A program made the translations under genes and the position numbers. Under the pieces are notes generated by a model, which was not told the origin of the DNA, searched no databases, and saw nothing but the letters and a program-made list of their open reading frames with translations. A stretch of 64,000 nt of DNA from contig NZ_CALXYQ010000004.1 in the NCBI RefSeq assembly GCF_944393015.1, positions 62,001-126,000 of the forward strand, written 5' to 3'. The stretch comes from an uncultured Brachyspira sp. (GTDB lineage Bacteria; Spirochaetota; Brachyspiria; Brachyspirales; Brachyspiraceae). The number at the start of each line of letters is the position of its first letter. The first letter of the stretch is position 1. Positions 1 through 64,000 of the stretch are shown piece by piece.

Positions 1-419
1 GAAGGAGCTACCAAAGGATTAGTGCCTTTTAATATAAGCTGCATATATTTATCATTCGGTATTCTTAAGGCTACAGTGTCTTTTAAATATGTGAATCTAT
101 TTTTTAACTCTTCTAAAAGAGGAACAATGAAAGTTAATTCTCCCGGTATATTCTTTTTTATTATATCAGGAACTTCTTTATTAGAAAATTTTTTTACGCT
201 TTCTAAATCTTTTGATAATATTAAAAGAGGCTTATTCTTCTCTCTATCTTTTATAGTATATATTCTATTTATAGCATCAGTATTGAAAGCATCTGCAAGC
301 ATTCCATAAACCGTATCTGTTGGGGATACAACTATTCCGCCACCATTAATAACTTTTATAACTTCATTGGCTGCATACTCTATACTTTCAGAATTATTTT
401 TATCGAGATTGATTATCAT
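1..419 (-). CDS. Sua5/YciO/YrdC-type threonylcarbamoyl-AMP synthase, partial
   Basis: The first ~139 residues are present; the 3' end lies beyond base 1. The family makes threonylcarbamoyl-AMP from threonine, bicarbonate and ATP for the t6A37 modification of ANN-decoding tRNAs, in the cytoplasm. The translation starts MIINLDKNNSE and carries the family motif SPTDTVYGM, followed by KDREKNKPL (the KxR..P nucleotide-binding loop) and PGELTFIVP, equivalent to the usual PGPxT segment. The ATG at 419-417 has an AAAGG Shine-Dalgarno sequence. It starts 17 bases after the stop of the upstream REC-GGDEF gene on the same strand, so the two are probably co-transcribed. Motif match is clear; the choice between the TsaC and Sua5 subtypes needs the missing C-terminus. 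Confidence 0.85.
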   Translation of the reverse strand, partial: MIINLDKNNSESIEYAANEVIKVINGGGIVVSPTDTVYGMLADAFNTDAINRIYTIKDREKNKPLLILSKDLESVKKFSNKEVPDIIKKNIPGELTFIVPLLEELKNRFTYLKDTVALRIPNDKYMQLILKGTNPLVAP

Positions 420-435
420 ATAATGCCTTTAAATA

Positions 436-1458
436 TTATTTCTTTATCAAAGTAGGATGTACAAATAAACTAGCAAATCCGCGTCTTTTAGCATTATGGA
501 GAGCTAATAATACGGGTGCTATTTCTTTCTCCATGCCTTCTATATGATAATTCTTTTTATATGCTGTATATGATATGCCGGCTGATATTGTATACTTAAT
601 TATAATACCATTATATTCAAGCTCATTCTTATCAACAAAGCTTCTTATCTCTTCAAGCTTTTTATCATATAATCTTATATTCATTCTATTGAAAGCAACC
701 ATAAACTCATTATTATCAAATCTAGCTAAAATGTCTTCCCTTCTAGTTGTCCTTCTAAGAACTTCTGTGAATTTAAGCATTATTTCTTCGGCTGCAATTA
801 TTCCATACTCGCTTATGATACTATCAAGCCCATCTATAGAAAAACATGCAAGCACTATAGTTTCTTCATGCCTTACTGTTTCATAAAGAAGCCTTGAAAA
901 CTGTTCATAAAACTCTTTTTTATTCCAAAGACCTGTTTCCAAATCTACATTCAATATATCATCATATTTTTTCTGTGCATCTTTATACGACTGATAATTT
1001 CTATTAGAAACTTCTGTCATATCAGCTAAAGAATTCTGTAAATAATCTGCCTGTTTAATTAGCTTCTGATGTTCCACATATAATTTTCTATACTTTAAAC
1101 AGCTATTAACCCTTACAATGAGCTCCATCTCATCAAAAGGTATAAATATAAGCCCATCAATTCCTAAATTTATAGCTTCCTCTATAAATTCCATTTTTCT
1201 ATAAGGAGTACTTAAAAGAATTACAGGTGTTCCTTTAGTTGATTCCTGATTTTTGAAAGTATCAAGAAGCTGTAAACCTTGAGAGTCCCCAATATCCGCA
1301 TCCAAAAGTATCAAATCTAATGTACTTTCATTGGAAATATTAACTGCTTGGGCTCTGGATTTAGTTGCTATAGGATTATAATGTCTTTCTCTTAATAGAT
1401 CGACAAACCTGTCTAAAAGGTCTGCTCTATGCTCTACTACTAAAATATTTTCATTCAT
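436..1458 (-). CDS. REC-GGDEF response regulator, degenerate in both domains
   Basis: 340 residues. An N-terminal receiver domain (about 1-120) has the phospho-acceptor Asp53 in LLDADIG. The usual acidic pair after the first strand reads EHR, and the conserved Lys near the end is replaced (IFIPFD instead of the usual KPF). A short linker leads to a GGDEF-fold domain (about 165-330): DLETGLWNKKEF matches the D-LTGLxNR start, but the signature itself reads DNNEF near residue 250. The metal-binding D-x-D-x-F-K segment is also altered. The family makes cyclic di-GMP from GTP; here the active-site loss suggests a non-catalytic sensor or a GTP/c-di-GMP-binding relay (inference). It leads a probable two-gene unit with the Sua5/YrdC gene. 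Confidence 0.85.
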   Translation of the reverse strand: MNENILVVEHRADLLDRFVDLLRERHYNPIATKSRAQAVNISNESTLDLILLDADIGDSQGLQLLDTFKNQESTKGTPVILLSTPYRKMEFIEEAINLGIDGLIFIPFDEMELIVRVNSCLKYRKLYVEHQKLIKQADYLQNSLADMTEVSNRNYQSYKDAQKKYDDILNVDLETGLWNKKEFYEQFSRLLYETVRHEETIVLACFSIDGLDSIISEYGIIAAEEIMLKFTEVLRRTTRREDILARFDNNEFMVAFNRMNIRLYDKKLEEIRSFVDKNELEYNGIIIKYTISAGISYTAYKKNYHIEGMEKEIAPVLLALHNAKRRGFASLFVHPTLIKK

Positions 1459-1620
1459 AATTAATTACGTCTTCAAAGTATATAATTCTTATATTAGAGT
1501 ATCGTAAATTTACAAAATTTATTAAATAAAAAATAGAGTCATATTAATAATATAAATTAGAGTTATTAAAAGAATAAATACTGTTACTTTATATAGTCTG
1601 TACAAATTTCAAATTAATAA

Positions 1621-1885
1621 AACGCACGGTAAGCAGACTTTATATTATTAACCATACTATTATTTTTTTAATTTTCACATAATCAAAAATATAACTATGC
1701 GTGCGGTAAGTTAATAAAAAAATAAATAAATCTTGGGCGGGTGCTATAAATTCTAATTAAGTAATAAAAAAAATTAAAAACTAAAATTGCAAAATAATTA
1801 GAAAATATAAAGGGCGGGGAAATGTAATTAAATTTTAAAACCTTATTTAATTATTTAACTACCCTACCCTTTTATATTTTTATTT
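1621..1885. repeat. Family C composite repeat, copy 1 (left half, decayed right end)
   Basis: This fills most of the divergent intergenic space 1459-1966. It holds arm boxes AACGCACGGT at 1621 and GCGTGCGGT at 1699, CTTGGGCGGG at 1732, and GGGCGGGG at 1812 followed by the TTTTAAAA-centred palindrome. The matching right box has decayed to ACCCTACCC at 1861. No coding potential is visible in 1459-1966 apart from shadows. Confidence 0.75.
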
Positions 1886-1966
1886 AGCTTTGAAAGATAA
1901 AATCTTATAAAACTGCTAATATATAATCATTGATTTTTAGACTATTTTAATATAATATTAAATGCT

Positions 1967-2842
1967 ATGATTAACGATTCAAATAATAATATAAAATTAG
2001 GTTCTTTATTTATAATATTTTCTGCCCTTTCATTTAGTATAATGGAAATAGCGGTAAAAATTTCAGGCTCTAATATACCAGTAATGGAACAGGTTTTTGC
2101 CCGTAACTTTATAACATTATTTATAAGTGCCTTTGTTATGATTAGAGATAAAGAAAGACCTTTTCCAAATAAAAGCAATATTTTATCAATAGTATGCAGA
2201 AGTGTTTCAGGATATTTAGGTATTATATGCTATTTTTATGCAACTAATAATATGGTGCTTGCCGATGCTTCGGTGCTTCAAAAAACCTCCCCTTTCTGGT
2301 CTAGTTTTTTTGCTTTTATTTTGATCAAAGAAAAAGTTTTAAAAATGCAATGGCTTGGAATGATAATTGCTGCAATAGGCTCTATATTTATAATAAAGCC
2401 GACTATGAATTCAAATGTTTTTCCAGCTATTATCGCTTTATCTGCTGCTATGTTCGCAGGTATTTCCTATGCTATAATAGGCTCTCTAAAAGGAAAAGAA
2501 AGCAACTCATTAATAATATTTTATTTTTCTTTGTTTTCATGTATATTCTCATTATTCTTCGTGAAGAGTTTTGTAATTCCTAATTTATTTGAAGTGTTAT
2601 TACTTTTGCTTATAGGAATATTCGCAGGATTCGGACAATTCTTTTTAACTATAGCATATAAAAAAGCTCCTGTTTCTGCTGTAAGTATATATAATTATAC
2701 TGGTGTAATATTCTCATATATTTTCAGCGTATTTTTATTCAAAGAAAGAGTGGATATTTATTCTATAATAGGAATGGCACTTACAATATTTGCTGCATTA
2801 TTAGTTTACTTTTATAAAAATAAGATTTATATTAAAAATTAA
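1967..2842 (+). CDS. DMT-superfamily (EamA) transporter
   Basis: 291 residues, almost entirely hydrophobic, with about ten predicted membrane segments arranged as two EamA repeats (about 10-140 and 150-280). The end of each repeat carries the typical charged turn before the last helix: IKEKVLKMQWLGMIIAAIG in the first half and FKERVDIYSIIGMAL in the second. The family exports or imports small metabolites across the inner membrane; the substrate cannot be read from sequence. No clear Shine-Dalgarno precedes the ATG. The divergent neighbour is the REC-GGDEF gene, separated by a family C repeat. Confidence 0.85.
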   Translation: MINDSNNNIKLGSLFIIFSALSFSIMEIAVKISGSNIPVMEQVFARNFITLFISAFVMIRDKERPFPNKSNILSIVCRSVSGYLGIICYFYATNNMVLADASVLQKTSPFWSSFFAFILIKEKVLKMQWLGMIIAAIGSIFIIKPTMNSNVFPAIIALSAAMFAGISYAIIGSLKGKESNSLIIFYFSLFSCIFSLFFVKSFVIPNLFEVLLLLLIGIFAGFGQFFLTIAYKKAPVSAVSIYNYTGVIFSYIFSVFLFKERVDIYSIIGMALTIFAALLVYFYKNKIYIKN

Positions 2843-2912
2843 TTTATTACTATATACTATATTTTTATTTTATAATATAATATAATAATAAAATATTTTA
2901 TTGGAAATGAAA

Positions 2913-3794
2913 ATGGATAATAATATTTCTAAAAACACTATGAAGCTTTTATTAGAGATGCAGCAAAATGAGGTTACTGAGCATGCTGTTTATTTGAATC
3001 TTATTAAGTTCGTAAAAAAAGAAGATGATAGAAAAGTATTAGAAAACATTGCAAAAGAAGAATATGCTCATTCAAAAATACTAGAAAAATACACCAATAA
3101 AAAATTAAAGCCTCAAAGATTAAAAGTATTAAAATATTTTATATTGAGTTTTATATTAGGATATACATTTGTAATAAAGATAATGGAAGGAGGGGAGAAG
3201 AACGCCGAGAATATATACTCAAAAATAGTTTCCGAAGTTCCTGATGCTAAAAAGATAGCTTTTGATGAAGATGAGCATGAAAACAAACTCATATCAATAC
3301 TAGATGAAGACAGGCTGAAATATGCAGGTTCTATGGTTTTGGGTTTAAGCGATGCCCTAGTAGAAATAAGCGGTACATTAGCAGGTTTAAGTTTTGCTTT
3401 ACAAAATAATAAATTAGTTGCATTATCAGGAATCATAACAGGAATATCAGCTACATTATCTATGGCTTCTTCTGAGTATTTATCTGCTAAAGCTGAAGGT
3501 GATAAAAATGCTTTTAAATCATGTTCATACACAGGGATAATGTATTTAATAACTGTAACACTTTTAATATTGCCTTATCTTATTTTTCCAAGCAATCATT
3601 ATTTATACGCTTTAATTACCATGCTTTGTATAGTTGTATTTATAATATTTTTCTTCACTTATTATATATCTGTTGCTAAGAGTTTACCTTTCAAAAAAAG
3701 ATTTATTGAGATGGCTGGAATTAGTTTAACAGTTGCAGGAATAAGTTTTTTAATAGGGCTTTTAGTTAAGCAGTTTTTAGGTATAGATATTTAA
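2913..3794 (+). CDS. MbfA-like membrane iron exporter (ferritin-like domain fused to VIT1/CCC1)
   Basis: About 293 residues. The N-terminal ~130 residues form a rubrerythrin/ferritin-like four-helix domain with metal-ligand ExxH-type motifs (NEVTEHAV, KEEYAHSK, DEDEHENK). The C-terminal ~160 residues are a VIT1/CCC1-type membrane domain beginning GLSDALVEISGTLAG, with about five membrane helices. In MbfA proteins the ferritin-like part senses or collects iron and the membrane part exports iron or manganese. The open frame reaches a TTG at 2901 and an ATG at 2907, but the ATG at 2913 sits 7 bases after GGA and is preferred. The gene is convergent with, and abuts, the next gene (stop codons back to back). 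Confidence 0.85.
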   Translation: MDNNISKNTMKLLLEMQQNEVTEHAVYLNLIKFVKKEDDRKVLENIAKEEYAHSKILEKYTNKKLKPQRLKVLKYFILSFILGYTFVIKIMEGGEKNAENIYSKIVSEVPDAKKIAFDEDEHENKLISILDEDRLKYAGSMVLGLSDALVEISGTLAGLSFALQNNKLVALSGIITGISATLSMASSEYLSAKAEGDKNAFKSCSYTGIMYLITVTLLILPYLIFPSNHYLYALITMLCIVVFIIFFFTYYISVAKSLPFKKRFIEMAGISLTVAGISFLIGLLVKQFLGIDI

Positions 3795-4214
3795 TCAGCT
3801 TACTATACTTTCTAGTTCATCTATAATATTTGATATTATATCATTGTATTCTTTGAACCAGCCGCTATTGGTGAGAGTATCCCAAGTGCTGAATTTTAAA
3901 TCTTTAGTATCTCCTGTACTATTATTTAAAAGTTTAGTATTAGAAAAGTTAACGATAAATTTATCATATTCTAAATGAAAGTTTATATCAAAACATAATG
4001 AATTGTTATTTATTACATTATTAGACACAAAGAATAAATAAACAAGTCCATTATCATAGCTGCTGAATTTATTATTTCCAGCTTCATTCTTTACCCATTT
4101 AAGAATCTCTTTTCTTAAATCATTACCTTTTAATTTGGTAGATACAAATATTTTCTGTTCGGCTACAGCTATTGTATAAATACTTAAGAAAAATATTAAT
4201 ATTATCTTTTTCAT
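3795..4214 (-). CDS. Small exported protein of unknown function
   Basis: 139 residues with a signal peptide (MKKIILIFFLSIYTIAVA, probable cleavage before EQK). The mature part is a mixed alpha/beta region rich in Asn and Phe with no motif I recognise. It follows the next upstream gene on the same strand by 12 bases, so the two are very likely one operon of envelope proteins. It is probably periplasmic because there is no lipobox cysteine. Confidence 0.7.
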   Translation of the reverse strand: MKKIILIFFLSIYTIAVAEQKIFVSTKLKGNDLRKEILKWVKNEAGNNKFSSYDNGLVYLFFVSNNVINNNSLCFDINFHLEYDKFIVNFSNTKLLNNSTGDTKDLKFSTWDTLTNSGWFKEYNDIISNIIDELESIVS

Positions 4215-4226
4215 TTAAAGTTTATA

Positions 4227-4757
4227 TTATAACTCTCTTATTGTAGATAAAATATTATTAATCTGTTTAAATTGTTTTTTATTATCATTTTTTATTAAAG
4301 CAACCATAACTTGATGATAATAATTCTCTGTTTCCAATGTATATAAAAGATAATGAACTAATGTATTTTCATAATATGAATCAAATTCTGTTATATACAT
4401 TTCTTTATTATTAACTTTTATTTTATTAGAAGATATAATATTTTCTCCGTTTATACCATGTAAAATATTTGTATTATATTCTTCCAAGCTTATATTATTT
4501 AAATCCTCTTTAGATTTAGAGAACATTATAAAACATACACCATTTTTATTATTTATAGCTTCTAAATTAGAATTTTCATTAAGCTCATTTTTTACTTTAG
4601 ATAATTTCCATTCATTATTAAATATCAAAGCAAACTTTCCGTCATAGCTTTTGATAAAAAATTCACCTTTACTGTTTCTTCTTTTTAATACTATTAAAGC
4701 TGCTGATACTGTGATTATTGTACTGCTTAAAATGATTAGAGGAAGTTTTTTACCCAT
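4227..4757 (-). CDS. Membrane-anchored protein of unknown function
   Basis: 176 residues from the ATG at 4757, which lies 8 bases after AGGGG; an in-frame GTG at 4766 overlaps that Shine-Dalgarno and is less likely. One N-terminal membrane helix (about 5-25) is followed by KRR and then a soluble alpha/beta domain, which would place it outside the cytoplasm. The size and layout resemble the PsbP/DcrB-like fold, but I see no decisive motif, so this is only a suggestion. It is first in a probable two-gene operon with the exported protein downstream. Confidence 0.7.
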   Translation of the reverse strand: MGKKLPLIILSSTIITVSAALIVLKRRNSKGEFFIKSYDGKFALIFNNEWKLSKVKNELNENSNLEAINNKNGVCFIMFSKSKEDLNNISLEEYNTNILHGINGENIISSNKIKVNNKEMYITEFDSYYENTLVHYLLYTLETENYYHQVMVALIKNDNKKQFKQINNILSTIREL

Positions 4758-4867
4758 CGCGATCACCCCTATATTTTATTCCTAATAATAGGCTATAATA
4801 TTTTAGTTAAAAAATCAAGGAATTGTATAAAATTATTTACTTTTATTTATTAAAAAATATTATAATT

Positions 4868-5302
4868 AACGCACGGTATAAAGACTATAATATCTAGTTT
4901 TATTTTCATTATAAATAAATTAATAATAATATCAGCATTAATCGTGCGGTATATAAACAATAATTTTAAATAAAGCTTGGGTGGGTGTTATAATAACAGA
5001 AAAAGTTTTAAAAGAAAAACAGTATAAAAATAACTTAAAAAATTTAAAAATTAAAAGGGTGGGGGAGTGAGAATAAAGTTTTAAAACTTAATTACATTTG
5101 CCCGCCCTTTATATTTATAGTTTTATTATTAATATTAACTTTAATTTCTTTTAATAATATAATTAGAATTTATTAGCTGCCCACCCAGGTATTTTTTATA
5201 TTTAAAGCGAATATACCCGCACGTAGAATAAAATTTAGAATATAGATTTATTTAGAGTTACAATTTAGACTATAAATAATAGTTTTACTAACCGTGCGTT
5301 AA
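4868..5302. repeat. Family C composite repeat, copy 2 (full length)
   Basis: A full, nearly symmetric copy filling the space between the membrane-anchored protein gene and argS. Outer arms are AACGCACGGT (4868) with CGTGCGGT (4943), and CCCGCACG (~5217) with ACCGTGCGTT (5291). Inner boxes are CTTGGGTGGG (4976), GGGTGGGGGAG (5058), TGCCCGCCCTTT (5099) and GCCCACCCAGG (5178). The centre is palindromic around TTTTAAAA. Nothing else is visible in 4767-5323. Confidence 0.8.
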
Positions 5303-5323
5303 GAAAATAATTTTTAATTAAAA

Positions 5324-6913
5324 TTATTCTTCAGACCACATTCTCTCTACTTTGGATATTCCTATTATGTCGAAGCATAGCCCAAGTATTTTTTTAACCG
5401 CTTTAATAAGAGTAAGTCTTTCCTGCCTTATCTCTGCATTTTCTTCTAGTACAATATTATCATAATAGAATCTATGCAATGCACCGGCTATTTCATAAGT
5501 ATAATTAATTAGAGTATAAACTTCTAAAGATTTGGCAGCCTCATATATTTCATCAGGGAATCTCAATATCATTTTAGCAAGTTTTAAAGAACTTTCATTA
5601 GCGATTTTTGAAATATCAAAAGCCTTATTATCATCATAAGACATATTTTTTTCTTCAAGCTTAAAGAATATATTACAAATTCTAGCATAAGCATATTGAA
5701 CATAATAAACAGGATTATCATTGTCTTTCTTCTTAGCAAGCTCTAAATCAAAATCTAATGAACTAGAATATGAACGCATAAGTAGGAAGTATCTTGTAGG
5801 ATCAACTCCTATCTCATCAATAACATCTTCAAGACTAATCATATCCCCAGTTCTTTTACTCATCCTTACAAGTTCATTTCCCCTGTAAAGACGAACTAAT
5901 TGACCAAGTATAACCTTCAAAGAAGCTGTATCTTTACTGACAGCCCTAACAGCAGCAGTGATTCTAGGCACATAACCATGATGATCAGCACCTAATATAT
6001 CTATTAAATAATGATATCCTCTGTCGATTTTATTTTTATGATATGTAATGTCTGGAGCGAAGTAGGTATATGTACCATTGCTTTTTTTAACAACTCTGTC
6101 TTTATCATCGCCGTATTTAGTGCTTTTAAACCAAACAGCATTATCCTCTTCAAATAAAAGTCCTTCCTTGTCAAGAAAGTCCATAGTCTTTTCTAACTCT
6201 CCGCCCTCACGTATCTTTAATTCGGAAGCATAATTGTCCATATGAGTACCGAATCTCTCTAATAGTTTTTTCTGACTCTCTAGTATAATATCTTTAGGTA
6301 CTCCGTCTTGTTTGGCAACATCTTTTATATATTCGCCATGATAACCATCTTCAGGAATCTCTCTGCCTTCTTTAACTGCTTTAACACTTTCATTTAATTT
6401 AGTTATCTGTTCCCCAGCATCATTAACATAAAACTCCTGATAAACTTCATGTCCTGCATATTTAAGTATATTAGATAATGCACTTCCAATAGCAGCCCAT
6501 CTTCCATGCCCTATATGAAGCGGTCCTGTAGGATTCGCACTAACATATTCTACTAATATTTTCTTTTTATCTTCAACTGTATTTTTTCCATAATCATCAT
6601 TGCTTATAAGATCATTTATACATTCATTTATATAATTGTATGATAATGTTAAATTGATGAATCCGGGTTTTGCAACTTCTATCTTGTCAAAATATTTTTT
6701 ATCTATTTTCTCTGTTATAGAGTTTGCTATTTCAAGCGGGTTTTTCTTTAAAACTTTAGCAAGCCTCATAGCAACAGGACAAGCATAATCGCCAAACTTA
6801 TCATCTACTGCATATCCTATTTCTATATAAGATTCTATATCTTTTACATCAGTATCTTTTAAATATTCTTTTAAAGCTTCTTTTAGGATATTTGAAATAA
6901 TTTTTTTAAGCAT
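5324..6913 (-). CDS. argS: Arginyl-tRNA synthetase
   Basis: 529 residues. This class I aminoacyl-tRNA synthetase attaches arginine to tRNA-Arg in the cytoplasm. The order is an N-terminal Add-1-like domain with [17 protein letters not shown], the HIGH motif in [14 protein letters not shown], the catalytic core with GADHHGYV, the MSKRTG form of KMSKS, and a C-terminal DALR anticodon-binding domain starting around [11 protein letters not shown]. Length is slightly below the common 550-590. The ATG is preceded by GGAGAG. It stands alone on its strand with repeats on both sides. Confidence 0.97.
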
Positions 6914-7230
6914 ATGCTCTCCGTAAAAATTAAAAATATTTTTTAGATATAAAGTATATCAAAGATTATAACTTCTGCAAGTACAATTTCAAAGGTATTT
7001 ACAAATTATTTTGATCACCATTATTAACGGCATAAACATTATGTTTTAAAGCATTGTTTTTAAAATAATTCTATATGATAAAAATTATAACTTATAAATA
7101 ATATAAAACTATATACTTGTACAATAATAAGTAATCAGCCGCATATATAGTTGGCTATCCATAATGATTTGCAATATCGTACGGAAAGACTATATTTGAA
7201 CTTAAATGTAATAAATTATTTTACTTGTAA

Positions 7231-7339
7231 GACAATTTTAGTATTATTTAGTACTAATTTTATACTTGCACTTTTTGCAACTTTTTGCGGCGGGAAAAAG
7301 TTGACTAAAAAAATGACAAACTTAAAAATTTTTAGTATA
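7231..7339 (+). repeat. Family B repeat, X unit copy 1
   Basis: 109 bp, differing at only three positions from a second copy at 7490-7598 (offset 259). The core is CTTGCACTTTTTGCAAC followed by TTTTTGCGGCGGG and ending TTTTTAGTATA. A short open frame over 7151-7390 lies on it and a similar frame covers the 52 kb copy, but it has no ribosome-binding site and is treated as part of the repeat. Confidence 0.8.
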
Positions 7340-7489
7340 TACCTAAACAATTATAGTTTGTCAAAAAATAAAGTCATATTTTGTTTTTAATATCTGGGGC
7401 TTTGCCCCACACCCCACTTCTTTTGTTGCCACAAAGAAGCAAAAAGGCTACATATAGGATTTCATTTAATAGGTTATCTTACCATATAA
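7340..7489 (+). repeat. Family B repeat, Y unit
   Basis: Starts TACCTAAACAA and continues through TTTGTCA to a GC-rich hairpin, GGGGCTTTGCCCC, followed by CACCCCACTTCTTTTG. The same order occurs on the minus strand at 52336-52505. X-Y-X therefore forms a short tandem array here. Confidence 0.65.
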
Positions 7490-7598
7490 GACAATTTTAG
7501 TATGATTTAATACTAATTTTATACTTGCACTTTTTGCAACTTTTTGCGGTGGGAAAAAGTTGACTAAAAAAATGACAAACTTAAAAATTTTTAGTATA
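7490..7598 (+). repeat. Family B repeat, X unit copy 2
   Basis: 106 of 109 positions match the copy at 7231-7339. This X-Y-X array occupies the left part of the 1.3-kb space between argS and the kinase-like gene. Confidence 0.8.
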
Positions 7599-7693
7599 AA
7601 CTAAATTGATCTATAGTATAAGCATATATATTTAATAGTCTTTTGGAAAAATTTTACTATCATACAGAAGAGTAGGGAAGTTAAAATAAAATT

Positions 7694-8052
7694 AGTTGAT
7701 AAGATGTTAATAAATGATGAAAAAATATTAACATTGCAAACAAATTTATATTTTATGAAAAATTTGAATTTCAAAGTAAAATTTATTATTTTTGAATATT
7801 TCTATATTCGTTAATATCAACATAGTTATCAACATCATATTTATACCATTTTTTTAATTTCTTCTTATATGCAAAAAGTTATCAACATATCAACAGCTTA
7901 ATAATAATAAAAAATTTATTTAAAAATTTAAATATATAATATTATTATATAATACAAATTAGAATATACTTCAAAATTTGAATTTTAATATATAAAATAT
8001 AATGAATTCAATTATTTTAGTAATGTTAATAACTTGTTGATAATGTTGATAA
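7694..8052. other. Cluster of DnaA-box-like 9-mers; candidate replication origin
   Basis: Four exact TTATCAACA 9-mers, one mismatch from the consensus TTATCCACA: 7826-7834 and 7879-7887 on the plus strand, 8035-8043 and 8044-8052 on the minus strand. Related boxes are ATATCAACA at 7814 and 7887, and the minus-strand forms TGTTAATAA at 7705 and 8024 and AGTTGATAA at 7694. The stretch is extremely AT-rich and carries repeated AAATTTGAATT tracts (about 7759, 7972, 8118), which could serve as an unwinding region. parS-like sites lie 3-4 kb away. dnaA is not in the window. The origin call is inference. Confidence 0.5.
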
Positions 8053-8207
8053 ATTTGAATAAAAAATACTGTATAAATTTCAATATAAAATTTAGTATAT
8101 GAATTTTGAATATGAATTCAAAATTTGAATTCATAATCTATAATTAGCATTTTTAATAATTTTATGTTATAATAATCTAAAATATTATGTTTATTCTGGA
8201 TAGTACT

Positions 8208-8981
8208 ATGAAACAGAATTTTTATATTAATAGTAAGTTAAAAGATTTAATCTCAAACATAATTTATGATGTTCAAAATTACAATAGTATAATAACTAAA
8301 TATATAGATTTAGAAAGATGTGCCAATAATTACTGCAGTGAATCAAGAGCCACAATAGTAAGACAATCTTTTCTAATAAATAGAACTATGGAATCTTTAA
8401 GCGACTTTAATGATATAAATTCTGACTCTTTTAAACTTAATATGAATTTTGAAAATATATCAGTTATTATAAATGAAGCTTTGGACAGCGTATTCGATTT
8501 ATTTAAATCTAAAAGGACTAAAATAAAGCTGGATGATAAAATACTAACAGAATGCATAGTTTTAATGGACAGGGATAAAATAAAGAGAAGTATTCTTAAT
8601 ATATTTTCTTTTATATATAGTTTAATAAAAGTAAATACATCTATGAATATATCTTATAGTTTGATAAATTATGGTAAAGATAAAGAGTTTTTATTAATGA
8701 ACGGCGTTGATAATATAAGCGAAAAGGATGAGAAAATACTTGATTTAAATGAAGAATGTATAGATATATCTATAACTTTCGAATGCGATAATATACCTGA
8801 TGATATAAAAAGAATGCTATTTAAAACGCCATTAATATCTTATGATAATTTCAATTTTAATAATCTATATTTATATACAGCCTATAGAATAATAAGAGAA
8901 CATTATGGTAATATATGGCTTGAATCTTTAAAAAATGAACAAAGGATTAATATAATACTTCCAGCTAAGAATAAGTTATGA
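8208..8981 (+). CDS. Histidine-kinase-like ATPase-fold protein, degenerate
   Basis: 257 residues from the ATG at 8208, chosen because GGA lies 7 bases upstream; the frame also opens at ATG 8187. There is no membrane segment. A helical N-terminal part is followed by an arrangement like a sensor-kinase ATPase domain: NFENISVIINEALD, then DRDKIKRSILNIFSFIYSLI in the N-box position, and a C-terminal LYTAYRIIREHYGNIWLES resembling the G2 region. The classic N-box Asn pair and the G1 DxGxG are not evident, and no clear H-box is seen. It may be a kinase-derived binding protein. Its stop overlaps the start of the next gene (ATGA), implying translational coupling. Confidence 0.6.
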   Translation: MKQNFYINSKLKDLISNIIYDVQNYNSIITKYIDLERCANNYCSESRATIVRQSFLINRTMESLSDFNDINSDSFKLNMNFENISVIINEALDSVFDLFKSKRTKIKLDDKILTECIVLMDRDKIKRSILNIFSFIYSLIKVNTSMNISYSLINYGKDKEFLLMNGVDNISEKDEKILDLNEECIDISITFECDNIPDDIKRMLFKTPLISYDNFNFNNLYLYTAYRIIREHYGNIWLESLKNEQRINIILPAKNKL

Positions 8982-9937
8982 ATTATGTATTAGGATATAT
9001 TCTTTTAATTGCCTATTTATTTGCTTTTATAATAGGTTTTTCTACAATACTTTTTTCTATTATCTATTATATAATAGAAAGAGTTGCATGGCTTAAATAT
9101 TATATAATATTTTTATTTACTTTTGCTTTTCTTCTTTTAATAAGGGCTGTAAAACTTCTAAGTTTTTTAACGGTCCCGTATTTCATGTCTAACAATATAT
9201 TTAATACTTTATATTTCTTTAGTTTCTCTATAGCTATGTCATTAATGCTTTATTTCATACCGGCATTTTTATATAGATTTCTCAATATAAAATGGAGTTT
9301 CAAACAAAATATAGCCTATATTACAATATCTATAATTCATTTTATTTTAGGCATATTGGGAATATTGATAAAATTTGATATGTATATAATAAGCAGTATT
9401 ATCTTCTATATTTCTATAATAGTAATATTTATAATAGGAGCTGTAAACTATAAAAATATAGAAGATAAAACGATGAAATTAATAGTTAAGATACTAGGAC
9501 TTATAACTATAGTAATATATCCGGTTCTTATATATCAGCTCATAATTTATAGAGTAGAAGCAGCTGATATAGGCTCTATGGACATAACATTGGTATTGTT
9601 TTATATATGGTGGAATCTAGTAATGCTTGGCTATTTGTCTTGGTATTTCATTAATATAGTTAATAATAAAATGTCTAATCCTAATAATTTAAATAATGAT
9701 AACAATATAAAAGATGATATCAAAACAGAAAATGAATCTTCAAAAGAAATAGATGTAAATTTAACTAGAAGAGAAAAAGAAATATTATCATATCTTCTTG
9801 ACGGCAAAACTAATAAGGAAGTATCATTAATACTTAGTATATCCCTAAATACAGTAAATAATCATGTTGCTAATATATATGAAAAATCAGGCGTGAAAAA
9901 TAGGGTAGAATTGGTTAATAAGTTTTCTAAGAATTGA
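8978..9937 (+). CDS. Polytopic membrane protein with C-terminal LuxR-type DNA-binding domain
   Basis: 319 residues. About seven hydrophobic segments cover residues 1-225, then comes an Asn/Asp/Lys-rich linker. A LuxR/GerE helix-turn-helix occupies about 260-317: LTRREKEILSYLLDGKTNKEVSLIL followed by SLNTVNNHVANIYEKSGVKNR. This is a one-component membrane-bound transcription regulator. It starts inside the stop of the kinase-like gene, so the two probably act together, with sensing in the membrane or by the soluble partner and output at DNA. Its target is not visible. A hairpin terminator follows at 9977. Confidence 0.85.
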   Translation: MNYVLGYILLIAYLFAFIIGFSTILFSIIYYIIERVAWLKYYIIFLFTFAFLLLIRAVKLLSFLTVPYFMSNNIFNTLYFFSFSIAMSLMLYFIPAFLYRFLNIKWSFKQNIAYITISIIHFILGILGILIKFDMYIISSIIFYISIIVIFIIGAVNYKNIEDKTMKLIVKILGLITIVIYPVLIYQLIIYRVEAADIGSMDITLVLFYIWWNLVMLGYLSWYFINIVNNKMSNPNNLNNDNNIKDDIKTENESSKEIDVNLTRREKEILSYLLDGKTNKEVSLILSISLNTVNNHVANIYEKSGVKNRVELVNKFSKN

Positions 9938-9976
9938 TTATGTATATAATTACTTGCTTATGATAACTAGTTTTTT

Positions 9977-10011
9977 AAAAAATAGTAAGTTTTTTTATTC
10001 TTACTATTTTT
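9977..10011 (+). terminator. Intrinsic terminator after the membrane-LuxR gene
   Basis: Stem AAAATAGTAAG / CTTACTATTTT with a T-rich loop and tail. It lies between the plus-strand regulator operon and the convergent flgM gene and may work in both directions. Confidence 0.65.
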
Positions 10012-10053
10012 AAGATTAGAATATTGAAATAATTAAATTATAAAAGAGTCTTA

Positions 10054-10347
10054 TTATTCTATAGGCATAGAATCTATTATAGAATTAGCCAAAGAGTTTA
10101 GAACCTCTTCTCTTAGGGCACCATCTTGCATATATAATTCTAATCTTTTTTTAGCTTCGGCTATCTTTTCTTCTCTCACATCAGGAGCTTCTTTGATAAT
10201 GTTTACTAACTTTTCATTTTGCAAAGCTAATCTTGATTCATTAGAAATTTCTATTCTATCTGAACCCATTTTAGAAACTTTTTCATTATACTTAATGTTA
10301 GATTTCTGTTGTATATTTGATGTGCCGCCTATTTTATCAATTGTCAT
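10054..10347 (-). CDS. flgM: FlgM-like anti-sigma-28 factor
   Basis: 97 residues from the ATG at 10347, preceded by AAGGAG at 7 bases. The longer frame to 10413 lacks a site and runs through rsmI. The N-terminus MTIDKIGG and the C-terminal half (DRIEISNESRLALQNEK, then PDVREEKIAEAKKRLE) match the FlgM pattern. FlgM binds and holds the flagellar sigma factor FliA until the hook-basal body is complete. Its start overlaps the last 11 bases of rsmI, so it is translated from the same message. The adjacency of a flagellar checkpoint gene to an rRNA methyltransferase has no obvious functional link. Confidence 0.75.
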   Translation of the reverse strand: MTIDKIGGTSNIQQKSNIKYNEKVSKMGSDRIEISNESRLALQNEKLVNIIKEAPDVREEKIAEAKKRLELYMQDGALREEVLNSLANSIIDSMPIE

Positions 10348-11182
10348 AGTCTGACTCCTTACATGAATTATTTTCGGCATTAGCCCCGCATACTTTAGAT
10401 TTTCTATTATCAATTATAATACAAAATTCACCTTTAGTTAGTATACTACCATCTGTAAAAAAATCAAGGATATTTTTAGCCTCTGATCTTATTATTTGCT
10501 CGAACTGTTTAGTTATTTCTCTTCCGATAACAATATCCGTTTTTTCTCCAAATATGTTAACAATATCTTCTATGCATTCTTTTACTCTGTATACAGATTC
10601 ATATATTACTATTATTGTTTTTTGATTATTATACAAGTCTTTTAATTGATTTCTTCTTTTACCTGATTTATTAGAAAGAAATCCAACGAACAAGGTATTT
10701 CCTGAAATTCCAGAAACAGAGAGTAGGGAAGTGAATGCAGATATTCCGCCTACAGGTACTATTTTTATATTTTTTTCTATAGCCAATTTTATGATGCTAA
10801 CTCCAGGATCGCTTATGCAAGGTGTGCCTGCATCGCTTACTATAGCAGCGGAGTTTCCATTTAATATTTCATTTATATATTCATTTATTCTATATTCAGA
10901 TGAATGGCTATGATAAGAAAATAATTTATTTTTAATATTATAAAAGTTTAGAAGTTTCAAAGCCACTCTAGTATCTTCAGCCAATATAAAATCAACATTT
11001 CTAAGAATTTTCAAAGCTCTTATAGTTATATCTTCCATATTTCCTATAGGAGTAGCAACTACATATATAACGCCATTTTCAACAGCATTTTTATTATTAT
11101 CATTATTTGTTATTTCTTCTATAAACTCTTCATCACTTTTAAAATCATTATTATTGATGATTTCTTTATTATTCTTTTTAAT
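10337..11182 (-). CDS. rsmI: 16S rRNA (cytidine1402-2'-O)-methyltransferase
   Basis: 281 residues if started at an ATT codon (11182-11180). RsmI methylates C1402 of 16S rRNA using S-adenosylmethionine. The conserved start VVATPIGNMEDIT, LAEDTR, SDAGTPCISDPG and YESVYRV are all present. The first in-frame ATG (11038) lies after VATPIGN and would delete it. Upstream, the frame runs back to a TAA with no ATG, GTG, TTG or CTG. GGAG lies 7 bases before the ATT, so a rare AUU start (as known for infC) with an Asn/Glu-rich extension of about 36 residues is the best reading. A sequencing or frameshift error is the alternative. Confidence 0.88.
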   Translation of the reverse strand: MKKNNKEIINNNDFKSDEEFIEEITNNDNNKNAVENGVIYVVATPIGNMEDITIRALKILRNVDFILAEDTRVALKLLNFYNIKNKLFSYHSHSSEYRINEYINEILNGNSAAIVSDAGTPCISDPGVSIIKLAIEKNIKIVPVGGISAFTSLLSVSGISGNTLFVGFLSNKSGKRRNQLKDLYNNQKTIIVIYESVYRVKECIEDIVNIFGEKTDIVIGREITKQFEQIIRSEAKNILDFFTDGSILTKGEFCIIIDNRKSKVCGANAENNSCKESDYDN

Positions 11183-11257
11183 AGTAATTCTCCAGTATTA
11201 TATTTATTTTTATTATATATTAAACTTTTCATTAACACAATAATACTGAATCAAAAA

Positions 11258-11273
11258 TGTTTCACATGAAACA
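11258..11273. promoter_or_regulatory. parS-like ParB-binding palindrome 1
   Basis: TGTTTCACATGAAACA, one mismatch (in the centre) from the canonical parS TGTTTCACGTGAAACA. First of four in 870 bp of gene-free DNA. Confidence 0.75.
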
Positions 11274-11325
11274 TTTTTAAACTAGTATATAGTTAAAAAA
11301 CTATATTTTTATAAATGTATTATCA

Positions 11326-11580
11326 ACTTTTTGCTGCACTCATTCTAAGTACTTCATCAAAGTTTGTGTGTACATCACAGGCTTATTTCAGCGAGTCAAA
11401 CGTTATTCTCTGAGTAGGTGCTTTACCTACAGCAAAAGAAATTGGGTGTTGCAAATTACGCAGAGAAGCATGACTGTGTGCTTCGCAGGGTTAGTCCATA
11501 CAAATAACTTAAATTCAAAATTGTGTTTTTGACAAACTATAAAATTTTTAGTATATTCAATACTATTAAATGTATACAAT
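11326..11580 (-). repeat. Diverged family B-like segment with hairpins
   Basis: This is less AT-rich than its surroundings. It contains GCAAAAGAAATTGGGTG, comparable with the Y unit at 52 kb, a hairpin GTAGGTGCTTTACCTAC (~11414), a second hairpin GAAGCA...TGCTTC (~11465) and, at the right end, TTGACAAACTATAAAATTTT near the X/Y junction sequence. It is most likely a decayed family B copy; a structured RNA is possible but unsupported. Confidence 0.4.
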
Positions 11581-11666
11581 GTATATTTGCAAAGTTATGA
11601 GTTTTTATAAATACTAAAATTATTTAATATTTTCTACTATCTTAAATAAATTATTAAAATACTAAA

Positions 11667-11682
11667 GTTTTCACGTGAAACT
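11667..11682. promoter_or_regulatory. parS-like ParB-binding palindrome 2
   Basis: GTTTTCACGTGAAACT. The central 12 bases TTTCACGTGAAA match parS perfectly; three outer bases differ. Confidence 0.7.
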
Positions 11683-11908
11683 AATAATTAATATAATATT
11701 TTTAAAATATTAGACTTGTTTCAAAACTAATATATTAATAATTAGTGTTGATTAGGATAATTATAATTTTTTGTTCTTTTTACCGCCGAAAAATGTACTA
11801 TTATAATAATCAACTATAATTAGCCAATTTTTTAATAATACATTTTATTTATGGGATATTTCCTCATTATATTAATTTTTTAAATGGTTATATTATTATA
11901 GAATAAAA

Positions 11909-11924
11909 AGTTTCATGTGAAACA
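11909..11924. promoter_or_regulatory. parS-like ParB-binding palindrome 3
   Basis: AGTTTCATGTGAAACA, two mismatches from parS. Immediately followed by a family C arm (CGCACGG at 11931). Confidence 0.7.
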
Positions 11925-11929
11925 TTTTA

Positions 11930-12033
11930 TCGCACGGTTAGCAGGTTAATAATATATTGAATTGTTTTTATATATTCGCCTTAAATTTAAATTAAGTAAA
12001 TCGTGCGTTATATTTGGGGTGGGAGGGCGGGCT
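11930..12033. repeat. Family C repeat, copy 3 (short)
   Basis: Left arm TCGCACGGTTAGCAGG at 11930, right arm TCGTGCGTTA at 12001, and a merged GC block GGGGTGGGAGGGCGGGC at 12016. Only the arm hairpin and one box block remain. It lies between parS-like sites 3 and 4. Confidence 0.7.
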
Positions 12034-12114
12034 AAATAAAATTTATTTAATTAATAAAATTATATCTGAAAGCTAATGAATCTATATTAATAATTAATGC
12101 TTTAGTATATAAAA

Positions 12115-12130
12115 TGTTTCATGTGAAACA
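12115..12130. promoter_or_regulatory. parS-like ParB-binding palindrome 4
   Basis: TGTTTCATGTGAAACA, one central mismatch from parS. The other contents of 11183-12265 are the family B-like and C segments; no gene is seen there. Confidence 0.75.
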
Positions 12131-12265
12131 TTTTTTATATTTAAATAAATTCTTATCAATTACGATATTTAGCGTCTAATAATTTTAAAAATAATATTTT
12201 ATTTTAAAGCCTTTAATATGTTTTAAAACTTGTAAAATATATTAATTAAATATAAAATTAATCTT

Positions 12266-13192
12266 ATGAATATAAAAGAAAATATTTCTAATATAAAAAA
12301 GAAATTGATAAAAAGAAAAGATATACTATTTTCTGTTATAGTATCTTTTATACTGCATATATTTTTATTCAGCTTTATAAATACTTCTATAATGCAGGAA
12401 GTATTTGCTTATGAGAAAGCTAAAAAGGAAGCAGAAGAAAGATATAAGAAAGATAACTATATGTTTTTGGTAGAAACTCCTGAAGTAGATGAGGAAGAAA
12501 GTAAAGAAGATACTCCTTTTGCATCCGATAAAACATTGAGATCAAAAGGTCAAACAGATGTTAAGCCTTCAAAAGTATTTTCTGATACTTCTGTTTTTTC
12601 TTTCTTAGGAGATGGAGCCAATAGCCCTATAATAGAAAGAAGACCTACTGAAAATATAAAGCCTAATAATAATCAAATTCAGCCTAAAGAAAAAAAAGAA
12701 TTAGGAAATGAAATATCCAGAGATAAAGTAGAAACTTATAAACCTAAAAATCCGGGAATAAAAGGTGATACTAAAATACCTGCATCATTTGAAGAAGGTG
12801 CTGATAGGGCAGTTGTATTTTCAAGCGAAACAGGAAGTATGCAGCTTGGTACTAAGGCTCAGGAATATTTTTGGTATTTCTATGCATTAGTTGGTTCTAT
12901 AAGAGATTCTTGGTATCTTACTATTCCTAATCAAGCTCATTATTTAGGACTTATAAGAACCGATGAAGTTGAGGTATTGCTTTCTATAGATGAAGAAGGA
13001 AATATAGAGTTTGAAAAATTCTTGAAAACATCTATAAATGGTCAAACTAGTTTGGATAATTCATGCTCAAAAGCTATTGAGTATGCTAAGAAATTAAAAC
13101 CTCCTCCACAGGGTTTATGGAATGACTATGCTGAAAATGGTAAGATTTATATACCTTTTAAATTTATATATCAAAACTTCTCCAGAGAGTAA
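12266..13192 (+). CDS. TonB-like envelope protein
   Basis: 308 residues. A short cytoplasmic N-terminus leads to one membrane helix (about 20-42). A long charged, Pro/Lys/Glu-rich linker (about 50-190) includes KPNNNQIQPKEKK and ETYKPKNPG. The C-terminal domain of about 110 residues reads EYFWYFYALVGSIRDSWYL, then VEVLLSIDEEGNIEFEKFL and KLKPPPQGLW, the usual TonB/TolA C-terminal pattern. TonB-type proteins pass the proton motive force from ExbBD to outer-membrane transporters. No exbBD or receptor lies next to it. TolA or a gliding-type TonB relative remains possible. Confidence 0.7.
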   Translation: MNIKENISNIKKKLIKRKDILFSVIVSFILHIFLFSFINTSIMQEVFAYEKAKKEAEERYKKDNYMFLVETPEVDEEESKEDTPFASDKTLRSKGQTDVKPSKVFSDTSVFSFLGDGANSPIIERRPTENIKPNNNQIQPKEKKELGNEISRDKVETYKPKNPGIKGDTKIPASFEEGADRAVVFSSETGSMQLGTKAQEYFWYFYALVGSIRDSWYLTIPNQAHYLGLIRTDEVEVLLSIDEEGNIEFEKFLKTSINGQTSLDNSCSKAIEYAKKLKPPPQGLWNDYAENGKIYIPFKFIYQNFSRE

Positions 13193-13584
13193 TTTTGTAA
13201 TACAGCAAATCATATAATTAATTGTAATAATGTATATATGAAAGAATTTAATATAGCTATATGTCATTATAATAGTTTTATTTAGTGAATATAGAAAATA
13301 CTATAAACTCAAAGTTTTCGAAATTAAAGTATAAAATATATTAAAATACTAATTAATCAAAATGATTCTAAGATAATTAAGAATAATAAATTAATTGATA
13401 ATTTGTCTTTAGCATTCCATTAAAAAATTATGATAGATAATTTCAATATAAAGTATAAAAGATATATAAAATAAAAATTTCAATAATATTATATGTTAAA
13501 ATTTTTTATTGTTGAATAAATTTAATGACTCTAAAAATATATAGTATATGAACTAATACGCAAAATTAAAATATAATAAATAAA
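13193..13584. other. AT-rich gene-free stretch
   Basis: Nothing recognisable: very AT-rich, no frame with a ribosome-binding site, and no terminator hairpin after the TonB-like gene. Confidence 0.5.
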
Positions 13585-13725
13585 GTGGAGATATAAATAA
13601 AGTTTAAAACCCAATTACATTTGCAACCATTTATATTTTTCACTTAATTTTAAATATATGTTTTTTACTTTCTTATTGCTTAATTAGAAATTACAGCATT
13701 GGTCCAAGTGTTTTTCCTATTTTAA
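13585..13725. repeat. Family C repeat, copy 4 (decayed)
   Basis: The layout of the central and right parts is kept, but most GC boxes are mutated. GTGGAGATATAAATAAAG leads into AAAACCCAATTACATTTG, then CAACC where other copies have CCCGCCC. Further right, TTAGAAATTACAGCATTGG and CCAAG stand in for the right box. Confidence 0.55.
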
Positions 13726-13893
13726 CCTATAAATATTTTTTATATATTAAAATTTAACACTTTATATTATATTATTTTAATAAAAATTGTAACCAATTAC
13801 ATAAAATTTATTCATATTTACATAGTTTTATAAAAATATTTTACTTTATTATACTTTTTTATCATAAAATTTAAACAATTTATTATAATATAA

Positions 13894-13921
13894 TTGACAA
13901 AAATTCTATAAATGTTATAAT
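13894..13921 (+). promoter_or_regulatory. Sigma-70-type promoter of the Fe-ADH gene
   Basis: TTGACA at 13894-13899 and TATAAT at 13916-13921, spacer 16. Both hexamers are perfect, which suggests strong expression of the gene at 13958. Confidence 0.8.
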
Positions 13922-13957
13922 AAAGAACAATAAAGAGATATTGCAGGAGATTAAAGA

Positions 13958-15127
13958 ATGTCAAGATTTACAATTCCAAGAGATTTATACTACGGCGATA
14001 ATGCTATGGAGGAATTAAAGAATTTAAAAGGTTACAAAAAAGCTATAATCGTTACAGGCGGTTCTTCTATGAAAAGAGGAGGATTCCTTGATAAATGCGA
14101 AAAAATATTAAAAGATACTGGTTTAGAAGTTAAGATATTTGACGGAGTGGAACCAGACCCTTCTATAGAAACAGTTTATAGAGGTGCTGAAGCTATGAGA
14201 GAATTTAATCCTGATGTAATAGTTGCATTGGGAGGAGGTTCTGCACTTGATGCTGCTAAAGCTATGTGGGTCTTTTATGAATATCCTGAGAAGAAATTCG
14301 ATGATATTAAAACTCCTTTTACTATGCCTAAACTTAGAAAGAAAGCAATATTTGCAGCAATTCCTTCTACAAGCGGTACAGCTTCAGAGGTTACTGCTTT
14401 CTCAGTTATAACTGATTATTCAACAAACATTAAATATCCATTAGCAGATTTTGAGATTACTCCAGACATTGCTATACTTGATTATTCAATACCTATGACA
14501 ATGCCTGAGACAGTTTCTGCTGATACTGGTATGGATGCACTTACTCACTCTATAGAGGCTTATGTTGCAGGACTTAGAACTGATATAACAGATGCTTTGG
14601 CTATGAAAGCAATTGATATGATTGTTCATAATATAGAAAAAGCAGTGAAAGGCGATAAAGAGGGCAGAGCAAAACTTCATGTTGCTCAATGTTTAGCTGG
14701 TATGGCTTTCTCTAATGCTTTACTTGGTATAGTTCACAGCTTAGCTCATAAAACAGGTGCTGAATTCCACATTACTCATGGAAGATGCAATGCTATACTT
14801 CTTCCTTATGTTATTCAATATAATTCAAAAGTTTGTGCCGACAGATTTGCTGATATAGCTAGAATGCTTAAACTTTCTGGAAATACTAATGAAGAGCTTA
14901 CAGCTTCTTTAGTAAATAAAGTTAAAGAATTGAATAGTAAATTAGGAATAAAACAAACTTATAAAGACAACGGCGTAACTGAAGATCACTTCAAACAAAA
15001 ATGTGATGATATAGCTAAGAATGCCGTTGCTGATCCTTGTACAGGCTCTAACCCAAGAGAGACTGACGTTTCTAATATGAAAAAAGTATTAGAAGCAGCT
15101 TACTATGGAAATGATGTCAACTTTTAA
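13958..15127 (+). CDS. Iron-containing alcohol dehydrogenase (group III)
   Basis: 389 residues. This NAD(P)-linked alcohol/aldehyde oxidoreductase of fermentative metabolism is cytoplasmic. Visible motifs are the dinucleotide-binding GGGSALDAAKAMW, the metal-site helix GMDALTHSIEAY, and GIVHSLAHKTGAEFHITHG, which carries the metal-ligand histidines. Its size matches single-domain group III butanol dehydrogenases, with no aldehyde dehydrogenase fusion. A perfect promoter, the Shine-Dalgarno AGGAG at 8 bases and a strong terminator make it a stand-alone, probably highly expressed gene. Substrate cannot be settled by reading. Confidence 0.93.
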   Translation: MSRFTIPRDLYYGDNAMEELKNLKGYKKAIIVTGGSSMKRGGFLDKCEKILKDTGLEVKIFDGVEPDPSIETVYRGAEAMREFNPDVIVALGGGSALDAAKAMWVFYEYPEKKFDDIKTPFTMPKLRKKAIFAAIPSTSGTASEVTAFSVITDYSTNIKYPLADFEITPDIAILDYSIPMTMPETVSADTGMDALTHSIEAYVAGLRTDITDALAMKAIDMIVHNIEKAVKGDKEGRAKLHVAQCLAGMAFSNALLGIVHSLAHKTGAEFHITHGRCNAILLPYVIQYNSKVCADRFADIARMLKLSGNTNEELTASLVNKVKELNSKLGIKQTYKDNGVTEDHFKQKCDDIAKNAVADPCTGSNPRETDVSNMKKVLEAAYYGNDVNF

Positions 15128-15152
15128 TTAATATATTCTAATCATAGTTTTT

Positions 15153-15187
15153 CCCCAAGCGTTATTATATAATGCTTGGGGTTTTTG
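15153..15187 (+). terminator. Intrinsic terminator after Fe-ADH
   Basis: CCCCAAGC ... GCTTGGGG stem followed by TTTTTG; the strongest hairpin in this part. Confidence 0.9.
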
Positions 15188-15238
15188 TTATTTATGCCTA
15201 AATAAATAGTTTTTTACATAAAAGTATACTTTAATTCC

Positions 15239-15266
15239 TTGACAATTTTATCAATATAGTTATACT
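15239..15266 (+). promoter_or_regulatory. Sigma-70-type promoter of the HEPN-like/SecB-like operon
   Basis: TTGACA at 15239-15244, TATACT at 15261-15266, spacer 16. Confidence 0.7.
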
Positions 15267-15343
15267 ATAACTTATATATACTTATATTTATTATATTGTA
15301 TATATATTTTTTGCCGATTATCACTATTATAGGATATCTTTTT

Positions 15344-15838
15344 ATGAAAAGAAGAGGCGAAGTAAATATAGGTATGGCTAACTATCTATATAAAAATTCA
15401 AATAATATAGTAAAAAATATAAATAGTAATTTAAATTTTGAAGATATAAACCATATTATTATTGGTAGATTATATTATGGTGTATATTTAATAGCTAAAG
15501 ATTATTTAATAAATAATTTTAATTATGTTAGTAAATGCATTAAAAGAAATACTTGTGATTTTTATAAAAATAATATATGTGATTTAGAGTGTTTAAAGCA
15601 TAAAACTTATATAAATGTTAAAAAAAATAAGCATAAACCTTCTTTATGGGAAGAATTAGCAAATAACATAAATCAATTTCCTATAAATGAAAATAAAAAT
15701 ACTATTCAAACATGTGGAGAGAATTTTGCTGAATTGAGAGAGAGTTATGAGTATCATCCTACATATTGCAATAGAAGCAGAGTTGTTAAAGCTAATAATT
15801 TTTATAGTAGAATTTTGGGGGTACTAAATGTTAAATAG
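15344..15838 (+). CDS. HEPN-like protein (possible toxin), first gene of a three-gene operon
   Basis: 164 residues from the ATG at 15344, with AGGA 9 bases upstream; the frame also opens at a TTG at 15296 that has no site. The N-terminal helix NFEDINHIIIGRLYYGVYLIAKDYL resembles the first helices of HEPN domains (the usual RxYYaxfhaa). The C-terminal LRESYEYHPTYCNRSRV followed by AxxFYSRIL resembles the HEPN LRxxRxxxDY region. Several Cys (CIKRNTC, CDLEC) may bind metal. HEPN proteins are often RNases in toxin-antitoxin modules. The strict Rx4-6H is only approximated (RESYEYH). It overlaps the next gene by 11 bases. The HEPN call is tentative. Confidence 0.5.
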   Translation: MKRRGEVNIGMANYLYKNSNNIVKNINSNLNFEDINHIIIGRLYYGVYLIAKDYLINNFNYVSKCIKRNTCDFYKNNICDLECLKHKTYINVKKNKHKPSLWEELANNINQFPINENKNTIQTCGENFAELRESYEYHPTYCNRSRVVKANNFYSRILGVLNVK

Positions 15839-16334
15839 AACATTACTTATTTTGAATAAATATGTAAAAGAATTTTTAAAATTAAACAGTAATATTAAAA
15901 TAATTGAAAACAGAAATTTTTATATTATATATTTTTTGGATAAGGATTTTTATTTTGGAAATCTTAATAAAATAGATGATATATTTAATTTTTTAAAACA
16001 AAAATATTTAACAAAATTAAATAAAAATGTATTATATGGATATATATATGATTATTATATAGATTATCAAGATTTTGAAGATGATATAAAAAATGGTTTA
16101 TGCAAAGATTTAACATATATATTTTTTAAACATCGTGAAAAATTATATTATGAGGTAAACGATATATCTAGTATATTTTATCTTGAAAATGATTCTTTTT
16201 CTATGAATAAAGATATTAATAATTCTGAATATTATATAGAAACAAAATCTAATAATGTTCATATAGAGTTTGATAAAAAAGACTATATATTAAGTAATAT
16301 AAGGGATTTAAATGGAAGAGTTACAGCAGCCTAA
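15828..16334 (+). CDS. Unknown protein, middle gene of HEPN-like/SecB-like operon
   Basis: 168 residues, very rich in Ile, Tyr, Asn and Asp, with no signal peptide or membrane segment and no motif I recognise. It overlaps its neighbours on both sides (11 and 23 bases), showing tight translational coupling. By position it would be the antitoxin or a partner held by the SecB-like chaperone, if the operon is a toxin-antitoxin-chaperone unit (inference only). The Shine-Dalgarno GGGGG precedes the ATG by about 6 bases. Confidence 0.65.
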   Translation: MLNRTLLILNKYVKEFLKLNSNIKIIENRNFYIIYFLDKDFYFGNLNKIDDIFNFLKQKYLTKLNKNVLYGYIYDYYIDYQDFEDDIKNGLCKDLTYIFFKHREKLYYEVNDISSIFYLENDSFSMNKDINNSEYYIETKSNNVHIEFDKKDYILSNIRDLNGRVTAA

Positions 16335-16752
16335 AAAATCTTCTGTTTCTGTAAGATCAATAAAACTTGCTCAGTTAAATTTTATACAAAAGAATAATCT
16401 TATAGACAAAGAAAGTATGGGGTTAGATCTAGGCTTTAATGCATCATATCAAAAAATAAAATCAGAAAATACTTCAATACAGTTTAATTTTGGTATACAG
16501 CTGAAACTTTTGCAAGAAGATGATGATAATAATAAAATAAATATTGGTGCTATTCAGGCACATGTAATCGGTTTATTTGATTATGAAAATGAATTGGATG
16601 AAAAGTTATTTCCAAATTTAGCTTCTATACTTTATTCATATTTAAGACCAATAGTTGCACAAATTTCTGTTATGGCTAAGCTTCCTCCTATAGATTTGCC
16701 TATTTTAAACTTGAGTAAAATAAAAGTAGATGAAATAAAAGATAAAGAATGA
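16312..16752 (+). CDS. SecB-like chaperone
   Basis: 146 residues (SecB is usually 140-170). The beta-rich centre (SIQFNFGIQLKLL, IGAIQAHVIGLFDY) and the C-terminal block FPNLASILYSYLRPIVAQIS followed by LPPIDLPILNL match the SecB pattern of PxxLFPYARExIxxL then FPPLxLPPxNF. SecB keeps client proteins unfolded; SecB-like solitary copies also protect antitoxins in TAC modules. The genetic setting, last in an operon after a HEPN-like gene, favours the TAC role over general export. The Shine-Dalgarno AAGGGA precedes the ATG. Confidence 0.7.
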   Translation: MEELQQPKKSSVSVRSIKLAQLNFIQKNNLIDKESMGLDLGFNASYQKIKSENTSIQFNFGIQLKLLQEDDDNNKINIGAIQAHVIGLFDYENELDEKLFPNLASILYSYLRPIVAQISVMAKLPPIDLPILNLSKIKVDEIKDKE

Positions 16753-16773
16753 TTTTTATCATTATTAAAAATA

Positions 16774-16816
16774 AAGGGCTTCACTTTGAATCAAGTGTAA
16801 GCCCTTATTATTTTTT
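16774..16816 (+). terminator. Intrinsic terminator of the HEPN-like/SecB-like operon
   Basis: AAGGGCTT ... AAGCCCTT stem with an inner ACTT/AAGT stem, then a T-run; also usable by the convergent symporter gene. Confidence 0.85.
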
Positions 16817-16832
16817 ATTAGATTAATTTTTT

Positions 16833-18245
16833 TTAATTGTTTTTATCATCCCATTGAGTGATAGCATCATCTGTTTTTAATTCTTCTATGAGGTTTTTAT
16901 GGAATGTAGGCTCTTTATGTTCTTTTAATTGACTCACATAATGTTTAGTGAGTAAGTACACAGGCTTATTAAGTATTACCATAACTATGATGTTTAATAA
17001 AGCCATAAAGCCCATAAACATATCGCCTGCTCCCCATATAGTTTTGAACTCAGCCAATGATCCGGCAAACACCATTACTATAGTCATAAGTCCTACTATT
17101 ATATAGGCTACAAAATTATCTTTCACAGCAGCAGCACCAGTCTTTATATAGAAGAAATTTCCTAATATAGAACTGTAAGAGAAGAATAGTATACATACTG
17201 TAATAAATATAGAACCGAAACCTCCCAAATGTGATTCCATAGCATATTGGAATAAATTAATACCTTCCATATTTTTAACTTCATTCATAGCTTCCGGAGA
17301 TAATAGAAGTATGAATCCTGAAATAGAACATATCAATATAGTATCAGTAAATACTGAAAACATCTGTATTAAACCTTGTTTGCAAGGGTGAGAAGTATGA
17401 GCAGCTGCAGCAGCATGAGGAGCACCTCCCATACCAGCCTCATTTGAGAATAAACCTCTTTTTAATCCATTTGAAACTGTAATTCCTATAGCACCTCCGA
17501 AAATAGCACTAGGTTTGAATGCCTGCACAAATATATTTTGAAATGCCAAAGGTACTGAAGGCAAATTGGTAAAGAATATAATAAGTCCTATCAATATATA
17601 AGGTATTGCCATAACAGGTACTATAAATACACATGCATGAGTTATAGTCTCTCTTTTTTTACTAAATAATATTATTCCTGTAATTACTGTTAAAACAATG
17701 GCTGTGATATAAACAGATACATTATATTTTGATAAGGCATTTGATATTGTGTTGGCCTGAACTCCGTTAAAAGTTGTATATGTGAATATCATACATAAAG
17801 CAAATAATATTGCTAGTATTGGTTTTTTTAATCTGCTTTTTATATAGAAAGAAGCTCCTCCTATAAACTTTCCTTGAGAATCTTTTTCTTTATAAAGCTG
17901 AGCGAGTGTACTTTCAGAAAAAGCTAAACTTCCTCCTAAAATTGCCATTATCCACATCCAGAATAAAGCACCAGGTCCGCCTGCAGAAACCGCAGTCATA
18001 ACTCCAGTAATATTTCCTGTACCAACTCTTGAAGCTGTACTTATACAGAAACTTACAAATCCTGAAACTCCGTCTCCTTTTTCATGTTTAGAAAATAGTA
18101 GTTTTAAAGCATGTATTGAATGTGAAATTTGTATTCCTTTTAATCTTATAGTAAAGAAAACGGAAATAACAAAAAACACTGCCAACAATAAATAACCATA
18201 CATTACATTATTGGTATTTGTTATTATACTATTAATAATTTCCAT
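16833..18245 (-). CDS. Alanine/glycine:cation symporter (AGCS family)
   Basis: 470 residues, about eleven membrane helices. Family signatures are clear: STASRVGTGNITGVMTAVS near the N-terminus and NGLKRGLFSNEAGMGGAPHAAAAA in the middle. It imports alanine or glycine with sodium or protons across the inner membrane. It is a single gene convergent with the HEPN-like operon. The final ~35 residues are a charged cytoplasmic tail. Confidence 0.93.
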   Translation of the reverse strand: MEIINSIITNTNNVMYGYLLLAVFFVISVFFTIRLKGIQISHSIHALKLLFSKHEKGDGVSGFVSFCISTASRVGTGNITGVMTAVSAGGPGALFWMWIMAILGGSLAFSESTLAQLYKEKDSQGKFIGGASFYIKSRLKKPILAILFALCMIFTYTTFNGVQANTISNALSKYNVSVYITAIVLTVITGIILFSKKRETITHACVFIVPVMAIPYILIGLIIFFTNLPSVPLAFQNIFVQAFKPSAIFGGAIGITVSNGLKRGLFSNEAGMGGAPHAAAAAHTSHPCKQGLIQMFSVFTDTILICSISGFILLLSPEAMNEVKNMEGINLFQYAMESHLGGFGSIFITVCILFFSYSSILGNFFYIKTGAAAVKDNFVAYIIVGLMTIVMVFAGSLAEFKTIWGAGDMFMGFMALLNIIVMVILNKPVYLLTKHYVSQLKEHKEPTFHKNLIEELKTDDAITQWDDKNN

Positions 18246-18306
18246 TTTTTATTCCTTTATAGTATTTTTTTGATTATACAATAAATATGTTTTTTTGTAT
18301 ACATAA

Positions 18307-19524
18307 TTATATTTTCAATTTATCAAGTTTTTTTGTTATTTCATTTCGTTTTTTTATGTATTTATCGTATAGTACTGGATTAGGCTTTTCATTATTGATT
18401 ATATAAAGGTTATAATTAACAGCTTCAAGAAGTTTAGTGTAATAGATTTGTGCATTATATTTATCGCCTAAATTTTCATATATACCTGCTAGTTCTTCTA
18501 AAGCCTCATCATCATTTTTATTTATATCAATAATCTTTTTCAGATATTCTATTACTAAATTTCCATTTTGATTCATATCTTTTTTAAGCAGATAAACAGC
18601 ATCTTTTATTAAAGCAGTATCTTTATCATAAATTTTTATAGCTTCATTATAAGACTTTGAAGCATTATCATAATCATTTTTTAATATATAAGCGTTGGCA
18701 AGTTTTTTATAATATATGTAATTATAATTTTTAGCATTTATTGCTTTTATATAATTTTCTATACTAATATCTATGTCTTCATTTTCAACATTGATTTTAT
18801 ATTTGCTGTAGTATAAATCTCCTAAAGCAGATAAATAATAATGATTATTTTTATCTAAAGATTTTTCCATATTTTCTACTATTATATTCATATCATTAAG
18901 AGAATTTTTATTTCCTTTTTCTGTGAGGTATTGTAAATAATCCATATTAAAATACATATTATCTTTGTAGAAATTAAAAAACATTTCATAAATTTTTTTC
19001 TTATTCTCATCATTATTATTTTCAATATTATTTACTATTTGGCTGTAATATCCTATAAGAGAAACATATTCATCTTTTGTTATAAGATTATCATTTTTTT
19101 TAGAGTAGGAATATATATCCTCCAATACTTTATTAATAGACTCAAAGAAATTTTCTTCTTTGGAATAAATATTTTTTTCTTTCCATTCATTAGGTTTTTC
19201 TCTGTCAAATATCACATAATTAAGTACAAGTCCTTTTTTATATTTAAACAGATCATAAGTTATTGATAAATCTGCATTATTATTTAATGTGAGTTCTTTG
19301 ATTTTTGATTTTATTTCTTTATAATTATTTTTTTTATACGGCATATAAGGTATTATATGAAAGTCAGAATTAACGAATAAATTTTTTATTATGATATCTT
19401 TAACAGCATAAGAATTATAATTATTACTATAGTCTGTTTCAAATATTATTATTTTTTTCTGAGCAAATGATATGCTGCTTATAGTTATTATAGTAAAAAA
19501 TATAATGAATATTTTTTTTATCAT
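18307..19524 (-). CDS. Exported TPR protein
   Basis: 405 residues with a signal peptide (MIKKIFIIFFTIITISSISFA, cleavage before QKK). The N-terminal ~150 residues form an alpha/beta region (KKIIIFETDY, DLSITYDLFKYKKG), followed by at least four TPR-like helical repeats (about 215-400), for example YYKKLANAYILKNDYDNASKSY and ALEELAGIYENLGDKYNAQIYY. It is probably a periplasmic scaffold. It lies 61 bases upstream of the symporter gene and may be co-transcribed with it. Exact role unknown. Confidence 0.75.
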   Translation of the reverse strand: MIKKIFIIFFTIITISSISFAQKKIIIFETDYSNNYNSYAVKDIIIKNLFVNSDFHIIPYMPYKKNNYKEIKSKIKELTLNNNADLSITYDLFKYKKGLVLNYVIFDREKPNEWKEKNIYSKEENFFESINKVLEDIYSYSKKNDNLITKDEYVSLIGYYSQIVNNIENNNDENKKKIYEMFFNFYKDNMYFNMDYLQYLTEKGNKNSLNDMNIIVENMEKSLDKNNHYYLSALGDLYYSKYKINVENEDIDISIENYIKAINAKNYNYIYYKKLANAYILKNDYDNASKSYNEAIKIYDKDTALIKDAVYLLKKDMNQNGNLVIEYLKKIIDINKNDDEALEELAGIYENLGDKYNAQIYYTKLLEAVNYNLYIINNEKPNPVLYDKYIKKRNEITKKLDKLKI

Positions 19525-19644
19525 AGTTTAATAATATACAATATAAATATTAAAAAATCTATACTTGTATTTTATTTTACGGTATTATATTATTATGAAA
19601 AATAATAAGAAAATTTCAAATTGAAATTTTTATAAGGAGATTAT

Positions 19645-20490
19645 ATGTCTAATATTTTAGATGGCAGAGAATTAGCAAAAGAGATAAAAGAGAGAATAAA
19701 GAAGGAAACAGAACTTCTTGAAAAGAAACCAAGAATAGATTTTCTATATTTTGAAGATGATAAATCTACAGAGGTTTATTTTACAAGAGCAAAGAAGCAG
19801 GCTGAAAGTGTGGGAATGATAGGTTCTTTGCATAATCTTCCTGTAGGTACAACAGAAAAAGATTTTTTAACATTAATAGAATATTTAAATAAAGAAAAAG
19901 AAACAAGCGGAATAATGATTCAGATGCCTCTTCCTAAACATATAAGCAAGAAGAAAGTTTATGAAACCATTTCAATAGAAAAAGATGCTGATGCAATATC
20001 TCATGTTAATTTGGGAAGAATATTTATAGGCGATAGTAATTTAGCTCCATGTACTGCAAAGAGTGCTATGGCTTTAATAGAGAAGTCTGGTATAAATATA
20101 GAAGGTGCTAATGCTGTTGTTATAGGCAGAAGTGAGATTGTTGGAAAGCCTTTAGCTCATTTACTTTTACAGAAGTCGGCTACTGTAACAATAGCACATT
20201 CAAAGACTAAGAATTTAAAAGAGATTTGCAAAAATGCTGATATATTATGCGTATCTATAGGAAAGGCTGAATTCATTACAGGAGAATATATAAAAGAAGG
20301 AGCTGTAGTTATAGATATAGGTATAAATGTACTAGAAGACGGTTCTTTAAAAGGAGATGTTAATTTTGAGGAGGCTTCAAAGTTAGCTTCTTATATTACT
20401 CCTGTACCAAATGGGGTTGGAAGTGTTACTGTTTCTATGCTTTTAGATAATGTGCTTTATCTTCATAAAAATATTATGAACAAAAAATAA
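19645..20490 (+). CDS. folD: Methylenetetrahydrofolate dehydrogenase/cyclohydrolase
   Basis: 281 residues. This bifunctional enzyme interconverts 5,10-methylene-, methenyl- and 10-formyl-THF. YFTRAKK supplies the catalytic Tyr-x3-Lys, with MPLPKHI, the NAD(P)-site GRSEIVGKPLAHLL and the C-terminal PVPNGVGSVTVSML (usually PGGVGPMT). The folate-site DVDG loop reads DADAIS, a variant form. The Shine-Dalgarno AAGGAG sits before the ATG. It is followed 55 bases later by a small EamA gene on the same strand. Confidence 0.95.
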   Translation: MSNILDGRELAKEIKERIKKETELLEKKPRIDFLYFEDDKSTEVYFTRAKKQAESVGMIGSLHNLPVGTTEKDFLTLIEYLNKEKETSGIMIQMPLPKHISKKKVYETISIEKDADAISHVNLGRIFIGDSNLAPCTAKSAMALIEKSGINIEGANAVVIGRSEIVGKPLAHLLLQKSATVTIAHSKTKNLKEICKNADILCVSIGKAEFITGEYIKEGAVVIDIGINVLEDGSLKGDVNFEEASKLASYITPVPNGVGSVTVSMLLDNVLYLHKNIMNKK

Positions 20491-20545
20491 TTAATAATCA
20501 AAAACATAATACTAAAAATACTATATTAAAAATTAAAGGCTTTTT

Positions 20546-20983
20546 ATGGATATTGTTTTTGCATTATTATCATCGATATTTGCATCTCTTACTGCTATAC
20601 TTATAAAGATAGGTTTAGCTGGAATTAATTCAAATTTAGCAGCTGCCATAAGAACTATTATAATATTAATAATGTCTTGGGTTATAGTTTTTTATACAAA
20701 TTCAGTAAATTCTATAGACACAATAGATGCTATAAAAAATCTTAATACAAAGACTATTATATTTATAGTATTATCAGGAATAGCGACAGGTTTATCATGG
20801 CTTTTTTATTTCAAGGCTTTACAGATTGGAAACGTAAACAAGGTAATAGTTATAGATAAACTTTCTATAGTTTTTACCATAATATTAGCGGCAATATTTT
20901 TAAAAGAGGCTTTGAATATAAAAATCATTATAGGTGTGCTTTTTATAGTGGCAGGTACATTGATAATAAGTCTTCAGTCATGA
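20546..20983 (+). CDS. Single-EamA-domain membrane protein
   Basis: 145 residues, about five membrane helices, a single EamA repeat of the type that functions as a dimer. The terminal FLKEALNIKIIIGVLFIVAG matches the end of EamA units. Substrate unknown. It probably shares a transcript with folD. Confidence 0.8.
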   Translation: MDIVFALLSSIFASLTAILIKIGLAGINSNLAAAIRTIIILIMSWVIVFYTNSVNSIDTIDAIKNLNTKTIIFIVLSGIATGLSWLFYFKALQIGNVNKVIVIDKLSIVFTIILAAIFLKEALNIKIIIGVLFIVAGTLIISLQS

Positions 20984-21005
20984 AAAATTCTACAGTATAA
21001 ATAAA

Positions 21006-21222
21006 ACTTGGGCGGGCGTTATAATTTCAGTGCTGGCATATAAGAATAATTAAGCAGAAATTTATAAATTGAACTTTATAGAAAAAAGGGCGGGGTATGT
21101 AATTAAGTTTTAAAGCTTTATTTTCACTCCCCACCCTTTATATTTATAGTTTAAATCTGAATTCAAACTTTTAATTTTCTTAATGACTCAATTATAATTT
21201 AATAGCATCCCACCCAAGATTA
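21006..21222. repeat. Family C repeat, copy 5
   Basis: Core without arms: CTTGGGCGGGCGTTA (21007), GGGCGGGGTATG (21088), a TTTTAAAG centre, CTCCCCACCCTTTA (21127) and CATCCCACCCAAG (21206). Confidence 0.75.
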
Positions 21223-21350
21223 TTTTAAATTTGTTGCTTCCTCACCGCCGCTGTGATACGCTTAAAATATATGCTGTTTTTTTAATTATAATTTACACAA
21301 TAAATGATAGTCTTCTAAACGTCGTTGAAAAGATTATAAATTTTAATAAA

Positions 21351-21439
21351 GTTTGGGCGGGCGTTATAATTTCAGTGCTGGCATATAAGAATAATTAAGC
21401 AGAAATTTCTAAATTGTACTTTATGGAAAAAAGGGCGGG
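21351..21439. repeat. Family C repeat, copy 5b (left-half duplication)
   Basis: About 89 bp nearly identical to 21006-21094 (offset 345), including the unusual inner segment TTTCAGTGCTGGCATATAAG. It is a recent local duplication of the left half, directly upstream of the NfeD gene. Confidence 0.75.
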
Positions 21440-21535
21440 AATTAGAATAAAGTCTTATAGATTATAATTATGCTTGAAAAAAATATAAGTTATACTAAAA
21501 TAATAATATAAATTTAAAAAAAGAGAGTGAGGTTA

Positions 21536-22870
21536 ATGAAAAGATTTAATAATATATTGATAATGCTTTTTTTGAGCATTTTTATTTTTTCTAATTATTT
21601 ATATTCAAAAGACGGTAAAGTTTATGTTATAAAAAAACAGGAATTTCAGGAGATAGACAGATGGTATGCCGGATATTTGAAGAAGGCTATAGATGAAGCA
21701 AATGATGAAAAAGCAGATTTAATCATATTAGAACTTGATACTCCTGGAGGACTTCTTTCTTCAGCTTTATCTATAAAAAATTATATTATGGAAAGCAATG
21801 TACCTGTAGTGGTTTATATTAATAAGAATGCCTTATCTGCTGGGGCTTTGATATCATTGAGTGCAAAAGAAATTTATATGTCTGACGGAAGTGTAATAGG
21901 AGCAGCTACACCTGTTTATTTAAATGGAAATGAACCTAAAAAGGCAGGAGAAAAAGAGGTTAGTGCTATGCGTGCTGCAATGAGAGCATCTGCAGAAACT
22001 ACAAAAAAGAATGCTAAAGCTGCAGAAGCTATGGTTGATGAAACTATAGTTTTAACTAAGAAAAGTGACGGTATAGATTTAGATGATAAAACTTTGCTTA
22101 CATTAAGTGCTGATGAGGCAGTAGCCATAAATATAGCTGATAAAAAAGCTAATTCTATAAATGAGATATTAGAATTAAAAAATATGAGTAATGCTGAAAT
22201 AGTAAATATAGAAGAAGAAGGATATGATTCAGTATTAAAATTTCTTCTTAATCCTTTAGTTTTAAGTATATTGATGTCTATAGGAATAGCTGGAATATAT
22301 ATTGAAATAAAAACTCCGGGGTTTGGTGTCGGAGGCGTAACAGCCATAATAGCTTTTGCTGTATTTTTCTTTATTCAGTTTTTTTCAGGAAGCAGCACAT
22401 TTTTAGCACCTGCCATATTTATACTTGGGGTTATTCTTCTTTGTGTTGAGCTATTTCTTATACCTGGTTTTGGTATTACAGGTATATTTGGAATAATAGG
22501 AATTGTAGCCGGACTATTTATTTCTTTCGGAATACATAATATAGCTGTAGCTTCTTTTGTGATATTTATTTCTTTATTAATAGATATCATACTTATAATA
22601 TTGATTGCAAGATTTATGAGTAAATCAAAAGATTTTAAAGATAAGATTACATTAGACAGTGATACTTCAGGATATCATTCAAGTGTTTCTTATGATGATT
22701 TAATGGGCAAAGAAGGAGTAGCTGATACTTTTTTCAGGCCTTCAGGATATATAGTCATAGATGGAAAAAAGTACGATGCTGTTAGTGAAGGTGAATTTAT
22801 AGATAAAGGCAGCAATTTAAAAGTTATTCTTGTAGAAGGCAACAGAATAGTAGTAAAGAAATCTAGTTAA
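21536..22870 (+). CDS. NfeD-family membrane serine protease (ClpP class)
   Basis: 444 residues from the ATG at 21536; an in-frame GTG at 21527 lies inside the Shine-Dalgarno GTGAGG. A signal peptide (to about 27) is followed by a ClpP-like protease domain. LELDTPGGLLSSAL and YINKNALSAGALIS carry the presumed nucleophilic Ser, and K(A)AEAMVDE the Lys region. Then come four to five membrane helices (about 240-370) and a C-terminal OB-fold (GKEGVADTFFRPSGYIVIDG...). NfeD proteases usually cleave and control SPFH/stomatin partners; no SPFH gene is adjacent. Upstream is a family C repeat; a terminator follows. Confidence 0.9.
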   Translation: MKRFNNILIMLFLSIFIFSNYLYSKDGKVYVIKKQEFQEIDRWYAGYLKKAIDEANDEKADLIILELDTPGGLLSSALSIKNYIMESNVPVVVYINKNALSAGALISLSAKEIYMSDGSVIGAATPVYLNGNEPKKAGEKEVSAMRAAMRASAETTKKNAKAAEAMVDETIVLTKKSDGIDLDDKTLLTLSADEAVAINIADKKANSINEILELKNMSNAEIVNIEEEGYDSVLKFLLNPLVLSILMSIGIAGIYIEIKTPGFGVGGVTAIIAFAVFFFIQFFSGSSTFLAPAIFILGVILLCVELFLIPGFGITGIFGIIGIVAGLFISFGIHNIAVASFVIFISLLIDIILIILIARFMSKSKDFKDKITLDSDTSGYHSSVSYDDLMGKEGVADTFFRPSGYIVIDGKKYDAVSEGEFIDKGSNLKVILVEGNRIVVKKSS

Positions 22871-22882
22871 ATACAATATTAT

Positions 22883-22912
22883 AAAGCTGGAAATTTAAAT
22901 TCCAGCTTTTAT
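22883..22912 (+). terminator. Intrinsic terminator after nfeD-like gene
   Basis: AAAGCTGGAA ... TTCCAGCTTT hairpin with T-rich end. Confidence 0.85.
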
Positions 22913-23004
22913 ACAGTAATATTCAGCATAGAACTATCCTTACAAAAAATATTTCTAATGTATAGATGTTTACATAATATAAAAATAATACAAAAAAATA
23001 TATT

Positions 23005-23244
23005 TTAAGCTAATGAACTAAAAGCTCTTACAGAAGATATATCTATTCTAAGCTGCAAAACGTATCTTTTACCATCACGTCCTATAGCATAAGTGTATCT
23101 GCTTGAAAGAGGAGACATACCGCTTCCTTGCTGGCTTATCTTTTGTATATTAGTAGGATTTTGAGCTGCAATATTTTCTTTAGGAGCAGGCATTTGAACT
23201 TGTGCTGTTTGCTGTACATTATTATTTATTCTATTGATAGTCAT
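23005..23244 (-). CDS. Small protein, weakly like the C-terminus of SprA-related proteins
   Basis: 79 residues with AAAGGAG before the ATG, so probably a real gene. The N-terminal half is Gln/Asn/Pro-rich and disordered. The C-terminal part YTYAIGRDGKRYVLQLRIDIS resembles the GPDGKxYAVGGEVxID motif of the SprA-related family, but the metalloprotease part of that family is missing. The role is unknown. Low-complexity N-termini of this kind also occur in FlgM-like proteins, but the FlgM signature is absent. Confidence 0.6.
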   Translation of the reverse strand: MTINRINNNVQQTAQVQMPAPKENIAAQNPTNIQKISQQGSGMSPLSSRYTYAIGRDGKRYVLQLRIDISSVRAFSSLA

Positions 23245-23399
23245 ACTAAGAACTCCTTTTTTAGTAATTAACTGCTAATATTAACGGTAATATAAAAAAA
23301 ACCTTAAGGAATTTATTTAATGCACTTAAAGTTATTATTTTGTAATTTTTTATAAAAGCGACAATTTTTGTCATTAATATATGTTATAATATAAAATTT

Positions 23400-23728
23400 T
23401 AATTACATATCCCGCCCTTTATGCTTTTGGATTAGTTTTGAAATTGCACTTTTTCTTTCTTTTATGCTTATTAAGAAATGTTAACACCCACCCAAGCGGT
23501 TTTAAAATTTAAATATAACACAACGCACGCTAAGCTAAGCAAAAAATATAAGTCAATTAATAATTCAAATTTTATTTATATTTGATAATCTGTTCACCGT
23601 GCGCAGAGTGAATTGTAAATCTAATTAAATCTAGGGCGGGTATGCTTTTACAAGAGGAACATTAAAGATATATGAAGTTATTATTTGAACTTGTGGCATA
23701 AAATATAAATGGGTGGGATGTGAGTATA
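23400..23728. repeat. Family C repeat, copy 6 (right half followed by a left-half fragment)
   Basis: CATATCCCGCCCTTTAT (23406), CACCCACCCAAGC (23487), arms ACGCACGC (23523) and CACCGTGCGC (23595), then CTAGGGCGGGTATGC (23631) and GGGTGGGATGTGAG (23711) leading into AAAGTTTTAAAAT. The halves appear in swapped order compared with the full copies. Nothing else is seen in 23245-23823. Confidence 0.7.
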
Positions 23729-23823
23729 AAGTTTTAAAATTATATATTAATAATTTTAATTGAAATATTTAATTATATGTTATAATATATATGAATACAT
23801 AAAGAATATATAAGGATATTTAA

Positions 23824-24762
23824 ATGAAAAGAATTATTGTAACAGGCGGAGCCGGATTTTTAGGTTCTCATTTATGTGAAAGATTATTGAATGAAGGAAA
23901 TTATGTAATATCTATAGATAATTTTTTTACAGGCAGTAAAGAAAATATTAAACATCTTTTGAATAATAAAAATTTCGAAAGCATAAGACATGATATAACA
24001 GAACCAATACATATAGAATGTGATGAGATTTATAATTTTGCATGTCCTGCTTCTCCTATACATTATCAAAGAAATCCCGTGCATACTTTTAAGACAAGCG
24101 TTTTTGGTATACTCAATATGCTCAATTTAGCAAGAGATTGTAATGTTAGAATACTTCATGCTTCAACTAGTGAGGTATACGGAGATCCTTTGGAGCATCC
24201 TCAAAATGAAAGTTATTGGGGACATGTTAATCCTAATGGTATAAGAAGCTGCTATGATGAGGGTAAAAGAGGTGCTGAAACTTTGATGATGGATTATTAC
24301 AGAGAGTATAAAACAGATATAAAGATAATTAGAATATTTAATACTTATGGTCCTAGAATGAATGAACATGACGGCAGAGTAGTTTCAAATTTTGTTATAC
24401 AGGCACTTCAAAATATACCTATAACAGTTTACGGAGATGGAAGCCAAACTAGAAGTTTTTGTTATTGCGATGATTTGATAGATGGTGCTGTAAAAATGAT
24501 GAATGCAGATAACTTTATAGGTCCTGTAAATTTGGGAAATCCAGCTGAAATGACAGTGTTGGAATTTGCTCAGAAAATTATAGAGATGACAAATTCAAAA
24601 TCAGAAATAGTTTTCAAAGATCTTCCTAAAAACGATCCTATAAAAAGACAGCCTAATATCACATTGGCTAAAGAAAAACTTAATTGGAAGCCGGAATATA
24701 AATTGGAAGATGGCTTGAAAAAAACTATAGAATATTTTGATAATTATTTAAAAAATAAATAA
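23824..24762 (+). CDS. UDP-glucuronate decarboxylase / UDP-xylose synthase-type epimerase
   Basis: 312 residues, extended SDR family. The NAD-binding [10 protein letters not shown] is at the N-terminus. The catalytic set is the Thr/Ser in [11 protein letters not shown] and the YDEGKR form of Yxxx[14 protein letters not shown] is the hallmark of UDP-xylose synthases, which convert UDP-glucuronate to UDP-xylose for surface glycans. Cytoplasmic. The Shine-Dalgarno AAGGA precedes the ATG. No other sugar gene is adjacent, and the gene is separated from the following lipoprotein gene by 293 bases. Confidence 0.9.
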
Positions 24763-25055
24763 TTGGATATAAATGTATAATTTGTGCTATAAATAATTTG
24801 TTTAGTATAAATAATTTCATTTTTTATTTTTCTAATATTTTATGTATTTTTACAGTGATATATACAATTCTATTATTTAGTAAAAATAAATTACAATTTA
24901 ATTATAAATTATAAATAATTTTTTTATAATTTATAATTAATGTAAGTATTATGTAAATTATTTTATTTCTTCATAAAAATATAATATGAAATAAATTTTC
25001 ACTTTTTATTTATAAATGTTATATTTAATACATAGAAAATATAAGGAAATAAGAA
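24763..25055. other. AT-rich gene-free stretch
   Basis: Nothing recognised beyond AT-rich runs and an ATAAGGAA ribosome-binding site for the next gene. No terminator hairpin stands out. Confidence 0.5.
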
Positions 25056-25628
25056 ATGAAAGCAAAAATATTTTTAATAATAATGATGATTTTATTTGCC
25101 GTATCATGTGCAAATAATAACCCAGCTAATCCTGTTCAAAATAATAATGAAGCAAAAAACACAGAAAATAATGCTAATTCAGGAAATACAAGCAGTAATT
25201 CAGGTAACACTTCTTCTAATGATAATGGCAGTGATAATGAAGGTACAGGAATAAATAATAATGGTGATAAGCCAACTATTGAGGCATTAAATGGTATTGT
25301 AGAATACGGCGGAAAAGGACAATTAAATATTAAGTTGTTAGATGGAATTCATGCTGTAGGTCCTGAAGATATACAGGTATATGTAGATATTTATGAAGAA
25401 GATAAAATAGCTAGCGTACATGCTAGAGGTCTTTTTAATTTTGATAATATTAAGTTAGATAATAATAAAAATACATATTATTCAAGTGATTATAAAGGCA
25501 ATTATACATTAACAATGAGATTTGGAAAGGATTCTATAACAGACTTTCAGGTTATAATACATTTTAACGGTGATAATTACAAATATTACGTTACAGCTGA
25601 TAAATTAGATAAAATTATTAGAAATTAA
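25056..25628 (+). CDS. Lipoprotein of unknown function
   Basis: 190 residues. A lipoprotein signal ends at Cys18 (FAVSC). An Asn/Ser/Gly-rich low-complexity linker follows (about 20-75, with SGNTSSNSGNTSSN) and then a beta-rich domain of about 110 residues (GIVEYGGKGQLNIKLLD...). It is probably surface or periplasmic. The long flexible linker is typical of surface-displayed lipoproteins. No family recognised. Confidence 0.75.
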   Translation: MKAKIFLIIMMILFAVSCANNNPANPVQNNNEAKNTENNANSGNTSSNSGNTSSNDNGSDNEGTGINNNGDKPTIEALNGIVEYGGKGQLNIKLLDGIHAVGPEDIQVYVDIYEEDKIASVHARGLFNFDNIKLDNNKNTYYSSDYKGNYTLTMRFGKDSITDFQVIIHFNGDNYKYYVTADKLDKIIRN

Positions 25629-25648
25629 TTATAATAGAAAATTAATTA

Positions 25649-25687
25649 AAATAGGCTTTATATTTATTATATAGCCTATTTTTTTAT
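25649..25687 (+). terminator. Intrinsic terminator after lipoprotein gene
   Basis: AATAGGCT ... AGCCTATT stem and a T-run of seven. Confidence 0.85.
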
Positions 25688-25820
25688 TTATTTTTTATAT
25701 ATACCCATATACCCTACTTGAATTTTATTAGAAATTTATTATAATTATATTGTTAGACTATTGTAACATTTTATAAAAAATAGTAAAATGAAATATGTTT
25801 TTATACAGGGGTTTATATAT

Positions 25821-28097
25821 ATGAAAATGACTTTAAAAATAGGAGGCATGCATTGTGCTGCATGTTCAAGGGCTGTAGAAAGAGCCTTGAAAAAAACAGA
25901 AGGTATTGAAGATGCCAATGTTAATATAGCTACTGAAAAAGCAGTATTCAATTATGATGAAAAAAAGCTTAAGTATGATGATATAGTGAATGTTGTAGTA
26001 AAGGCGGGATATCAGGTTTTAGGTAAAGAAGAAGACCCGGCAATAGTAAAAGCAAGAGAAATAAAAGAGCAGAAAATAAGACTTATAGTATCAGCAATAT
26101 TTTCTATACCTTTGTTTTATATATCAATGGCGCCTATGGTAAGTTTCGTTAAATTCCCAATACCTAGTTTTTTGGTGCATCATATTAATCCTCAAGTTTT
26201 TTCTATAGTTGCTATATTTTTATGCGTACCTGTTATGATATCAGGTTATAAATTTTATACATTAGGTTTTCCTGCACTTTTCAGAGGCTCGCCTAATATG
26301 GACTCGCTTGTGGCAATAGGAACAACTGCAGCATTCAGTTATAGTATTTATTCTACTGTTTTAGCATTTATGGGACTTAATCCTCATGGGGAAAATCTTT
26401 ATTATGAGTCTGCTGCTGTTATAATAACATTAGTACAGTTTGGAAAATATTTAGAGGCTAGAAGTAAAGGAAAGACAGGTGAGGCAATAAAAAAACTTAT
26501 GGGACTTCAGCCTAAAACTGCTACTATAATAAAAGACGGGGAAGAAAAAGAGATAAAAATTGCAGATGTAAAAGTTGATGATATAGTATTAGTTCGTCCG
26601 GGTGAGAAGATTCCTGTTGATGGTGAAATTATAGAAGGATACAGCAGTGTTGATGAATCTATGCTTACAGGCGAGAGCATACCAGTTGAAAAGAGTGTAG
26701 GGGATAAAGTAGTTGGTGCTTCTATAAATAAAACAGGAAGTTTCAAATTCAAAGCTCAAAAAGTAGGAGCTGACACTGCATTAGCACAGATTATAAAATT
26801 AGTAGAAGATGCTCAGGGTTCAAAAGCTCCAATAGCACATATTGCCGATGTTGTGTCTTCATACTTTGTACCTGCGGTAATAACTATAGCTTTGATATCC
26901 GGTATAATTTGGTTTATAGCTCTTCATAATTTTGTATTTTCTTTAACCGTATTTGTATCCGTACTTGTTATAGCTTGTCCTTGTGCTTTAGGGCTTGCGA
27001 CACCTACAGCAATAATGGTTGGTACTGGAAAAGGTGCTGAACTTGGAATACTTTTTAAAAATGCTGAGGCTTTAGAAGTTTCTGGAAAAATAAATGCGGT
27101 GATGTTCGATAAGACAGGCACTCTTACAGAGGGTAAGCCTTATGTTACTGACATTATTTCTGATGATAAAGACAAACTTCTTTTGATAGCGGCAAGTGCT
27201 GAAAATGGAAGCGAACACCCTTTAGGCGAAGCTATAGTAAGAGAGGCCAAAGAAAAAAATATAAAACTTCTTAATATAGAAAATTTTAAAGCCATAGCTG
27301 GTTTTGGTATAGAAGTATTCATTGATAACAAAAAAGTTTTAATGGGCAATTACAAACTAATGAATAAAGAAAATATCAATATAGAAAATTATAATTCATA
27401 TATGGATAAACTTTCAAAAGAAGGTAAAACTCCTATGTATGTTGCTTATGATAATAAACTTTTAGGTATAATAGCAGTTGCTGACAAATTAAAAAAAGAA
27501 AGTATCGAGGCAATAAACAGACTTCACAAACTTGGAATAAAAACTGCAATGATTACAGGAGATAACAAAAACACAGCTAATTCAGTTGCAAAAGAAGCCG
27601 GTATTGATATTGTATTTGCAGAAGTGCTACCTGAAGAAAAATCTAATGAAGTAAAAAAACTTCAGGATCAAGGCTTAACTGTTGCTATGGTAGGCGATGG
27701 TATAAATGATGCACCTGCTTTAACTCAGGCTAATGTTGGTATTGCCATTGGAAGCGGTACCGATGTTGCTATTGAAAGTGCTGATATAGTATTAGTAAAA
27801 TCAAATACTAATGATGTTGTAACTGCTATAGAATTAAGCAAGGCAACTATGAGGGATATAAAACAAAATTTATTCTGGGCCTTTTGCTACAATGTAATAG
27901 GCATACCTATTGCGGCAGGAGTTTTGCATGTATTCAGAGAACCTTTAATAGCTTCTTCTATAGGAGGATTTTTAACTGCTATTATGGGTAAGGATTTACT
28001 TTTGAATCCTATATTTGCTGCTCTTGCTATGAGTTTAAGTTCTGTTTCTGTTGTTACTAATGCTTTGAGATTAAACTTTTTCAAACCAAGCAAATAA
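25821..28097 (+). CDS. copA: Copper-transporting P1B-type ATPase
   Basis: 758 residues from the ATG at 25821, with AGGGG 9 bases upstream; the frame extends to 25788 but without a site. One N-terminal heavy-metal-associated domain has the metal site GMHCAAC (Cys12, Cys15). P-type ATPase landmarks follow in order: LTGES (actuator), CPC ion-binding motif in [13 protein letters not shown], phosphorylation site [18 protein letters not shown] (HP motif) and [10 protein letters not shown]. It exports Cu(I) from the cytoplasm. No copper regulator or chaperone gene is adjacent. Confidence 0.95.
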
Positions 28098-28148
28098 TTT
28101 TCATTTTTATTTATATACTAAGTTTTTTCAATCATATTTACTCATAAG

Positions 28149-28186
28149 TCCATAGAAATTATATTCCTAATTTCTATGGATTTTTT
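28149..28186 (+). terminator. Intrinsic terminator after copA
   Basis: TCCATAGAAATT / AATTTCTATGGA, a 12-bp stem, then six T. Confidence 0.9.
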
Positions 28187-28370
28187 ATTATTGCTAGCGA
28201 AGTTACAAGCATAATAATAAATAATAAAAAAATATATAAATTTTTTTTACAAAAAATAAATTATAGGAAACTTTTAACAAAGTAATTCGTCTAATAAAGT
28301 AAATAGCATGCTATATTATTTTAATAATTGAGATGATTGACTAATTTTGTAAATAGGGGGAAAATTATAT

Positions 28371-29033
28371 ATGAGAAATAGGATTAAAATAATTATAGAT
28401 ATAATAATGATAATTCTTTATTTCGTTTTGATGGGATATCATTTTACAGGACGAACTATACATGAATATTTAGGCTTTTTGATTTTTGTATTTTTTATAC
28501 TTCATAATATAATGAATATTAATTGGTATAAAAATCTGCCTAAAGGAAAATACAATTTAAATAGATCGCTTAATACATTTATAAATGCTATGCTTTTTAT
28601 ATGTATGTTTGGATTAGTGGTAAGCGGAATATTATTTAATAGAGATTTAGTAGAATTCCTTAATCTTAGCAGCATCAAAGTATTCAATAAAAAACTGCAT
28701 ATAGTTTGCAGCTATTGGGGATTCATATTGATGTCTGTACATTTGGGAATGCATTGGGGAATATTTATAAACATGAGTAAAAAAATTATAAATATAAAAA
28801 AACAAATATATATATTGATAGCTTTGCTAATAGCTGTATATGGAATAGTTTCTTTTATAAAAAGAGGTTTTTATATTAATATGTTTGTAATTGCCAAAGT
28901 TCCTAAAGCTGAAGAAGCTGCAGTATTTTTCTTTATGGATCATGTTGCTGTAATGGGAGTTTTTATATTCATTACTTATTACTTACATAGATTGAGCAAT
29001 AAATTAAATAAGATGAGTATACAGCAAGGATAA
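28371..29033 (+). CDS. DUF4405-like membrane protein (cytochrome b-type four-helix)
   Basis: 220 residues, about five to six membrane helices. Conserved His lie within helices: MGYHFTGRTIHEYLGF, FFILHNIMN, LHIVCSYWGF and SVHLGMHWG, the pattern of DUF4405 and related haem-b membrane subunits. It may bind haem and carry electrons in the inner membrane (inference). A conspicuous GGGGG Shine-Dalgarno lies before the ATG. It is followed by a family C half-copy rather than by a partner oxidoreductase. Confidence 0.75.
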   Translation: MRNRIKIIIDIIMIILYFVLMGYHFTGRTIHEYLGFLIFVFFILHNIMNINWYKNLPKGKYNLNRSLNTFINAMLFICMFGLVVSGILFNRDLVEFLNLSSIKVFNKKLHIVCSYWGFILMSVHLGMHWGIFINMSKKIINIKKQIYILIALLIAVYGIVSFIKRGFYINMFVIAKVPKAEEAAVFFFMDHVAVMGVFIFITYYLHRLSNKLNKMSIQQG

Positions 29034-29049
29034 TAACTTTATAATTTTC

Positions 29050-29192
29050 AAAGTGCGGGAATAGATGTAATTAAGTTTTAAAATTTATTTACATACCCCG
29101 CCCTTTATTCTTTTTAGCATTTGTTTTGAAATTTCTGCTTATTATTTCTTATATACTAACATTGAAATGTTAGCACCCGCCCAAGTTTTTAT
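29050..29192. repeat. Family C repeat, copy 7 (centre and right half)
   Basis: GTGCGGGAATAGATG (29052), a central TTTTAAAA palindrome, ATACCCCGCCCTTTA (29092) and TAGCACCCGCCCAAG (29170). The rest of 29034-29357 holds only the metN promoter. Confidence 0.75.
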
Positions 29193-29273
29193 TATATTAG
29201 CAATTTATTTAACCGCCTTTAATCTGATAATTATTTATTAATAAGTATTTTTTAATTAAACATTTTATCAGTA

Positions 29274-29301
29274 TTGACAGATATATTTAAAAATATATAA
29301 T
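29274..29301 (+). promoter_or_regulatory. Sigma-70-type promoter of metNI
   Basis: TTGACA at 29274-29279, TATAAT at 29296-29301, spacer 16. No S-box (SAM riboswitch) or T-box pattern was seen between it and the metN start; the leader is too short for one. Confidence 0.8.
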
Positions 29302-29357
29302 TGAAAAAATGGGTTTTATTTTCAATAAATTTTATAATCTAATTTTCAGGATAATAG

Positions 29358-30410
29358 ATGATAGTTTTAGAAAATGTCAGCAAAATATTTAAAACTGCTA
29401 AAAATAAACAGCTCAATGCAGTTAATAATGTATCTTTAAAAATAAACAAAGGCGAGATATACGGCATAATAGGTTTTTCAGGAGCCGGAAAATCAACTTT
29501 AGTAAGATGCATAAACTTATTAGAAAGACCTACATCAGGAAAAGTTTATGTAGGCGGAGAGGAATTAACATCTTTAAAACCTAGAGAGCTTAGAGAAAAA
29601 AGAAAAAAAATAGGTATGATATTTCAGCAGTTTAACTTATTCGGTTCAAGAACGGTATTTAAAAATGTTGCATACCCATTAAGATACAGAGGACTTTCAA
29701 AAGAAGAAATAGAAAAAAAAGTGATGTCTTTACTTGAACTTGTAGATATAAAAGAAAAGGCCTATGTTTATCCTTCGCAATTAAGCGGCGGACAGAAACA
29801 AAGAGTTGCAATAGCTAGAGCTTTGGCCAATGATCCGCAAATACTTTTATGCGATGAAGCTACAAGTGCTTTGGATCCGCAAACAACATCTTCTATATTG
29901 AAGTTATTAAAAAAATTAAATGAAGAACTTGGAATAACTATAGTTGTAATAACTCATGAGATGGGCGTTGTAAAAGAGTTATGTCATAGAGTGGCAGTTA
30001 TGAATAAAGGCTGTTTGATAGAGGAAGGAAATATATTTGAAGTATTTTCTCATCCTCAAAATCAAATCACTCAGGATTTTATAGATACAACTTCAAATGT
30101 ATCTAAAATATATACACTTATAGAAGAAAAACATAATATAACAGAATTAAAACAAGGCGAATGTATATTAAGATTAAAATATAAAAAGGATTCTGTAGGA
30201 GAGGCTTTGATATCTCATATTTCAAGAAAGTTTAATGTTGATGTTAATATAATATTTGGAAATGTTGAGCTTATAGATGAAAGCCTTTTAGGCGGACTCG
30301 TTGTTATACTTCATGAAAAAGAAAAACATGGCATAACAAAAACTATAGAGTTCCTTAATGAACAAAATGTAGATGTAGAGGTGATAAAAGATGCTAGATA
30401 TGATGAATAA
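29358..30410 (+). CDS. metN: Methionine ABC transporter, ATP-binding protein
   Basis: 350 residues. Walker A is GFSGAGKST (39-47), the signature LSGGQKQR, Walker B ILLCDEATSALDP and the H-loop VITHEMG. A C-terminal ~95-residue NIL/ACT-like domain, which in MetN senses methionine and shuts the transporter, is present (ECILRLKYKKDSVGEALIS...). It powers methionine import at the inner membrane with MetI and the MetQ lipoproteins. It overlaps metI by 20 bases. Confidence 0.95.
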   Translation: MIVLENVSKIFKTAKNKQLNAVNNVSLKINKGEIYGIIGFSGAGKSTLVRCINLLERPTSGKVYVGGEELTSLKPRELREKRKKIGMIFQQFNLFGSRTVFKNVAYPLRYRGLSKEEIEKKVMSLLELVDIKEKAYVYPSQLSGGQKQRVAIARALANDPQILLCDEATSALDPQTTSSILKLLKKLNEELGITIVVITHEMGVVKELCHRVAVMNKGCLIEEGNIFEVFSHPQNQITQDFIDTTSNVSKIYTLIEEKHNITELKQGECILRLKYKKDSVGEALISHISRKFNVDVNIIFGNVELIDESLLGGLVVILHEKEKHGITKTIEFLNEQNVDVEVIKDARYDE

Positions 30411-31071
30411 TTTAATGCCTAATGTTATGGCTGATTTACCTAGACTTTATCAAAGTATAATACAAACTTTCGTAATGCTTTTTTATTCAGGCATAATATC
30501 ATTTTTCATAGGCGGTTTTTTGGGGGTGCTTTTAATAGTTACTAAAAAATTCGGAATAATGGAAAATATATTGTTATATGAAGTATTAAGCAAGGTAATT
30601 AACTTTTTCAGAGCTATACCATTCATAATACTTCTTGCCATGCTAGTACCTCTTACAAGATTTATAATGGGTACTGCAATAGGAGTAAAAGGGGCTATTA
30701 TACCATTAATATTTGGAACAGTTCCTTTCTTTGCAAGACAGATAGAAAGTGCATTATCAGAAGTTAATCCAGGATTGGTAGAGGCGGCACAGTCTATGGG
30801 ATCATCTCCTATAGCTATTATTTTTAGAGTATATTTAAAAGAAAGTATAGCTCCTATAGCAAGAGGAACTACTATAACAATAATTAGTTTAATAGGGCTT
30901 ACTGCTATGGCCGGAGCTGTAGGTGCAGGCGGACTTGGAACTTATGCTATACAATCAGGATATTATAGAAATAAATTAGATATTATATATGTATCTGTAA
31001 TACTTCTTGTAATACTTGTTGGAATTATACAGGCTATTGGAAATTTTATAGTAAAAAAAGCTACGCATTGA
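30391..31071 (+). CDS. metI: Methionine ABC transporter, permease
   Basis: 226 residues, about five membrane helices. The ABC-permease coupling motif is in VEAAQSMGSSPIAIIFRVYL (EAA loop) and the family segment GAGGLGTYAIQSGYY follows. The start inside metN is supported by GAGGTG 7 bases upstream. It acts with MetN and MetQ. Confidence 0.95.
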   Translation: MLDMMNNLMPNVMADLPRLYQSIIQTFVMLFYSGIISFFIGGFLGVLLIVTKKFGIMENILLYEVLSKVINFFRAIPFIILLAMLVPLTRFIMGTAIGVKGAIIPLIFGTVPFFARQIESALSEVNPGLVEAAQSMGSSPIAIIFRVYLKESIAPIARGTTITIISLIGLTAMAGAVGAGGLGTYAIQSGYYRNKLDIIYVSVILLVILVGIIQAIGNFIVKKATH

Positions 31072-31095
31072 TAAAAATTATATATAGGAATTGAA

Positions 31096-32058
31096 TTGTT
31101 TATGGAAACTTTATTAAAAAGAAGAAAAGCTGTATTGATAGGGGCAGGACATGTAGGTTCTCATGCAGGATATGCATTGGCGGCTCAAGGTTTAGTTGAA
31201 GAAATAATTTATATTGATATAGATGAAAAGAAGGCATTCGCTCAGGCTTTAGATATATTTGATGCTACAGTTTATTTACCTCATAGAGTAGAAGTAAAAT
31301 CAGGAACTTATAAAGATATAGATGATGCTGATATAATGGTGGTATGTGCGGGTCCTTTGCCTAATATGAATCAAACTAGAATGGATACTTTAGGTGCTAC
31401 AATAGAGGTTATGAAAGATGTAACATCTAAAATAAAAAATACAAAGTTCTCAGGAATCATAATCAATATTTCTAATCCTGCTGATGTTATCACTCATTAT
31501 TTACAAAATAAATTGAATTATGATCCTAAAAGAATAATATCTACAAGCACCACATTAGATTCTGCAAGATTAAGAAGAGCTATATCAGAGGCGATTAATG
31601 TTGATCAAAAGTCAATATATGCTTATGCTTTAGGTGAGCATGGAGAAAGTCAGATGGTTCCATGGTCAGCGGTTACTATAGCAGGAAAGCCTTTGTTTGA
31701 ACTTATGAAAGAAAAAGATAAATACTCAAAACTTGATTTAAAAGAATTAGCTTATAAAGGAAGAAGAGGCGGCTGGGACGTTTTAGAAGGTAAAGGCTCC
31801 ACAGAGTTTGGAATAGGTACTGCTTTAGCTGAAGTTGCACGTGCTGTACTTTGCGATGAGCATAGAGTTCTTCCTGTTTCAGTGTATTTAAATGGTGAAT
31901 ACGGACAAAATGATGTTTATGCTTCTGTTCCTGCAGTGCTTGGAAGAAATGGAGTTGAAGAGATAATAGAATTAAAAATGAATGATGAAGAGAAAAAATT
32001 ATTTGATGAATCTTGCAGCGTGATGAAAAAGAATTATGAGTTAGCTTTGAATATGTAA
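31096..32058 (+). CDS. L-lactate/2-hydroxyacid dehydrogenase-like protein
   Basis: 320 residues. LDH/MDH fold: the NAD site GAGHVGSHAGYAL, the Asp and Arg of the catalytic set (LDSARLRRAI), and the proton-relay His in GEHGESQMVPWS. In the mobile specificity loop, LDHs have ANQKPGETR; here the segment reads AGPLPNMNQTR. The catalytic Arg is kept, but Pro stands where the lactate-specific Gln102 is expected, so another 2-hydroxy acid (for example hydroxyisocaproate type) is possible. Likely starts are TTG 31096 (AGGA 6 bases upstream) or ATG 31102. Its place between metI and the metQ genes is unusual. Confidence 0.82.
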   Translation: MFMETLLKRRKAVLIGAGHVGSHAGYALAAQGLVEEIIYIDIDEKKAFAQALDIFDATVYLPHRVEVKSGTYKDIDDADIMVVCAGPLPNMNQTRMDTLGATIEVMKDVTSKIKNTKFSGIIINISNPADVITHYLQNKLNYDPKRIISTSTTLDSARLRRAISEAINVDQKSIYAYALGEHGESQMVPWSAVTIAGKPLFELMKEKDKYSKLDLKELAYKGRRGGWDVLEGKGSTEFGIGTALAEVARAVLCDEHRVLPVSVYLNGEYGQNDVYASVPAVLGRNGVEEIIELKMNDEEKKLFDESCSVMKKNYELALNM

Positions 32059-32174
32059 TAATATTTATTATAGTATTATTATATATTGACAAATATTATA
32101 TAAAATATAGTAATACAAATTCTCAATTATAAAATTTATGAAAGAGAATTGTATTATATAAAAATGATAATGCT

Positions 32175-32972
32175 ATGAGAAGAATAATTTTACTTTTTAT
32201 TTTTATATTTTCTGTTTCATGTTCTAATGCTGATAAAAATGTTCATATAGTGAGAGTGGGATATATAGGCGAGTCGGATAAAATTATTTGGCAAGAGGTG
32301 ATGAAAAAAGTTTCTAATGATAATATAGAAATAGAATTGGTATCTTACATTAATTATTCTTCTCCTAATAAAGCTTTGAATGATGGTGAAATAGATTTAA
32401 ATAATTTTCAGCATTATGCATTTTTTAATAAGGAGTTGGAAGATAAAGGATATGAATTAACTGCTATAGCAGATACATGTTTAGCTGCTATGAATATATA
32501 TTCTGATAATATAACAAATATTAATCAGATTAAAGAGAATGATAAAGTTGCTATACCGAATGATGATTCTAATAGAGGCAGAGCTTTAAAAGTATTAGCA
32601 GCGGCAGGATTGATAGAATTAAAAAATATATATAAACAAAATCCTACTGTTAATGATATAAAAGAAAATAAATTAAATTTGGATATAATTGAAGTTGATG
32701 CTGGAAGTATATATGGTTTGCTTCCAGATATAGCATGTGCCGTTATCAATAGTAATTTTGCTTTAAACTTCGGACTTGATCCTTATAGAGATTCTATATT
32801 TAAGGATAATCCAAGTAATTATACTGATAAGAATTATATAAACATTATAGCGGCTAGAACTGAAGATAAAGATAATGAAATATATAAAAAAATAATAAAA
32901 GCATACCAATCTGATGAAGTTAGAAATATATATGATAAAAATTTTAAAGGAGTATATATAGCAGTTTGGTAA
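32175..32972 (+). CDS. metQ: NlpA/MetQ-family lipoprotein 1
   Basis: 265 residues, lipobox ending at Cys16 (SVSC). A periplasmic binding protein of the NlpA/MetQ family that delivers methionine to MetNI. Typical blocks are RVGYIGESDKIIW, LNDGEIDLNNFQHYAFF, KVAIPNDDSNRGRAL and the ligand-site YGLLPDIACAVINSNFA. First of four consecutive paralogues; it is closest to the fourth copy. Expressed from the metNI region or its own weak promoter around 32086. Confidence 0.93.
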   Translation: MRRIILLFIFIFSVSCSNADKNVHIVRVGYIGESDKIIWQEVMKKVSNDNIEIELVSYINYSSPNKALNDGEIDLNNFQHYAFFNKELEDKGYELTAIADTCLAAMNIYSDNITNINQIKENDKVAIPNDDSNRGRALKVLAAAGLIELKNIYKQNPTVNDIKENKLNLDIIEVDAGSIYGLLPDIACAVINSNFALNFGLDPYRDSIFKDNPSNYTDKNYINIIAARTEDKDNEIYKKIIKAYQSDEVRNIYDKNFKGVYIAVW

Positions 32973-33000
32973 TTTTATAGTTTTTTAGTTGGGGGGAACT

Positions 33001-33789
33001 ATGAAATATTTATTAAAAATTTTTTTATTAATCAATATTATTTCTTGTGAAAGTCCTGAGCCTGAAGTTGTAACTATAGGGCATATAGGAGAATTTGATT
33101 ATGATATATGGAGGCAGATAGACGAAGAGCTTAGAATAGAAAATACTAAATTAGAACTTGTGTATTTTCAGGATTATGAGCTTTTGAACAAGGCATTAGA
33201 TGATGGGGAGATAGATTTGAATTCTTTTCAAAACTATATTTACTTTGTTAATGAAACTAACAAGTATAATTATGATCTTTATATTCTAGGCAAAACTTTT
33301 GTTGCACCTATGAATGTATATTCAAAATTTTTTACGAATATAAATCAGATATCGTCAAATGCTAAAATAGCTATTCCAGATGATGAAGTAAATTTATCAA
33401 GGGCATTGCAGGTATTAGAAGTGGCGAATATTATAAAACTTGAAAGGTTTGATAATAATTTTTATAGTATAACTAATATTATAGAAAATAATCTGAATAT
33501 TCAGTTTATACCTATGGATGCAAGTATGATTTACTTTAATATGGATAATGTTGATGCGGCAGTTATAAATTACGGATTTATTTCAGACTATGTAAATTAT
33601 AAGATTATATTTTATGATGATATATCAAAATATTCGCATGCTGGTTTGATGTCTTATGCTAATTTGATTGTATGCCGAGAAAAAGATAGAAATTCTAGTC
33701 TTTATAAGTTTATAACGGAAAGCTATAGACAGAAGATGAAGAAAAATATAGATCAAAATATATTAGATGGTCTTATTGCAATTGACTAA
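33001..33789 (+). CDS. NlpA/MetQ-family lipoprotein 2, diverged
   Basis: 262 residues from the ATG at 33001, with GGGGGG just upstream; a TTG at 32989 is inside that site. Lipobox Cys16 (IISC). The family layout is kept (VTIGHIGEFDYDIW, LDDGEIDLNSFQNYIYF, KIAIPDDEVNLSRAL, DAAVINYGF). The ligand-binding loops differ strongly from copies 1 and 4, and the NLSRAL form replaces NRGRAL. It probably binds another amino acid or peptide (inference). Confidence 0.88.
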   Translation: MKYLLKIFLLINIISCESPEPEVVTIGHIGEFDYDIWRQIDEELRIENTKLELVYFQDYELLNKALDDGEIDLNSFQNYIYFVNETNKYNYDLYILGKTFVAPMNVYSKFFTNINQISSNAKIAIPDDEVNLSRALQVLEVANIIKLERFDNNFYSITNIIENNLNIQFIPMDASMIYFNMDNVDAAVINYGFISDYVNYKIIFYDDISKYSHAGLMSYANLIVCREKDRNSSLYKFITESYRQKMKKNIDQNILDGLIAID

Positions 33790-33811
33790 TAATTACATAT
33801 AAGGATATATA

Positions 33812-34600
33812 ATGAAAAAATTATTATTTATTTTATTTTTATTGCTATTTATTATTTCTTGTAATTGTAAAAAAGATGAAGTAGTAAAAATAGGATATAT
33901 AGGCGAACTTAATATGAGTATATGGGAATATGTGTCTAATGAAATGAAAGAGCAGAATATTTTATTAGAATTGATACAATTTTCAGACTATTCTATAATA
34001 AATAAGGCTTTAAATAGCAAACATATAGATTTGAATCATTTTCAGCATTACGCTTATTTTGTTAATGCTACAAATAAAAATGATTATTATTTGAGTATTA
34101 TAGATAAAACTTTTATAGCAGCTATGAATATGTATTCAGAAAATTTGACTAATTTATCTCAGTTAAAATTACATTCGAAGATAGCAGTACCAAAAGATGA
34201 AGTAAATTTATCAAGATCATTAAAAATATTGGAATCTATAGGATTATTAAGATTAACCAAGAATAATAATTCTAATTACAATTTTACTACAAATGATGTA
34301 AGAGAAAATTATTTGCAATTAGAGTTTGTAGCTGTAGAGGCAGATGATGTTTATTCTGTTATGTCTTTTGTTGATGGGGCTTTTGTTAATCTCAATCTTA
34401 ATTTTGATTTTAAAGACTCAAATATTTTATATTATGATGATCCTAGCAAATATGATTCTGATATGTATATTAATATTATAGCGGCAAGATTAGAAGATGA
34501 GGATAATAGTGTTTATAAAAAGATAGCTGAAGCTTATAAAAAAAGAATAAAAGAAACTGTTGAATCAGGAAAATTAAAAGGAATTATCATCAATTATTAA
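33812..34600 (+). CDS. NlpA/MetQ-family lipoprotein 3, diverged
   Basis: 262 residues, lipobox Cys17 (FIISC) followed by a second Cys (CNC). It is closer to copy 2 than to copies 1 and 4 (KIAVPKDEVNLSRSL). The DGEIDLN block has become SKHIDLNHFQHYAYF, and the usual VINxNF is FVNLNLNF. It keeps the overall fold but has a changed ligand site. AAGGA sits 8 bases before the ATG; it is 22 bases after copy 2, so the two share a message. Confidence 0.88.
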   Translation: MKKLLFILFLLLFIISCNCKKDEVVKIGYIGELNMSIWEYVSNEMKEQNILLELIQFSDYSIINKALNSKHIDLNHFQHYAYFVNATNKNDYYLSIIDKTFIAAMNMYSENLTNLSQLKLHSKIAVPKDEVNLSRSLKILESIGLLRLTKNNNSNYNFTTNDVRENYLQLEFVAVEADDVYSVMSFVDGAFVNLNLNFDFKDSNILYYDDPSKYDSDMYINIIAARLEDEDNSVYKKIAEAYKKRIKETVESGKLKGIIINY

Positions 34601-34609
34601 TAGTTTTTA

Positions 34610-34636
34610 TTGAAATTATTCAAAAAATAATATAAT
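34610..34636 (+). promoter_or_regulatory. Probable promoter of metQ copy 4
   Basis: TTGAAA at 34610-34615, TATAAT at 34631-34636, spacer 15. It lies in the 78-base gap before copy 4, the largest gap among the metQ genes after the first. Confidence 0.5.
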
Positions 34637-34678
34637 CTAGATAAACTAATTTAATTAAAATTTTATAAAGGAGCGACA

Positions 34679-35494
34679 ATGAAAAGATTTTTATTATTGA
34701 TATCATCAGCTATATTATCATTGATGATATTATCATGCGGAAATATTTCTTCTGGCGATCAAAAGGTAGTTAAAGTTGGTTTTGCTGGAGAGTCTGATTA
34801 TCAAATTTGGAATCCTATAGTAGAAAAATTAGCTGAGGAAGGAATAAAAGTAGAGTTAGTATCTTTCTCTGACTATACTATACCTAATCAGGCTTTAAAT
34901 GACGGAGAGATTGATTTGAATGCTTTCCAACACTATGCATACTTTAATGATGAAGTATCAAATAAAGGATATGATTTAACTGCTATAGCTGATACTTATA
35001 TATCTGCTATGAATATTTATTCTACTAATATCACAGATGTAAAACAATTAAAAAACGGCGATAAAATAGCTATACCTAATGACCCTTCTAATGGAGGAAG
35101 AGCTTTAAAAGTTCTTCAAGCTGCTGGAATCATCAAAGTAAAACCTGAGGCAGGTGATACTCCTAGCGTAAGCGATATAATAGAAAATCCTTTAAATGTT
35201 GAAATAGTTGAAATGGACGCTGGTGCTATTTATGGTGTTCTTCCTGATGTTGCTTGTGCTGTTATCAATGGAAACTATGCTATAGACTTCGGTTTGAATC
35301 CTGGTTCTGATTATATATTCAAAGATGATCCTGCTATTTACAGCGGAAAGTCTTTTGTTAATTTAATAGCTGCAAGAACTAAAGATAAAGATAATGAGTT
35401 ATACAAAAAAGTTGTAGCAACTTATCAATCTGAAATAGTAGAAAAAGTTTATAATGAGAATTTCTTGGGTTCTTATCTTCCTACTTGGAAATAA
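34679..35494 (+). CDS. metQ: Methionine-binding lipoprotein MetQ, copy 4
   Basis: 271 residues, lipobox Cys20 (MILSC). The most canonical of the four: KVGFAGESDYQIW, LNDGEIDLNAFQHYAYF, KIAIPNDPSNGGRAL, YGVLPDVACAVINGNYA. It has its own promoter and a strong AAGGAG, suggesting it is the main, highly expressed copy. Its last 61 bases are duplicated at 39368-39431 on the far side of the restriction-modification genes. Confidence 0.95.
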   Translation: MKRFLLLISSAILSLMILSCGNISSGDQKVVKVGFAGESDYQIWNPIVEKLAEEGIKVELVSFSDYTIPNQALNDGEIDLNAFQHYAYFNDEVSNKGYDLTAIADTYISAMNIYSTNITDVKQLKNGDKIAIPNDPSNGGRALKVLQAAGIIKVKPEAGDTPSVSDIIENPLNVEIVEMDAGAIYGVLPDVACAVINGNYAIDFGLNPGSDYIFKDDPAIYSGKSFVNLIAARTKDKDNELYKKVVATYQSEIVEKVYNENFLGSYLPTWK

Positions 35495-35497
35495 TAA
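35434..35497 (+). repeat. Direct repeat DR-left (3' end of metQ copy 4)
   Basis: 64 bp, identical to 39368-39431 except for one base (G at 35467, A at 39401); offset 3934. It includes the last 20 codons and the stop of metQ plus three bases. Confidence 0.95.
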
Positions 35498-35524
35498 TTG
35501 AATAAAATTTGAATTATAAAAAGA

Positions 35525-35560
35525 AAAGCATGAGATAATAAAAAGATCTCATGCTTTTTT
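35525..35560 (+). terminator. Intrinsic terminator after metQ copy 4
   Basis: AAAGCATGAGAT / ATCTCATGCTTT, a 12-bp stem, and a T-run. It lies inside the putative island, so it arrived with it or belongs to the original metQ. Confidence 0.9.
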
Positions 35561-35758
35561 ATTTGTTTTTTAGTAATGTATCACTATATTGAAAAAATAA
35601 TTATTTTATGATACTCTATTTATAAAAAATATTTAATTTGAATTGTTATATACATAATATATTTATTAGTATATGATTTAAAATATATAAATCTTGATAA
35701 ATTGACTGTTAATAAAAATTTTACATCCGATTAAAATATAAGGAAAACGATAATAAAA

Positions 35759-36610
35759 ATGATATATAAGGAATCTCAAATTTATTCTATGATTAATAAT
35801 TTATTCGAGGAAGATTGTATTGAATGTATGAAACGTATACCACATAGTAGTATAGATATGATTTTATGTGATCTGCCATATGGTATAACTCAAAATCAGT
35901 GGGATAGCTATATTCCACTAGATTTACTATGGGAACAATATTTAAGAATTATAAAATCTAATGGTGCTATAGTTCTTACATCACAAGGACTATTTACTGC
36001 TAAATTAATTCTTAGCCAGCCAAAATATTATAAATATAAATGGGTTTGGGAAAAATCTAAACCCACAAATTTTTTAAATGCCAAAAAACAGCCCCTTAGA
36101 AAACATGAAGATGTTTGTATATTCTATAAAAAACAACCTGTGTATCACCCACAAATGAAAAAAGGTGATCCATATGATAAAGGTATTCGAAAAAATCAGT
36201 TAAGTGGAAGTTATGGAGATTTTCAACCTGTTCATGTATCAAGTGATGGAGATCGTTATCCTACTGATATAATCTATGTAAAAACGGCAGAAAGTGAAGG
36301 AGAAGTCCTTCATCCAACACAAAAACCTATAGAATTAGGTAGATATTTCATACGTACATATACAAATCCAGGTGATGTTGTATTGGATAATACTTTTGGC
36401 AGTGGCTCTTTCTTAGTTGCCGCTCTTATGGAAGGACGCAATTTTATTGGAATTGAAAAAAATGAAGATGTTTCATTATTCAAGAAAGATAAAATTAATT
36501 ATATAGATGTTGCCAAAAGACGTTTATTTTTAGCTTGGGAAAGTTTAGATAAGAAAACTAGACAACATATAGCTGTAGCTAACCTCATAGCAGATTTTAA
36601 GAAAAAATAA
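35759..36610 (+). CDS. Site-specific DNA methyltransferase (beta-class, adenine-N6 or cytosine-N4)
   Basis: 283 residues. Catalytic motif IV is DLPYGITQNQWD (D-P-P-Y type, here DLPY) and lies before the SAM-binding motif I, DNTFGSGSFLVAALMEGRNFIGIE; this order defines the beta class. The segment HPTQKPIEL (motif X region) is also typical. It modifies DNA to protect the host from the partner enzyme encoded 12 bases downstream. The ATG at 35759 has only a distant AAGGA; the next in-frame ATG is 10 codons on. Arg codons are often CGT, unlike the AGA-only metQ genes nearby, which is consistent with transfer. Confidence 0.9.
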   Translation: MIYKESQIYSMINNLFEEDCIECMKRIPHSSIDMILCDLPYGITQNQWDSYIPLDLLWEQYLRIIKSNGAIVLTSQGLFTAKLILSQPKYYKYKWVWEKSKPTNFLNAKKQPLRKHEDVCIFYKKQPVYHPQMKKGDPYDKGIRKNQLSGSYGDFQPVHVSSDGDRYPTDIIYVKTAESEGEVLHPTQKPIELGRYFIRTYTNPGDVVLDNTFGSGSFLVAALMEGRNFIGIEKNEDVSLFKKDKINYIDVAKRRLFLAWESLDKKTRQHIAVANLIADFKKK

Positions 36611-36622
36611 GGAGGTATATTC

Positions 36623-39388
36623 ATGGCAACTATAGTTCGTAAAAATGAACGTAGTTGGGCAATTGATCTAATTTCAAAGATTAATATAATTGCTCAAAAA
36701 AATGATCTTATTATTAAAAAAGCTGGAGGTGAAAATACCATTTCTACTAACAATGGAAATAATATGTTTCCCGATGTGTTATTATATGGAAATAATGAAC
36801 AAACAGTCATTCTTCAAGGCTGGGAACTAAAAATGCCAGATGTTTCAATTGATAATGAAACTTTTATTAAAGATGCCCAAAGAAAGGCAATTGCACTAAA
36901 TTTGAATAGTTGTATGATATGGAATTTTAGGTATTCTGTTCTATATATTAAAGAAAAAGATAATTATTTTACAAAGCTCAAACAATGGAATATTACCGAT
37001 TATATTCACACAAGAGAAGATGTTAAAACATATTCTATATATTGGGAACATAAATTGGAAGAAATCATAATAGAAATCAATGAATATTTTGTTTCAGGAA
37101 AATTTCGTAATGCTCCACTTGAACAAATTATATCTGAATCGACTGTTACTACTATTATTCAAAGAAACAAAGAAATCATTGCAGAATATTTGAAAGTAAA
37201 ATCTTTTAGAGATACTGTTATGGAAGCTTATATAGATAATTGGTGGTCTTTCGTTAAAATAGAATATGATAAAGATGAAATAGATAAATATAAAGCTTAT
37301 TCAAAAACTATTATATTGAACTGGGTAAATAGAATAATATTTGCTCATATTATAAAACATAAACAAAATGGAGCTATGATAATTGATAATATTGATTATA
37401 ATAAAAATCCTAAAGAAGTAAACACAATATTTAAAAAAATAACTGATAGATGTGATTTTTATAATGTATTTGCAGATATTAAATACAATCATATATTACC
37501 TGAATTATCATGGCGTGATTTTGTGGAGTTTTCAATTTTCCTTCGTAATAATAGAATAGAACATCTAAATCAAAAAATTTTACAAAATATTTTAGAAAAT
37601 ACTGTTGCTACAAATAAAAAAGCTATAAATGGTCAATATACGACACCTCCTGAACTTGCAAGATTATTAGTTAGATTAACGGTTAGAGATTGGTCTGATA
37701 ATATATTAGACTGTTGTTGTGGTACAGGAACTATTCCAAAAGAAGCAATTCAAATTAAGAAAACTCAAATGAGTATTAAAGAGTCTATTGAAACTGTTTG
37801 GGCTTGTGATAAAAATAATTATCCTTTACAGATTGCTAATATTAGTATGACTGATTCAGACACTATCAATATTGCCAATAGGTTATTTCAACACAATGCA
37901 TTAACACTTAGTGTTAATGAAAAAATTTCAATAATAAATCCAGAAACAGGAAACATAATGTTTTTATCTCTACCAAATTTTGGAACAGTAGTTTCAAATC
38001 TTCCTTTTGTGGCATTTGAAAATATTCCAGATGATGATAAGAAAGAGATTGATAGAATGCTTTTTTCCAAATGTTTAGATGGTTTAGATGGTAGGTCTGA
38101 TTTATATTGCTATATTGCAATTAAAATATCTGATATTATAAAACCTGGAGGAATGTTGGGAATTATTGTTTCCAATTCTTGGCTTGGAACAAATTCCGGT
38201 TTAAAGTTTATTGATGTATTAAAACAAAAATATAATATTCTTCAAGTACACATCAGTGGGAATGGTCGTTGGTTTAATAACATTAAAGTTGTTGCTACTA
38301 TTATAATTTTAGAAAAAAAATGTAATAATAATCAATTAGCAATACCAACTACGTTTTGGCTTTGGAAACAATCTTTAGAACAATTAGCTACAAATATAGA
38401 GTTTGAAAATATTCTTATTAATTCTGCATTATTATCTAAAGAACTTAATAGTAATATATCTAAGCTTTCTCAATACTCACAAAATCAAATTGATGATATT
38501 TTAAATTTGAATATTTCTTATAATGCCTTATTTCATAATATAGATTGGATACTCAATATAAAAGAAAAGACTATTCCAATAAATGAAGCCTATTATGTAT
38601 TTAGAGGAAGTCGTAGAGGTTGCGATGATTTATTTTATCCTAAAAATGGTGAACACAAAATAGAACCACAATATCTAATAAAAGTTCTTATAAATGCAGA
38701 AAATGTAACAGAACTTATTGCGACAGCGGATAGTGATGCTTTTTGCTGCAATATATCATTAGAAGAATTGAAAAAACAAGGACATTATGGGGCATTGGAA
38801 TGGATAAAAAAATTTGAAGAACAAAAAAATAAAGTTGGAAAACCTCTTCCAATAGTACTGAAAAGAAAAGGTATGGAATGGTATGAATTACAAAATAACG
38901 AAATTGCTGAAGTGTGTACTATGATGAATCCAGACAAAAGATTTTTCTTTGCAGAATTTGAAACACCATCTTTTATTAATCAAAGATTAATAGGTTTAAT
39001 ACACAAACCTAATTATCCAGACAAAGAATTAAATCATGCTTTATTAAATTCAATATTGACATTGTTTTATATAGAAGCATCTGGATTTGGTCGCGGACTT
39101 GGTGTTTTGGATATTAATAAGGATAAGATTGCTAAATGTCATATGCTAAACCCCAAATTAGTTTCTAAGGAAAATAGAAATAAAATCATTAAGTTATTTA
39201 ATAATTTAAAATCAAGAAAAATTATGAAATTAATAGATGAACTAAATGATAATATTCGTATTAAATTTGAACTTGCTGTATTAGAAAGTTTTGGTCTCAA
39301 TAATTATTTTGATAAAATTAAAGACTCATTAATTTCTATGCAAAATACTCGTGAATCTGTAAAAAATAATAGTAGAAAAAGTTTATAA
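36623..39388 (+). CDS. Type IIG-like restriction-modification fusion protein
   Basis: 921 residues. N-terminal nuclease-like region: Pro50-Asp51, a strand, then Glu68-Leu-Lys70 (GWELK), fitting the PD-(D/E)xK motif. A helical linker follows (about 150-320). The gamma-class N6-adenine methyltransferase has NGQYTTPPELARLL (motif X), ILDCCCGTGTIPKEA (motif I) and VVSNLPFVAF (motif IV, NPPF type). The C-terminal ~300 residues form a target-recognition domain (YYVFRGSRRG...). Cleavage and methylation in one chain is the IIG layout; the separate upstream methyltransferase would methylate the other strand. AGGAGG precedes the ATG. The last six codons and stop lie inside the metQ-derived repeat, so the C-terminus may be truncated or replaced. 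Confidence 0.85.
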   Translation: MATIVRKNERSWAIDLISKINIIAQKNDLIIKKAGGENTISTNNGNNMFPDVLLYGNNEQTVILQGWELKMPDVSIDNETFIKDAQRKAIALNLNSCMIWNFRYSVLYIKEKDNYFTKLKQWNITDYIHTREDVKTYSIYWEHKLEEIIIEINEYFVSGKFRNAPLEQIISESTVTTIIQRNKEIIAEYLKVKSFRDTVMEAYIDNWWSFVKIEYDKDEIDKYKAYSKTIILNWVNRIIFAHIIKHKQNGAMIIDNIDYNKNPKEVNTIFKKITDRCDFYNVFADIKYNHILPELSWRDFVEFSIFLRNNRIEHLNQKILQNILENTVATNKKAINGQYTTPPELARLLVRLTVRDWSDNILDCCCGTGTIPKEAIQIKKTQMSIKESIETVWACDKNNYPLQIANISMTDSDTINIANRLFQHNALTLSVNEKISIINPETGNIMFLSLPNFGTVVSNLPFVAFENIPDDDKKEIDRMLFSKCLDGLDGRSDLYCYIAIKISDIIKPGGMLGIIVSNSWLGTNSGLKFIDVLKQKYNILQVHISGNGRWFNNIKVVATIIILEKKCNNNQLAIPTTFWLWKQSLEQLATNIEFENILINSALLSKELNSNISKLSQYSQNQIDDILNLNISYNALFHNIDWILNIKEKTIPINEAYYVFRGSRRGCDDLFYPKNGEHKIEPQYLIKVLINAENVTELIATADSDAFCCNISLEELKKQGHYGALEWIKKFEEQKNKVGKPLPIVLKRKGMEWYELQNNEIAEVCTMMNPDKRFFFAEFETPSFINQRLIGLIHKPNYPDKELNHALLNSILTLFYIEASGFGRGLGVLDINKDKIAKCHMLNPKLVSKENRNKIIKLFNNLKSRKIMKLIDELNDNIRIKFELAVLESFGLNNYFDKIKDSLISMQNTRESVKNNSRKSL

Positions 39389-39431
39389 TGAGAATTTCTT
39401 AGGTTCTTATCTTCCTACTTGGAAATAATAA
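39368..39431 (+). repeat. Direct repeat DR-right (duplicated metQ 3' end)
   Basis: Second copy of 35434-35497, 63 of 64 bases identical. It is read in a different frame by the end of the restriction enzyme gene (codons for NSRKSL and the stop). Confidence 0.95.
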
Positions 39432-39457
39432 ATAATTTATAAAAAAAATAAATATTT

Positions 39458-39494
39458 AAAGCTCTATATAATTATTTTTATATAGGGCTTTTTT
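39458..39494 (+). terminator. Intrinsic terminator after the restriction-modification genes
   Basis: GCTCTATATAA / TTATATAGGGC stem (one G-T pair) and a run of T. Confidence 0.8.
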
Positions 39495-39614
39495 ATATGC
39501 ATTATTTTCTGCAATATAAACTTATGAAATATAATTACCGCATTAATCATGTAAAATTATTTTTTGAGTTTTTTAGCTTTATTGGCTATATTATAAATAT
39601 GAAAAGGATGCATT

Positions 39615-39725
39615 ATGTTAAAAAATAAGTCAACAGTCAACAGTCAACAGTCAACAGTCAACAGTCAACAGTCAACAGTCAACAGTCAACAGTCAACACT
39701 TTTAATTTATTATTCTATCATATAA
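39615..39725 (+). other. Short reading frame across a heptamer repeat
   Basis: ATG at 39615 with AAAAGGATG 4 bases upstream runs through the repeat array (STVNSQQ units) and stops at 39723. A second frame, open from the array to a TAG at 39884-39886, ends in the ribosome-binding site of the surface-protein gene. Adding one 7-bp unit, or losing two, would join the ATG to that frame. No known protein is recognised. Confidence 0.4.
39628..39697 (+). repeat. Ten perfect tandem copies of the 7-mer AGTCAAC
   Basis: 70 bp without a mismatch. It sits 198 bases upstream of the Vsp-like gene. Period 7 shifts the reading frame with each gain or loss, as in contingency loci. Confidence 0.97.
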
Positions 39726-39895
39726 TAATACTATTTTCAATAGTAAATAAATTTTTTCAAATATCAAACTACTCAAGCAAAATCAATAATACTGCATTAA
39801 AAAATATAATCAGCTGTATATCAGTTACAGTATCATATATTTCATATAAAAAGAATATAAATAATAATATTTATAATTTTATTTAGGAGAAAAAA

Positions 39896-41065
39896 ATGAA
39901 AAAAATATTTCTACTGTTATTAATTTGTGCGGCTTCGGTTTTCGGATACTATGATTCAGACGATTTTATCGATTTTTTAGTTCATAGTAATCAGTTTAGA
40001 GCTAGACTTAATGCACTAGGATTTAAACTTGAAGCCAGCAGTGTACATGTTACAGCAGGAATTACAAGCCCTACGGCGGGTAAAATATTTGATAATTTAT
40101 ACAGTATGAATTCAGCTGAAACTGCTGCAAAAAATGGTACAGATTTACAAAAATACTTTTTCTATCCAAAAGCTATTGTGGGAGTAGGTTATAAAACTCC
40201 TATTATAGGTGTTGGTGTAGGATATGAATTTGCTTATAGTGATCCTTCATATCAAGTACATACACCAATATTAACAGCAACAGCTCTTAATGACTCTATC
40301 AGAATAAATGTTCCTGTTCATATAGGTGTAGGTTCTAAAGAAAAAAATGGTGAAATGGGAATATCTACTCCTATAGAAATCAGATATTATCTAGGACTTC
40401 CTTTTATGAGTCAGATTCGTTTAAATATAAGATATGGAGAATATAAAAATAATGCTAATGCTAAAAAGCAGTCTTTTGGTCTTGCTGCTAGAATATATTT
40501 CAGAGCTGAAACAGAAGATGTTCTTATAGAGCCTTTCATAAGACTTCAATATGATCAGGCATTAAAAACAAAAGATGAAAATGGAAAAGAATGGGCAGGA
40601 GAAAATTTTGATATAACTGCATTTAATCAAGGAGCAACACCTAGTGCCGGAGGAATTGATAAAAATGGATGGGCAACTAGTGATTTAAACTTACTAATGA
40701 GCTTAGGTTATAAATTAGATGATCCATACAGATTCAGTGTTGCTTTACCTGTAGGATTTACTTCAAGCAGTGAATTTATACATTTATATCTTGAACCTTC
40801 ATTATCATTCAATATGATAGGAGGATCTAGAATATATAAAAGTAATCAGAACAATTCAGATTTAATAAGAGAAAGAAATGAGTTATTCTATACTGTAGGA
40901 TATTGTGTATACGGCGAGATATATTTGAAACCAACAAAATCATTAGAATGGTATACAGAAATACAGACAGGCGGAGCAAGTGTTGTAGGCAGTTTTGCTA
41001 AAGGAAGTGCAAGCGAATTTATATTGAATGCATCTACAGGTATCACTTGGTATTTTAATTTATAA
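39896..41065 (+). CDS. Vsp-type variable surface protein (outer membrane beta-barrel)
   Basis: 389 residues. A signal peptide (to about residue 17, FG before YYD) is followed by DDFIDFLVHSNQFRARLNALGF, the N-terminal pattern of the Brachyspira Vsp surface proteins. The rest is alternating aromatic beta strands ending in Phe-Asn-Leu (WYFNL), as expected of an outer-membrane barrel with a terminal aromatic. Vsp proteins are abundant surface antigens of about 39 kDa. AGGAG precedes the ATG. The heptamer array upstream may control it. The GH16 lipoprotein gene follows 33 bases later. Confidence 0.8.
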   Translation: MKKIFLLLLICAASVFGYYDSDDFIDFLVHSNQFRARLNALGFKLEASSVHVTAGITSPTAGKIFDNLYSMNSAETAAKNGTDLQKYFFYPKAIVGVGYKTPIIGVGVGYEFAYSDPSYQVHTPILTATALNDSIRINVPVHIGVGSKEKNGEMGISTPIEIRYYLGLPFMSQIRLNIRYGEYKNNANAKKQSFGLAARIYFRAETEDVLIEPFIRLQYDQALKTKDENGKEWAGENFDITAFNQGATPSAGGIDKNGWATSDLNLLMSLGYKLDDPYRFSVALPVGFTSSSEFIHLYLEPSLSFNMIGGSRIYKSNQNNSDLIRERNELFYTVGYCVYGEIYLKPTKSLEWYTEIQTGGASVVGSFAKGSASEFILNASTGITWYFNL

Positions 41066-41098
41066 TGTATATTTACTAATATTATAAGGAGTGAGATA

Positions 41099-42028
41099 AT
41101 GAGAAAATTTATAGTTTTTTTATTTGTAATTTGTATATCTATTGCATCTGTAATATCATGTAATAATAAAGGTACTACAGGTCCTACTATACCACCTAGC
41201 AGAACAGAAAAGACTAATGTAGCTTTTAGAGATGACTTTGATGGTACAGAAATAAATAAAGATGTCTGGACATTATGTTATCAGGAATACGGTAAGGACG
41301 GAAATTCTCCTACTTGGAACAGATTCTTTGATAATACAGAAGGCTGGGAAAATGTAAGAGTAGAAGATGGTTATTTGAAATTAAAAGCAAATTATGCTCC
41401 TAATCCTGGAGCCGGCGAAAATAAACAATTTAAAACAGGCGGTGTTTATACTATAGATAGATATGGTCCTGGTACTCGTGTTTCAGTAAAAGCTGCTTTA
41501 GTAGAAGGTAACGGTCAAAAACAATTAGGATCAAAATTCAATATTAAAGGTGCTTTCCCTGCTGTATGGTATTATCCTTTAGGTACTAAAAATCCTTGGC
41601 CTGCTGACGGTGAAATAGATTTAATGGAATGGGTTACTAGTAATCCTGATCAAGCATGGTTAACAATACAGTGTTTAAGAAAAGATGGAAGCTCAAGATC
41701 TGTAACTGCTGATAAACAAGGTGTAAATAAAGGTATAAATATGGCTACTTGGCATACTTACACTTGCGATATAATAAAAGATAAAGTTATATTATACATT
41801 GATGGTACAAAAGCTTTAGAGTTTACTCCAACTAATCCACCAGATCAAAAATGGTATCCATACAATGATGTTTATCAATACTTAATATTGAATGCTTCAT
41901 ATCAGAATGGTTCTTGGGGTCCTGGTCCTGATAAGGCTGACTCATCTAATTATGAAATGTGGGTAGACTGGGTTGAAATAACAGAGATAGATCCTAATAC
42001 TGAACCTACAGCACCAACTTTTAATTAA
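41099..42028 (+). CDS. Glycoside hydrolase family 16 lipoprotein
   Basis: 309 residues with lipobox Cys21 (SVISC). The catalytic GH16 motif ExDxxE is seen in ADGEIDLMEWV. Other family features are FRDDFDGTEINKDVW at the start of the domain and WHTYTCDIIKDKVILYIDG before the last strands. GH16 enzymes cut beta-1,3 or beta-1,4 glucans or galactans. It is surface- or periplasm-anchored, probably co-transcribed with the Vsp-like gene, and may act on mucin or dietary glycans (inference). A bidirectional terminator follows. Confidence 0.9.
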   Translation: MRKFIVFLFVICISIASVISCNNKGTTGPTIPPSRTEKTNVAFRDDFDGTEINKDVWTLCYQEYGKDGNSPTWNRFFDNTEGWENVRVEDGYLKLKANYAPNPGAGENKQFKTGGVYTIDRYGPGTRVSVKAALVEGNGQKQLGSKFNIKGAFPAVWYYPLGTKNPWPADGEIDLMEWVTSNPDQAWLTIQCLRKDGSSRSVTADKQGVNKGINMATWHTYTCDIIKDKVILYIDGTKALEFTPTNPPDQKWYPYNDVYQYLILNASYQNGSWGPGPDKADSSNYEMWVDWVEITEIDPNTEPTAPTFN

Positions 42029-42079
42029 TAGTTATTTAAATAATATGTTATATATTTTAGAATAGTAAATATGCATTAG

Positions 42080-42114
42080 CAGCTGGCAGATATAATATCT
42101 GTCAGCTGTTTTTT
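42080..42114 (+). terminator. Intrinsic terminator between GH16 and MATE genes
   Basis: CAGCTGGCAGAT / ATCTGTCAGCTG stem and six T. It overlaps the last codons of the convergent MATE gene. Confidence 0.85.
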
Positions 42115-43466
42115 AAATGTCTTATTTCTATACTCACCATTATTATTGTAACTATTAAAGCAGCTCCGTCAGCAACAGGACCGGCATACATTACTCCATC
42201 TATACCTAATATTCTAGGAAGTATTATTATAAGAGGAAGTAAAAATATGATTTGTCTTGTCATAGATATAAAAGCCCCTTTGAATGCTTTGCCTAAAGAA
42301 GTAAAGAATGTACCAGTTACAGGCTGGATACCATTTATCACCATTAATGCCATATATATTCTCATGTATTCTTCAGCAAAGTGAAAATACAATTCGCTTC
42401 CGTCACCGAATATTCCTACAATCTGTCTTGGGAATAATTGAAATAAAAGGAAAGCTGTAAAGGCCATTATAGTTGTTATTGTTATAGTAAGCTTATATGT
42501 CTTTATAACTCTGCCGTAATTTTTAGCTCCATAATTAAAACCTATTATAGGCTGACTTCCTTGAGATGTACCTATTATGAAAGCCATTACAAGCATGTTG
42601 ACTTTTGAAATAATGCCTGCTACAGCCAAAGGAATATTTCCTCCATATATGGAATTAGTACCATAATAGCTAAGTACATTATTCATAGTGATTTGAACGG
42701 CCATCATTGCTAATTGATTAAAACCTGATGATGAACCTAAAGAAAATATTTTTACTATGTTTTTAGGATCAACTTTAAAATTATCTCTTTCAAAAGTTAT
42801 ATGCTTGAATCTGAATAAATATCTGAAAACTATAGCAAATGAAATGAACTGTCCTATTATTGTTGCAAGGGCAGCACCTGACATACCCATATCAAATTTA
42901 AATATTAAAATAGGATCTAATATAGTATTCACAATGGCACCTGTAAGAACTGACATCATAGAATATTTAGGGCTTCCGTCTGCTCTTATTATATGGCTCA
43001 TCATTGTAGAAAATATAAAAGGTATAAATCCGAATGCTGTTATATTAGTATATTCTATTGCATAAGGCAGAACCTCTTTTGTGGAACCAAACATTGTCAT
43101 GAAATTTTTATTAAAAAGTTTTACTATCACAGTAAATATAAAACCTAATACAAGTGCAGATACTACGGCATTACCTATAAACGTAGCAGCTCTTTTATTA
43201 TTTCCCTGACCTAATAATATGCTGTACATTGAAGCACTACCGAATCCATGGAATAATGCTATAGACATACAAATTATTGTAAGAGGAAAAGCAACATTAG
43301 TAGCAGCGTTTCCATTGATGCCTATTCCCTGACCTATAAATATTTGATCTACTATATTGTATAAAGAACCTACAAGCATTGATATGATACTTGGAGTAGC
43401 ATATTTAAATAGAAGTTTATAAGGCTTCTCATAATATAAAGGATTAGAAACTACATCATTATTCAT
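42102..43466 (-). CDS. MATE-family multidrug efflux transporter
   Basis: 454 residues, twelve predicted membrane helices in two halves. The N-terminal PSIISMLVGSLYNIVDQIFIGQ is characteristic of MATE proteins, and GTSQGSQPIIGFNYGAKNYGR marks the start of the second half. It pumps cationic drugs out using sodium or protons; the MepA-like subgroup is likely. Substrate unknown. Its 3' end carries a terminator stem used by the convergent GH16 gene. Confidence 0.93.
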   Translation of the reverse strand: MNNDVVSNPLYYEKPYKLLFKYATPSIISMLVGSLYNIVDQIFIGQGIGINGNAATNVAFPLTIICMSIALFHGFGSASMYSILLGQGNNKRAATFIGNAVVSALVLGFIFTVIVKLFNKNFMTMFGSTKEVLPYAIEYTNITAFGFIPFIFSTMMSHIIRADGSPKYSMMSVLTGAIVNTILDPILIFKFDMGMSGAALATIIGQFISFAIVFRYLFRFKHITFERDNFKVDPKNIVKIFSLGSSSGFNQLAMMAVQITMNNVLSYYGTNSIYGGNIPLAVAGIISKVNMLVMAFIIGTSQGSQPIIGFNYGAKNYGRVIKTYKLTITITTIMAFTAFLLFQLFPRQIVGIFGDGSELYFHFAEEYMRIYMALMVINGIQPVTGTFFTSLGKAFKGAFISMTRQIIFLLPLIIILPRILGIDGVMYAGPVADGAALIVTIIMVSIEIRHLKNS

Positions 43467-43615
43467 AAATAAAATCCGTTATATAAAAATAATTCTATTA
43501 AGTATATTATTTTTTTATTGTTTTTTCAATAAGAAAAGATTACTATAATAATAACTTGAATATTAAATAATATACAATATAATAGAGAATCTACTTTTAT
43601 ATTTAAGGTGCATAT

Positions 43616-45595
43616 ATGAATATACTTGACAATGTGAGCGAAGTTCAAAGAGAAGGAATACTGCATACAGGAAGTCCTTTACTTCTTTTAGCAGGAGCTG
43701 GAAGCGGTAAGACTTTAGTTATTACTAGAAAAATAGCTTATCTTATAAATGAGCTTGAAATAGCTCCTGAAAATATAATGGCTGTAACTTTTACAAATAA
43801 AGCTGCACATGAAATGAAAGAGAGGGTATGCGATTTACTTCCGGATATTAAGCCAAGCAGATTATTTATTAGAACTTTTCACTCTGCATGTTTAAGAATA
43901 TTAAAAGAGAATGCACATTTTCTAGGCTATAAATCTAATTTTCTTATTTTAGATGAAGGCGATAAATCATCAGTTATTAAAAGAATAATGAAAGAGGAGG
44001 AAGTGCCAAAGAGTATATCACAAAAAATTATAACAAGATTTATATCCAATGTGAAAAATGGAATAGATGACGGTATAGTTTTCGATAGAGATATTTTTGA
44101 AAATGTTTATAAAAAATATACAGAGTATGAACTTAATGAAAATGTAATGGACTTTGATGATTTAATTTTAAATACTATAAAATTATTTGAACAAGAAAAT
44201 AAAGTGTTGAATTATTATAGAAACAGATTTAAATATATTTTGGTAGATGAGTTTCAGGACACTAATCCTCAGCAGTATAAATTAATAAAATTATTAACTC
44301 AGGATGCAGAGAATGATTTAACAGTTGTAGGCGATGATGATCAGAGTATATATGCATTCAGAGGTGCAGATGTTTTGAATATACTTGATTTTGAAAAAGA
44401 TTATCCTAATACGAAGATAATTCGTCTTGAAGAGAATTACAGATGTCCTAAAGATATTGTAGAAGCCGCTTTGAGTGTAATAAAAAATAATGCTAATCGT
44501 CATGAAAAGAATGTGTTTTCAAATAAGCCTAATGAGTTTAAAATAGAAAATTGGATTTGCTACAGTGATTTAGAAGAGGCTAGAAGTGTAGTTAATGAAA
44601 TAGAATCTTTATTTGATAACGGATTTGAGGCAAGGGATATTGTTGTATTATTTAGGACTAATAGCCAATCAAGAGCTTATGAAAAGGAGTTAAGGCTTCA
44701 TTCTATAAATTATAAAATAGTTGGCGGTGTAGGATTTTTCGAGCGTATTGAAATAAAAGATGCAATTTCTTTTTTAAGGCTTATGACAGGTTTCGGTGAT
44801 AACTTCAGTGTAAGGCGTACTATAAATGTTCCGCCTAGAGGAATAGGTGAGAAGAGCTTCAGCAATTTTGAAACTTTTGCAAATACAAGAAAATTAACTC
44901 TTTATAATGCTATTGATTATATTGATGAATCAGGACTTTCTAAAAAAGCTATTTTGAATATAAAAGCCTATAAAAATATTATAGAAGAATATGCTGTGAA
45001 AATAAAAGAAGATATTATAAACGAAGAAGGTATTCATATAGAATTATTATTCTTTGACTTTTTAAAAGATATAGATTATTTTTCAATATTTAAAGGCGAT
45101 GGTAATGAGAGGGTAATAACTGCAGAAGAGAATATTAAAGAGCTTTTCAGAGGTTTTTATGATTATAAATCTATGGAGCCTAATGCCACACTCATAACAT
45201 TCTTAGAAGAAAATACTTTATACCGAGATTTAACTACCAATGATGATAAGGAAGATTATGTAACATTGATGACTATTCATAATGCTAAGGGTTTGGAATT
45301 TGATGTGGTATTTATGACTGGAATGGAGCAGGGGGTTTTTCCTCATTATTTTTCGCTTGAAGAAGAGAAAGGCATTGATGAGGAGAGAAGGCTTTGCTAT
45401 GTAGGCATCACAAGGGCAAGGCGTAAGCTTTATCTTACATACTCCAAAAAACGAAGGGTAAGCACTGGTATAATGGAGCAGATTCCTTCTTCATTCTTGA
45501 TGGAGATACCAAAAAAATTAATGCTTATAAAAGAAAAGGCCAATTATTATTCCGGCAGCTATATAGATATAGACGAAGATGCCTTTGATTATTGA
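43616..45595 (+). CDS. UvrD/PcrA/Rep-type DNA helicase
   Basis: 659 residues, superfamily 1A. Motifs in order: Walker A AGAGSGKT (26-33), AVTFTNKAAHEMKERV (Ia), LVDEFQDTNPQQ (II), VVGDDDQSIYAFRGAD (III), LEENYRCP (IV), TIHNAKGLEFDVVFM (V) and YVGITRARRKLYLTYS (VI). It unwinds DNA 3' to 5' in repair and replication restart. It is shorter than typical UvrD (~720) because the C-terminal Tudor-like region is reduced. Alone in its unit. Confidence 0.94.
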   Translation: MNILDNVSEVQREGILHTGSPLLLLAGAGSGKTLVITRKIAYLINELEIAPENIMAVTFTNKAAHEMKERVCDLLPDIKPSRLFIRTFHSACLRILKENAHFLGYKSNFLILDEGDKSSVIKRIMKEEEVPKSISQKIITRFISNVKNGIDDGIVFDRDIFENVYKKYTEYELNENVMDFDDLILNTIKLFEQENKVLNYYRNRFKYILVDEFQDTNPQQYKLIKLLTQDAENDLTVVGDDDQSIYAFRGADVLNILDFEKDYPNTKIIRLEENYRCPKDIVEAALSVIKNNANRHEKNVFSNKPNEFKIENWICYSDLEEARSVVNEIESLFDNGFEARDIVVLFRTNSQSRAYEKELRLHSINYKIVGGVGFFERIEIKDAISFLRLMTGFGDNFSVRRTINVPPRGIGEKSFSNFETFANTRKLTLYNAIDYIDESGLSKKAILNIKAYKNIIEEYAVKIKEDIINEEGIHIELLFFDFLKDIDYFSIFKGDGNERVITAEENIKELFRGFYDYKSMEPNATLITFLEENTLYRDLTTNDDKEDYVTLMTIHNAKGLEFDVVFMTGMEQGVFPHYFSLEEEKGIDEERRLCYVGITRARRKLYLTYSKKRRVSTGIMEQIPSSFLMEIPKKLMLIKEKANYYSGSYIDIDEDAFDY

Positions 45596-45623
45596 TTTTT
45601 TTAATGATTTAAAAATTTAAATT

Positions 45624-45826
45624 AACGCACGGTGAACGGAACTTTATATATAGTTCAAAATTATAATTCATAATCAATTTATATATTTAGTTTTGCTATA
45701 CGTGCGGTGTACAGTCTTTAAATTTAAAATCCGCTTGGGTGGGTTGCTATAAATTCTAATTTAGTATCAAAGAAAATAAATAGTTTTAACTGCAAAATAA
45801 ATTAAAAAACTATAGGGGTGGGGGAT
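45624..45826. repeat. Family C repeat, copy 8 (left half)
   Basis: Arms TTAACGCACGGT (45622) and ACGTGCGGT (45700), CTTGGGTGGG (45734) and GGGGTGGGGGAT (45817). The right half is missing and is replaced by the terminator at 45851. Confidence 0.75.
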
Positions 45827-45850
45827 TTAAATAAACTTTCAAAAAAATAA

Positions 45851-45890
45851 AAAAGCGGTAAAGTATATCACTCTGCCGCTTTTATTTTTT
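45851..45890. terminator. Bidirectional terminator between helicase gene and small-membrane-protein operon
   Basis: AAAAGCGG ... CCGCTTTT hairpin flanked by A- and T-runs on both sides. Confidence 0.8.
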
Positions 45891-45912
45891 AACAATTATT
45901 TATACTATTAAA

Positions 45913-46434
45913 TTATAATTTTTCTAAAACTTTTTTAGCAAATACAGCTCCAAAACCTATAACAGCAACAACAACTACTAATTGGAAAATGCCTTCTATG
46001 ATATCATCTAAATTGTATAACATATAATGCATTCCGAAGAATCTTGAAGATAATATGAATAATCCTATCAATGCCAATACAGCAATTACAGCCATAACTA
46101 TAAATAGGATTTTAGCAGATTTACTGTTTTTTTCTTTAACAACTATAAGATCTTTTTTATTATCATCAGATTCGCTTTCATTTGTTTTTGTTTCTTTATT
46201 ATCTTTAAAATCTATTTTTCTAAATAAAACAATAGCAAACATTATCATTACAGCAAATACTGCTATCTTTAATAATGCCTCTAAAACTTCATCAAAATCA
46301 TGCATCAAATAAAACATATAATACTGCAAACCTAAAAATCTTATAGCCGCTATAAGTAATGCAGCTGCTGCAATAGAAGCAGATATAATTATAAACTTTT
46401 TTGATTTTACTACTGACATTATATTATTTTTCAT
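45913..46434 (-). CDS. Membrane protein with two copies of a shared DD-helix module
   Basis: 173 residues from the ATG at 46434, where GGAGG lies 4 bases upstream; the frame continues to 46461. About four membrane helices. The two halves repeat each other: RFLGLQYYMFYLMHDFDEVLEALLKIA... and RFFGMHYMLYNLDDIIEGIFQLVVV..., each ending in KK or RK, separated by a charged loop (about 80-105). The same module occurs once in each of the two genes upstream. Function unknown. Last of a three-gene operon. Confidence 0.75.
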   Translation of the reverse strand: MKNNIMSVVKSKKFIIISASIAAAALLIAAIRFLGLQYYMFYLMHDFDEVLEALLKIAVFAVMIMFAIVLFRKIDFKDNKETKTNESESDDNKKDLIVVKEKNSKSAKILFIVMAVIAVLALIGLFILSSRFFGMHYMLYNLDDIIEGIFQLVVVVAVIGFGAVFAKKVLEKL

Positions 46435-46457
46435 AATTCCTCCTTTATAAAAATAAA

Positions 46458-47015
46458 TCATCTTATTCTTTTTTTATCATCTTTTAATTTATACTCAGGT
46501 TTTAATTCATAAACTTTTTCGTATCTCGGATCATTTTCTCTGCTGTCTATATTACTTTTTATATTATTTGGAAGTCTTCTCTCTCTTCTGTCATAATCTC
46601 TCATATCATATTCATATCTTATATCTTCTTCTTTTATTCTCTCTCTTCTATTATTTCTTTCATTTCTATAATCATCTTCATAATCATCATAATCTCTATT
46701 ACTTCTCATTCTATTATCATAGTCATCTTCGTAGTCATCATCATCATAATAATCATCTCTTCTTCTCATTTTTCTTCTTCTGCTTGGTTTTCTGTAATCA
46801 TCATCTCTGCTGCTTTTTCTTATTTTTCCTGAAGTATTATCATCTCTCAAAACTTTTTTTATAAAATATATCACAGCCAGTATTACAACAACCATGAGTA
46901 TTAGCTTTATTATATCTTCAATAAAATCGTCTACATCATCTAGTAAATCAAAACAGTATAGATTTGCAGCCATAATCAAATTGAAAATAAAAGCTTTTAA
47001 TCCTAATTTTTTCAT
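46458..47015 (-). CDS. Membrane protein with Arg/Asp/Tyr-rich tail
   Basis: 185 residues. Signal-like N-terminus (MKKLGLKAFIFNLIMAANLYCFD), then the module LLDDVDDFIEDIIKLILMVVV leading into a membrane helix, then a ~120-residue extremely charged tail of Arg, Asp, Tyr and Glu (RRKMRRRDDYYDDDDYEDDYD). The tail is probably disordered and could bind polyanions or form condensates (inference). It shares signal, module and helix with the gene upstream. The plus-strand frame over the tail is only its reverse translation. Confidence 0.75.
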   Translation of the reverse strand: MKKLGLKAFIFNLIMAANLYCFDLLDDVDDFIEDIIKLILMVVVILAVIYFIKKVLRDDNTSGKIRKSSRDDDYRKPSRRRKMRRRDDYYDDDDYEDDYDNRMRSNRDYDDYEDDYRNERNNRRERIKEEDIRYEYDMRDYDRRERRLPNNIKSNIDSRENDPRYEKVYELKPEYKLKDDKKRIR

Positions 47016-47048
47016 TACTTACTTTCTCCCATTAATTTTTCTTATTTA

Positions 47049-47249
47049 TTATCTGTCATCAGAATTATTATCTTTTTTTACATACTTTTTGAATATATAT
47101 ACACATGCTGCTATTATTACTACAATACCAATTATTTTTGCTAAATCATCAAAAATAAAGTCAAAAGTATCTTCTATTAAATCAAAAGAGTATAAATTGG
47201 CAGTCATAATAAAGGCAGATACTAAAGCCATTAAACTTAACTTTTTCAT
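47049..47249 (-). CDS. Small membrane protein, single DD-helix module
   Basis: 66 residues: a signal-like start (MKKLSLMALVSAFIMTANLYSFD) nearly parallel to the next gene, the module LIEDTFDFIFDDLAKIIGIVV, one membrane helix and a short KKDNNSDDR tail. AGGAGG lies upstream. It is the first gene and the minimal form of the three-member paralogous set. Confidence 0.75.
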   Translation of the reverse strand: MKKLSLMALVSAFIMTANLYSFDLIEDTFDFIFDDLAKIIGIVVIIAACVYIFKKYVKKDNNSDDR

Positions 47250-47550
47250 ATTATTACCTCCTTATTAATCCCTTATAATTAAAGTATAGCACATTAAATA
47301 AGTTTTGTAAAGTCAAATTTAAATAAATTTTACAAAAAATACAGTATTGTAAATTAAATGTAAATTAATATGTAATACAAATCATACATTTTAACGCTAT
47401 TTAAAAATAATTTCTTATATATAAAGAATAGAATTTGTGGGTATGTTAATTATTTTAGATAAATATATTCAAATGTAAAAAAAATCATTGATTAATAGTT
47501 AATATAAAATATAATACTTTTAAATAAAAAAATTATATAGGATAACAGCT
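47250..47550. other. Divergent intergenic stretch
   Basis: Divergent starts of the small-membrane-protein operon and oppA. AT-rich; no repeat and no clear operator seen. Confidence 0.5.
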
Positions 47551-49164
47551 ATGAAAAAGATTGTAATTATGATTTTGTCCATAAGCATGATGTTATTATT
47601 TATAGCATGCGGAGGAAAGAAAAATGAAGAAGGAGCTATATATATTAATGTAGGGCCTGAACCTAAGACTATAGACCCTGCTTTAAATTCAACAGTAGAC
47701 GGAAGTATATATATTCAGCATGCTTTTGAAGGTTTGGCTACAAGAGATAAGGATAATAAAATAGTACCGGGTGTTGCTGAGAGTTGGGATATAAGCGAAG
47801 ATGGACTCACTTATACATTTCATATAAGAGATAATGCTAAATGGGCTGATGGAGAAAAGATTACAGCTGAGGATTTTGTTTATTCTTGGCAAAGAGCAGT
47901 TGATCCTGTTACAGCAAGCGAATATGCTTATCAGTTTGAACCAGTATTAAATGCTATGGATGTAAATTCAGGTAAGAAGCCTGTTTCAGAATTGGGAGTT
48001 AAAGCTATAGATGAAAAAACTTTTGAAGTAAAATTGAATGCCCCTACAGCTTATTTTTTAGAACTTGCTGCCTTTCCTACTTTCTATCCAGTTAGAAAAG
48101 ATATGATAGAAGAAAATGGAGATAATTGGACACTTTCTCCAGAAACATATATAGGAAACGGACCTTTTGTTATGACAGAGAGAAGAACTGATGATAGACT
48201 TGTTATGGTAAAAAATACAAATTATTGGAATGCTTCTAATATAGTACCTGAGAAGCTAGTATTTATACTTATGCAAAATGGAACTGCTGCTGTTGCCGGA
48301 ATAAAAGAAGGTTCTTTACATTTTGCTAATAATCCTCCGCTTCAGGATATTGAAAATTTAAAAAGCGAAGGTTTAATGCATATTTCTCCTTATTTAGGTA
48401 CATATTATTATTGTTTGAATATTACTAATGATATATTAAAAGATGCTAGAGTTCGTAAGGCTTTAACTTTGGCTATAGATAGAAATTATTTAGTAGAACA
48501 AGTAACAAGAGCCGGACAGCTTCCTGCAAGTGCTTGGGTTCCTAGCGGAGTAAATGATGTTGAAGGAGCTGATGGAGATTTTAGAAAGGTAGGCGGTGAT
48601 TATTACAGCATAAAACCTGAAGACTATCAAAAGAATTTGGAAGAGGCAAAACAGCTTTTAGCAGATGCTGGTTATCCTAATGGTGAAAATTTCCCTGTTA
48701 TAGAGTTCAAATCAAATTCAGGAGAGCATATACAAATATTTGAAGCAGTTCAGCAGATGTGGAAAGAAGGTCTTGGCATAGATTCTACTATAGCACAGGA
48801 AGAATGGGCTACTTTCCAAACTACAAGACAAGAGAAAAACTATGTTATAGCCCGTCATGGCTGGATAGCAGATTATAATGATCCTATGAGTTTTTTAGGG
48901 GTATTTTTAAGCTATAGCGTGCAGAATAATGGCGGATATTCTAATAAGGCTTATGATGATAAATTAAAACTTGCTATGTCTACAATAGATCAAGATATAA
49001 GAATGAAGGCTATGCATGAGGCAGAAGATATACTTATGGAAGATATGGGATTAATACCGCTTTATTTCTATACTGATCCTATTATGGTTAGTAAGAAGTT
49101 ATCTGATGTTATTTATGATCCTCTTGGAGCTCATAAATTCTATTATGCTAAATTGGCTAAATAA
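47551..49164 (+). CDS. oppA: Oligopeptide-binding lipoprotein (OppA family, SBP family 5)
   Basis: 537 residues, lipobox Cys20 (FIAC). SBP_bac_5 features: GPEPKTIDPALNSTVDG at the mature start, FEGLATRDKDNKIVPGVAESW, the signature segment WADGEKITAEDFVYSWQRAVDP, and the C-terminal GWIADYNDPMSFL typical of OppA. It binds peptides in the periplasm for an Opp permease that is not encoded in this window. Stand-alone gene with its own terminator, as is common for abundant peptide-binding lipoproteins. Confidence 0.93.
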   Translation: MKKIVIMILSISMMLLFIACGGKKNEEGAIYINVGPEPKTIDPALNSTVDGSIYIQHAFEGLATRDKDNKIVPGVAESWDISEDGLTYTFHIRDNAKWADGEKITAEDFVYSWQRAVDPVTASEYAYQFEPVLNAMDVNSGKKPVSELGVKAIDEKTFEVKLNAPTAYFLELAAFPTFYPVRKDMIEENGDNWTLSPETYIGNGPFVMTERRTDDRLVMVKNTNYWNASNIVPEKLVFILMQNGTAAVAGIKEGSLHFANNPPLQDIENLKSEGLMHISPYLGTYYYCLNITNDILKDARVRKALTLAIDRNYLVEQVTRAGQLPASAWVPSGVNDVEGADGDFRKVGGDYYSIKPEDYQKNLEEAKQLLADAGYPNGENFPVIEFKSNSGEHIQIFEAVQQMWKEGLGIDSTIAQEEWATFQTTRQEKNYVIARHGWIADYNDPMSFLGVFLSYSVQNNGGYSNKAYDDKLKLAMSTIDQDIRMKAMHEAEDILMEDMGLIPLYFYTDPIMVSKKLSDVIYDPLGAHKFYYAKLAK

Positions 49165-49190
49165 TAAAATTAATTTATTTTTATAATATT

Positions 49191-49234
49191 AAAGGCGGAT
49201 TTTATTAAATTTTAGAATAAATCCGTCTTTATTT
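49191..49234 (+). terminator. Intrinsic terminator after oppA
   Basis: AAAGGCGGATTT / AAATCCGTCTTT stem with one wobble. Confidence 0.75.
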
Positions 49235-49323
49235 ATGTAATTTTCTATATTAGACATTTTTTTAAATTTGTCTTTTTTCTAAAAAATGTTATTATATTAA
49301 TAAAAAGTATTTGGAGGTTTGTT

Positions 49324-49641
49324 ATGTTATTAAAGGAAAGAAATGGACTTTATAGAGGTAAAGCAACAATAAAAAATTTTCTTAGTTTTGATATTGATAT
49401 AGAAGCTTTAGTAGATGAGAAAGGTGATATAAAGGTAACTACTATAGCACCTATAGTTGGTAAGATAAGTCATAGTATATCTTTGGGTGCTGATTATGAT
49501 AAAGATGATTATGATATGAAATTTGGCGAGGATATTTTTCATATAAAATTTGATTCTAATAATTCTATAGAGATAGAATTACCTGAAAAAATTAATGGAA
49601 GTTTAATAGTAACTAGAAATGTTGTTTTAAATAGAGCATAA
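49324..49641 (+). CDS. Small cytoplasmic protein of unknown function
   Basis: 105 residues, beta-rich, no signal or membrane segment; TTGGAGG lies 6 bases before the ATG. The pattern of alternating strands (LYRGKATIKNFLSFDIDIEALVDEKGDIKVTTIAPIVG) suggests a small barrel or a PilZ-like fold, but no motif confirms it. Single gene with its own terminator. Confidence 0.7.
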   Translation: MLLKERNGLYRGKATIKNFLSFDIDIEALVDEKGDIKVTTIAPIVGKISHSISLGADYDKDDYDMKFGEDIFHIKFDSNNSIEIELPEKINGSLIVTRNVVLNRA

Positions 49642-49646
49642 AATAA

Positions 49647-49684
49647 AAAATCAGTTCTTTAAATATATTAAAAGAACTGATTTT
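49647..49684 (+). terminator. Intrinsic terminator
   Basis: AAAATCAGTTCTTT / AAAGAACTGATTTT, a 14-bp stem. Confidence 0.85.
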
Positions 49685-49796
49685 CATCTATTTGTATAGA
49701 AAAAAGTTTTATTGTAAATAAAAAAAATCTTATTTGCTTTGTTTAATTGTAATAAGTGATATATAAACTTTGGTAAATGGTATATAATTAGGGTAT

Positions 49797-49870
49797 TGGG
49801 CCAGCAGGGACTTGAACCCCGGACCCGATGATTATGAGTCATCTGCTCTAACCGACTGAGCTACTGGCCC
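49797..49870 (-). tRNA. tRNA with anticodon CAU (tRNA-Met elongator, or tRNA-Ile2)
   Basis: 74 bases, no encoded CCA. Acceptor stem GGGCCAG / CTGGCCC with discriminator A, D-arm TAGCTCAGTCGGTTAGAGCA, anticodon stem GATGA / TCATC around CTCATAA, T-arm with GGTTCAAGTCC. CAU with this body fits elongator tRNA-Met; the lysidine-modified tRNA-Ile2 has the same gene anticodon and cannot be excluded by eye. The initiator form is unlikely because it lacks the GGG/CCC anticodon stem. Confidence 0.95.
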
Positions 49871-49905
49871 CTAGTTCTTAAGAAAAATCTTCTTTCGATT
49901 TGAGT

Positions 49906-49933
49906 ATTATAAAATAATTAGAAAAAAAGTCAA
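49906..49933 (-). promoter_or_regulatory. Promoter of the tRNA gene
   Basis: On the minus strand, TTGACT (49933-49928), spacer 16, TATAAT (49911-49906), 36 bases before the mature 5' end. Confidence 0.8.
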
Positions 49934-50074
49934 TACTTAAATGATATTTTTTTTGTTTTTTAATATAAATTCAATATTAAATACTTTTTTATACTTTTAC
50001 TATTGACTTATAGCAATAAATTTACATAATAAGTTATTATATAGTAAAAAATACATGAAGGGAGTATGTTTATT

Positions 50075-50902
50075 ATGAAGGTTGACAAAGTTTATTCAAT
50101 ATATTATAGTGCCACTGGTACTACTCAAAAGATAGTTTCTTATATAGGTGAAAATATAGCAAAGAAACTTAATGTTGAATTTGAAAAGTATAATTTTACC
50201 TTGCCAAAGAAAAGGGAAGGGGTATTGGAGTTTAAAGAAAATGATTTGGTAATATGCGGAACTCCTACTTATGCCGGAAGAATACCTAATGTTATGCTTC
50301 CATACTACAAGAATAACATTAAAGCTAATGGAGCTTTAGCTATACCGGTTGTATTATATGGAAATAGAAATTTCGATGACTCTTTAATAGAGCTTAGAAA
50401 TACTATGCAGGAAAATGGTTTCTATACTATAGCAGGAGCTGGTTTTATTGGTGAGCATGCTTTTTCTTATGTGCTTGGTGCTGGAAGGCCTGATGACAAA
50501 GATATGGCTATTGCTGCAGAATTTGTAGACAAAGTTGTTGAAAAAATTAAAAATATGACTGATATTCCTAAAGAGCCTATTAAAGTGAGAGGAAATGATC
50601 CTATTCGTCCTTATTATATGCCTAAAGATAAAAATGAGCATGCTATAGATATATTAAAAGTTAAGCCTAAAGTAGATACTTCAAAATGTACTAACTGTAA
50701 AACTTGTGCTCATGTATGTCCTTTGGCTTCTATTGATTTTAATGACATTACACAATATGTTGGCAAATGTATCAAATGCGGTGCTTGTATTAAGAAATGT
50801 CCTGAGCATTGCAGATATTATGATGATGAGGGTTTCTTATACCATCAGCATGACTTAGAAGATGAGTTTAAAAGAAGAGCAGAGCCTGAATTATTCTATT
50901 AA
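50075..50902 (+). CDS. EFR1-type flavodoxin-ferredoxin fusion
   Basis: 275 residues from the ATG at 50075, 10 bases after GGGAG; an ATG at 50066 sits almost on that site. The N-terminal flavodoxin-like domain (YYSATGTTQKIV phosphate loop, GTPTYAGRIPN) is followed by two 4Fe-4S motifs near the C-terminus, CTNCKTCAHVCP and CIKCGACIKKCP. This family transfers electrons in anaerobes; its partner is unknown. Cytoplasmic, single gene with its own terminator. Confidence 0.9.
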   Translation: MKVDKVYSIYYSATGTTQKIVSYIGENIAKKLNVEFEKYNFTLPKKREGVLEFKENDLVICGTPTYAGRIPNVMLPYYKNNIKANGALAIPVVLYGNRNFDDSLIELRNTMQENGFYTIAGAGFIGEHAFSYVLGAGRPDDKDMAIAAEFVDKVVEKIKNMTDIPKEPIKVRGNDPIRPYYMPKDKNEHAIDILKVKPKVDTSKCTNCKTCAHVCPLASIDFNDITQYVGKCIKCGACIKKCPEHCRYYDDEGFLYHQHDLEDEFKRRAEPELFY

Positions 50903-50929
50903 TATTTAATTTATAATTAAGTAAAAAAT

Positions 50930-50957
50930 AAGCCCTGAAATTATTCAGGGCTTTTTA
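50930..50957 (+). terminator. Intrinsic terminator after EFR1 gene
   Basis: AAGCCCTGAA / TTCAGGGCTT and a T-run. Confidence 0.9.
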
Positions 50958-50987
50958 TTTATATTCTATAACTTAAAACTTAAAAAA

Positions 50988-51644
50988 TTATTCTTCTTCT
51001 GATGAGTCGCTGTCGTCTTCTTCTGTATTTCCGGAGGCCTCTCTCAATACTTGTTTTATGGCATCGAATATTTCTCTTGCTTTTACCTTAGTTACATCTG
51101 ATGTTTTAGTTTTTTTAGTAATAGATGCTTTCTTTAATATCATATCGCCATATACATTGCCTATTCCGCTTAATATTAAAGGGTTTTTTATGAGCTTTTC
51201 TACTGTAGTGTCATTATCTGCTAATAACTGACAGAATAAATTATAATTGAATTGTTTAGTGAGAGGATCATATCCTATTTGCGGCATTGTTGTGGAATCT
51301 TTCCAAATAGGTATTATTTTAGTTATTTCATTTTTATCATTACCGTCATCTACAACAAAGAAATTTCCATGATCGGTTTCCAATTTTAATATGCTGTTTT
51401 CATAATCATCATCTTCAGTTAATACAAATGAGCCGTTTGGACCTAAGTCTACAAGCATAGCATCTTGAGAAAACTGAAAATGCATGTATCCGCCGTATCT
51501 TAGAACATCTATTATTTTCTGTCCTTCTATATCTTCCATTTCTTTGTATTGTTTATCTATGGCTACTATTTTATTTATATAAGAATAGCAAATTTCACCT
51601 TTTATTGAGTTTATTAATGTAATTAAATTTGGCAGTTCTTTCAT
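50988..51644 (-). CDS. Fpg/Nei-like protein with H2TH region, lacking the catalytic proline
   Basis: 218 residues from the ATG at 51644, chosen because the start MKELPNLITLINSIKG then aligns with the MPELPEVETxxxxL of Fpg/MutM. The beta-sandwich part and an H2TH-like helix pair (FCQLLADNDTTVEKLIKNPLILSGIGNVYGDMILKKASI) fit the family. The N-terminal nucleophile Pro is Lys, and the C-terminal zinc finger is replaced by an acidic tail (EEDDSDSSEEE). It is probably a DNA-binding relative without glycosylase activity, or a different-chemistry enzyme (inference). A weak AGGA lies 12 bases upstream; longer starts are possible. Confidence 0.65.
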   Translation of the reverse strand: MKELPNLITLINSIKGEICYSYINKIVAIDKQYKEMEDIEGQKIIDVLRYGGYMHFQFSQDAMLVDLGPNGSFVLTEDDDYENSILKLETDHGNFFVVDDGNDKNEITKIIPIWKDSTTMPQIGYDPLTKQFNYNLFCQLLADNDTTVEKLIKNPLILSGIGNVYGDMILKKASITKKTKTSDVTKVKAREIFDAIKQVLREASGNTEEDDSDSSEEE

Positions 51645-51734
51645 AACTTCTAATCTTCCTAATAGTATTATGTTTACTTTATATTTTAGCATGAAAGAAA
51701 AAAAAATCAAATTTTATAATATAACTATAGGGGT

Positions 51735-52125
51735 ATATTATGAATTTAGGCGGGAGTTATCATTTCTAAATTCGTATTTAGATAAAATAAATTTAAAATT
51801 TTATAGTAAAATATTTAAGAAAAGATGGTGTGGTATGTAAATAAAGTTTAAAACTTTAATTACATTTGCCCACCCTTTAGATTTATTATTAAAATATAAA
51901 ATTTTTATTTTTTATTTATATATTACTTAAATCAGATTATTTTGAATCCCACCCAAGATTTTTTTAAATTTATTGCTGAAGCTAGATTATTTGTATATTA
52001 AAATGCAATATACCGAACGTACGTTGTACTTTGAATAAAGAAAGTCAATACCGTTCGGGACTAGTACTGGGTGGGTGCTGTAATTTCTAAGAACGCATTA
52101 AAGATAAAATAAATTAAAATTTCAT
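51735..52125. repeat. Family C repeat, copy 9 (variant arms)
   Basis: TTAGGCGGGAGTTATCATTTC (51746), a centre with GTTTAAAAC, TGCCCACCCTTTAG (51867) and ATCCCACCCAAG (51946). The arms here read CCGAACGTACG (52013) and ACCGTTCGGG (52051), a compensating change from CGCACGG/CCGTGCG that keeps the pairing. CTGGGTGGGTGCTG (52067) begins another left half. Confidence 0.7.
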
Positions 52126-52159
52126 AGTAAATATTGAATAAAAAATATCGTGGGAATTA

Positions 52160-52505
52160 GAATATACTGAAAAATTTTTAACTTTATCAATTTTTTTATT
52201 CAACTTTTTCCAGCCGCAAAAAGTTGCAAAAAGTGCAAGTATAAAATTAGTATTAAATAATAGTAAAATTGTTTTACCTGTAATATAAATTATCAGTTTA
52301 AGCTCAAATATTAGCCTTTCGCAAACCGTATCCAAGTCTGTAAAGGATATAGATTCTTTGAGGCAATACCATACCTAAAGGTACTCCTTTCAGTCGCAGC
52401 ACTTCCTTAGGTTGCAAAAGAAGTGGAGTTCGGGACAAAGCCCTGAAAATATTTTAAATTTAAAAAAATGATTTCTGACAAAATATAGTTGTTTAGGTAT
52501 AAATT
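52160..52505 (-). repeat. Family B repeat, Y and X units on the minus strand
   Basis: Read on the minus strand: Y unit (ACCTAAACAAC, TTTGTCA, GGGCTTTGTCCC, CACTTCTTTTGC) then X unit with CTTGCACTTTTTGCAAC, TTTTTGCGGCTGG, ending near TTTTTCAGTATA at 52160. A 73-codon frame over X resembles the one at 7151-7390 but has no supported start. Confidence 0.7.
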
Positions 52506-52506
52506 A

Positions 52507-52541
52507 AAAAGCCTGCATTTGATTAATACAAACACAGGCTT
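52507..52541 (-). terminator. Intrinsic terminator of purA
   Basis: On the minus strand AAGCCTGTGTTTG / CAAATGCAGGCTT then TTTTT. Confidence 0.85.
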
Positions 52542-52561
52542 AGTAATTTATATTTTATAAA

Positions 52562-53845
52562 TTAAAAAATCTTCTTAACTATTATAGTTTCATCTCTTCC
52601 AGCACCTACTGAAACAATAGATATATCTGTTTCAATAACTTCGCTTAATCTTTTAAGATATTTTTTGGCATTTTCTGGAAGTTTATCATATTCCCTGATA
52701 TCTCTTGTACTAGTTTTCCAGCCTTCAAACTCTTCATAAACAGGCTCAACTTTTGAAAGTATATCTAAATCTGCAGGATATCCTTCCAATATTTCACCAT
52801 TATATTTATAGGCAACACATATTTTTAATTTATCCAATTCATCTAATATATCAAGTCTAGTTATGGCAATAGAATCAAGCCCATTAACATAGGAAGCATA
52901 TTTAACAACGCAAGCATCAAGCCAACCGCATCTTCTTGGTCTTCCTGTAACTGTACCATATTCGCCGCCTTTATCTCTTATGAACTGACCCACATCGTCA
53001 AAAAGCTCTGAAGGGAAAGGACCTTCTCCAACCCTTGTAGCATAAGCCTTAACTACACCAATAACATTATCAATTTTTCTAGGGCCTACTCCGGAACCTG
53101 TACAAGCTCCGCCTGCAGCAGGATAAGATGAAGTTACAAAAGGATAAGTACCATGGTCTAAGTCTAGCATAGTAGCCTGAGCACCTTCAAATAATATATT
53201 TTTCTTTTCTTTTATAGCTTTATTTAATATAGTAGTGGTGTCAGCAACAAAAGGTCTTAATCTATCAGCATATCCTAAATACTCTTTTAGTAGCTCATCA
53301 TAATTAACACCTTCATGATTATAAAGCTTTTTGAGTAATTTGTTTTTTAGCTCAACATTAAACTTTAATTTTTTAGCGAATGTTTCTTTATTCATCAAAT
53401 CAACTATTCTTATACCCAAACGGCTTGATTTATCCATATAGCAAGGACCTATGCCGTTTTTAGTAGTGCCGAGTTTATTTTCTCCGAGATCCTCTTCCTG
53501 AAGTTCATCCAAAATTTTATGATAAGGCATAATAACATGGGCTCTGTCTGATATTTTAAGATTTGATATATTAACTTTTTTCTCTATTAAAGAATCAATT
53601 TCACTTAAAAAAACTTTAGGCTCTATAACTACGCCATTACCAATTACACAAACTTTATCTTTATGAAGTATACCGGAAGGTAAAAGTCTTAATTTATATT
53701 TAATATTATCCACAACAACTGTATGACCTGCATTACTTCCGCCTTGAGAACGAACAACATATTCGCAATTTTCAGCAAGATAATCAACTATTTTACCTTT
53801 ACCCTCATCACCCCATTGAGTTCCTACAATAATTACTGAAGCCAT
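52562..53845 (-). CDS. purA: Adenylosuccinate synthetase
   Basis: 427 residues. It joins IMP and aspartate with GTP to give adenylosuccinate, the first step from IMP to AMP. The P-loop GTQWGDEGKGKIVD is at the N-terminus, with NAGHTVV, GTTKNGIGPCYMDKSSR, the IMP-site segment GAQATMLDLDHGTYPFVTSS, TGRPRRCGWLDA, and the C-terminal GAGRDETI. Full length, single gene; AAGGAG lies before the ATG. Confidence 0.97.
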   Translation of the reverse strand: MASVIIVGTQWGDEGKGKIVDYLAENCEYVVRSQGGSNAGHTVVVDNIKYKLRLLPSGILHKDKVCVIGNGVVIEPKVFLSEIDSLIEKKVNISNLKISDRAHVIMPYHKILDELQEEDLGENKLGTTKNGIGPCYMDKSSRLGIRIVDLMNKETFAKKLKFNVELKNKLLKKLYNHEGVNYDELLKEYLGYADRLRPFVADTTTILNKAIKEKKNILFEGAQATMLDLDHGTYPFVTSSYPAAGGACTGSGVGPRKIDNVIGVVKAYATRVGEGPFPSELFDDVGQFIRDKGGEYGTVTGRPRRCGWLDACVVKYASYVNGLDSIAITRLDILDELDKLKICVAYKYNGEILEGYPADLDILSKVEPVYEEFEGWKTSTRDIREYDKLPENAKKYLKRLSEVIETDISIVSVGAGRDETIIVKKIF

Positions 53846-54026
53846 TTTTAACTCCTTATTCTATTATTAAAAAATAGATATTTTATGAAAATTTTTGTAA
53901 TAATAAAAAATTTCTATAAAACACACAAGGGCTATTATATTAATATTTTTTAAGAATTTCAAGCGAATTTGATTAGAAATTTCTATTCATAATAATGCTA
54001 TGTTGATAATTTTATAGTATGAGTAC

Positions 54027-54287
54027 TCACTTATCATAATGGTATTTACAAGATGTTATTATTAATTGATTATTTTCTATATGATATACTAATCTATGTT
54101 CTTTATTTATTCTTCTAGAGTAAAGATCTTTTTTATCATATTTTAATTTTTCTGCTTTTCCTATTCCATCATAAGGATTTCTTATTATATATTTAATCAA
54201 GTCGTTAATTTTTTTTACTATTTTTTTATCTTCTGACACCCACTCTATATATTCCTGCCAAGCTCTTTCATTAAAAACTATTTTCAT
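54027..54287 (-). CDS. yoeB: YoeB-type mRNA interferase toxin
   Basis: 86 residues. WQEYIEWVSEDKKIVKKINDLI, NPYDGIGKAEKLKYDKKDLYSRRINKEHRLVYHI and the C-terminal KYHYDK reproduce the YoeB/Txe pattern, including the catalytic Glu (AEKLK), Arg (HRLVY) and C-terminal His. YoeB cuts mRNA in the ribosomal A site. Its ATG overlaps the antitoxin stop (ATGA). Confidence 0.93.
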   Translation of the reverse strand: MKIVFNERAWQEYIEWVSEDKKIVKKINDLIKYIIRNPYDGIGKAEKLKYDKKDLYSRRINKEHRLVYHIENNQLIITSCKYHYDK

Positions 54288-54457
54288 TTTTCAAATTCTT
54301 CCAATTCTTCAATAGTTTTTACATAAACTTGTCCATTCTCTTCTAGTTTTATAGCTTCATCAAGGTATTTTTCTTTTTTTATAAAATCTAATACATTATT
54401 AACTTTTTCTTCAGGCATATTATCTATTATTTGTATTAATTCTTCTTTTACAGTCAT
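54284..54457 (-). CDS. Short antitoxin partner of YoeB
   Basis: 57 residues (MTVKEELIQIIDNMPEEK...EELEEFEK). GGAGG lies 7 bases before the ATG and the stop overlaps yoeB. It is not the usual 80-90 residue YefM/Phd fold: no Phd N-terminal strand is seen; it resembles the short helical antitoxins with a DUF2281-like start (IxxxPEEKxxxVLDFI). It should bind and silence YoeB and probably its own promoter (family knowledge). Confidence 0.85.
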   Translation of the reverse strand: MTVKEELIQIIDNMPEEKVNNVLDFIKKEKYLDEAIKLEENGQVYVKTIEELEEFEK

Positions 54458-54827
54458 ACAATACCTCCTAATTATTAGAGTATAGGATATTTTTTTATAA
54501 AATCAAGTTTTTTATATATTTAGTTTATAATAGGAGTATGATTTTTAGTTTTTTATTGTTCTTTTTATCGCGACTTCACCAAATAATATTATATCATTGA
54601 TAAATTGGATACACTTTATGAAAGTGTAACTAAAAAACTGATTATTATTGTCTATATTTTTAATTTTATTTTTTATATCAACTTTTTTTTGCCAATGCTA
54701 CAGCAGACTTCGTCAAGTTGCAAAAAGACTAATAGTTTAGTATTAAAAATATTACAAACTATATATTGTTTTAATATTTCTATAATGCTTTATATAATTA
54801 AAAATACAAAAATTAATATAGGAAAAA
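54458..54827. other. Intergenic stretch with a decayed family B fragment
   Basis: Only a diverged family B trace is seen (CAAGTTGCAAAAAG, ~54712). A 76-codon plus-strand frame here lacks a ribosome-binding site and is not called. Confidence 0.4.
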
Positions 54828-55067
54828 ATGAATAAAACTATTGAGGCATTTAAAGACGATATACATAGCTCTTTAAAACTTAGAGAAAAAATTCTATTAA
54901 ATATAGAGTCAAAAACAGAAAAAGAAATGATTTTAAATCAAGTTGAGCTATATTTTAATTTTGAAAAAGAGAATATTGAATTGGTTTATTTTGTTTTAGA
55001 TAGTGATTATCCTAATGTAATTATTAATTTTAACGAATTAAAAGATATTATCAATAGTTTAAGGTAA
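54828..55067 (+). CDS. Small protein of unknown function
   Basis: 79 residues, helical and acidic/basic-rich (MNKTIEAFKDDIHSSLKLREKILLNIE...), no signal or membrane segment. AGGAAAAA precedes the ATG. It ends 8 bases before the TPR-DUF2971-like gene, so it is probably its operon partner. No family recognised. Confidence 0.6.
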   Translation: MNKTIEAFKDDIHSSLKLREKILLNIESKTEKEMILNQVELYFNFEKENIELVYFVLDSDYPNVIINFNELKDIINSLR

Positions 55068-55075
55068 TTTATTTT

Positions 55076-57148
55076 ATGACTGAAGAATTAAGAACAAAAA
55101 TACAAAAACTAATAGAAGAAAAACATTTTGAAGAAGCAATAAAACTATGCGATGAAGCCATTGAAAAAGATGATAAAGATTCTAAATTATATGTTGGTAG
55201 AGCATCATTAAAAAATGTAATAGGTAGATATGAAGATGCCATAAAAGATTATGATATAGCTATAGAATTAAATGATAAAGATCCACAATTTTATTGGCAA
55301 AGAGGATATTCTAAATCTAGTATAATAGATTATAATGGAGCAATTGAAGATTATAATACAGCTATAAAATTAGGTATTAATGATCCAAAAATATTTTTAG
55401 ATAGAGGTATTGCAAAATCATATTTATGTAAATATAAAGAGGCCATAAATGATTTTAATATATCTATAAAATTAAATCCGTGCTATGCAGAGGCTTATAA
55501 TTTTATAGGTTCATCAAAATTAGAATTGGGATTGTATAATGATTGTATTAATGATTTTAATACAGCTATAAAATTAAATCCATATTATCATTTTGCTTAT
55601 GCTAATAGAGCTTTATTAAATATGTTTTTTAAAAATTATGATCAAGCTTTAAAAGATTATGATTTTGCTTTAAAAATAGATAGTACTAACGTTATTTATT
55701 ATAGATATAGAGCACAAATAAAATATATATTAGGAATGTATGGGGAGGCTATAGATGATGCCGAAAAAGCTATTAACTTATACAATAAATATATGGATGC
55801 TCATTATATAAAAATATTATCAAAAGCTAAATTAAAAAAATATATAGAAATAATTGATGATTTAAAATACGTAGCAAAAATTAATACTGATTTTAGAAAT
55901 AATTTTATAACAGATATTATGAATTTATTAGAATCATATTATAGTGTAGAAGTAATATTTCAATTGTTAATGAAAAATGAGAATGCCATACTATGGAGAA
56001 ATGAACCAATAACAAATTTAATTTCTCGCTTTGATGAGAGTAAAAATTTTGATGATGAGCTTAAAGAAAATATAAAATATCTTTTGTTATACGAATATTT
56101 TTTACTTAAAATTTTAACTTTTGATACTGAAGAAGAAAATAATATAAAAATATCGCATTACACTTCTTTAGATATTCTGCTATTATTATTAAATGTTAAA
56201 GGAAGTACGAAAGAAAGCGGAAATATAAGAATAAATAATATAACAACAGCTAATGATCCTAAAGAAGGAAAAATTTTAGAAAGAATTTTAAATAAGAATA
56301 ATATAAGTATAAAAATAGAAAATGATGAAAAAGCTTTAACATTACAAACATCATATTCAAGAAATAAAGATTCTCTTACAATGTTTAGACTTTATGGTAA
56401 AAAAGAAAATAAAGAAGCTACAGGGATATGTTTAGTTTTAGATAATAAATATTTTAACAATACATATACTTCGCCTTATTCTTATGAATTCAAATTAAAA
56501 ATAGAAAATAATCAAATTGAAATGAATGAAAAAATTAATAAAGAAAAATTACAAGAAAATAAAAGAAATTTATATTGGGTACTTTATTATAATGATAAAG
56601 AAAATCAGCTTATTTATAATAAAGAAAAATCTAAATATGCAAGCAATATTATTGATTTAAATGATTTGAATAGTCCTAATTATAAAGCAGATTTAAAAGA
56701 AGATGATAAAAAAGAAGATATGATTAAATATGCATTTGCAAAAATATTTCATTATACAGAAGAGATTAAAAAACAAATAGAAGACCCAAAAAATAGTGAA
56801 AATTATAAAAATATAAAAAATCAATTATACAGCTATTTATTTGAAAATATAAAATACATAATAAAGCATGAAGCATTCTTTGAAGAACAGGAACTGAGAA
56901 TGCTTGTAACAAATGATTATAAATCAGATGAAATATTAATTGATAATTATAATAAAAAACTTTATATTGATTATATAAAACTTTTTGATGAAAATAATAA
57001 TTATATAAAAGAAATAATAATAGGCTCTAAAGTAGAAAACAATGAAGCAGTTGCAGAATATATAAGGAAGGTACTTCACTCAAAAAATACAGAGATGAAT
57101 AAATTGGATGATATAAAGGTGAGCATATCAGAAGCCCCTCTCAGATAA
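55076..57148 (+). CDS. TPR-repeat protein with C-terminal DUF2971-like domain
   Basis: 690 residues. About seven TPR units cover residues 1-245 (AIKDYDIAIELNDKDPQFYWQRGYSK-type repeats with AxxDYxxAIKLNP). The C-terminal ~350 residues begin with ISHYTSLDILLLLL and contain INNITTANDPKEGKILE, the ND-P-E-G block of DUF2971, and EEQELRMLV near the end. DUF2971 proteins occur in accessory and anti-phage contexts and often contain this His-Tyr and Asn-Asp-Pro pair; the reaction is unknown. It is cytoplasmic and coupled to the small gene just upstream. Confidence 0.75.
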   Translation: MTEELRTKIQKLIEEKHFEEAIKLCDEAIEKDDKDSKLYVGRASLKNVIGRYEDAIKDYDIAIELNDKDPQFYWQRGYSKSSIIDYNGAIEDYNTAIKLGINDPKIFLDRGIAKSYLCKYKEAINDFNISIKLNPCYAEAYNFIGSSKLELGLYNDCINDFNTAIKLNPYYHFAYANRALLNMFFKNYDQALKDYDFALKIDSTNVIYYRYRAQIKYILGMYGEAIDDAEKAINLYNKYMDAHYIKILSKAKLKKYIEIIDDLKYVAKINTDFRNNFITDIMNLLESYYSVEVIFQLLMKNENAILWRNEPITNLISRFDESKNFDDELKENIKYLLLYEYFLLKILTFDTEEENNIKISHYTSLDILLLLLNVKGSTKESGNIRINNITTANDPKEGKILERILNKNNISIKIENDEKALTLQTSYSRNKDSLTMFRLYGKKENKEATGICLVLDNKYFNNTYTSPYSYEFKLKIENNQIEMNEKINKEKLQENKRNLYWVLYYNDKENQLIYNKEKSKYASNIIDLNDLNSPNYKADLKEDDKKEDMIKYAFAKIFHYTEEIKKQIEDPKNSENYKNIKNQLYSYLFENIKYIIKHEAFFEEQELRMLVTNDYKSDEILIDNYNKKLYIDYIKLFDENNNYIKEIIIGSKVENNEAVAEYIRKVLHSKNTEMNKLDDIKVSISEAPLR

Positions 57149-57171
57149 TTAATTATAAAATATATAAAAAA

Positions 57172-58335
57172 TTATCTTGAATACATTTGACTGTTTCTTG
57201 CTTTGTAGCTGTTCATAAGTCTGTAAACTTCATCAGGATTCAAAGCCTGTTCTACATTTATGGTAACATTCCAAATATCGCCTCTAGAAAAATTTTGTTC
57301 CTGAAGTTGAGCATTACTTTGAACGGTGATTCTTCCTGATTTATTGCTTACAAGTTCAGCACCCATTTCACCTACTATAGCAGATCCTCCGTCTGGAATA
57401 GTGTATCCTGTTGTACCGAATGCAAATTGAGGTGCTTGAGGAGGATTAGATTTTATCGCATCCAATGCATTGGCTGATGACATTATACCAGAAGCTGCAG
57501 AAATTGCTGATGATATTGCAGTTGCTGATATTATGAGTCCCGCTGCAAATCCTGCAGGACCTCCTTGGGCAAATGAAGATGCAACTCCCAAAGCTGATTG
57601 AGCTATAGCAAGAGAAGGTATTAAAACTGCATCTGCTATTGCTTTTGATTTTTCCATCTCTGCAAGTTTTACATTATTATCCCACTCGGCATAGGCTTTA
57701 TTGTACTCGGCTTGTGCTAATTCTTTTTCTAATAATTCTCTTTGAGTTTGTATTTCTTTTTCTTTTTGTAAATCTTCTTTTTCTTTATCCTGTTTTTTCT
57801 TTAACTCTTCTTTTTTTATTCGTATAGCTTCGGCACTCATAGCATCTTTATTTTCAATGGCTAATTCTAATTCCTCGTCGAGCCTTGCTAAATAGTTTTC
57901 ATAATCTTCATCATCTTCTAATTTTTTATTTTCTTTTAATTCCCTTTGATAATCATCAAACTCTTGAAGTTTATTTTTTGCTTCTTCGATTGCATTATCA
58001 TATGAACTTAAATCATAATGAAAAAAGTCAGAAAAACTTGTACTTAAATCTTTATATATACTTGATACGCTTGAAATAGAATCTTTTATGCCATCAGTGA
58101 AATTTTTTATATTAATACTTTTAATGCTTTCATCAAGAGAGTTTATAGATGATGATGTATTATCTATTGCTTTATTTGCTTCTTCTGCTGAGATGGTAAA
58201 GTCATTAAATTTATTTGATGAATCATTAAAAAATAAAGAAGATGCAAATGATGAATTTATTTTTTTTATACTGTTTTCTATATTTTGTAATTCTTTATTG
58301 GTATCAGAAATATTTTTGTTTAGATTGTTATTCAT
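57172..58335 (-). CDS. Phage tail tape-measure-like protein, short
   Basis: 387 residues. The N-terminal and middle regions are long coiled coils (about 1-220; KKEELKKKQDKEKEDLQKEK). A hydrophobic Ala/Gly-rich segment (about 230-300; SALGVASSFAQGGPAGFAAG) follows. The C-terminal FAFGTTGYTIPDGGSAIVGEMGAELV is the tail-tape-measure/minor-tail signature (GGxxxVGExGxE). True tape measures are usually much longer, so this is a short or remnant version. Last of a three-gene minus-strand cluster. Confidence 0.65.
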   Translation of the reverse strand: MNNNLNKNISDTNKELQNIENSIKKINSSFASSLFFNDSSNKFNDFTISAEEANKAIDNTSSSINSLDESIKSINIKNFTDGIKDSISSVSSIYKDLSTSFSDFFHYDLSSYDNAIEEAKNKLQEFDDYQRELKENKKLEDDEDYENYLARLDEELELAIENKDAMSAEAIRIKKEELKKKQDKEKEDLQKEKEIQTQRELLEKELAQAEYNKAYAEWDNNVKLAEMEKSKAIADAVLIPSLAIAQSALGVASSFAQGGPAGFAAGLIISATAISSAISAASGIMSSANALDAIKSNPPQAPQFAFGTTGYTIPDGGSAIVGEMGAELVSNKSGRITVQSNAQLQEQNFSRGDIWNVTINVEQALNPDEVYRLMNSYKARNSQMYSR

Positions 58336-58381
58336 ATTTATAAACCTTTTCTTTTAATTAACTGCCTATAACTAACTATAA

Positions 58382-59974
58382 TTAAAAACCGCTTTTATTT
58401 AATATTCTTTCAAGATTTTTTCTTCGCTCTTCCTGATTATATAAATAATTAGTGAGATTAATATTCATCTTTGCAAGTTCTAAATCTATATTAAGGGCAT
58501 TCTTTTCAAATTTATAATCTATAGTACGCACATTCATATCAACAACTCTTGAACCTATATCAAAAAAGCAAATGAACTTATCATATAAAATATTTCCTCT
58601 CTCTGAAGTTATTATAATATTTCTTTTGTCATAACCTCTAACATCGAATACCCCAAAGCCATTAGTAAAATACTTTCTTTGAAAATGTTCTTTGTCTTCA
58701 ATTTGAAATACCGCTGAAATATTTTTATTTTTTTCTTCATCTTGAATACCATCAGAAAAAAATATTACTATCTTTGTAATGTTATAACTTTGATTGCAAA
58801 TCTGTTTATAATATCTGTCTATATCTGTAAGTGTAACTGACTGCTGCTGTTTATAATTAGGATATTTTCTATATTCTATACTTGCATCAATGTCTATGAT
58901 ATCCGATGAATAAACTTCATTTAATCTGCTTTCTGTTTCTGTGAAATCATTAAAATCTATAATCTGATAAAAATTGTTAGTGGGCTTTAATATGCATTCT
59001 ATACATTCATTAATATTTAAATCATAATTTTTACTGTTAAGAGTTTTTATTTTAACAATTTCTTTTTTAGTCTGATTAGTTAAAAATTGATAAGCGAACT
59101 TATAAGCTAAATCATAATTTTCTAATTTATATTCTATTTCAAATATATCAGTTTTTATACCAATCTCTTTTTCTAATGGTATCTGTGGATATAGTTTATC
59201 GGCACCAACTATTTTTGGAAGAGTCCTGTATACTTCTTCTTCATTTCCTTCATCATCTGTAAGAGTATCTTTCATCTTAATAATATAACGGCTTACTAAA
59301 TCTGCAGAATCTTCTTCATATTCACTATCAGAAAAATCATTATTATGCCAATTCAATTTTTTAGTAGGTATATCAGAAAATTCTTTAAAATAAAAATATC
59401 CGTTAAAATCTACTCCCCAGCACCAAGTATCAGATAAATTTTCTTCTACCTCATCGAGTATATCAGAAATATTTTTTCCGCTGAATGACATTGTTATTTG
59501 TTTATCATTATTAAGAGTGATATTTTTTTCATCGAATATTATATTCATCTCTTCAATTTTCTCTCTTAAAGATAAAACTATATCCAATGCTCCTTTAGTT
59601 GCCTCTAATATTAAATCGCCTTGTATATATTGATGAAGAAGTTTTCCCCATATTGGAATAATACTTAAATTAAGTCCGGCATTATCTATACTTTCAACAT
59701 ATCCTGCAAATCTTTTTTTACCGTTCAAATAATATTCAACTTTATCATTTATATTAAAATAGTTAAGAGGTGTACTAAAACTTACTTTGCTTACATCACC
59801 GCCTCTTTTATTAACTTTAAACTCATAACTTGAATAAGTATTATAAGCATTTTCTGAATATATATTTCCATTAATTTTTATATAAGTGCCGAAATCTTCA
59901 AAGTTAATATAAGGAGCTGGAGGAAGTTTATATATTTTATTTCTCAAAAAATGATAAGGCATTTTTTTCATCAT
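58382..59974 (-). CDS. Phage tail hub/baseplate-like protein
   Basis: 530 residues, no signal or membrane segment, beta-rich. The middle region (YYLNGKKRFAGYVESIDN, ISDILDEVEENLSDTWCWGVDFNGYFYF) resembles the tail-associated hub (Tal/gp27-type) of siphovirus and gene-transfer-agent tails. The fold assignment is from pattern only. It starts 13 bases after the upstream Dit-like gene, so they are one operon. Confidence 0.5.
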   Translation of the reverse strand: MMKKMPYHFLRNKIYKLPPAPYINFEDFGTYIKINGNIYSENAYNTYSSYEFKVNKRGGDVSKVSFSTPLNYFNINDKVEYYLNGKKRFAGYVESIDNAGLNLSIIPIWGKLLHQYIQGDLILEATKGALDIVLSLREKIEEMNIIFDEKNITLNNDKQITMSFSGKNISDILDEVEENLSDTWCWGVDFNGYFYFKEFSDIPTKKLNWHNNDFSDSEYEEDSADLVSRYIIKMKDTLTDDEGNEEEVYRTLPKIVGADKLYPQIPLEKEIGIKTDIFEIEYKLENYDLAYKFAYQFLTNQTKKEIVKIKTLNSKNYDLNINECIECILKPTNNFYQIIDFNDFTETESRLNEVYSSDIIDIDASIEYRKYPNYKQQQSVTLTDIDRYYKQICNQSYNITKIVIFFSDGIQDEEKNKNISAVFQIEDKEHFQRKYFTNGFGVFDVRGYDKRNIIITSERGNILYDKFICFFDIGSRVVDMNVRTIDYKFEKNALNIDLELAKMNINLTNYLYNQEERRKNLERILNKSGF

Positions 59975-59987
59975 ACATAAATTCCTT

Positions 59988-60782
59988 TTATATTAATATT
60001 CCTCTTTTATAGCTTATAGAAGCCTTAACACAAGTTTGATTGCTTTCCAAATAAAATATATTATTACCAACATTTAATTCAGGCTGAACTCCTTTATAAT
60101 TATAAGATACTCCATTTACATTTAATTTCTCACCGTCAAAATCAATATTATAAACTCCGTTTCTTAGTTCTGCATTAAATTGTATTCCAAAATTCTGTCT
60201 ATTAGCAAATAAGAATTCTAATGCCCCGCCTACAACTATAAACTCTAAATTAAAATTCACAGGCACAGGAACTAAGCTTAATGATTTATAATTTATATCC
60301 TGTTTATTTTCTTCCGTAATAGGTAATTCATATTCCTCTTCTTTTTGTCTTAAAAAAACTTTATCCAATGCTTCAAGTGAAATATCTATCACACCCAAAT
60401 TATTTATATATTTTATATTGTATCCTCCAACTGATTTCATAATATATTCTGCTTCATAAATTTCATTCTCAAATATAGTTCTTATAAAATATCTTTTAAC
60501 ATTGCTTGATAAAATCATGCTTGTATATTTAGTATATTGTTCTTCTATTCTTACCCAAGAACCTAATTCATTTTTATATTCATAAATAGGAATGCCTATA
60601 TTAAAAGCTCTTCCGCTTGCGATATTTCCTATGCCTGTTTTTATAGAGTATGATCTGCTTCCGTCAGTTACTTTATAATCAGTTTTTATATCATCAGCCT
60701 TTATACTTTCTACTGTATTTATAATATCAAAAATCTCTTCTGAATATTTATCTCTTACTATCAGTTTAAAATCAAAAGCCAT
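59988..60782 (-). CDS. Phage distal-tail (Dit)-like protein
   Basis: 264 residues, beta-rich, starting MAFDFKLIVRDKYSEEI. The N-terminal ring-like part and the C-terminal galectin-like end (LRNGVYNIDFDGEKLNVNGVSYNY ... GNNIFYLESNQTCVKASISYKRG) fit the siphovirus Dit layout, in which G-N-N-I-F(Y) precedes the last strands. AGGAG lies before the ATG. First gene of the cluster. No head, portal, terminase or integrase gene is nearby. Confidence 0.5.
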   Translation of the reverse strand: MAFDFKLIVRDKYSEEIFDIINTVESIKADDIKTDYKVTDGSRSYSIKTGIGNIASGRAFNIGIPIYEYKNELGSWVRIEEQYTKYTSMILSSNVKRYFIRTIFENEIYEAEYIMKSVGGYNIKYINNLGVIDISLEALDKVFLRQKEEEYELPITEENKQDINYKSLSLVPVPVNFNLEFIVVGGALEFLFANRQNFGIQFNAELRNGVYNIDFDGEKLNVNGVSYNYKGVQPELNVGNNIFYLESNQTCVKASISYKRGILI

Positions 60783-60868
60783 AATAAAAACTCCTCATAT
60801 ATTTATACTAATAGTAAAAAATATAAGTAATTATAAGCATTATTAATTCTATGATTTAAAAAATTTTC

Positions 60869-61305
60869 TTTAACGCACGTTGAATATATTTTTATTTTTT
60901 ATTTAAATTAGAATTATCAATAATCATATATTTTAAATTTTATTTATCGTGCGTTTGTAGTTTTTAATTTTTAAAAAAACTTGGGTGGGTGCTATAATTT
61001 CTAATGAAGTAATAAAGAACTTGAAAGTAAAAATAACAAAATAAATTAAAAAGCATAGAGGGTGGGCGAGTGTAATTAAATTTTAAAACTTAATTTACAT
61101 ACCCCGCCCTTTTGTTTTTTCTGCTTAACTTTGAAATTATAACTTTAATTTGTTTTGATGCTGAATTAGAAATGTTAACGCCCGCCCTAGATTTTATTAG
61201 GTTTAAAATCTATTAAACGCACGTTTAACTAAGATTTAATTTCAATGAATAATTTGAAATCGAAATAAATTTATATTTTTTGCTTTACTCTCCGTGCAGT
61301 ATATG
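60869..61305. repeat. Family C repeat, copy 10 (full length, best preserved)
   Basis: Arms TTAACGCACGTTG (60869) with ATCGTGCGTTTG (60946), and AAACGCACGTTTA (61213) with CCGTGCAG (61291). Boxes: CTTGGGTGGGTGC (60980), GGGTGGGCGAG (61060), TACCCCGCCC (61099), AACGCCCGCCCTAG (61177). The centre is palindromic around TTTTAAAA and the inner flanks read TATAATTTCTAA / TTAGAAATGTTA. It fills 60783-61381 except for the MCP terminator. Confidence 0.85.
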
Positions 61306-61322
61306 AGAATTTAAGAAATAAA

Positions 61323-61358
61323 AAAGCATCAAGTATTTTTTACTAACTTGATGCTTTA
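61323..61358 (-). terminator. Intrinsic terminator of the chemoreceptor gene
   Basis: AAAGCATCAAGT / ACTTGATGCTTT stem with A/T flanks. Confidence 0.85.
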
Positions 61359-61381
61359 AATTCAATTTTTATAAAATGATT

Positions 61382-63565
61382 TTAGAATGAAGCGAAACCA
61401 TCATCAGTCATACCATTTGAAGTAGAAGAATATGTAACTCCAAATTCATCGTTTCTTACTGTAGTATTATCCTGCTTTTGAGATTCCATAGCTCTTGCTC
61501 TTTCTACAGAAGGCGGAACTTTTAATTCTTTTTTATTATTTTCTTTTGTTATATTTTCTTTTTTTGGAGTTTCTCTTTTAGCATTATCTTTTATATCAAA
61601 ATCTTGTTTTTTTGTACTTTCATATTTAATCTCTTCTTTTTTAGTGCTATTATTTTCTTTTATCTCTTTTTTAACTTCTTTTTTTACTTTTGCTGTATTA
61701 TCTTTTTTTAAGTCATCAGCACTCAATTTAAAGAAACTTACAGTATCTTTAAGAACATGGGCCTGAGCAAGAAGAGATTCAGAAGTATTTGCACTTTCCT
61801 GTACCAAAGAAGCATTATGCTGAGTTACAGTATCCATTTCAGCAACGGCTCTGTTAACCTGATCTACTCCAGTCTGCTGTTCCATAGCAGTAGCACTAAT
61901 ATCCTGCATTATTCTGGCAGTATCTTCTATTTTCTGCTGAATATCTATAAATATATCTTGAGACTGACGGGATGTTTCTGTAGCTTTGTTAATTTTTTCA
62001 TTTGTGTTGTCAACTAAAACAGTAATGTCTTTAACAGATGACTGAGTAGTTTGAGCTAGATTTCTAACTTCAGAAGCAACAACCGCAAAACCCTTACCTT
62101 GATCTCCTGCTCTAGCTGCCTCTACTGCTGCATTCAAAGCAAGTATATTAGTTTGAAATGCTATATCTTCAATGATTTTAGTAATGTTTTTAATCTTAGT
62201 ACTTGCCTCATATACTTCTTCTATATTTGTTGTGGTTTCAGCAATGATTTTTCCAGCATTTTCTACAGCCTCTCTTGAAGCAACCATCATATTATTTCCA
62301 GCAACGGCATGGTCTGTAGATGATTTTATTGTAGAAGCCATCTCTTCCATAGAGCTTGCAGTTTCTTCAAGACTTGCTGCCTGTGATTCAGTTCTTCTTG
62401 ATAAATCAGTATTTCCTTGAGATAATTCCTGAGCTGCTTTTACTATATTATTAGAAGCGGTATTAACATCTGTAATAGTCTCAGCAAGTTTTCTTCTCAT
62501 ACTAACGAAAGATTTTGATAAAACTCCTATCTCATCTTTTCTAGGTTTTATACACTGCTTAATATTGCTTAAATCACCTCTCTCTATTTCCTGAGCTTCT
62601 TCAACAACTATTTCAAGAGGCTTAGTGATAGTTCCAATAAATAAACTTACGAATATTGCAAGTGCTACTATTGATATGATTCCGATTATTATTGTTGCTA
62701 TTATCAATTTAGTGTTTTGGGCAAATATTTCATAATCCATCATAGCAAGAGCTATTATCCAAGGTCTGCTTTTCATTTTATAATAAGCAGCTGTTCTTTG
62801 CTCTCCATTTACATCATAAGTAATTATTCCGCTTCCAGCACCAGTGAATGCTTGTTTATATATAGGATTAATTTTCATATTAGCTATATTTTCATATTTT
62901 GAATCCATTATATTATAAAGGTTTTCACTAGTTATGAATAGTCCTCCTGTAGTTCCTAAATCTATATTAGAAAAATGTGTTTGATGAAGTATAGACCAAT
63001 CAAATAGAACATATATATATCCTGCATTTTGATTATTACTGTCTTTCACAAGTTTTATAGCAGGCATAGCCCATTTGCCTGTAACTTCAGATTGCATTAA
63101 AGTATCTGAAAATATAATTTCTTCTTTATTAGCAGATTCTTGAGACCAAGCATTTGGAATATAATCTTTTAAATTCCTACCTACAAGAGCTGATGATGCA
63201 GAATCAGCAATTATATTTCCGTTCATATCAGCAAGTCCCATATTTATTATATAAAGATTATTGTTTTTGAAATTTTTTATTGTGTTTAATAATAATTCTA
63301 ATGAAGTATCTTGATAACCTTCTAAATATCTGATAACTACAGGAGTTACAGCATAAGTATTTACTAAGGAGCTTTCAAGTCCGAACCAAGTATCTAAAAC
63401 AGAAGCATATCCTGCTATGGTGCTATTGAAGCCTCCAAGTTTACTATCGCTTATTCCCTTACTTCCTATTTTTATTGAGGATATAAGCATTGCTATTATT
63501 ATAACTACAACCATAACACATATAACGAAAGGCATTCTAAATGCTAAACTGTTTATTTTCTTCAT
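61382..63565 (-). CDS. Methyl-accepting chemotaxis protein
   Basis: 727 residues from the ATG at 63565; the frame continues to a TTG at 63583 that lies on the GGAG site. N-terminal membrane helix (about 12-32), a periplasmic dCache-type sensor (about 35-285; [40 protein letters not shown]), a second helix (about 286-312), HAMP ([20 protein letters not shown]), and the signalling hairpin with the invariant tip [23 protein letters not shown]. The Lys/Asn-rich C-terminal extension ends without a CheR-binding NWETF. It controls flagellar direction through CheA; the ligand is unknown. Confidence 0.95.
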
Positions 63566-63773
63566 AAAATCATTATTCTCCAAAATAAAAATTTATTTAC
63601 AATAAAATAAATGTTATTATATATATAGTAACAAATAATTATAATTTTTGACAAATAAATTGCTAAATTTAACAATTTTTTTTAAAATACAATCTATTTT
63701 ATCAAAAATTAATAATAAACAATATGTAAGTTAAAAATTAATTATAATGGAGTATGTAAAAACTGCAAAAATA

Positions 63774-63808
63774 AAAGCTATAGTAAAACATACTATAGCC
63801 TTTATTTT
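63774..63808 (-). terminator. Intrinsic terminator after the second Fe-ADH gene
   Basis: On the minus strand, GCTATAGTA / TACTATAGC stem and a T-rich tail. Confidence 0.8.
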
Positions 63809-63829
63809 TACAAAAATTAAAATATAAAA

Positions 63830-64000
63830 TTATCTATAAGATTTTTCTAATACGCTTAAAACTTCTTCATCTGTAAAATTATGAGGATCGCATTCAAATA
63901 ATCCTCCCATAGCGAATTTAGCATTTTTAGCTATAGCAGGTAAATCCTCTTTTTTCATTCCATAATCTGAAAGCTTCAAATTATCAACACCGCATGCTTT
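63830..64000 (-). CDS. Iron-containing alcohol dehydrogenase, C-terminal part only
   Basis: The last 56 residues and stop: KACGVDNLKLSDYGMKKEDLPAIAKNAKFAMGG...TDEEVLSVLEKSYR. This matches the C-terminal end of Fe-ADHs (xDYGixeedlxxiAxnA...dpxxlxxedvxxILexsy). The rest lies beyond the window. It differs from the gene at 13958, whose end reads CTGSNPRETDVSNM, so it is a different subgroup (butanol/lactaldehyde type). Confidence 0.85.
   Translation of the reverse strand, partial: KACGVDNLKLSDYGMKKEDLPAIAKNAKFAMGGLFECDPHNFTDEEVLSVLEKSYR

Follow-up and report, generated by a model that had tools for sequence, protein, structure and literature searches.

A heptanucleotide repeat in a leader frame as a probable phase-variation switch upstream of vsp and other genes in Brachyspira

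Introduction

What does a perfect heptanucleotide array do when it lies in a short reading frame ahead of a gene for a variable surface protein? The question is raised by a 64,000-nucleotide stretch of DNA from an uncultured Brachyspira sp. (contig NZ_CALXYQ010000004.1, positions 62,001 to 126,000; hereafter, the window), which has a G+C content of 27% and comes from a genome of 3.44 Mb. In Brachyspira, Vsp proteins act as surface antigens, and strains and species differ strongly in whether they have them, for which the passages on the subject name no cause (PMC5415613). A preliminary description of the window had proposed that the array couples a leader to the surface protein on an on/off basis. 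A search of the open-access literature, with subscription papers and preprints outside its scope, returned no account of repeat phase variation in Brachyspira; the nine papers matching the heptamer string are by title human or fungal studies, none bacterial, and a 2025 phase-variation review mentions neither Brachyspira nor translational coupling.

The Array and Its Leader at the vsp Locus

The array, (AGTCAAC)10.1 at positions 39628-39698 of the forward strand, has 100% matches and is by a wide margin the top-scoring tandem repeat that Tandem Repeats Finder reports for the window, which bears out the ten perfect copies first counted. It starts 13 nt after an ATG (39615-39617) that has AAGGA about 6 nt 5' of it (Shine-Dalgarno and start, 39604-39617, forward strand); ATTATGTTAA of this segment is kept in the orthologous locus L034 of genome G019. 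The array is in frame with this start codon, as first described. Each of the three frames of the repeat encodes the heptapeptide VNSQQST, and only the forward strand is stop-free, the complementary strand holding a stop codon. As in simple-sequence-repeat (SSR) contingency loci, a perfect tandem repeat with a unit that is not a multiple of three lies in a reading frame.

Simulated copy numbers give the leader three possible ends. With ten copies, the state in the assembly, it has 36 codons and stops at TAA 39723-39725; with nine or 12 copies, it stops at TAA 39703-39705, so that the early stops of the two uncoupled frames fall within 39703-39725 of the forward strand. With 11 copies (92 codons) or eight (85 codons), the leader runs to TAG 39884-39886, inside TTTAGGAG, the vsp Shine-Dalgarno sequence, and 9 nt 5' of the vsp ATG at 39896. 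For eight, ten and 11 copies, the simulation agrees exactly with the frames described earlier. The tail behind the array (39699-39886, forward strand) is open in one frame, and a frame open to vsp occurs in 0.4% of dinucleotide shuffles of the 197-nt spacer (P = 0.004), in keeping with the earlier remark that so long an open frame is uncommon by chance. Copy number thus decides, in silico, between a productive and a terminated frame, both here and at the other leader loci discussed below, and in the assembled genome, with its ten copies, the vsp switch would be off. Directly 3' of the early leader stop is an inverted repeat, TACTATTTTCAATAGTA (39729-39745, forward strand), which is identical in L034.

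The presumed target of the switch is a gene on the same strand (39896-41065) for an outer-membrane protein of 389 aa. The Serpulina_VSP profile PF05540 covers residues 7-386 with an E value of 4e-60, which upholds the earlier naming of the gene as Vsp-like and makes the protein a full-length member of the family. At L034, the open leader frame ends in a TGA overlapping the vsp ATG. Near position 8274 of that locus, the vsp start codon is followed by six A instead of seven, so that the ATG and the remainder of the gene are in different frames; the tract may itself be variable, the gene may be a pseudogene, or the sequence may contain an error. The other vsp paralogues in the genome under study are without such a leader, which, like the frameshift at L034, speaks against a switch at vsp.

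Promoter and Neighbouring Genes

An intrinsic-terminator-like hairpin with a 14-pair stem and a T tail lies 3' of the upstream DNA methylase gene (39458-39491, forward strand; one found against 0.0 expected). The leader therefore probably has its own promoter. A candidate, TTGAGT-17-TATATT, is located at 39564-39592 of the forward strand; it is a consensus match of 9/12 positions, and its TTTTTTGAGTTTTTT and CTATATTATA are conserved in L034. The preliminary description had added that copy number would also change promoter spacing. This part found no support: the best-placed promoter-like site is 5' of both leader and array, so that copy number is unlikely to alter the spacing, and a promoter-spacing model was set aside as the main explanation on account of this position.

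Downstream, 33 nt 3' of vsp, is a gene for a GH16-like lipoprotein (41099-42028, forward strand; PF00722, E 1e-6), which is possibly co-transcribed with vsp. A phage or mobile element was considered and set aside, as no phage record matched the locus; no Rfam family matched it either. The heptamer array itself is present in three viral contigs.

Distribution of the Array and Its Placement after Start Codons

A genome-wide pattern search for two heptamers found the AGTCAAC array in 17 of 26 Brachyspira genomes, and the two-copy pattern was confined to these 17. None of 35 other sampled genomes of the phylum had the array, although one Spirochaetaceae contig carries it. The genome under study has it at three further contig positions, namely at the start of a type IIG restriction-modification gene on C5 and at the ends of C48 and C8. 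The latter two are probably one locus split by assembly, because an upstream dxr-like and a downstream YidC-like gene are arranged there as in L022 and L031.

The placement of the arrays is far from random. Upstream sequence is available for 22 Brachyspira arrays, and in 20 of them an in-frame start codon (ATG or GTG) lies at most 15 nt 5', compared with 19% of random implants into the same loci (binomial P 6e-13), and a Shine-Dalgarno-like motif accompanies 17 of these 20. One of the two exceptions is the second half of an interrupted array (L033), while the other has its ATG 39 nt 5' (L045). Furthermore, the Brachyspira arrays are oriented with the stop-free strand as the leader. Elsewhere, AGTCAAC arrays are start-linked in 13 of 92 cyanobacterial cases and in none of ten from other phyla. 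The array is common in filamentous cyanobacteria (Tychonema, Microcoleus, Nostoc, Calothrix) and also occurs in some Bacteroidota and in Legionella shakespearei, in each case without a start-codon association.

Target Genes and Leader Frames

Separate leaders precede genes of several kinds: Vsp (in the window and at L034), YidC-like proteins, an MFS transporter, a TylF-like methyltransferase, a BrnQ-like transporter and one further gene (L245). The TylF-like gene is that of L039; a second one at L244 and the BrnQ-like gene of L045 were named by sequence likeness. The YidC-like targets are about 930-1000 aa long, with a weak sulfatase-like match at the C-terminus. A multi-copy Brachyspira family of about 900-1000 aa (L031 8160-11147 and paralogues; six strong matches in the genome under study) combines a YidC/Oxa1-like N-terminal domain with a long C-terminal part that has a weak sulfatase/phosphodiesterase match.

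Two kinds of array open straight into a gene instead. One is in the type IIG gene, which has 8.00 copies and is off in the genome under study, and has 5.86 copies and is on, giving 1047 aa, in G010; it is probably a phase-variable methyltransferase. In the former genome (L028, C5:100060-114225), the array at 8001-8056 comes right after the start codon, and the gene is also seen at L046. The other is in a glycosyltransferase-like (GT2) gene of G009, named from its sequence and not from a family search.

Each of the 24 leader loci checked has one or more frames behind the array that end near the next start, with the last stop base between -30 and +40. Typical end points are +4 (a TGA overlapping the ATG), +14, or 9-22 nt 5' of the start; a leader stop near or overlapping the gene start is found at vsp (11 or eight copies), at L034 and at many YidC loci. 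The 24 loci include L229, L230, L045, L244, L245 and the L231 variant, and L029, L035 and L244 are without an upstream end. At 23 of them, another frame stops at least 60 nt upstream; the exception, L040, has a shortened tail with every frame ending between -31 and +25. The frames present in the assemblies are a mix of coupled and uncoupled states.

How surprising an open tail is depends on the class. Among shuffles, an open frame turns up with a probability of 0.004 in one Vsp leader and 0.003 in the other. The three long MFS leaders give 0.015-0.03 and L039 gives 0.08, but the short YidC and L040 spacers, each considered alone, reach 0.3-0.9. Together, 13 YidC tails have no stop in 261 codons of one frame, compared with 36 in 252 codons of the gene's own frame, although the loci are homologous and hence do not represent 13 independent events. 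An N-terminal extension of Vsp or of the YidC-like proteins was considered and rejected, since the gene's own frame closes soon after the array.

Exchange of the Repeat and Variation in Copy Number

The repeat in the leader need not be AGTCAAC. In G008, a neighbouring paralogue has 32 copies of AATCAAC in the leader slot, and one of its states reaches a TGA at +4. The corresponding leaders of G005 and G021 share the prefix CGGTGAATAAATTCTCA after the ATG region, and their units are TCTCACT (five copies) and CTCAT (ten copies); each of these leaders stops early in one state, at a TGA at +4 in another and at a further point in the third. Other leaders (L183, L202, L191, L176 and L210) are free of an array and open from the ATG to the gene start, and L176 holds what looks like a decayed array. 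Given replaceable repeats and array-free open leaders, it is the leader that is conserved, while the repeat is exchangeable.

Unit lengths of 4, 5, 7 and 8 bp were seen, and none of 6 or 9 bp with at least four copies in 715 kb, a result that differs from a genome-wide survey because the loci were picked as carrying or resembling array loci. Further repeats in related genomes were noticed at L038 6906-7008 (8 bp), L036 5164-5228 (4 bp), L044 2989-3055 (7 bp) and L168 3266-3323 (7 bp). Some of them are near start codons, and the array of the 8-bp unit continues as a reading frame of about 326 codons.

In SSR contingency loci, copy number varies faster than the flanking sequence between close relatives. 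This was found between species at the MFS locus, where G019 has 28.7 copies (interrupted) and G023 has 15.0, with flanks 95% and 99% identical, and where G003 has 7.4 copies, with flanks 93-96% identical.

Probable Translational Coupling and the Predicted Masking of Start Codons

It is reasonably likely that slippage in the array shifts the frame of the leader and thereby switches the coupled expression of the next gene. The array would then be the hypermutable element in a translated leader that varies in phase. Slippage, which we infer to happen within a strain, would gain or lose 7-bp units and move the leader among three frames. In the coupled frame, the leader would be translated up to the vsp ribosome-binding site and stop there, so that terminating ribosomes could start vsp and the RNA would not be exposed to Rho, which is encoded in the genome. 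In the other two frames, translation would stop about 170-190 nt upstream, and vsp would be poorly translated or its transcript cut short.

In the YidC class, the start of the target gene appears to be masked. The 65-nt segments that span the start are predicted to fold more stably than shuffled sequences (z as low as -6.7), and a 25-pair hairpin that includes the Shine-Dalgarno sequence and the start is paired in 91.5% of cells, compared with at most 60% when slid (15 sequences). Nine cells are changed on both sides, and the covariation score exceeds that of all 500 shuffles; this counts as support and not as proof, because the shuffles do not keep relatedness. Translation of the leader through the hairpin would open the masked start.

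The vsp start is different. Its ribosome-binding site, AGGAG, is strong and well spaced and is predicted to be unmasked (z -0.6), with an accessibility of 0.41 compared with a median of 0.43 for control genes (the L029 value being left out of the comparison). The MFS, TylF-like and BrnQ starts are likewise predicted to be unmasked, so that a masked start is predicted for the YidC class and not for these four. For this reason, vsp is not filed as a masked-start coupled pair. Given its strong and predicted unmasked site, vsp may be translated whatever the leader does, and coupling by reinitiation or by Rho-dependent polarity, as suggested here for vsp, could be weak.

Alternative Roles for the Array

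These properties of the vsp start lend some weight to the view that only the leader peptide varies in phase, with Vsp starting independently from its own well-spaced AGGAG in an accessible region without significant structure, and the leader having little effect. This view is nonetheless rather unlikely. A free-standing peptide would not need a frame that ends at the next start, as found at each locus checked; the leader tails of the different gene classes have no common protein sequence; and the conserved hairpin masks the start in the YidC class.

The array might, alternatively, act in the DNA or the RNA as a spacer or a protein-binding array, in which case transcription would be tuned by the number of copies. 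A precedent exists in Haemophilus influenzae, where heptanucleotide arrays in the promoter region upstream of hmw1A and hmw2A modulate transcription (PMC2651432, citing Dawid et al. 1999). There, too, a 7-bp array lies 5' of a surface protein gene, at a distance of about 100 bp, and, for hmw, copy number alters expression; the length of the leader RNA would also change with copy number. The Brachyspira vsp array, in contrast, is 3' of the candidate promoter and within a translated leader, the same place in the leader can be taken by unrelated 5- and 7-mers, and the arrays follow start codons in a single orientation, all of which makes such a role quite improbable.

A third possibility is a neutral satellite, spread by some form of duplication and playing no part in expression. 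This may be true of the cyanobacterial AGTCAAC arrays, and the heptamer does abound in distant phyla, where it is not linked to start codons. For Brachyspira it is very improbable: the placement statistics already disfavour it, orientation and open frames are far from random, and an array is fused intact and in frame to the type IIG gene.

The idea of a repeat-gated leader whose frame determines if translation extends to the next gene is, across the genus, strongly supported by start-codon placement, orientation, gene-reaching frames, a replaceable unit, array-free open leaders and mixed on/off states. The genus-wide comparison favours the core of the on/off coupling first proposed; its scope was too narrow, the arrangement not being specific to vsp, and the effect of the leader frame on the Vsp level at the vsp locus is inferred.

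Relation to Known Systems

The closest parallel for the frame switch itself is neuO of Escherichia coli K1, carried by the CUS-3 prophage, where an AAGACTC heptanucleotide repeat in the 5' coding region switches the frame (PMC13001214). In both cases, the copy number of a 7-bp tandem repeat, modulo three, sets the frame, and the type IIG and GT2 loci of Brachyspira follow the neuO plan. Whereas the neuO repeats are inside the enzyme gene, those of the vsp, YidC, MFS, TylF-like and BrnQ loci are in a separate leader that stops at the next start.

TAACTGA direct repeats, which were suggested to act on translation in Beggiatoaceae, cyanobacteria and Bacteroidetes (PMC4679880), resemble AGTCAAC in that a single heptamer is dispersed before many unrelated genes and is common to distant phyla. 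In Brachyspira, AGTCAAC closely follows start codons and has no stop in the leader sense; TAACTGA, by contrast, includes stop codons and closely precedes start codons, with 2-6 copies in its main host.

Translationally coupled leader peptides with masked downstream starts offer a further parallel: there, as in Brachyspira, the leader can stop in an ATGA overlap with the gene that follows, and the YidC class shares the hairpin covering the start, which leader translation would open. Classical leaders of this kind respond to translation conditions, while in Brachyspira a mutable repeat would set the frame at random. The repeat-gated leader may, on this evidence, be regarded as a variation on known simple-sequence-repeat phase variation, the new part being the location of the repeat in a coupled leader.

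Conclusions

It is conceivable, if somewhat short of probable, that Brachyspira possesses a separate class of phase variation, in which a short translated leader with a replaceable frame-shifting repeat precedes unrelated genes. Such a class would allow up to three expression levels, set by whether the leader ends across the next start, a little way into the gene or far upstream of it, and some targets would also have start-masking hairpins. If true, a repeat-gated leader of genus-wide occurrence ahead of genes for Vsp and YidC-like proteins, transporters and methyltransferases, together with the gated restriction-modification and glycosyltransferase genes, would provide a concrete random switch, and would extend repeat-based phase variation to the spirochaete genus Brachyspira and to coupled leaders.

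Follow-up and report, generated by a model that had tools for sequence, protein, structure and literature searches.

A stretch of intergenic DNA in an uncultured Brachyspira sp. carries GC-rich boxes in dyad symmetry at 60869-61303, and similar arrays recur elsewhere in the 64,000-nucleotide stretch of DNA analysed here (the window). A preliminary description of this family, called family C, left two readings side by side: a non-autonomous mobile element, or a binding array for a nucleoid protein. Which of them explains such arrays is the question that this locus raises. In our opinion, family C consists of cis-acting DNA arrays, putatively bound by protein, with a role in marking or organising that half of the Brachyspira chromosome which contains the origin and the centromere, a reading to which we give a probability of roughly 0.5.

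Modules, arrays and host genomes

Family C is made of two modules. Module A reads CGCACG, 74 bp, CGTGCG, and module B reads CTTGGGYGGG, 78 bp, GGGYGGG, with b denoting B reversed. Outward from a GTTTTAAAAC centre, both sides show GGGYGGG, then CTTGGGYGGG and then a CGCACG/CGTGCG pair. The window and 20 source-genome stretches supplied 59 A copies and 75 B copies, on which profiles of the two modules were built. The profile search found nine arrays in the window, which bears out the estimate of about ten copies, and searches of reversed sequence gave no match below 1e-3. The arrays are as follows:

60869-61303: full ABbA array, the copy first described (A 60869-60955, B 60981-61083, b 61086-61187, A 61212-61303), in the same place in 10 genomes
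4865-5303: full ABbA array downstream of argS, with orthologous copies in L071, L072 and G012
1619-1835: AB half array
11927-12012: lone A module inside the parS cluster
21008-21455: BbAB array with B locally duplicated
23394-23733: bAB array
29080-29184, minus strand: single b module
45621-45839: AB half array downstream of a UvrD-helicase gene
51749-52138: BbB array, its middle A undetected (decayed)

Both full copies lie where the preliminary description had placed them and have the boxes described for them, with the outer right box of 60869-61303 decayed (CCGTGCAG). Of the features reported before, half and decayed copies were recovered, as was the local duplication, in the form of near-identical B modules at 21008 and 21353. 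The intergenic location claimed for all copies also holds, an ORF of at least 80 aa being overlapped by 1 of 132 arrays.

Scanning the window and the 20 source-genome stretches (285,318 bases), which had been picked because they bear matches and had also trained the profiles, gave 176 modules in 67 arrays. The set grew to 356 modules in 135 arrays after sampled stretches and the parS regions of four other genomes were added. In this larger set, 214 of the 221 adjacent module pairs obey the order b A, A B, B b, so that the underlying unit is A B b in a pattern A B b A B b, with a period of ~344 bp and alternating dyads ~172 bp apart. Individual sites are sections of this pattern, namely AB, bAB, ABbA, ABb and bABbA. 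The swapped halves noticed earlier do exist, but a random arrangement does not fit with this single order. Tandem repetition accounts for five of the seven exceptions (A b), for example in the 233-bp array of G006. The spacing of the boxes over five genomes is 71–77 bp for A (mode 74–75) and 74–80 bp for B (mode 77–79). The strongest period of the A/T tracts, as computed without a control, is 9.0 bp versus the helical 10.5 bp.

Some side observations concern these arrays. The tandem array of G006 (L300 4034-5626) has a 233-bp period, contains A and b only and is the main exception to the order. An eight-module tandem array adjoins argS in B. hampsonii (L075 11719-12628) and has nearly identical units of 347 bp. 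Another intergenic repeat, ATCAACTTTTCCCG ... CAAAGTTGCAAAAGTG, occupies the broken centre of several Bb palindromes; it was located in L153 (~1345-1420 and ~3660-3740), in L156 (after 269) and in L170 (near 8061), and similar text stands at 11322-11380 of the window.

Over the whole source genome, 146 matches to the strict B pattern (67 + 79) were counted against 1 for the reversed-pattern control, so that the matches are not due to chance. The same pattern is present in 23 of the 26 Brachyspira genomes among the 61 genomes scanned; hence the family is not restricted to the window. Outside Brachyspira, one or two strict B matches occur in 3 of 35 genomes, where the control counts are 0, 2 and 1. 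Family C is genus-specific. The three Brachyspira genomes with no strict B match nevertheless have ParB, which indicates that the system is dispensable in the genus.

Position relative to parS and the replication origin

The chromosomal position of the copies was analysed in G008 (100 of 100 box matches), G016 (46 of 46), G019 (62 forward matches listed) and G006 (34), with G012 left out. The short-pattern matches of G019 and G008 were counted genome-wide and possibly include genic ones; the reversed-pattern controls were 4 and 4. The results were:

G008: circular mean of the copies 23 kb from parS; 78/100 in the chromosome quarter nearest parS and 1/100 in the farthest; KS p for parS centring 7e-29, or 3e-13 with copies within 3 kb collapsed (n 63)
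G016: circular mean 33 kb from parS; nearest quarter 36/46, farthest 0/46; KS p 3e-14, collapsed 2e-8 (n 31)
G019, among the forward matches listed: circular mean 19 kb from parS; nearest quarter 41/62, farthest 0/62; KS p 6e-12, collapsed 8e-10 (n 51)
G006, weakly centred: nearest quarter 14/34, farthest 6/34; KS p 0.11, collapsed 0.036

G008, G016 and G019 are related and some of their arrays are orthologous, so that they do not count as independent tests. The density of modules, taken over 60 stretches, falls from 1.87 per intergenic kb near parS to 0.78 at middle distance and 0.32 far away, which means that the bias does not arise from extra intergenic DNA; in G019 alone, the middle value (0.65) is below the far one (0.97). 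The stretches of G019, G016, G006 and G008 were sampled at intervals, more densely in mid-contig, and the G006 stretch at 2490001 was chosen for its matches. Separately, the recurrent 12-base words CCCACTTCTTTT and CTTTTTCCCGCC in the samples of G019, G016 and G008 (L241-L280, L307-L326) represent further dispersed families without parS bias.

The parS cluster is single in 7 of 7 genomes, bar one stray site with one mismatch in G019, and ParB (TIGR00180) is single-copy in 8 of the 8 genomes tested. The cluster lies at 1.676 Mb in G019 (the stray site at 1.825), 1.593 Mb in G016, 1.883 Mb in G006 and at most 15.4 kb from the start of G012. The GC-skew origin, estimated from 20 samples of 19 kb per genome and with wide intervals around the estimates, falls at ~1.75 Mb in G019, 1.59 Mb in G016 and 1.94 Mb in G006. 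In G019 the dnaA gene is at 2.957 Mb, and G016 and G006 have it at their start, so the parS cluster fits the sampled skew origin and not dnaA. According to the accessible text of the B. intermedia genome paper, the skew origin in Brachyspira is not linked to dnaA, and the chromosome numbering of strain PWS/A begins at the skew origin (PMC3163572). A terminus domain, the reading that results if dnaA is taken as the origin, was dropped because three indications, namely the sampled skew, the skew origin given in the literature and parS, agree in placing the copies at the origin.

The window itself holds a parS cluster, which together with the link of family C to it goes beyond the preliminary description:

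11258-11273: parS, one mismatch to TGTTTCACGTGAAACA
11667-11682: parS-like site, three mismatches
11909-11924: parS-like site, two mismatches, adjoining the A module
12016-12032, plus strand: G-box GGGGTGGGAGGGCGGGC beside the A module
12115-12130: parS, one mismatch

This cluster (11258-12130) sits between a TP_methylase gene and a TonB-like gene, far from dnaA, and the region probably holds the chromosome origin. The parS sites enclose the single A module at 11927-12012 together with the G-box, an arrangement that is also found in G012, G019, G008, G003 and B. hampsonii. In 6 of 6 aligned genomes, the two A boxes and the GGGCGGGC core have the same sequence. In two relatives (L301 7159, L305 8019), the TonB-like gene itself contains, within its coding sequence, a parS-like site with two mismatches.

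Six genomes have an A module within the parS core, and the density drops with distance; both would be expected if a copy at parS had seeded the family, which then spread locally by short hops. However, parS lacks an A module in both G016 and G006, and G016 is strongly centred all the same; the parS copy therefore did not seed the clustering in G016, and the weakened idea of local spread strikes us as very improbable. The arrays might also form a titration or timing device, that is, they would keep a reservoir of a replication-initiation factor, and their place near the origin would let them double early after initiation. Origin-centred density is what such a reservoir requires, and several species have more than 100 boxes per genome. 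Nevertheless, the A and B boxes are unlike the DnaA box, TTATCCACA, of which one near-match only occurs in 9000-14000 of the window (at 13051), dnaA is far away and 3 of the 26 genomes are without a strict match. This role thus appears improbable to us. Origin-near clustering can also have neutral or mutational causes.

Orthologous sites, array edges and arm pairing

The array upstream of a 264-aa gene (59988-60782 in the window), kept at the same place in 10 genomes, has an extra period in one of them and has lost B in one. Across eight orthologs of this site, 38 of 46 G/C positions are invariant in the boxes versus 18 of 57 in the spacers (consensus-based count, p 1.8e-7). The reference-based count gives 38/45 versus 18/58, and another rule for defining boxes gives 36/41 versus 18/47. 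With boxes defined from the reference sequence, which is a slight bias towards boxes, invariant G/C amounts to 43/45 in boxes versus 36/55 in spacers at the argS site (4 genomes), 38/40 versus 66/88 at the NfeD upstream site (3 genomes) and 31/36 versus 21/58 at the NfeD downstream site (3 genomes). In more distant species, the corresponding intergenic regions carry arrays of different composition or none at all, a pattern that suggests turnover.

Such data bear directly on the main rival explanation, namely a selfish non-autonomous palindromic element (MITE-like) spread by transposition or recombination, whose boxes would be transposition signals and whose origin bias would be one of insertion or survival. 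Its modules would be expected to look as they do here: palindromic, with inverted-repeat ends and no coding capacity. The edges of the arrays are sharp, just outside an A box (just beyond CCGTGCGTT) or at the Bb dyad centre. Strict B matches range from 0 to 169 between species, and recent tandem copies are present in L075, L209 and L300. Moreover, genes are avoided, and convergent gene pairs flank 42 of 120 array regions versus 37 of 242 empty intergenic regions. The conservation of box G/C at orthologous sites after insertion is, however, unexpected for a dead MITE copy, and an array is kept at one site in 10 genomes. A comparable parS bias is absent from the other intergenic repeats of the sampled stretches, and phage and plasmid collections gave no family C match. 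The Y1 HUH transposase (PF01797, RAYT/IS200 type) was absent from the source genome, with 5 of 14 control genomes positive, and a REP/RAYT system was rejected for this reason. In addition, comparison of the argS, NfeD and 264-aa-gene sites, which vary, revealed neither a clean, precise empty site nor a target-site duplication. The mobile element of the preliminary description is thus favoured by edges, copy variation and tandem expansion, and disfavoured by the conservation of the boxes at orthologous sites and by the transposase search. We consider it unlikely as an account of family C, although a selfish element could have been the source of the system.

A further test is given by the arms of the dyads. 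The two arms of A match at 0.553 within a copy versus 0.584 for shuffled partners (sd 0.006, n 128), and those of Bb at 0.594 versus 0.620 (sd 0.008, n 40), with 0 of 5000 permutations as low as observed; an earlier comparison of 22 copies had the same sign. As arms match less within than between copies, family C is not a hairpin family. Since the arms of one copy are not the best-matched ones, the symmetry lies in the boxes, as in protein sites, and perfect palindromes may be selected against. Sorting the B modules for clear types that would account for the unlike arms gave no clean split.

The folding of single-stranded DNA is stabler than that of shuffles (z -4.2), as would suit a family of structured RNAs, cruciforms or terminators with a dyad that is there for strand folding. 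Despite this stability, hairpin or RNA function was rejected by the arm test. The Rfam gathering search returned only a tRNA (49797-49870) and thus no described RNA family that would explain the arrays, and several arrays adjoin a terminator-like hairpin and lie outside the likely transcript, as judged by eye. We regard a folded-strand role as hardly credible.

Preferred reading and comparison with known systems

A binding array for chromosome organisation is the best reading because the arrays are kept in place, have fixed spacing, do not fold on themselves, lie outside genes and are densest at the centromere. The nucleoid-protein array of the preliminary description is now better supported, by the centring on parS and the origin, the fixed spacing, the conservation of the boxes and the A module in the parS core. 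The CGCACG and GGGYGGG boxes, arranged in phased arrays, would be the binding sites of at least one sequence-specific protein. Occupied arrays might then touch each other and the parS/ParB centre, and these contacts could draw the origin region together, or keep it distinct, once it has been replicated, in the way that MatP/matS acts on the terminus of E. coli. What would count is the density around parS and not the exact neighbouring gene; we propose that, since the identity of this gene would be unimportant, arrays may be free to turn over between intergenic regions. At somewhat less than even odds, we also think that the period-344 A/B arrays, putatively protein-bound, are a bacterial equivalent of pericentromeric repeats, with a density gradient around parS that defines an origin macrodomain and aids its segregation.

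The accessible portions, mainly in the open literature, of the published genomes of B. pilosicoli, B. hyodysenteriae, B. murdochii, B. intermedia and B. suanatina do not mention such a family; one paper, in its available part, remarks on frequent tandem repeats and nothing further (PMC8845278). That hundreds of modules are gathered about the centromere-like parS site suggests that family C is a DNA landmark, so far undescribed, of the chromosome half that holds the origin. With about a hundred or more copies, centred on parS within ~1% of the chromosome in three genomes, it gives a handle on the organisation and segregation of the origin region in these spirochaetes. The two box types with their fixed spacing are ready baits for candidate binding proteins. 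In addition, the Brachyspira parS cluster, probably together with the origin, can now be assigned to a defined intergenic region.

An intergenic position, a modular and palindromic build, alternating orientation and high copy number are features that family C shares with REP/BIME, BOX, Correia and other interspersed repeats of bacteria. Family C differs from them by the absence of a RAYT in the source genome, by larger modules of fixed spacing, by its centring on parS and by arms that do not covary. In the GC clusters of yeast mitochondrial DNA, short GC boxes occupy fixed places within intergenic DNA that is AT-rich; this resembles family C, but the organism and the organisation differ, and the similarity is one of likeness only.

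parS/ParB shares the clustering of sites near the origin, and in one clade an A module lies inside the parS cluster. Nevertheless, the parS sequence is unrelated to the CGCACG and GGGYGGG boxes, and family C is spread over ~1 Mb versus ~1 kb for parS. The Ori macrodomain of E. coli is served by maoS/MaoP with a single maoS site, according to the accessible text of the source (PMC5023128); it concerns the origin region, as family C does, but with one site instead of many copies.

The nearest parallel is the Ter macrodomain of E. coli, where MatP binds 23 matS sites, each 13 bp long, that are spread over 800 kb, and the available part of the same paper states that no dispersed site families were found for the other E. 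coli macrodomains (PMC3330122). Going by that part, matS and family C are alike in having many dyad sites over one large region centred on one chromosome pole; centring on one chromosomal region is strong in G008, G016 and G019 and weak in G006. They differ in that matS belongs to the terminus and family C to the side of the skew origin and parS. Moreover, a full family C site has up to 8 or more boxes over ~220–440 bp, the copies are several times more numerous than the matS sites described there, and the sequence is another one. If our reading is true, family C would provide the origin domain with a repeated set of sites, in the way that matS does for the terminus.
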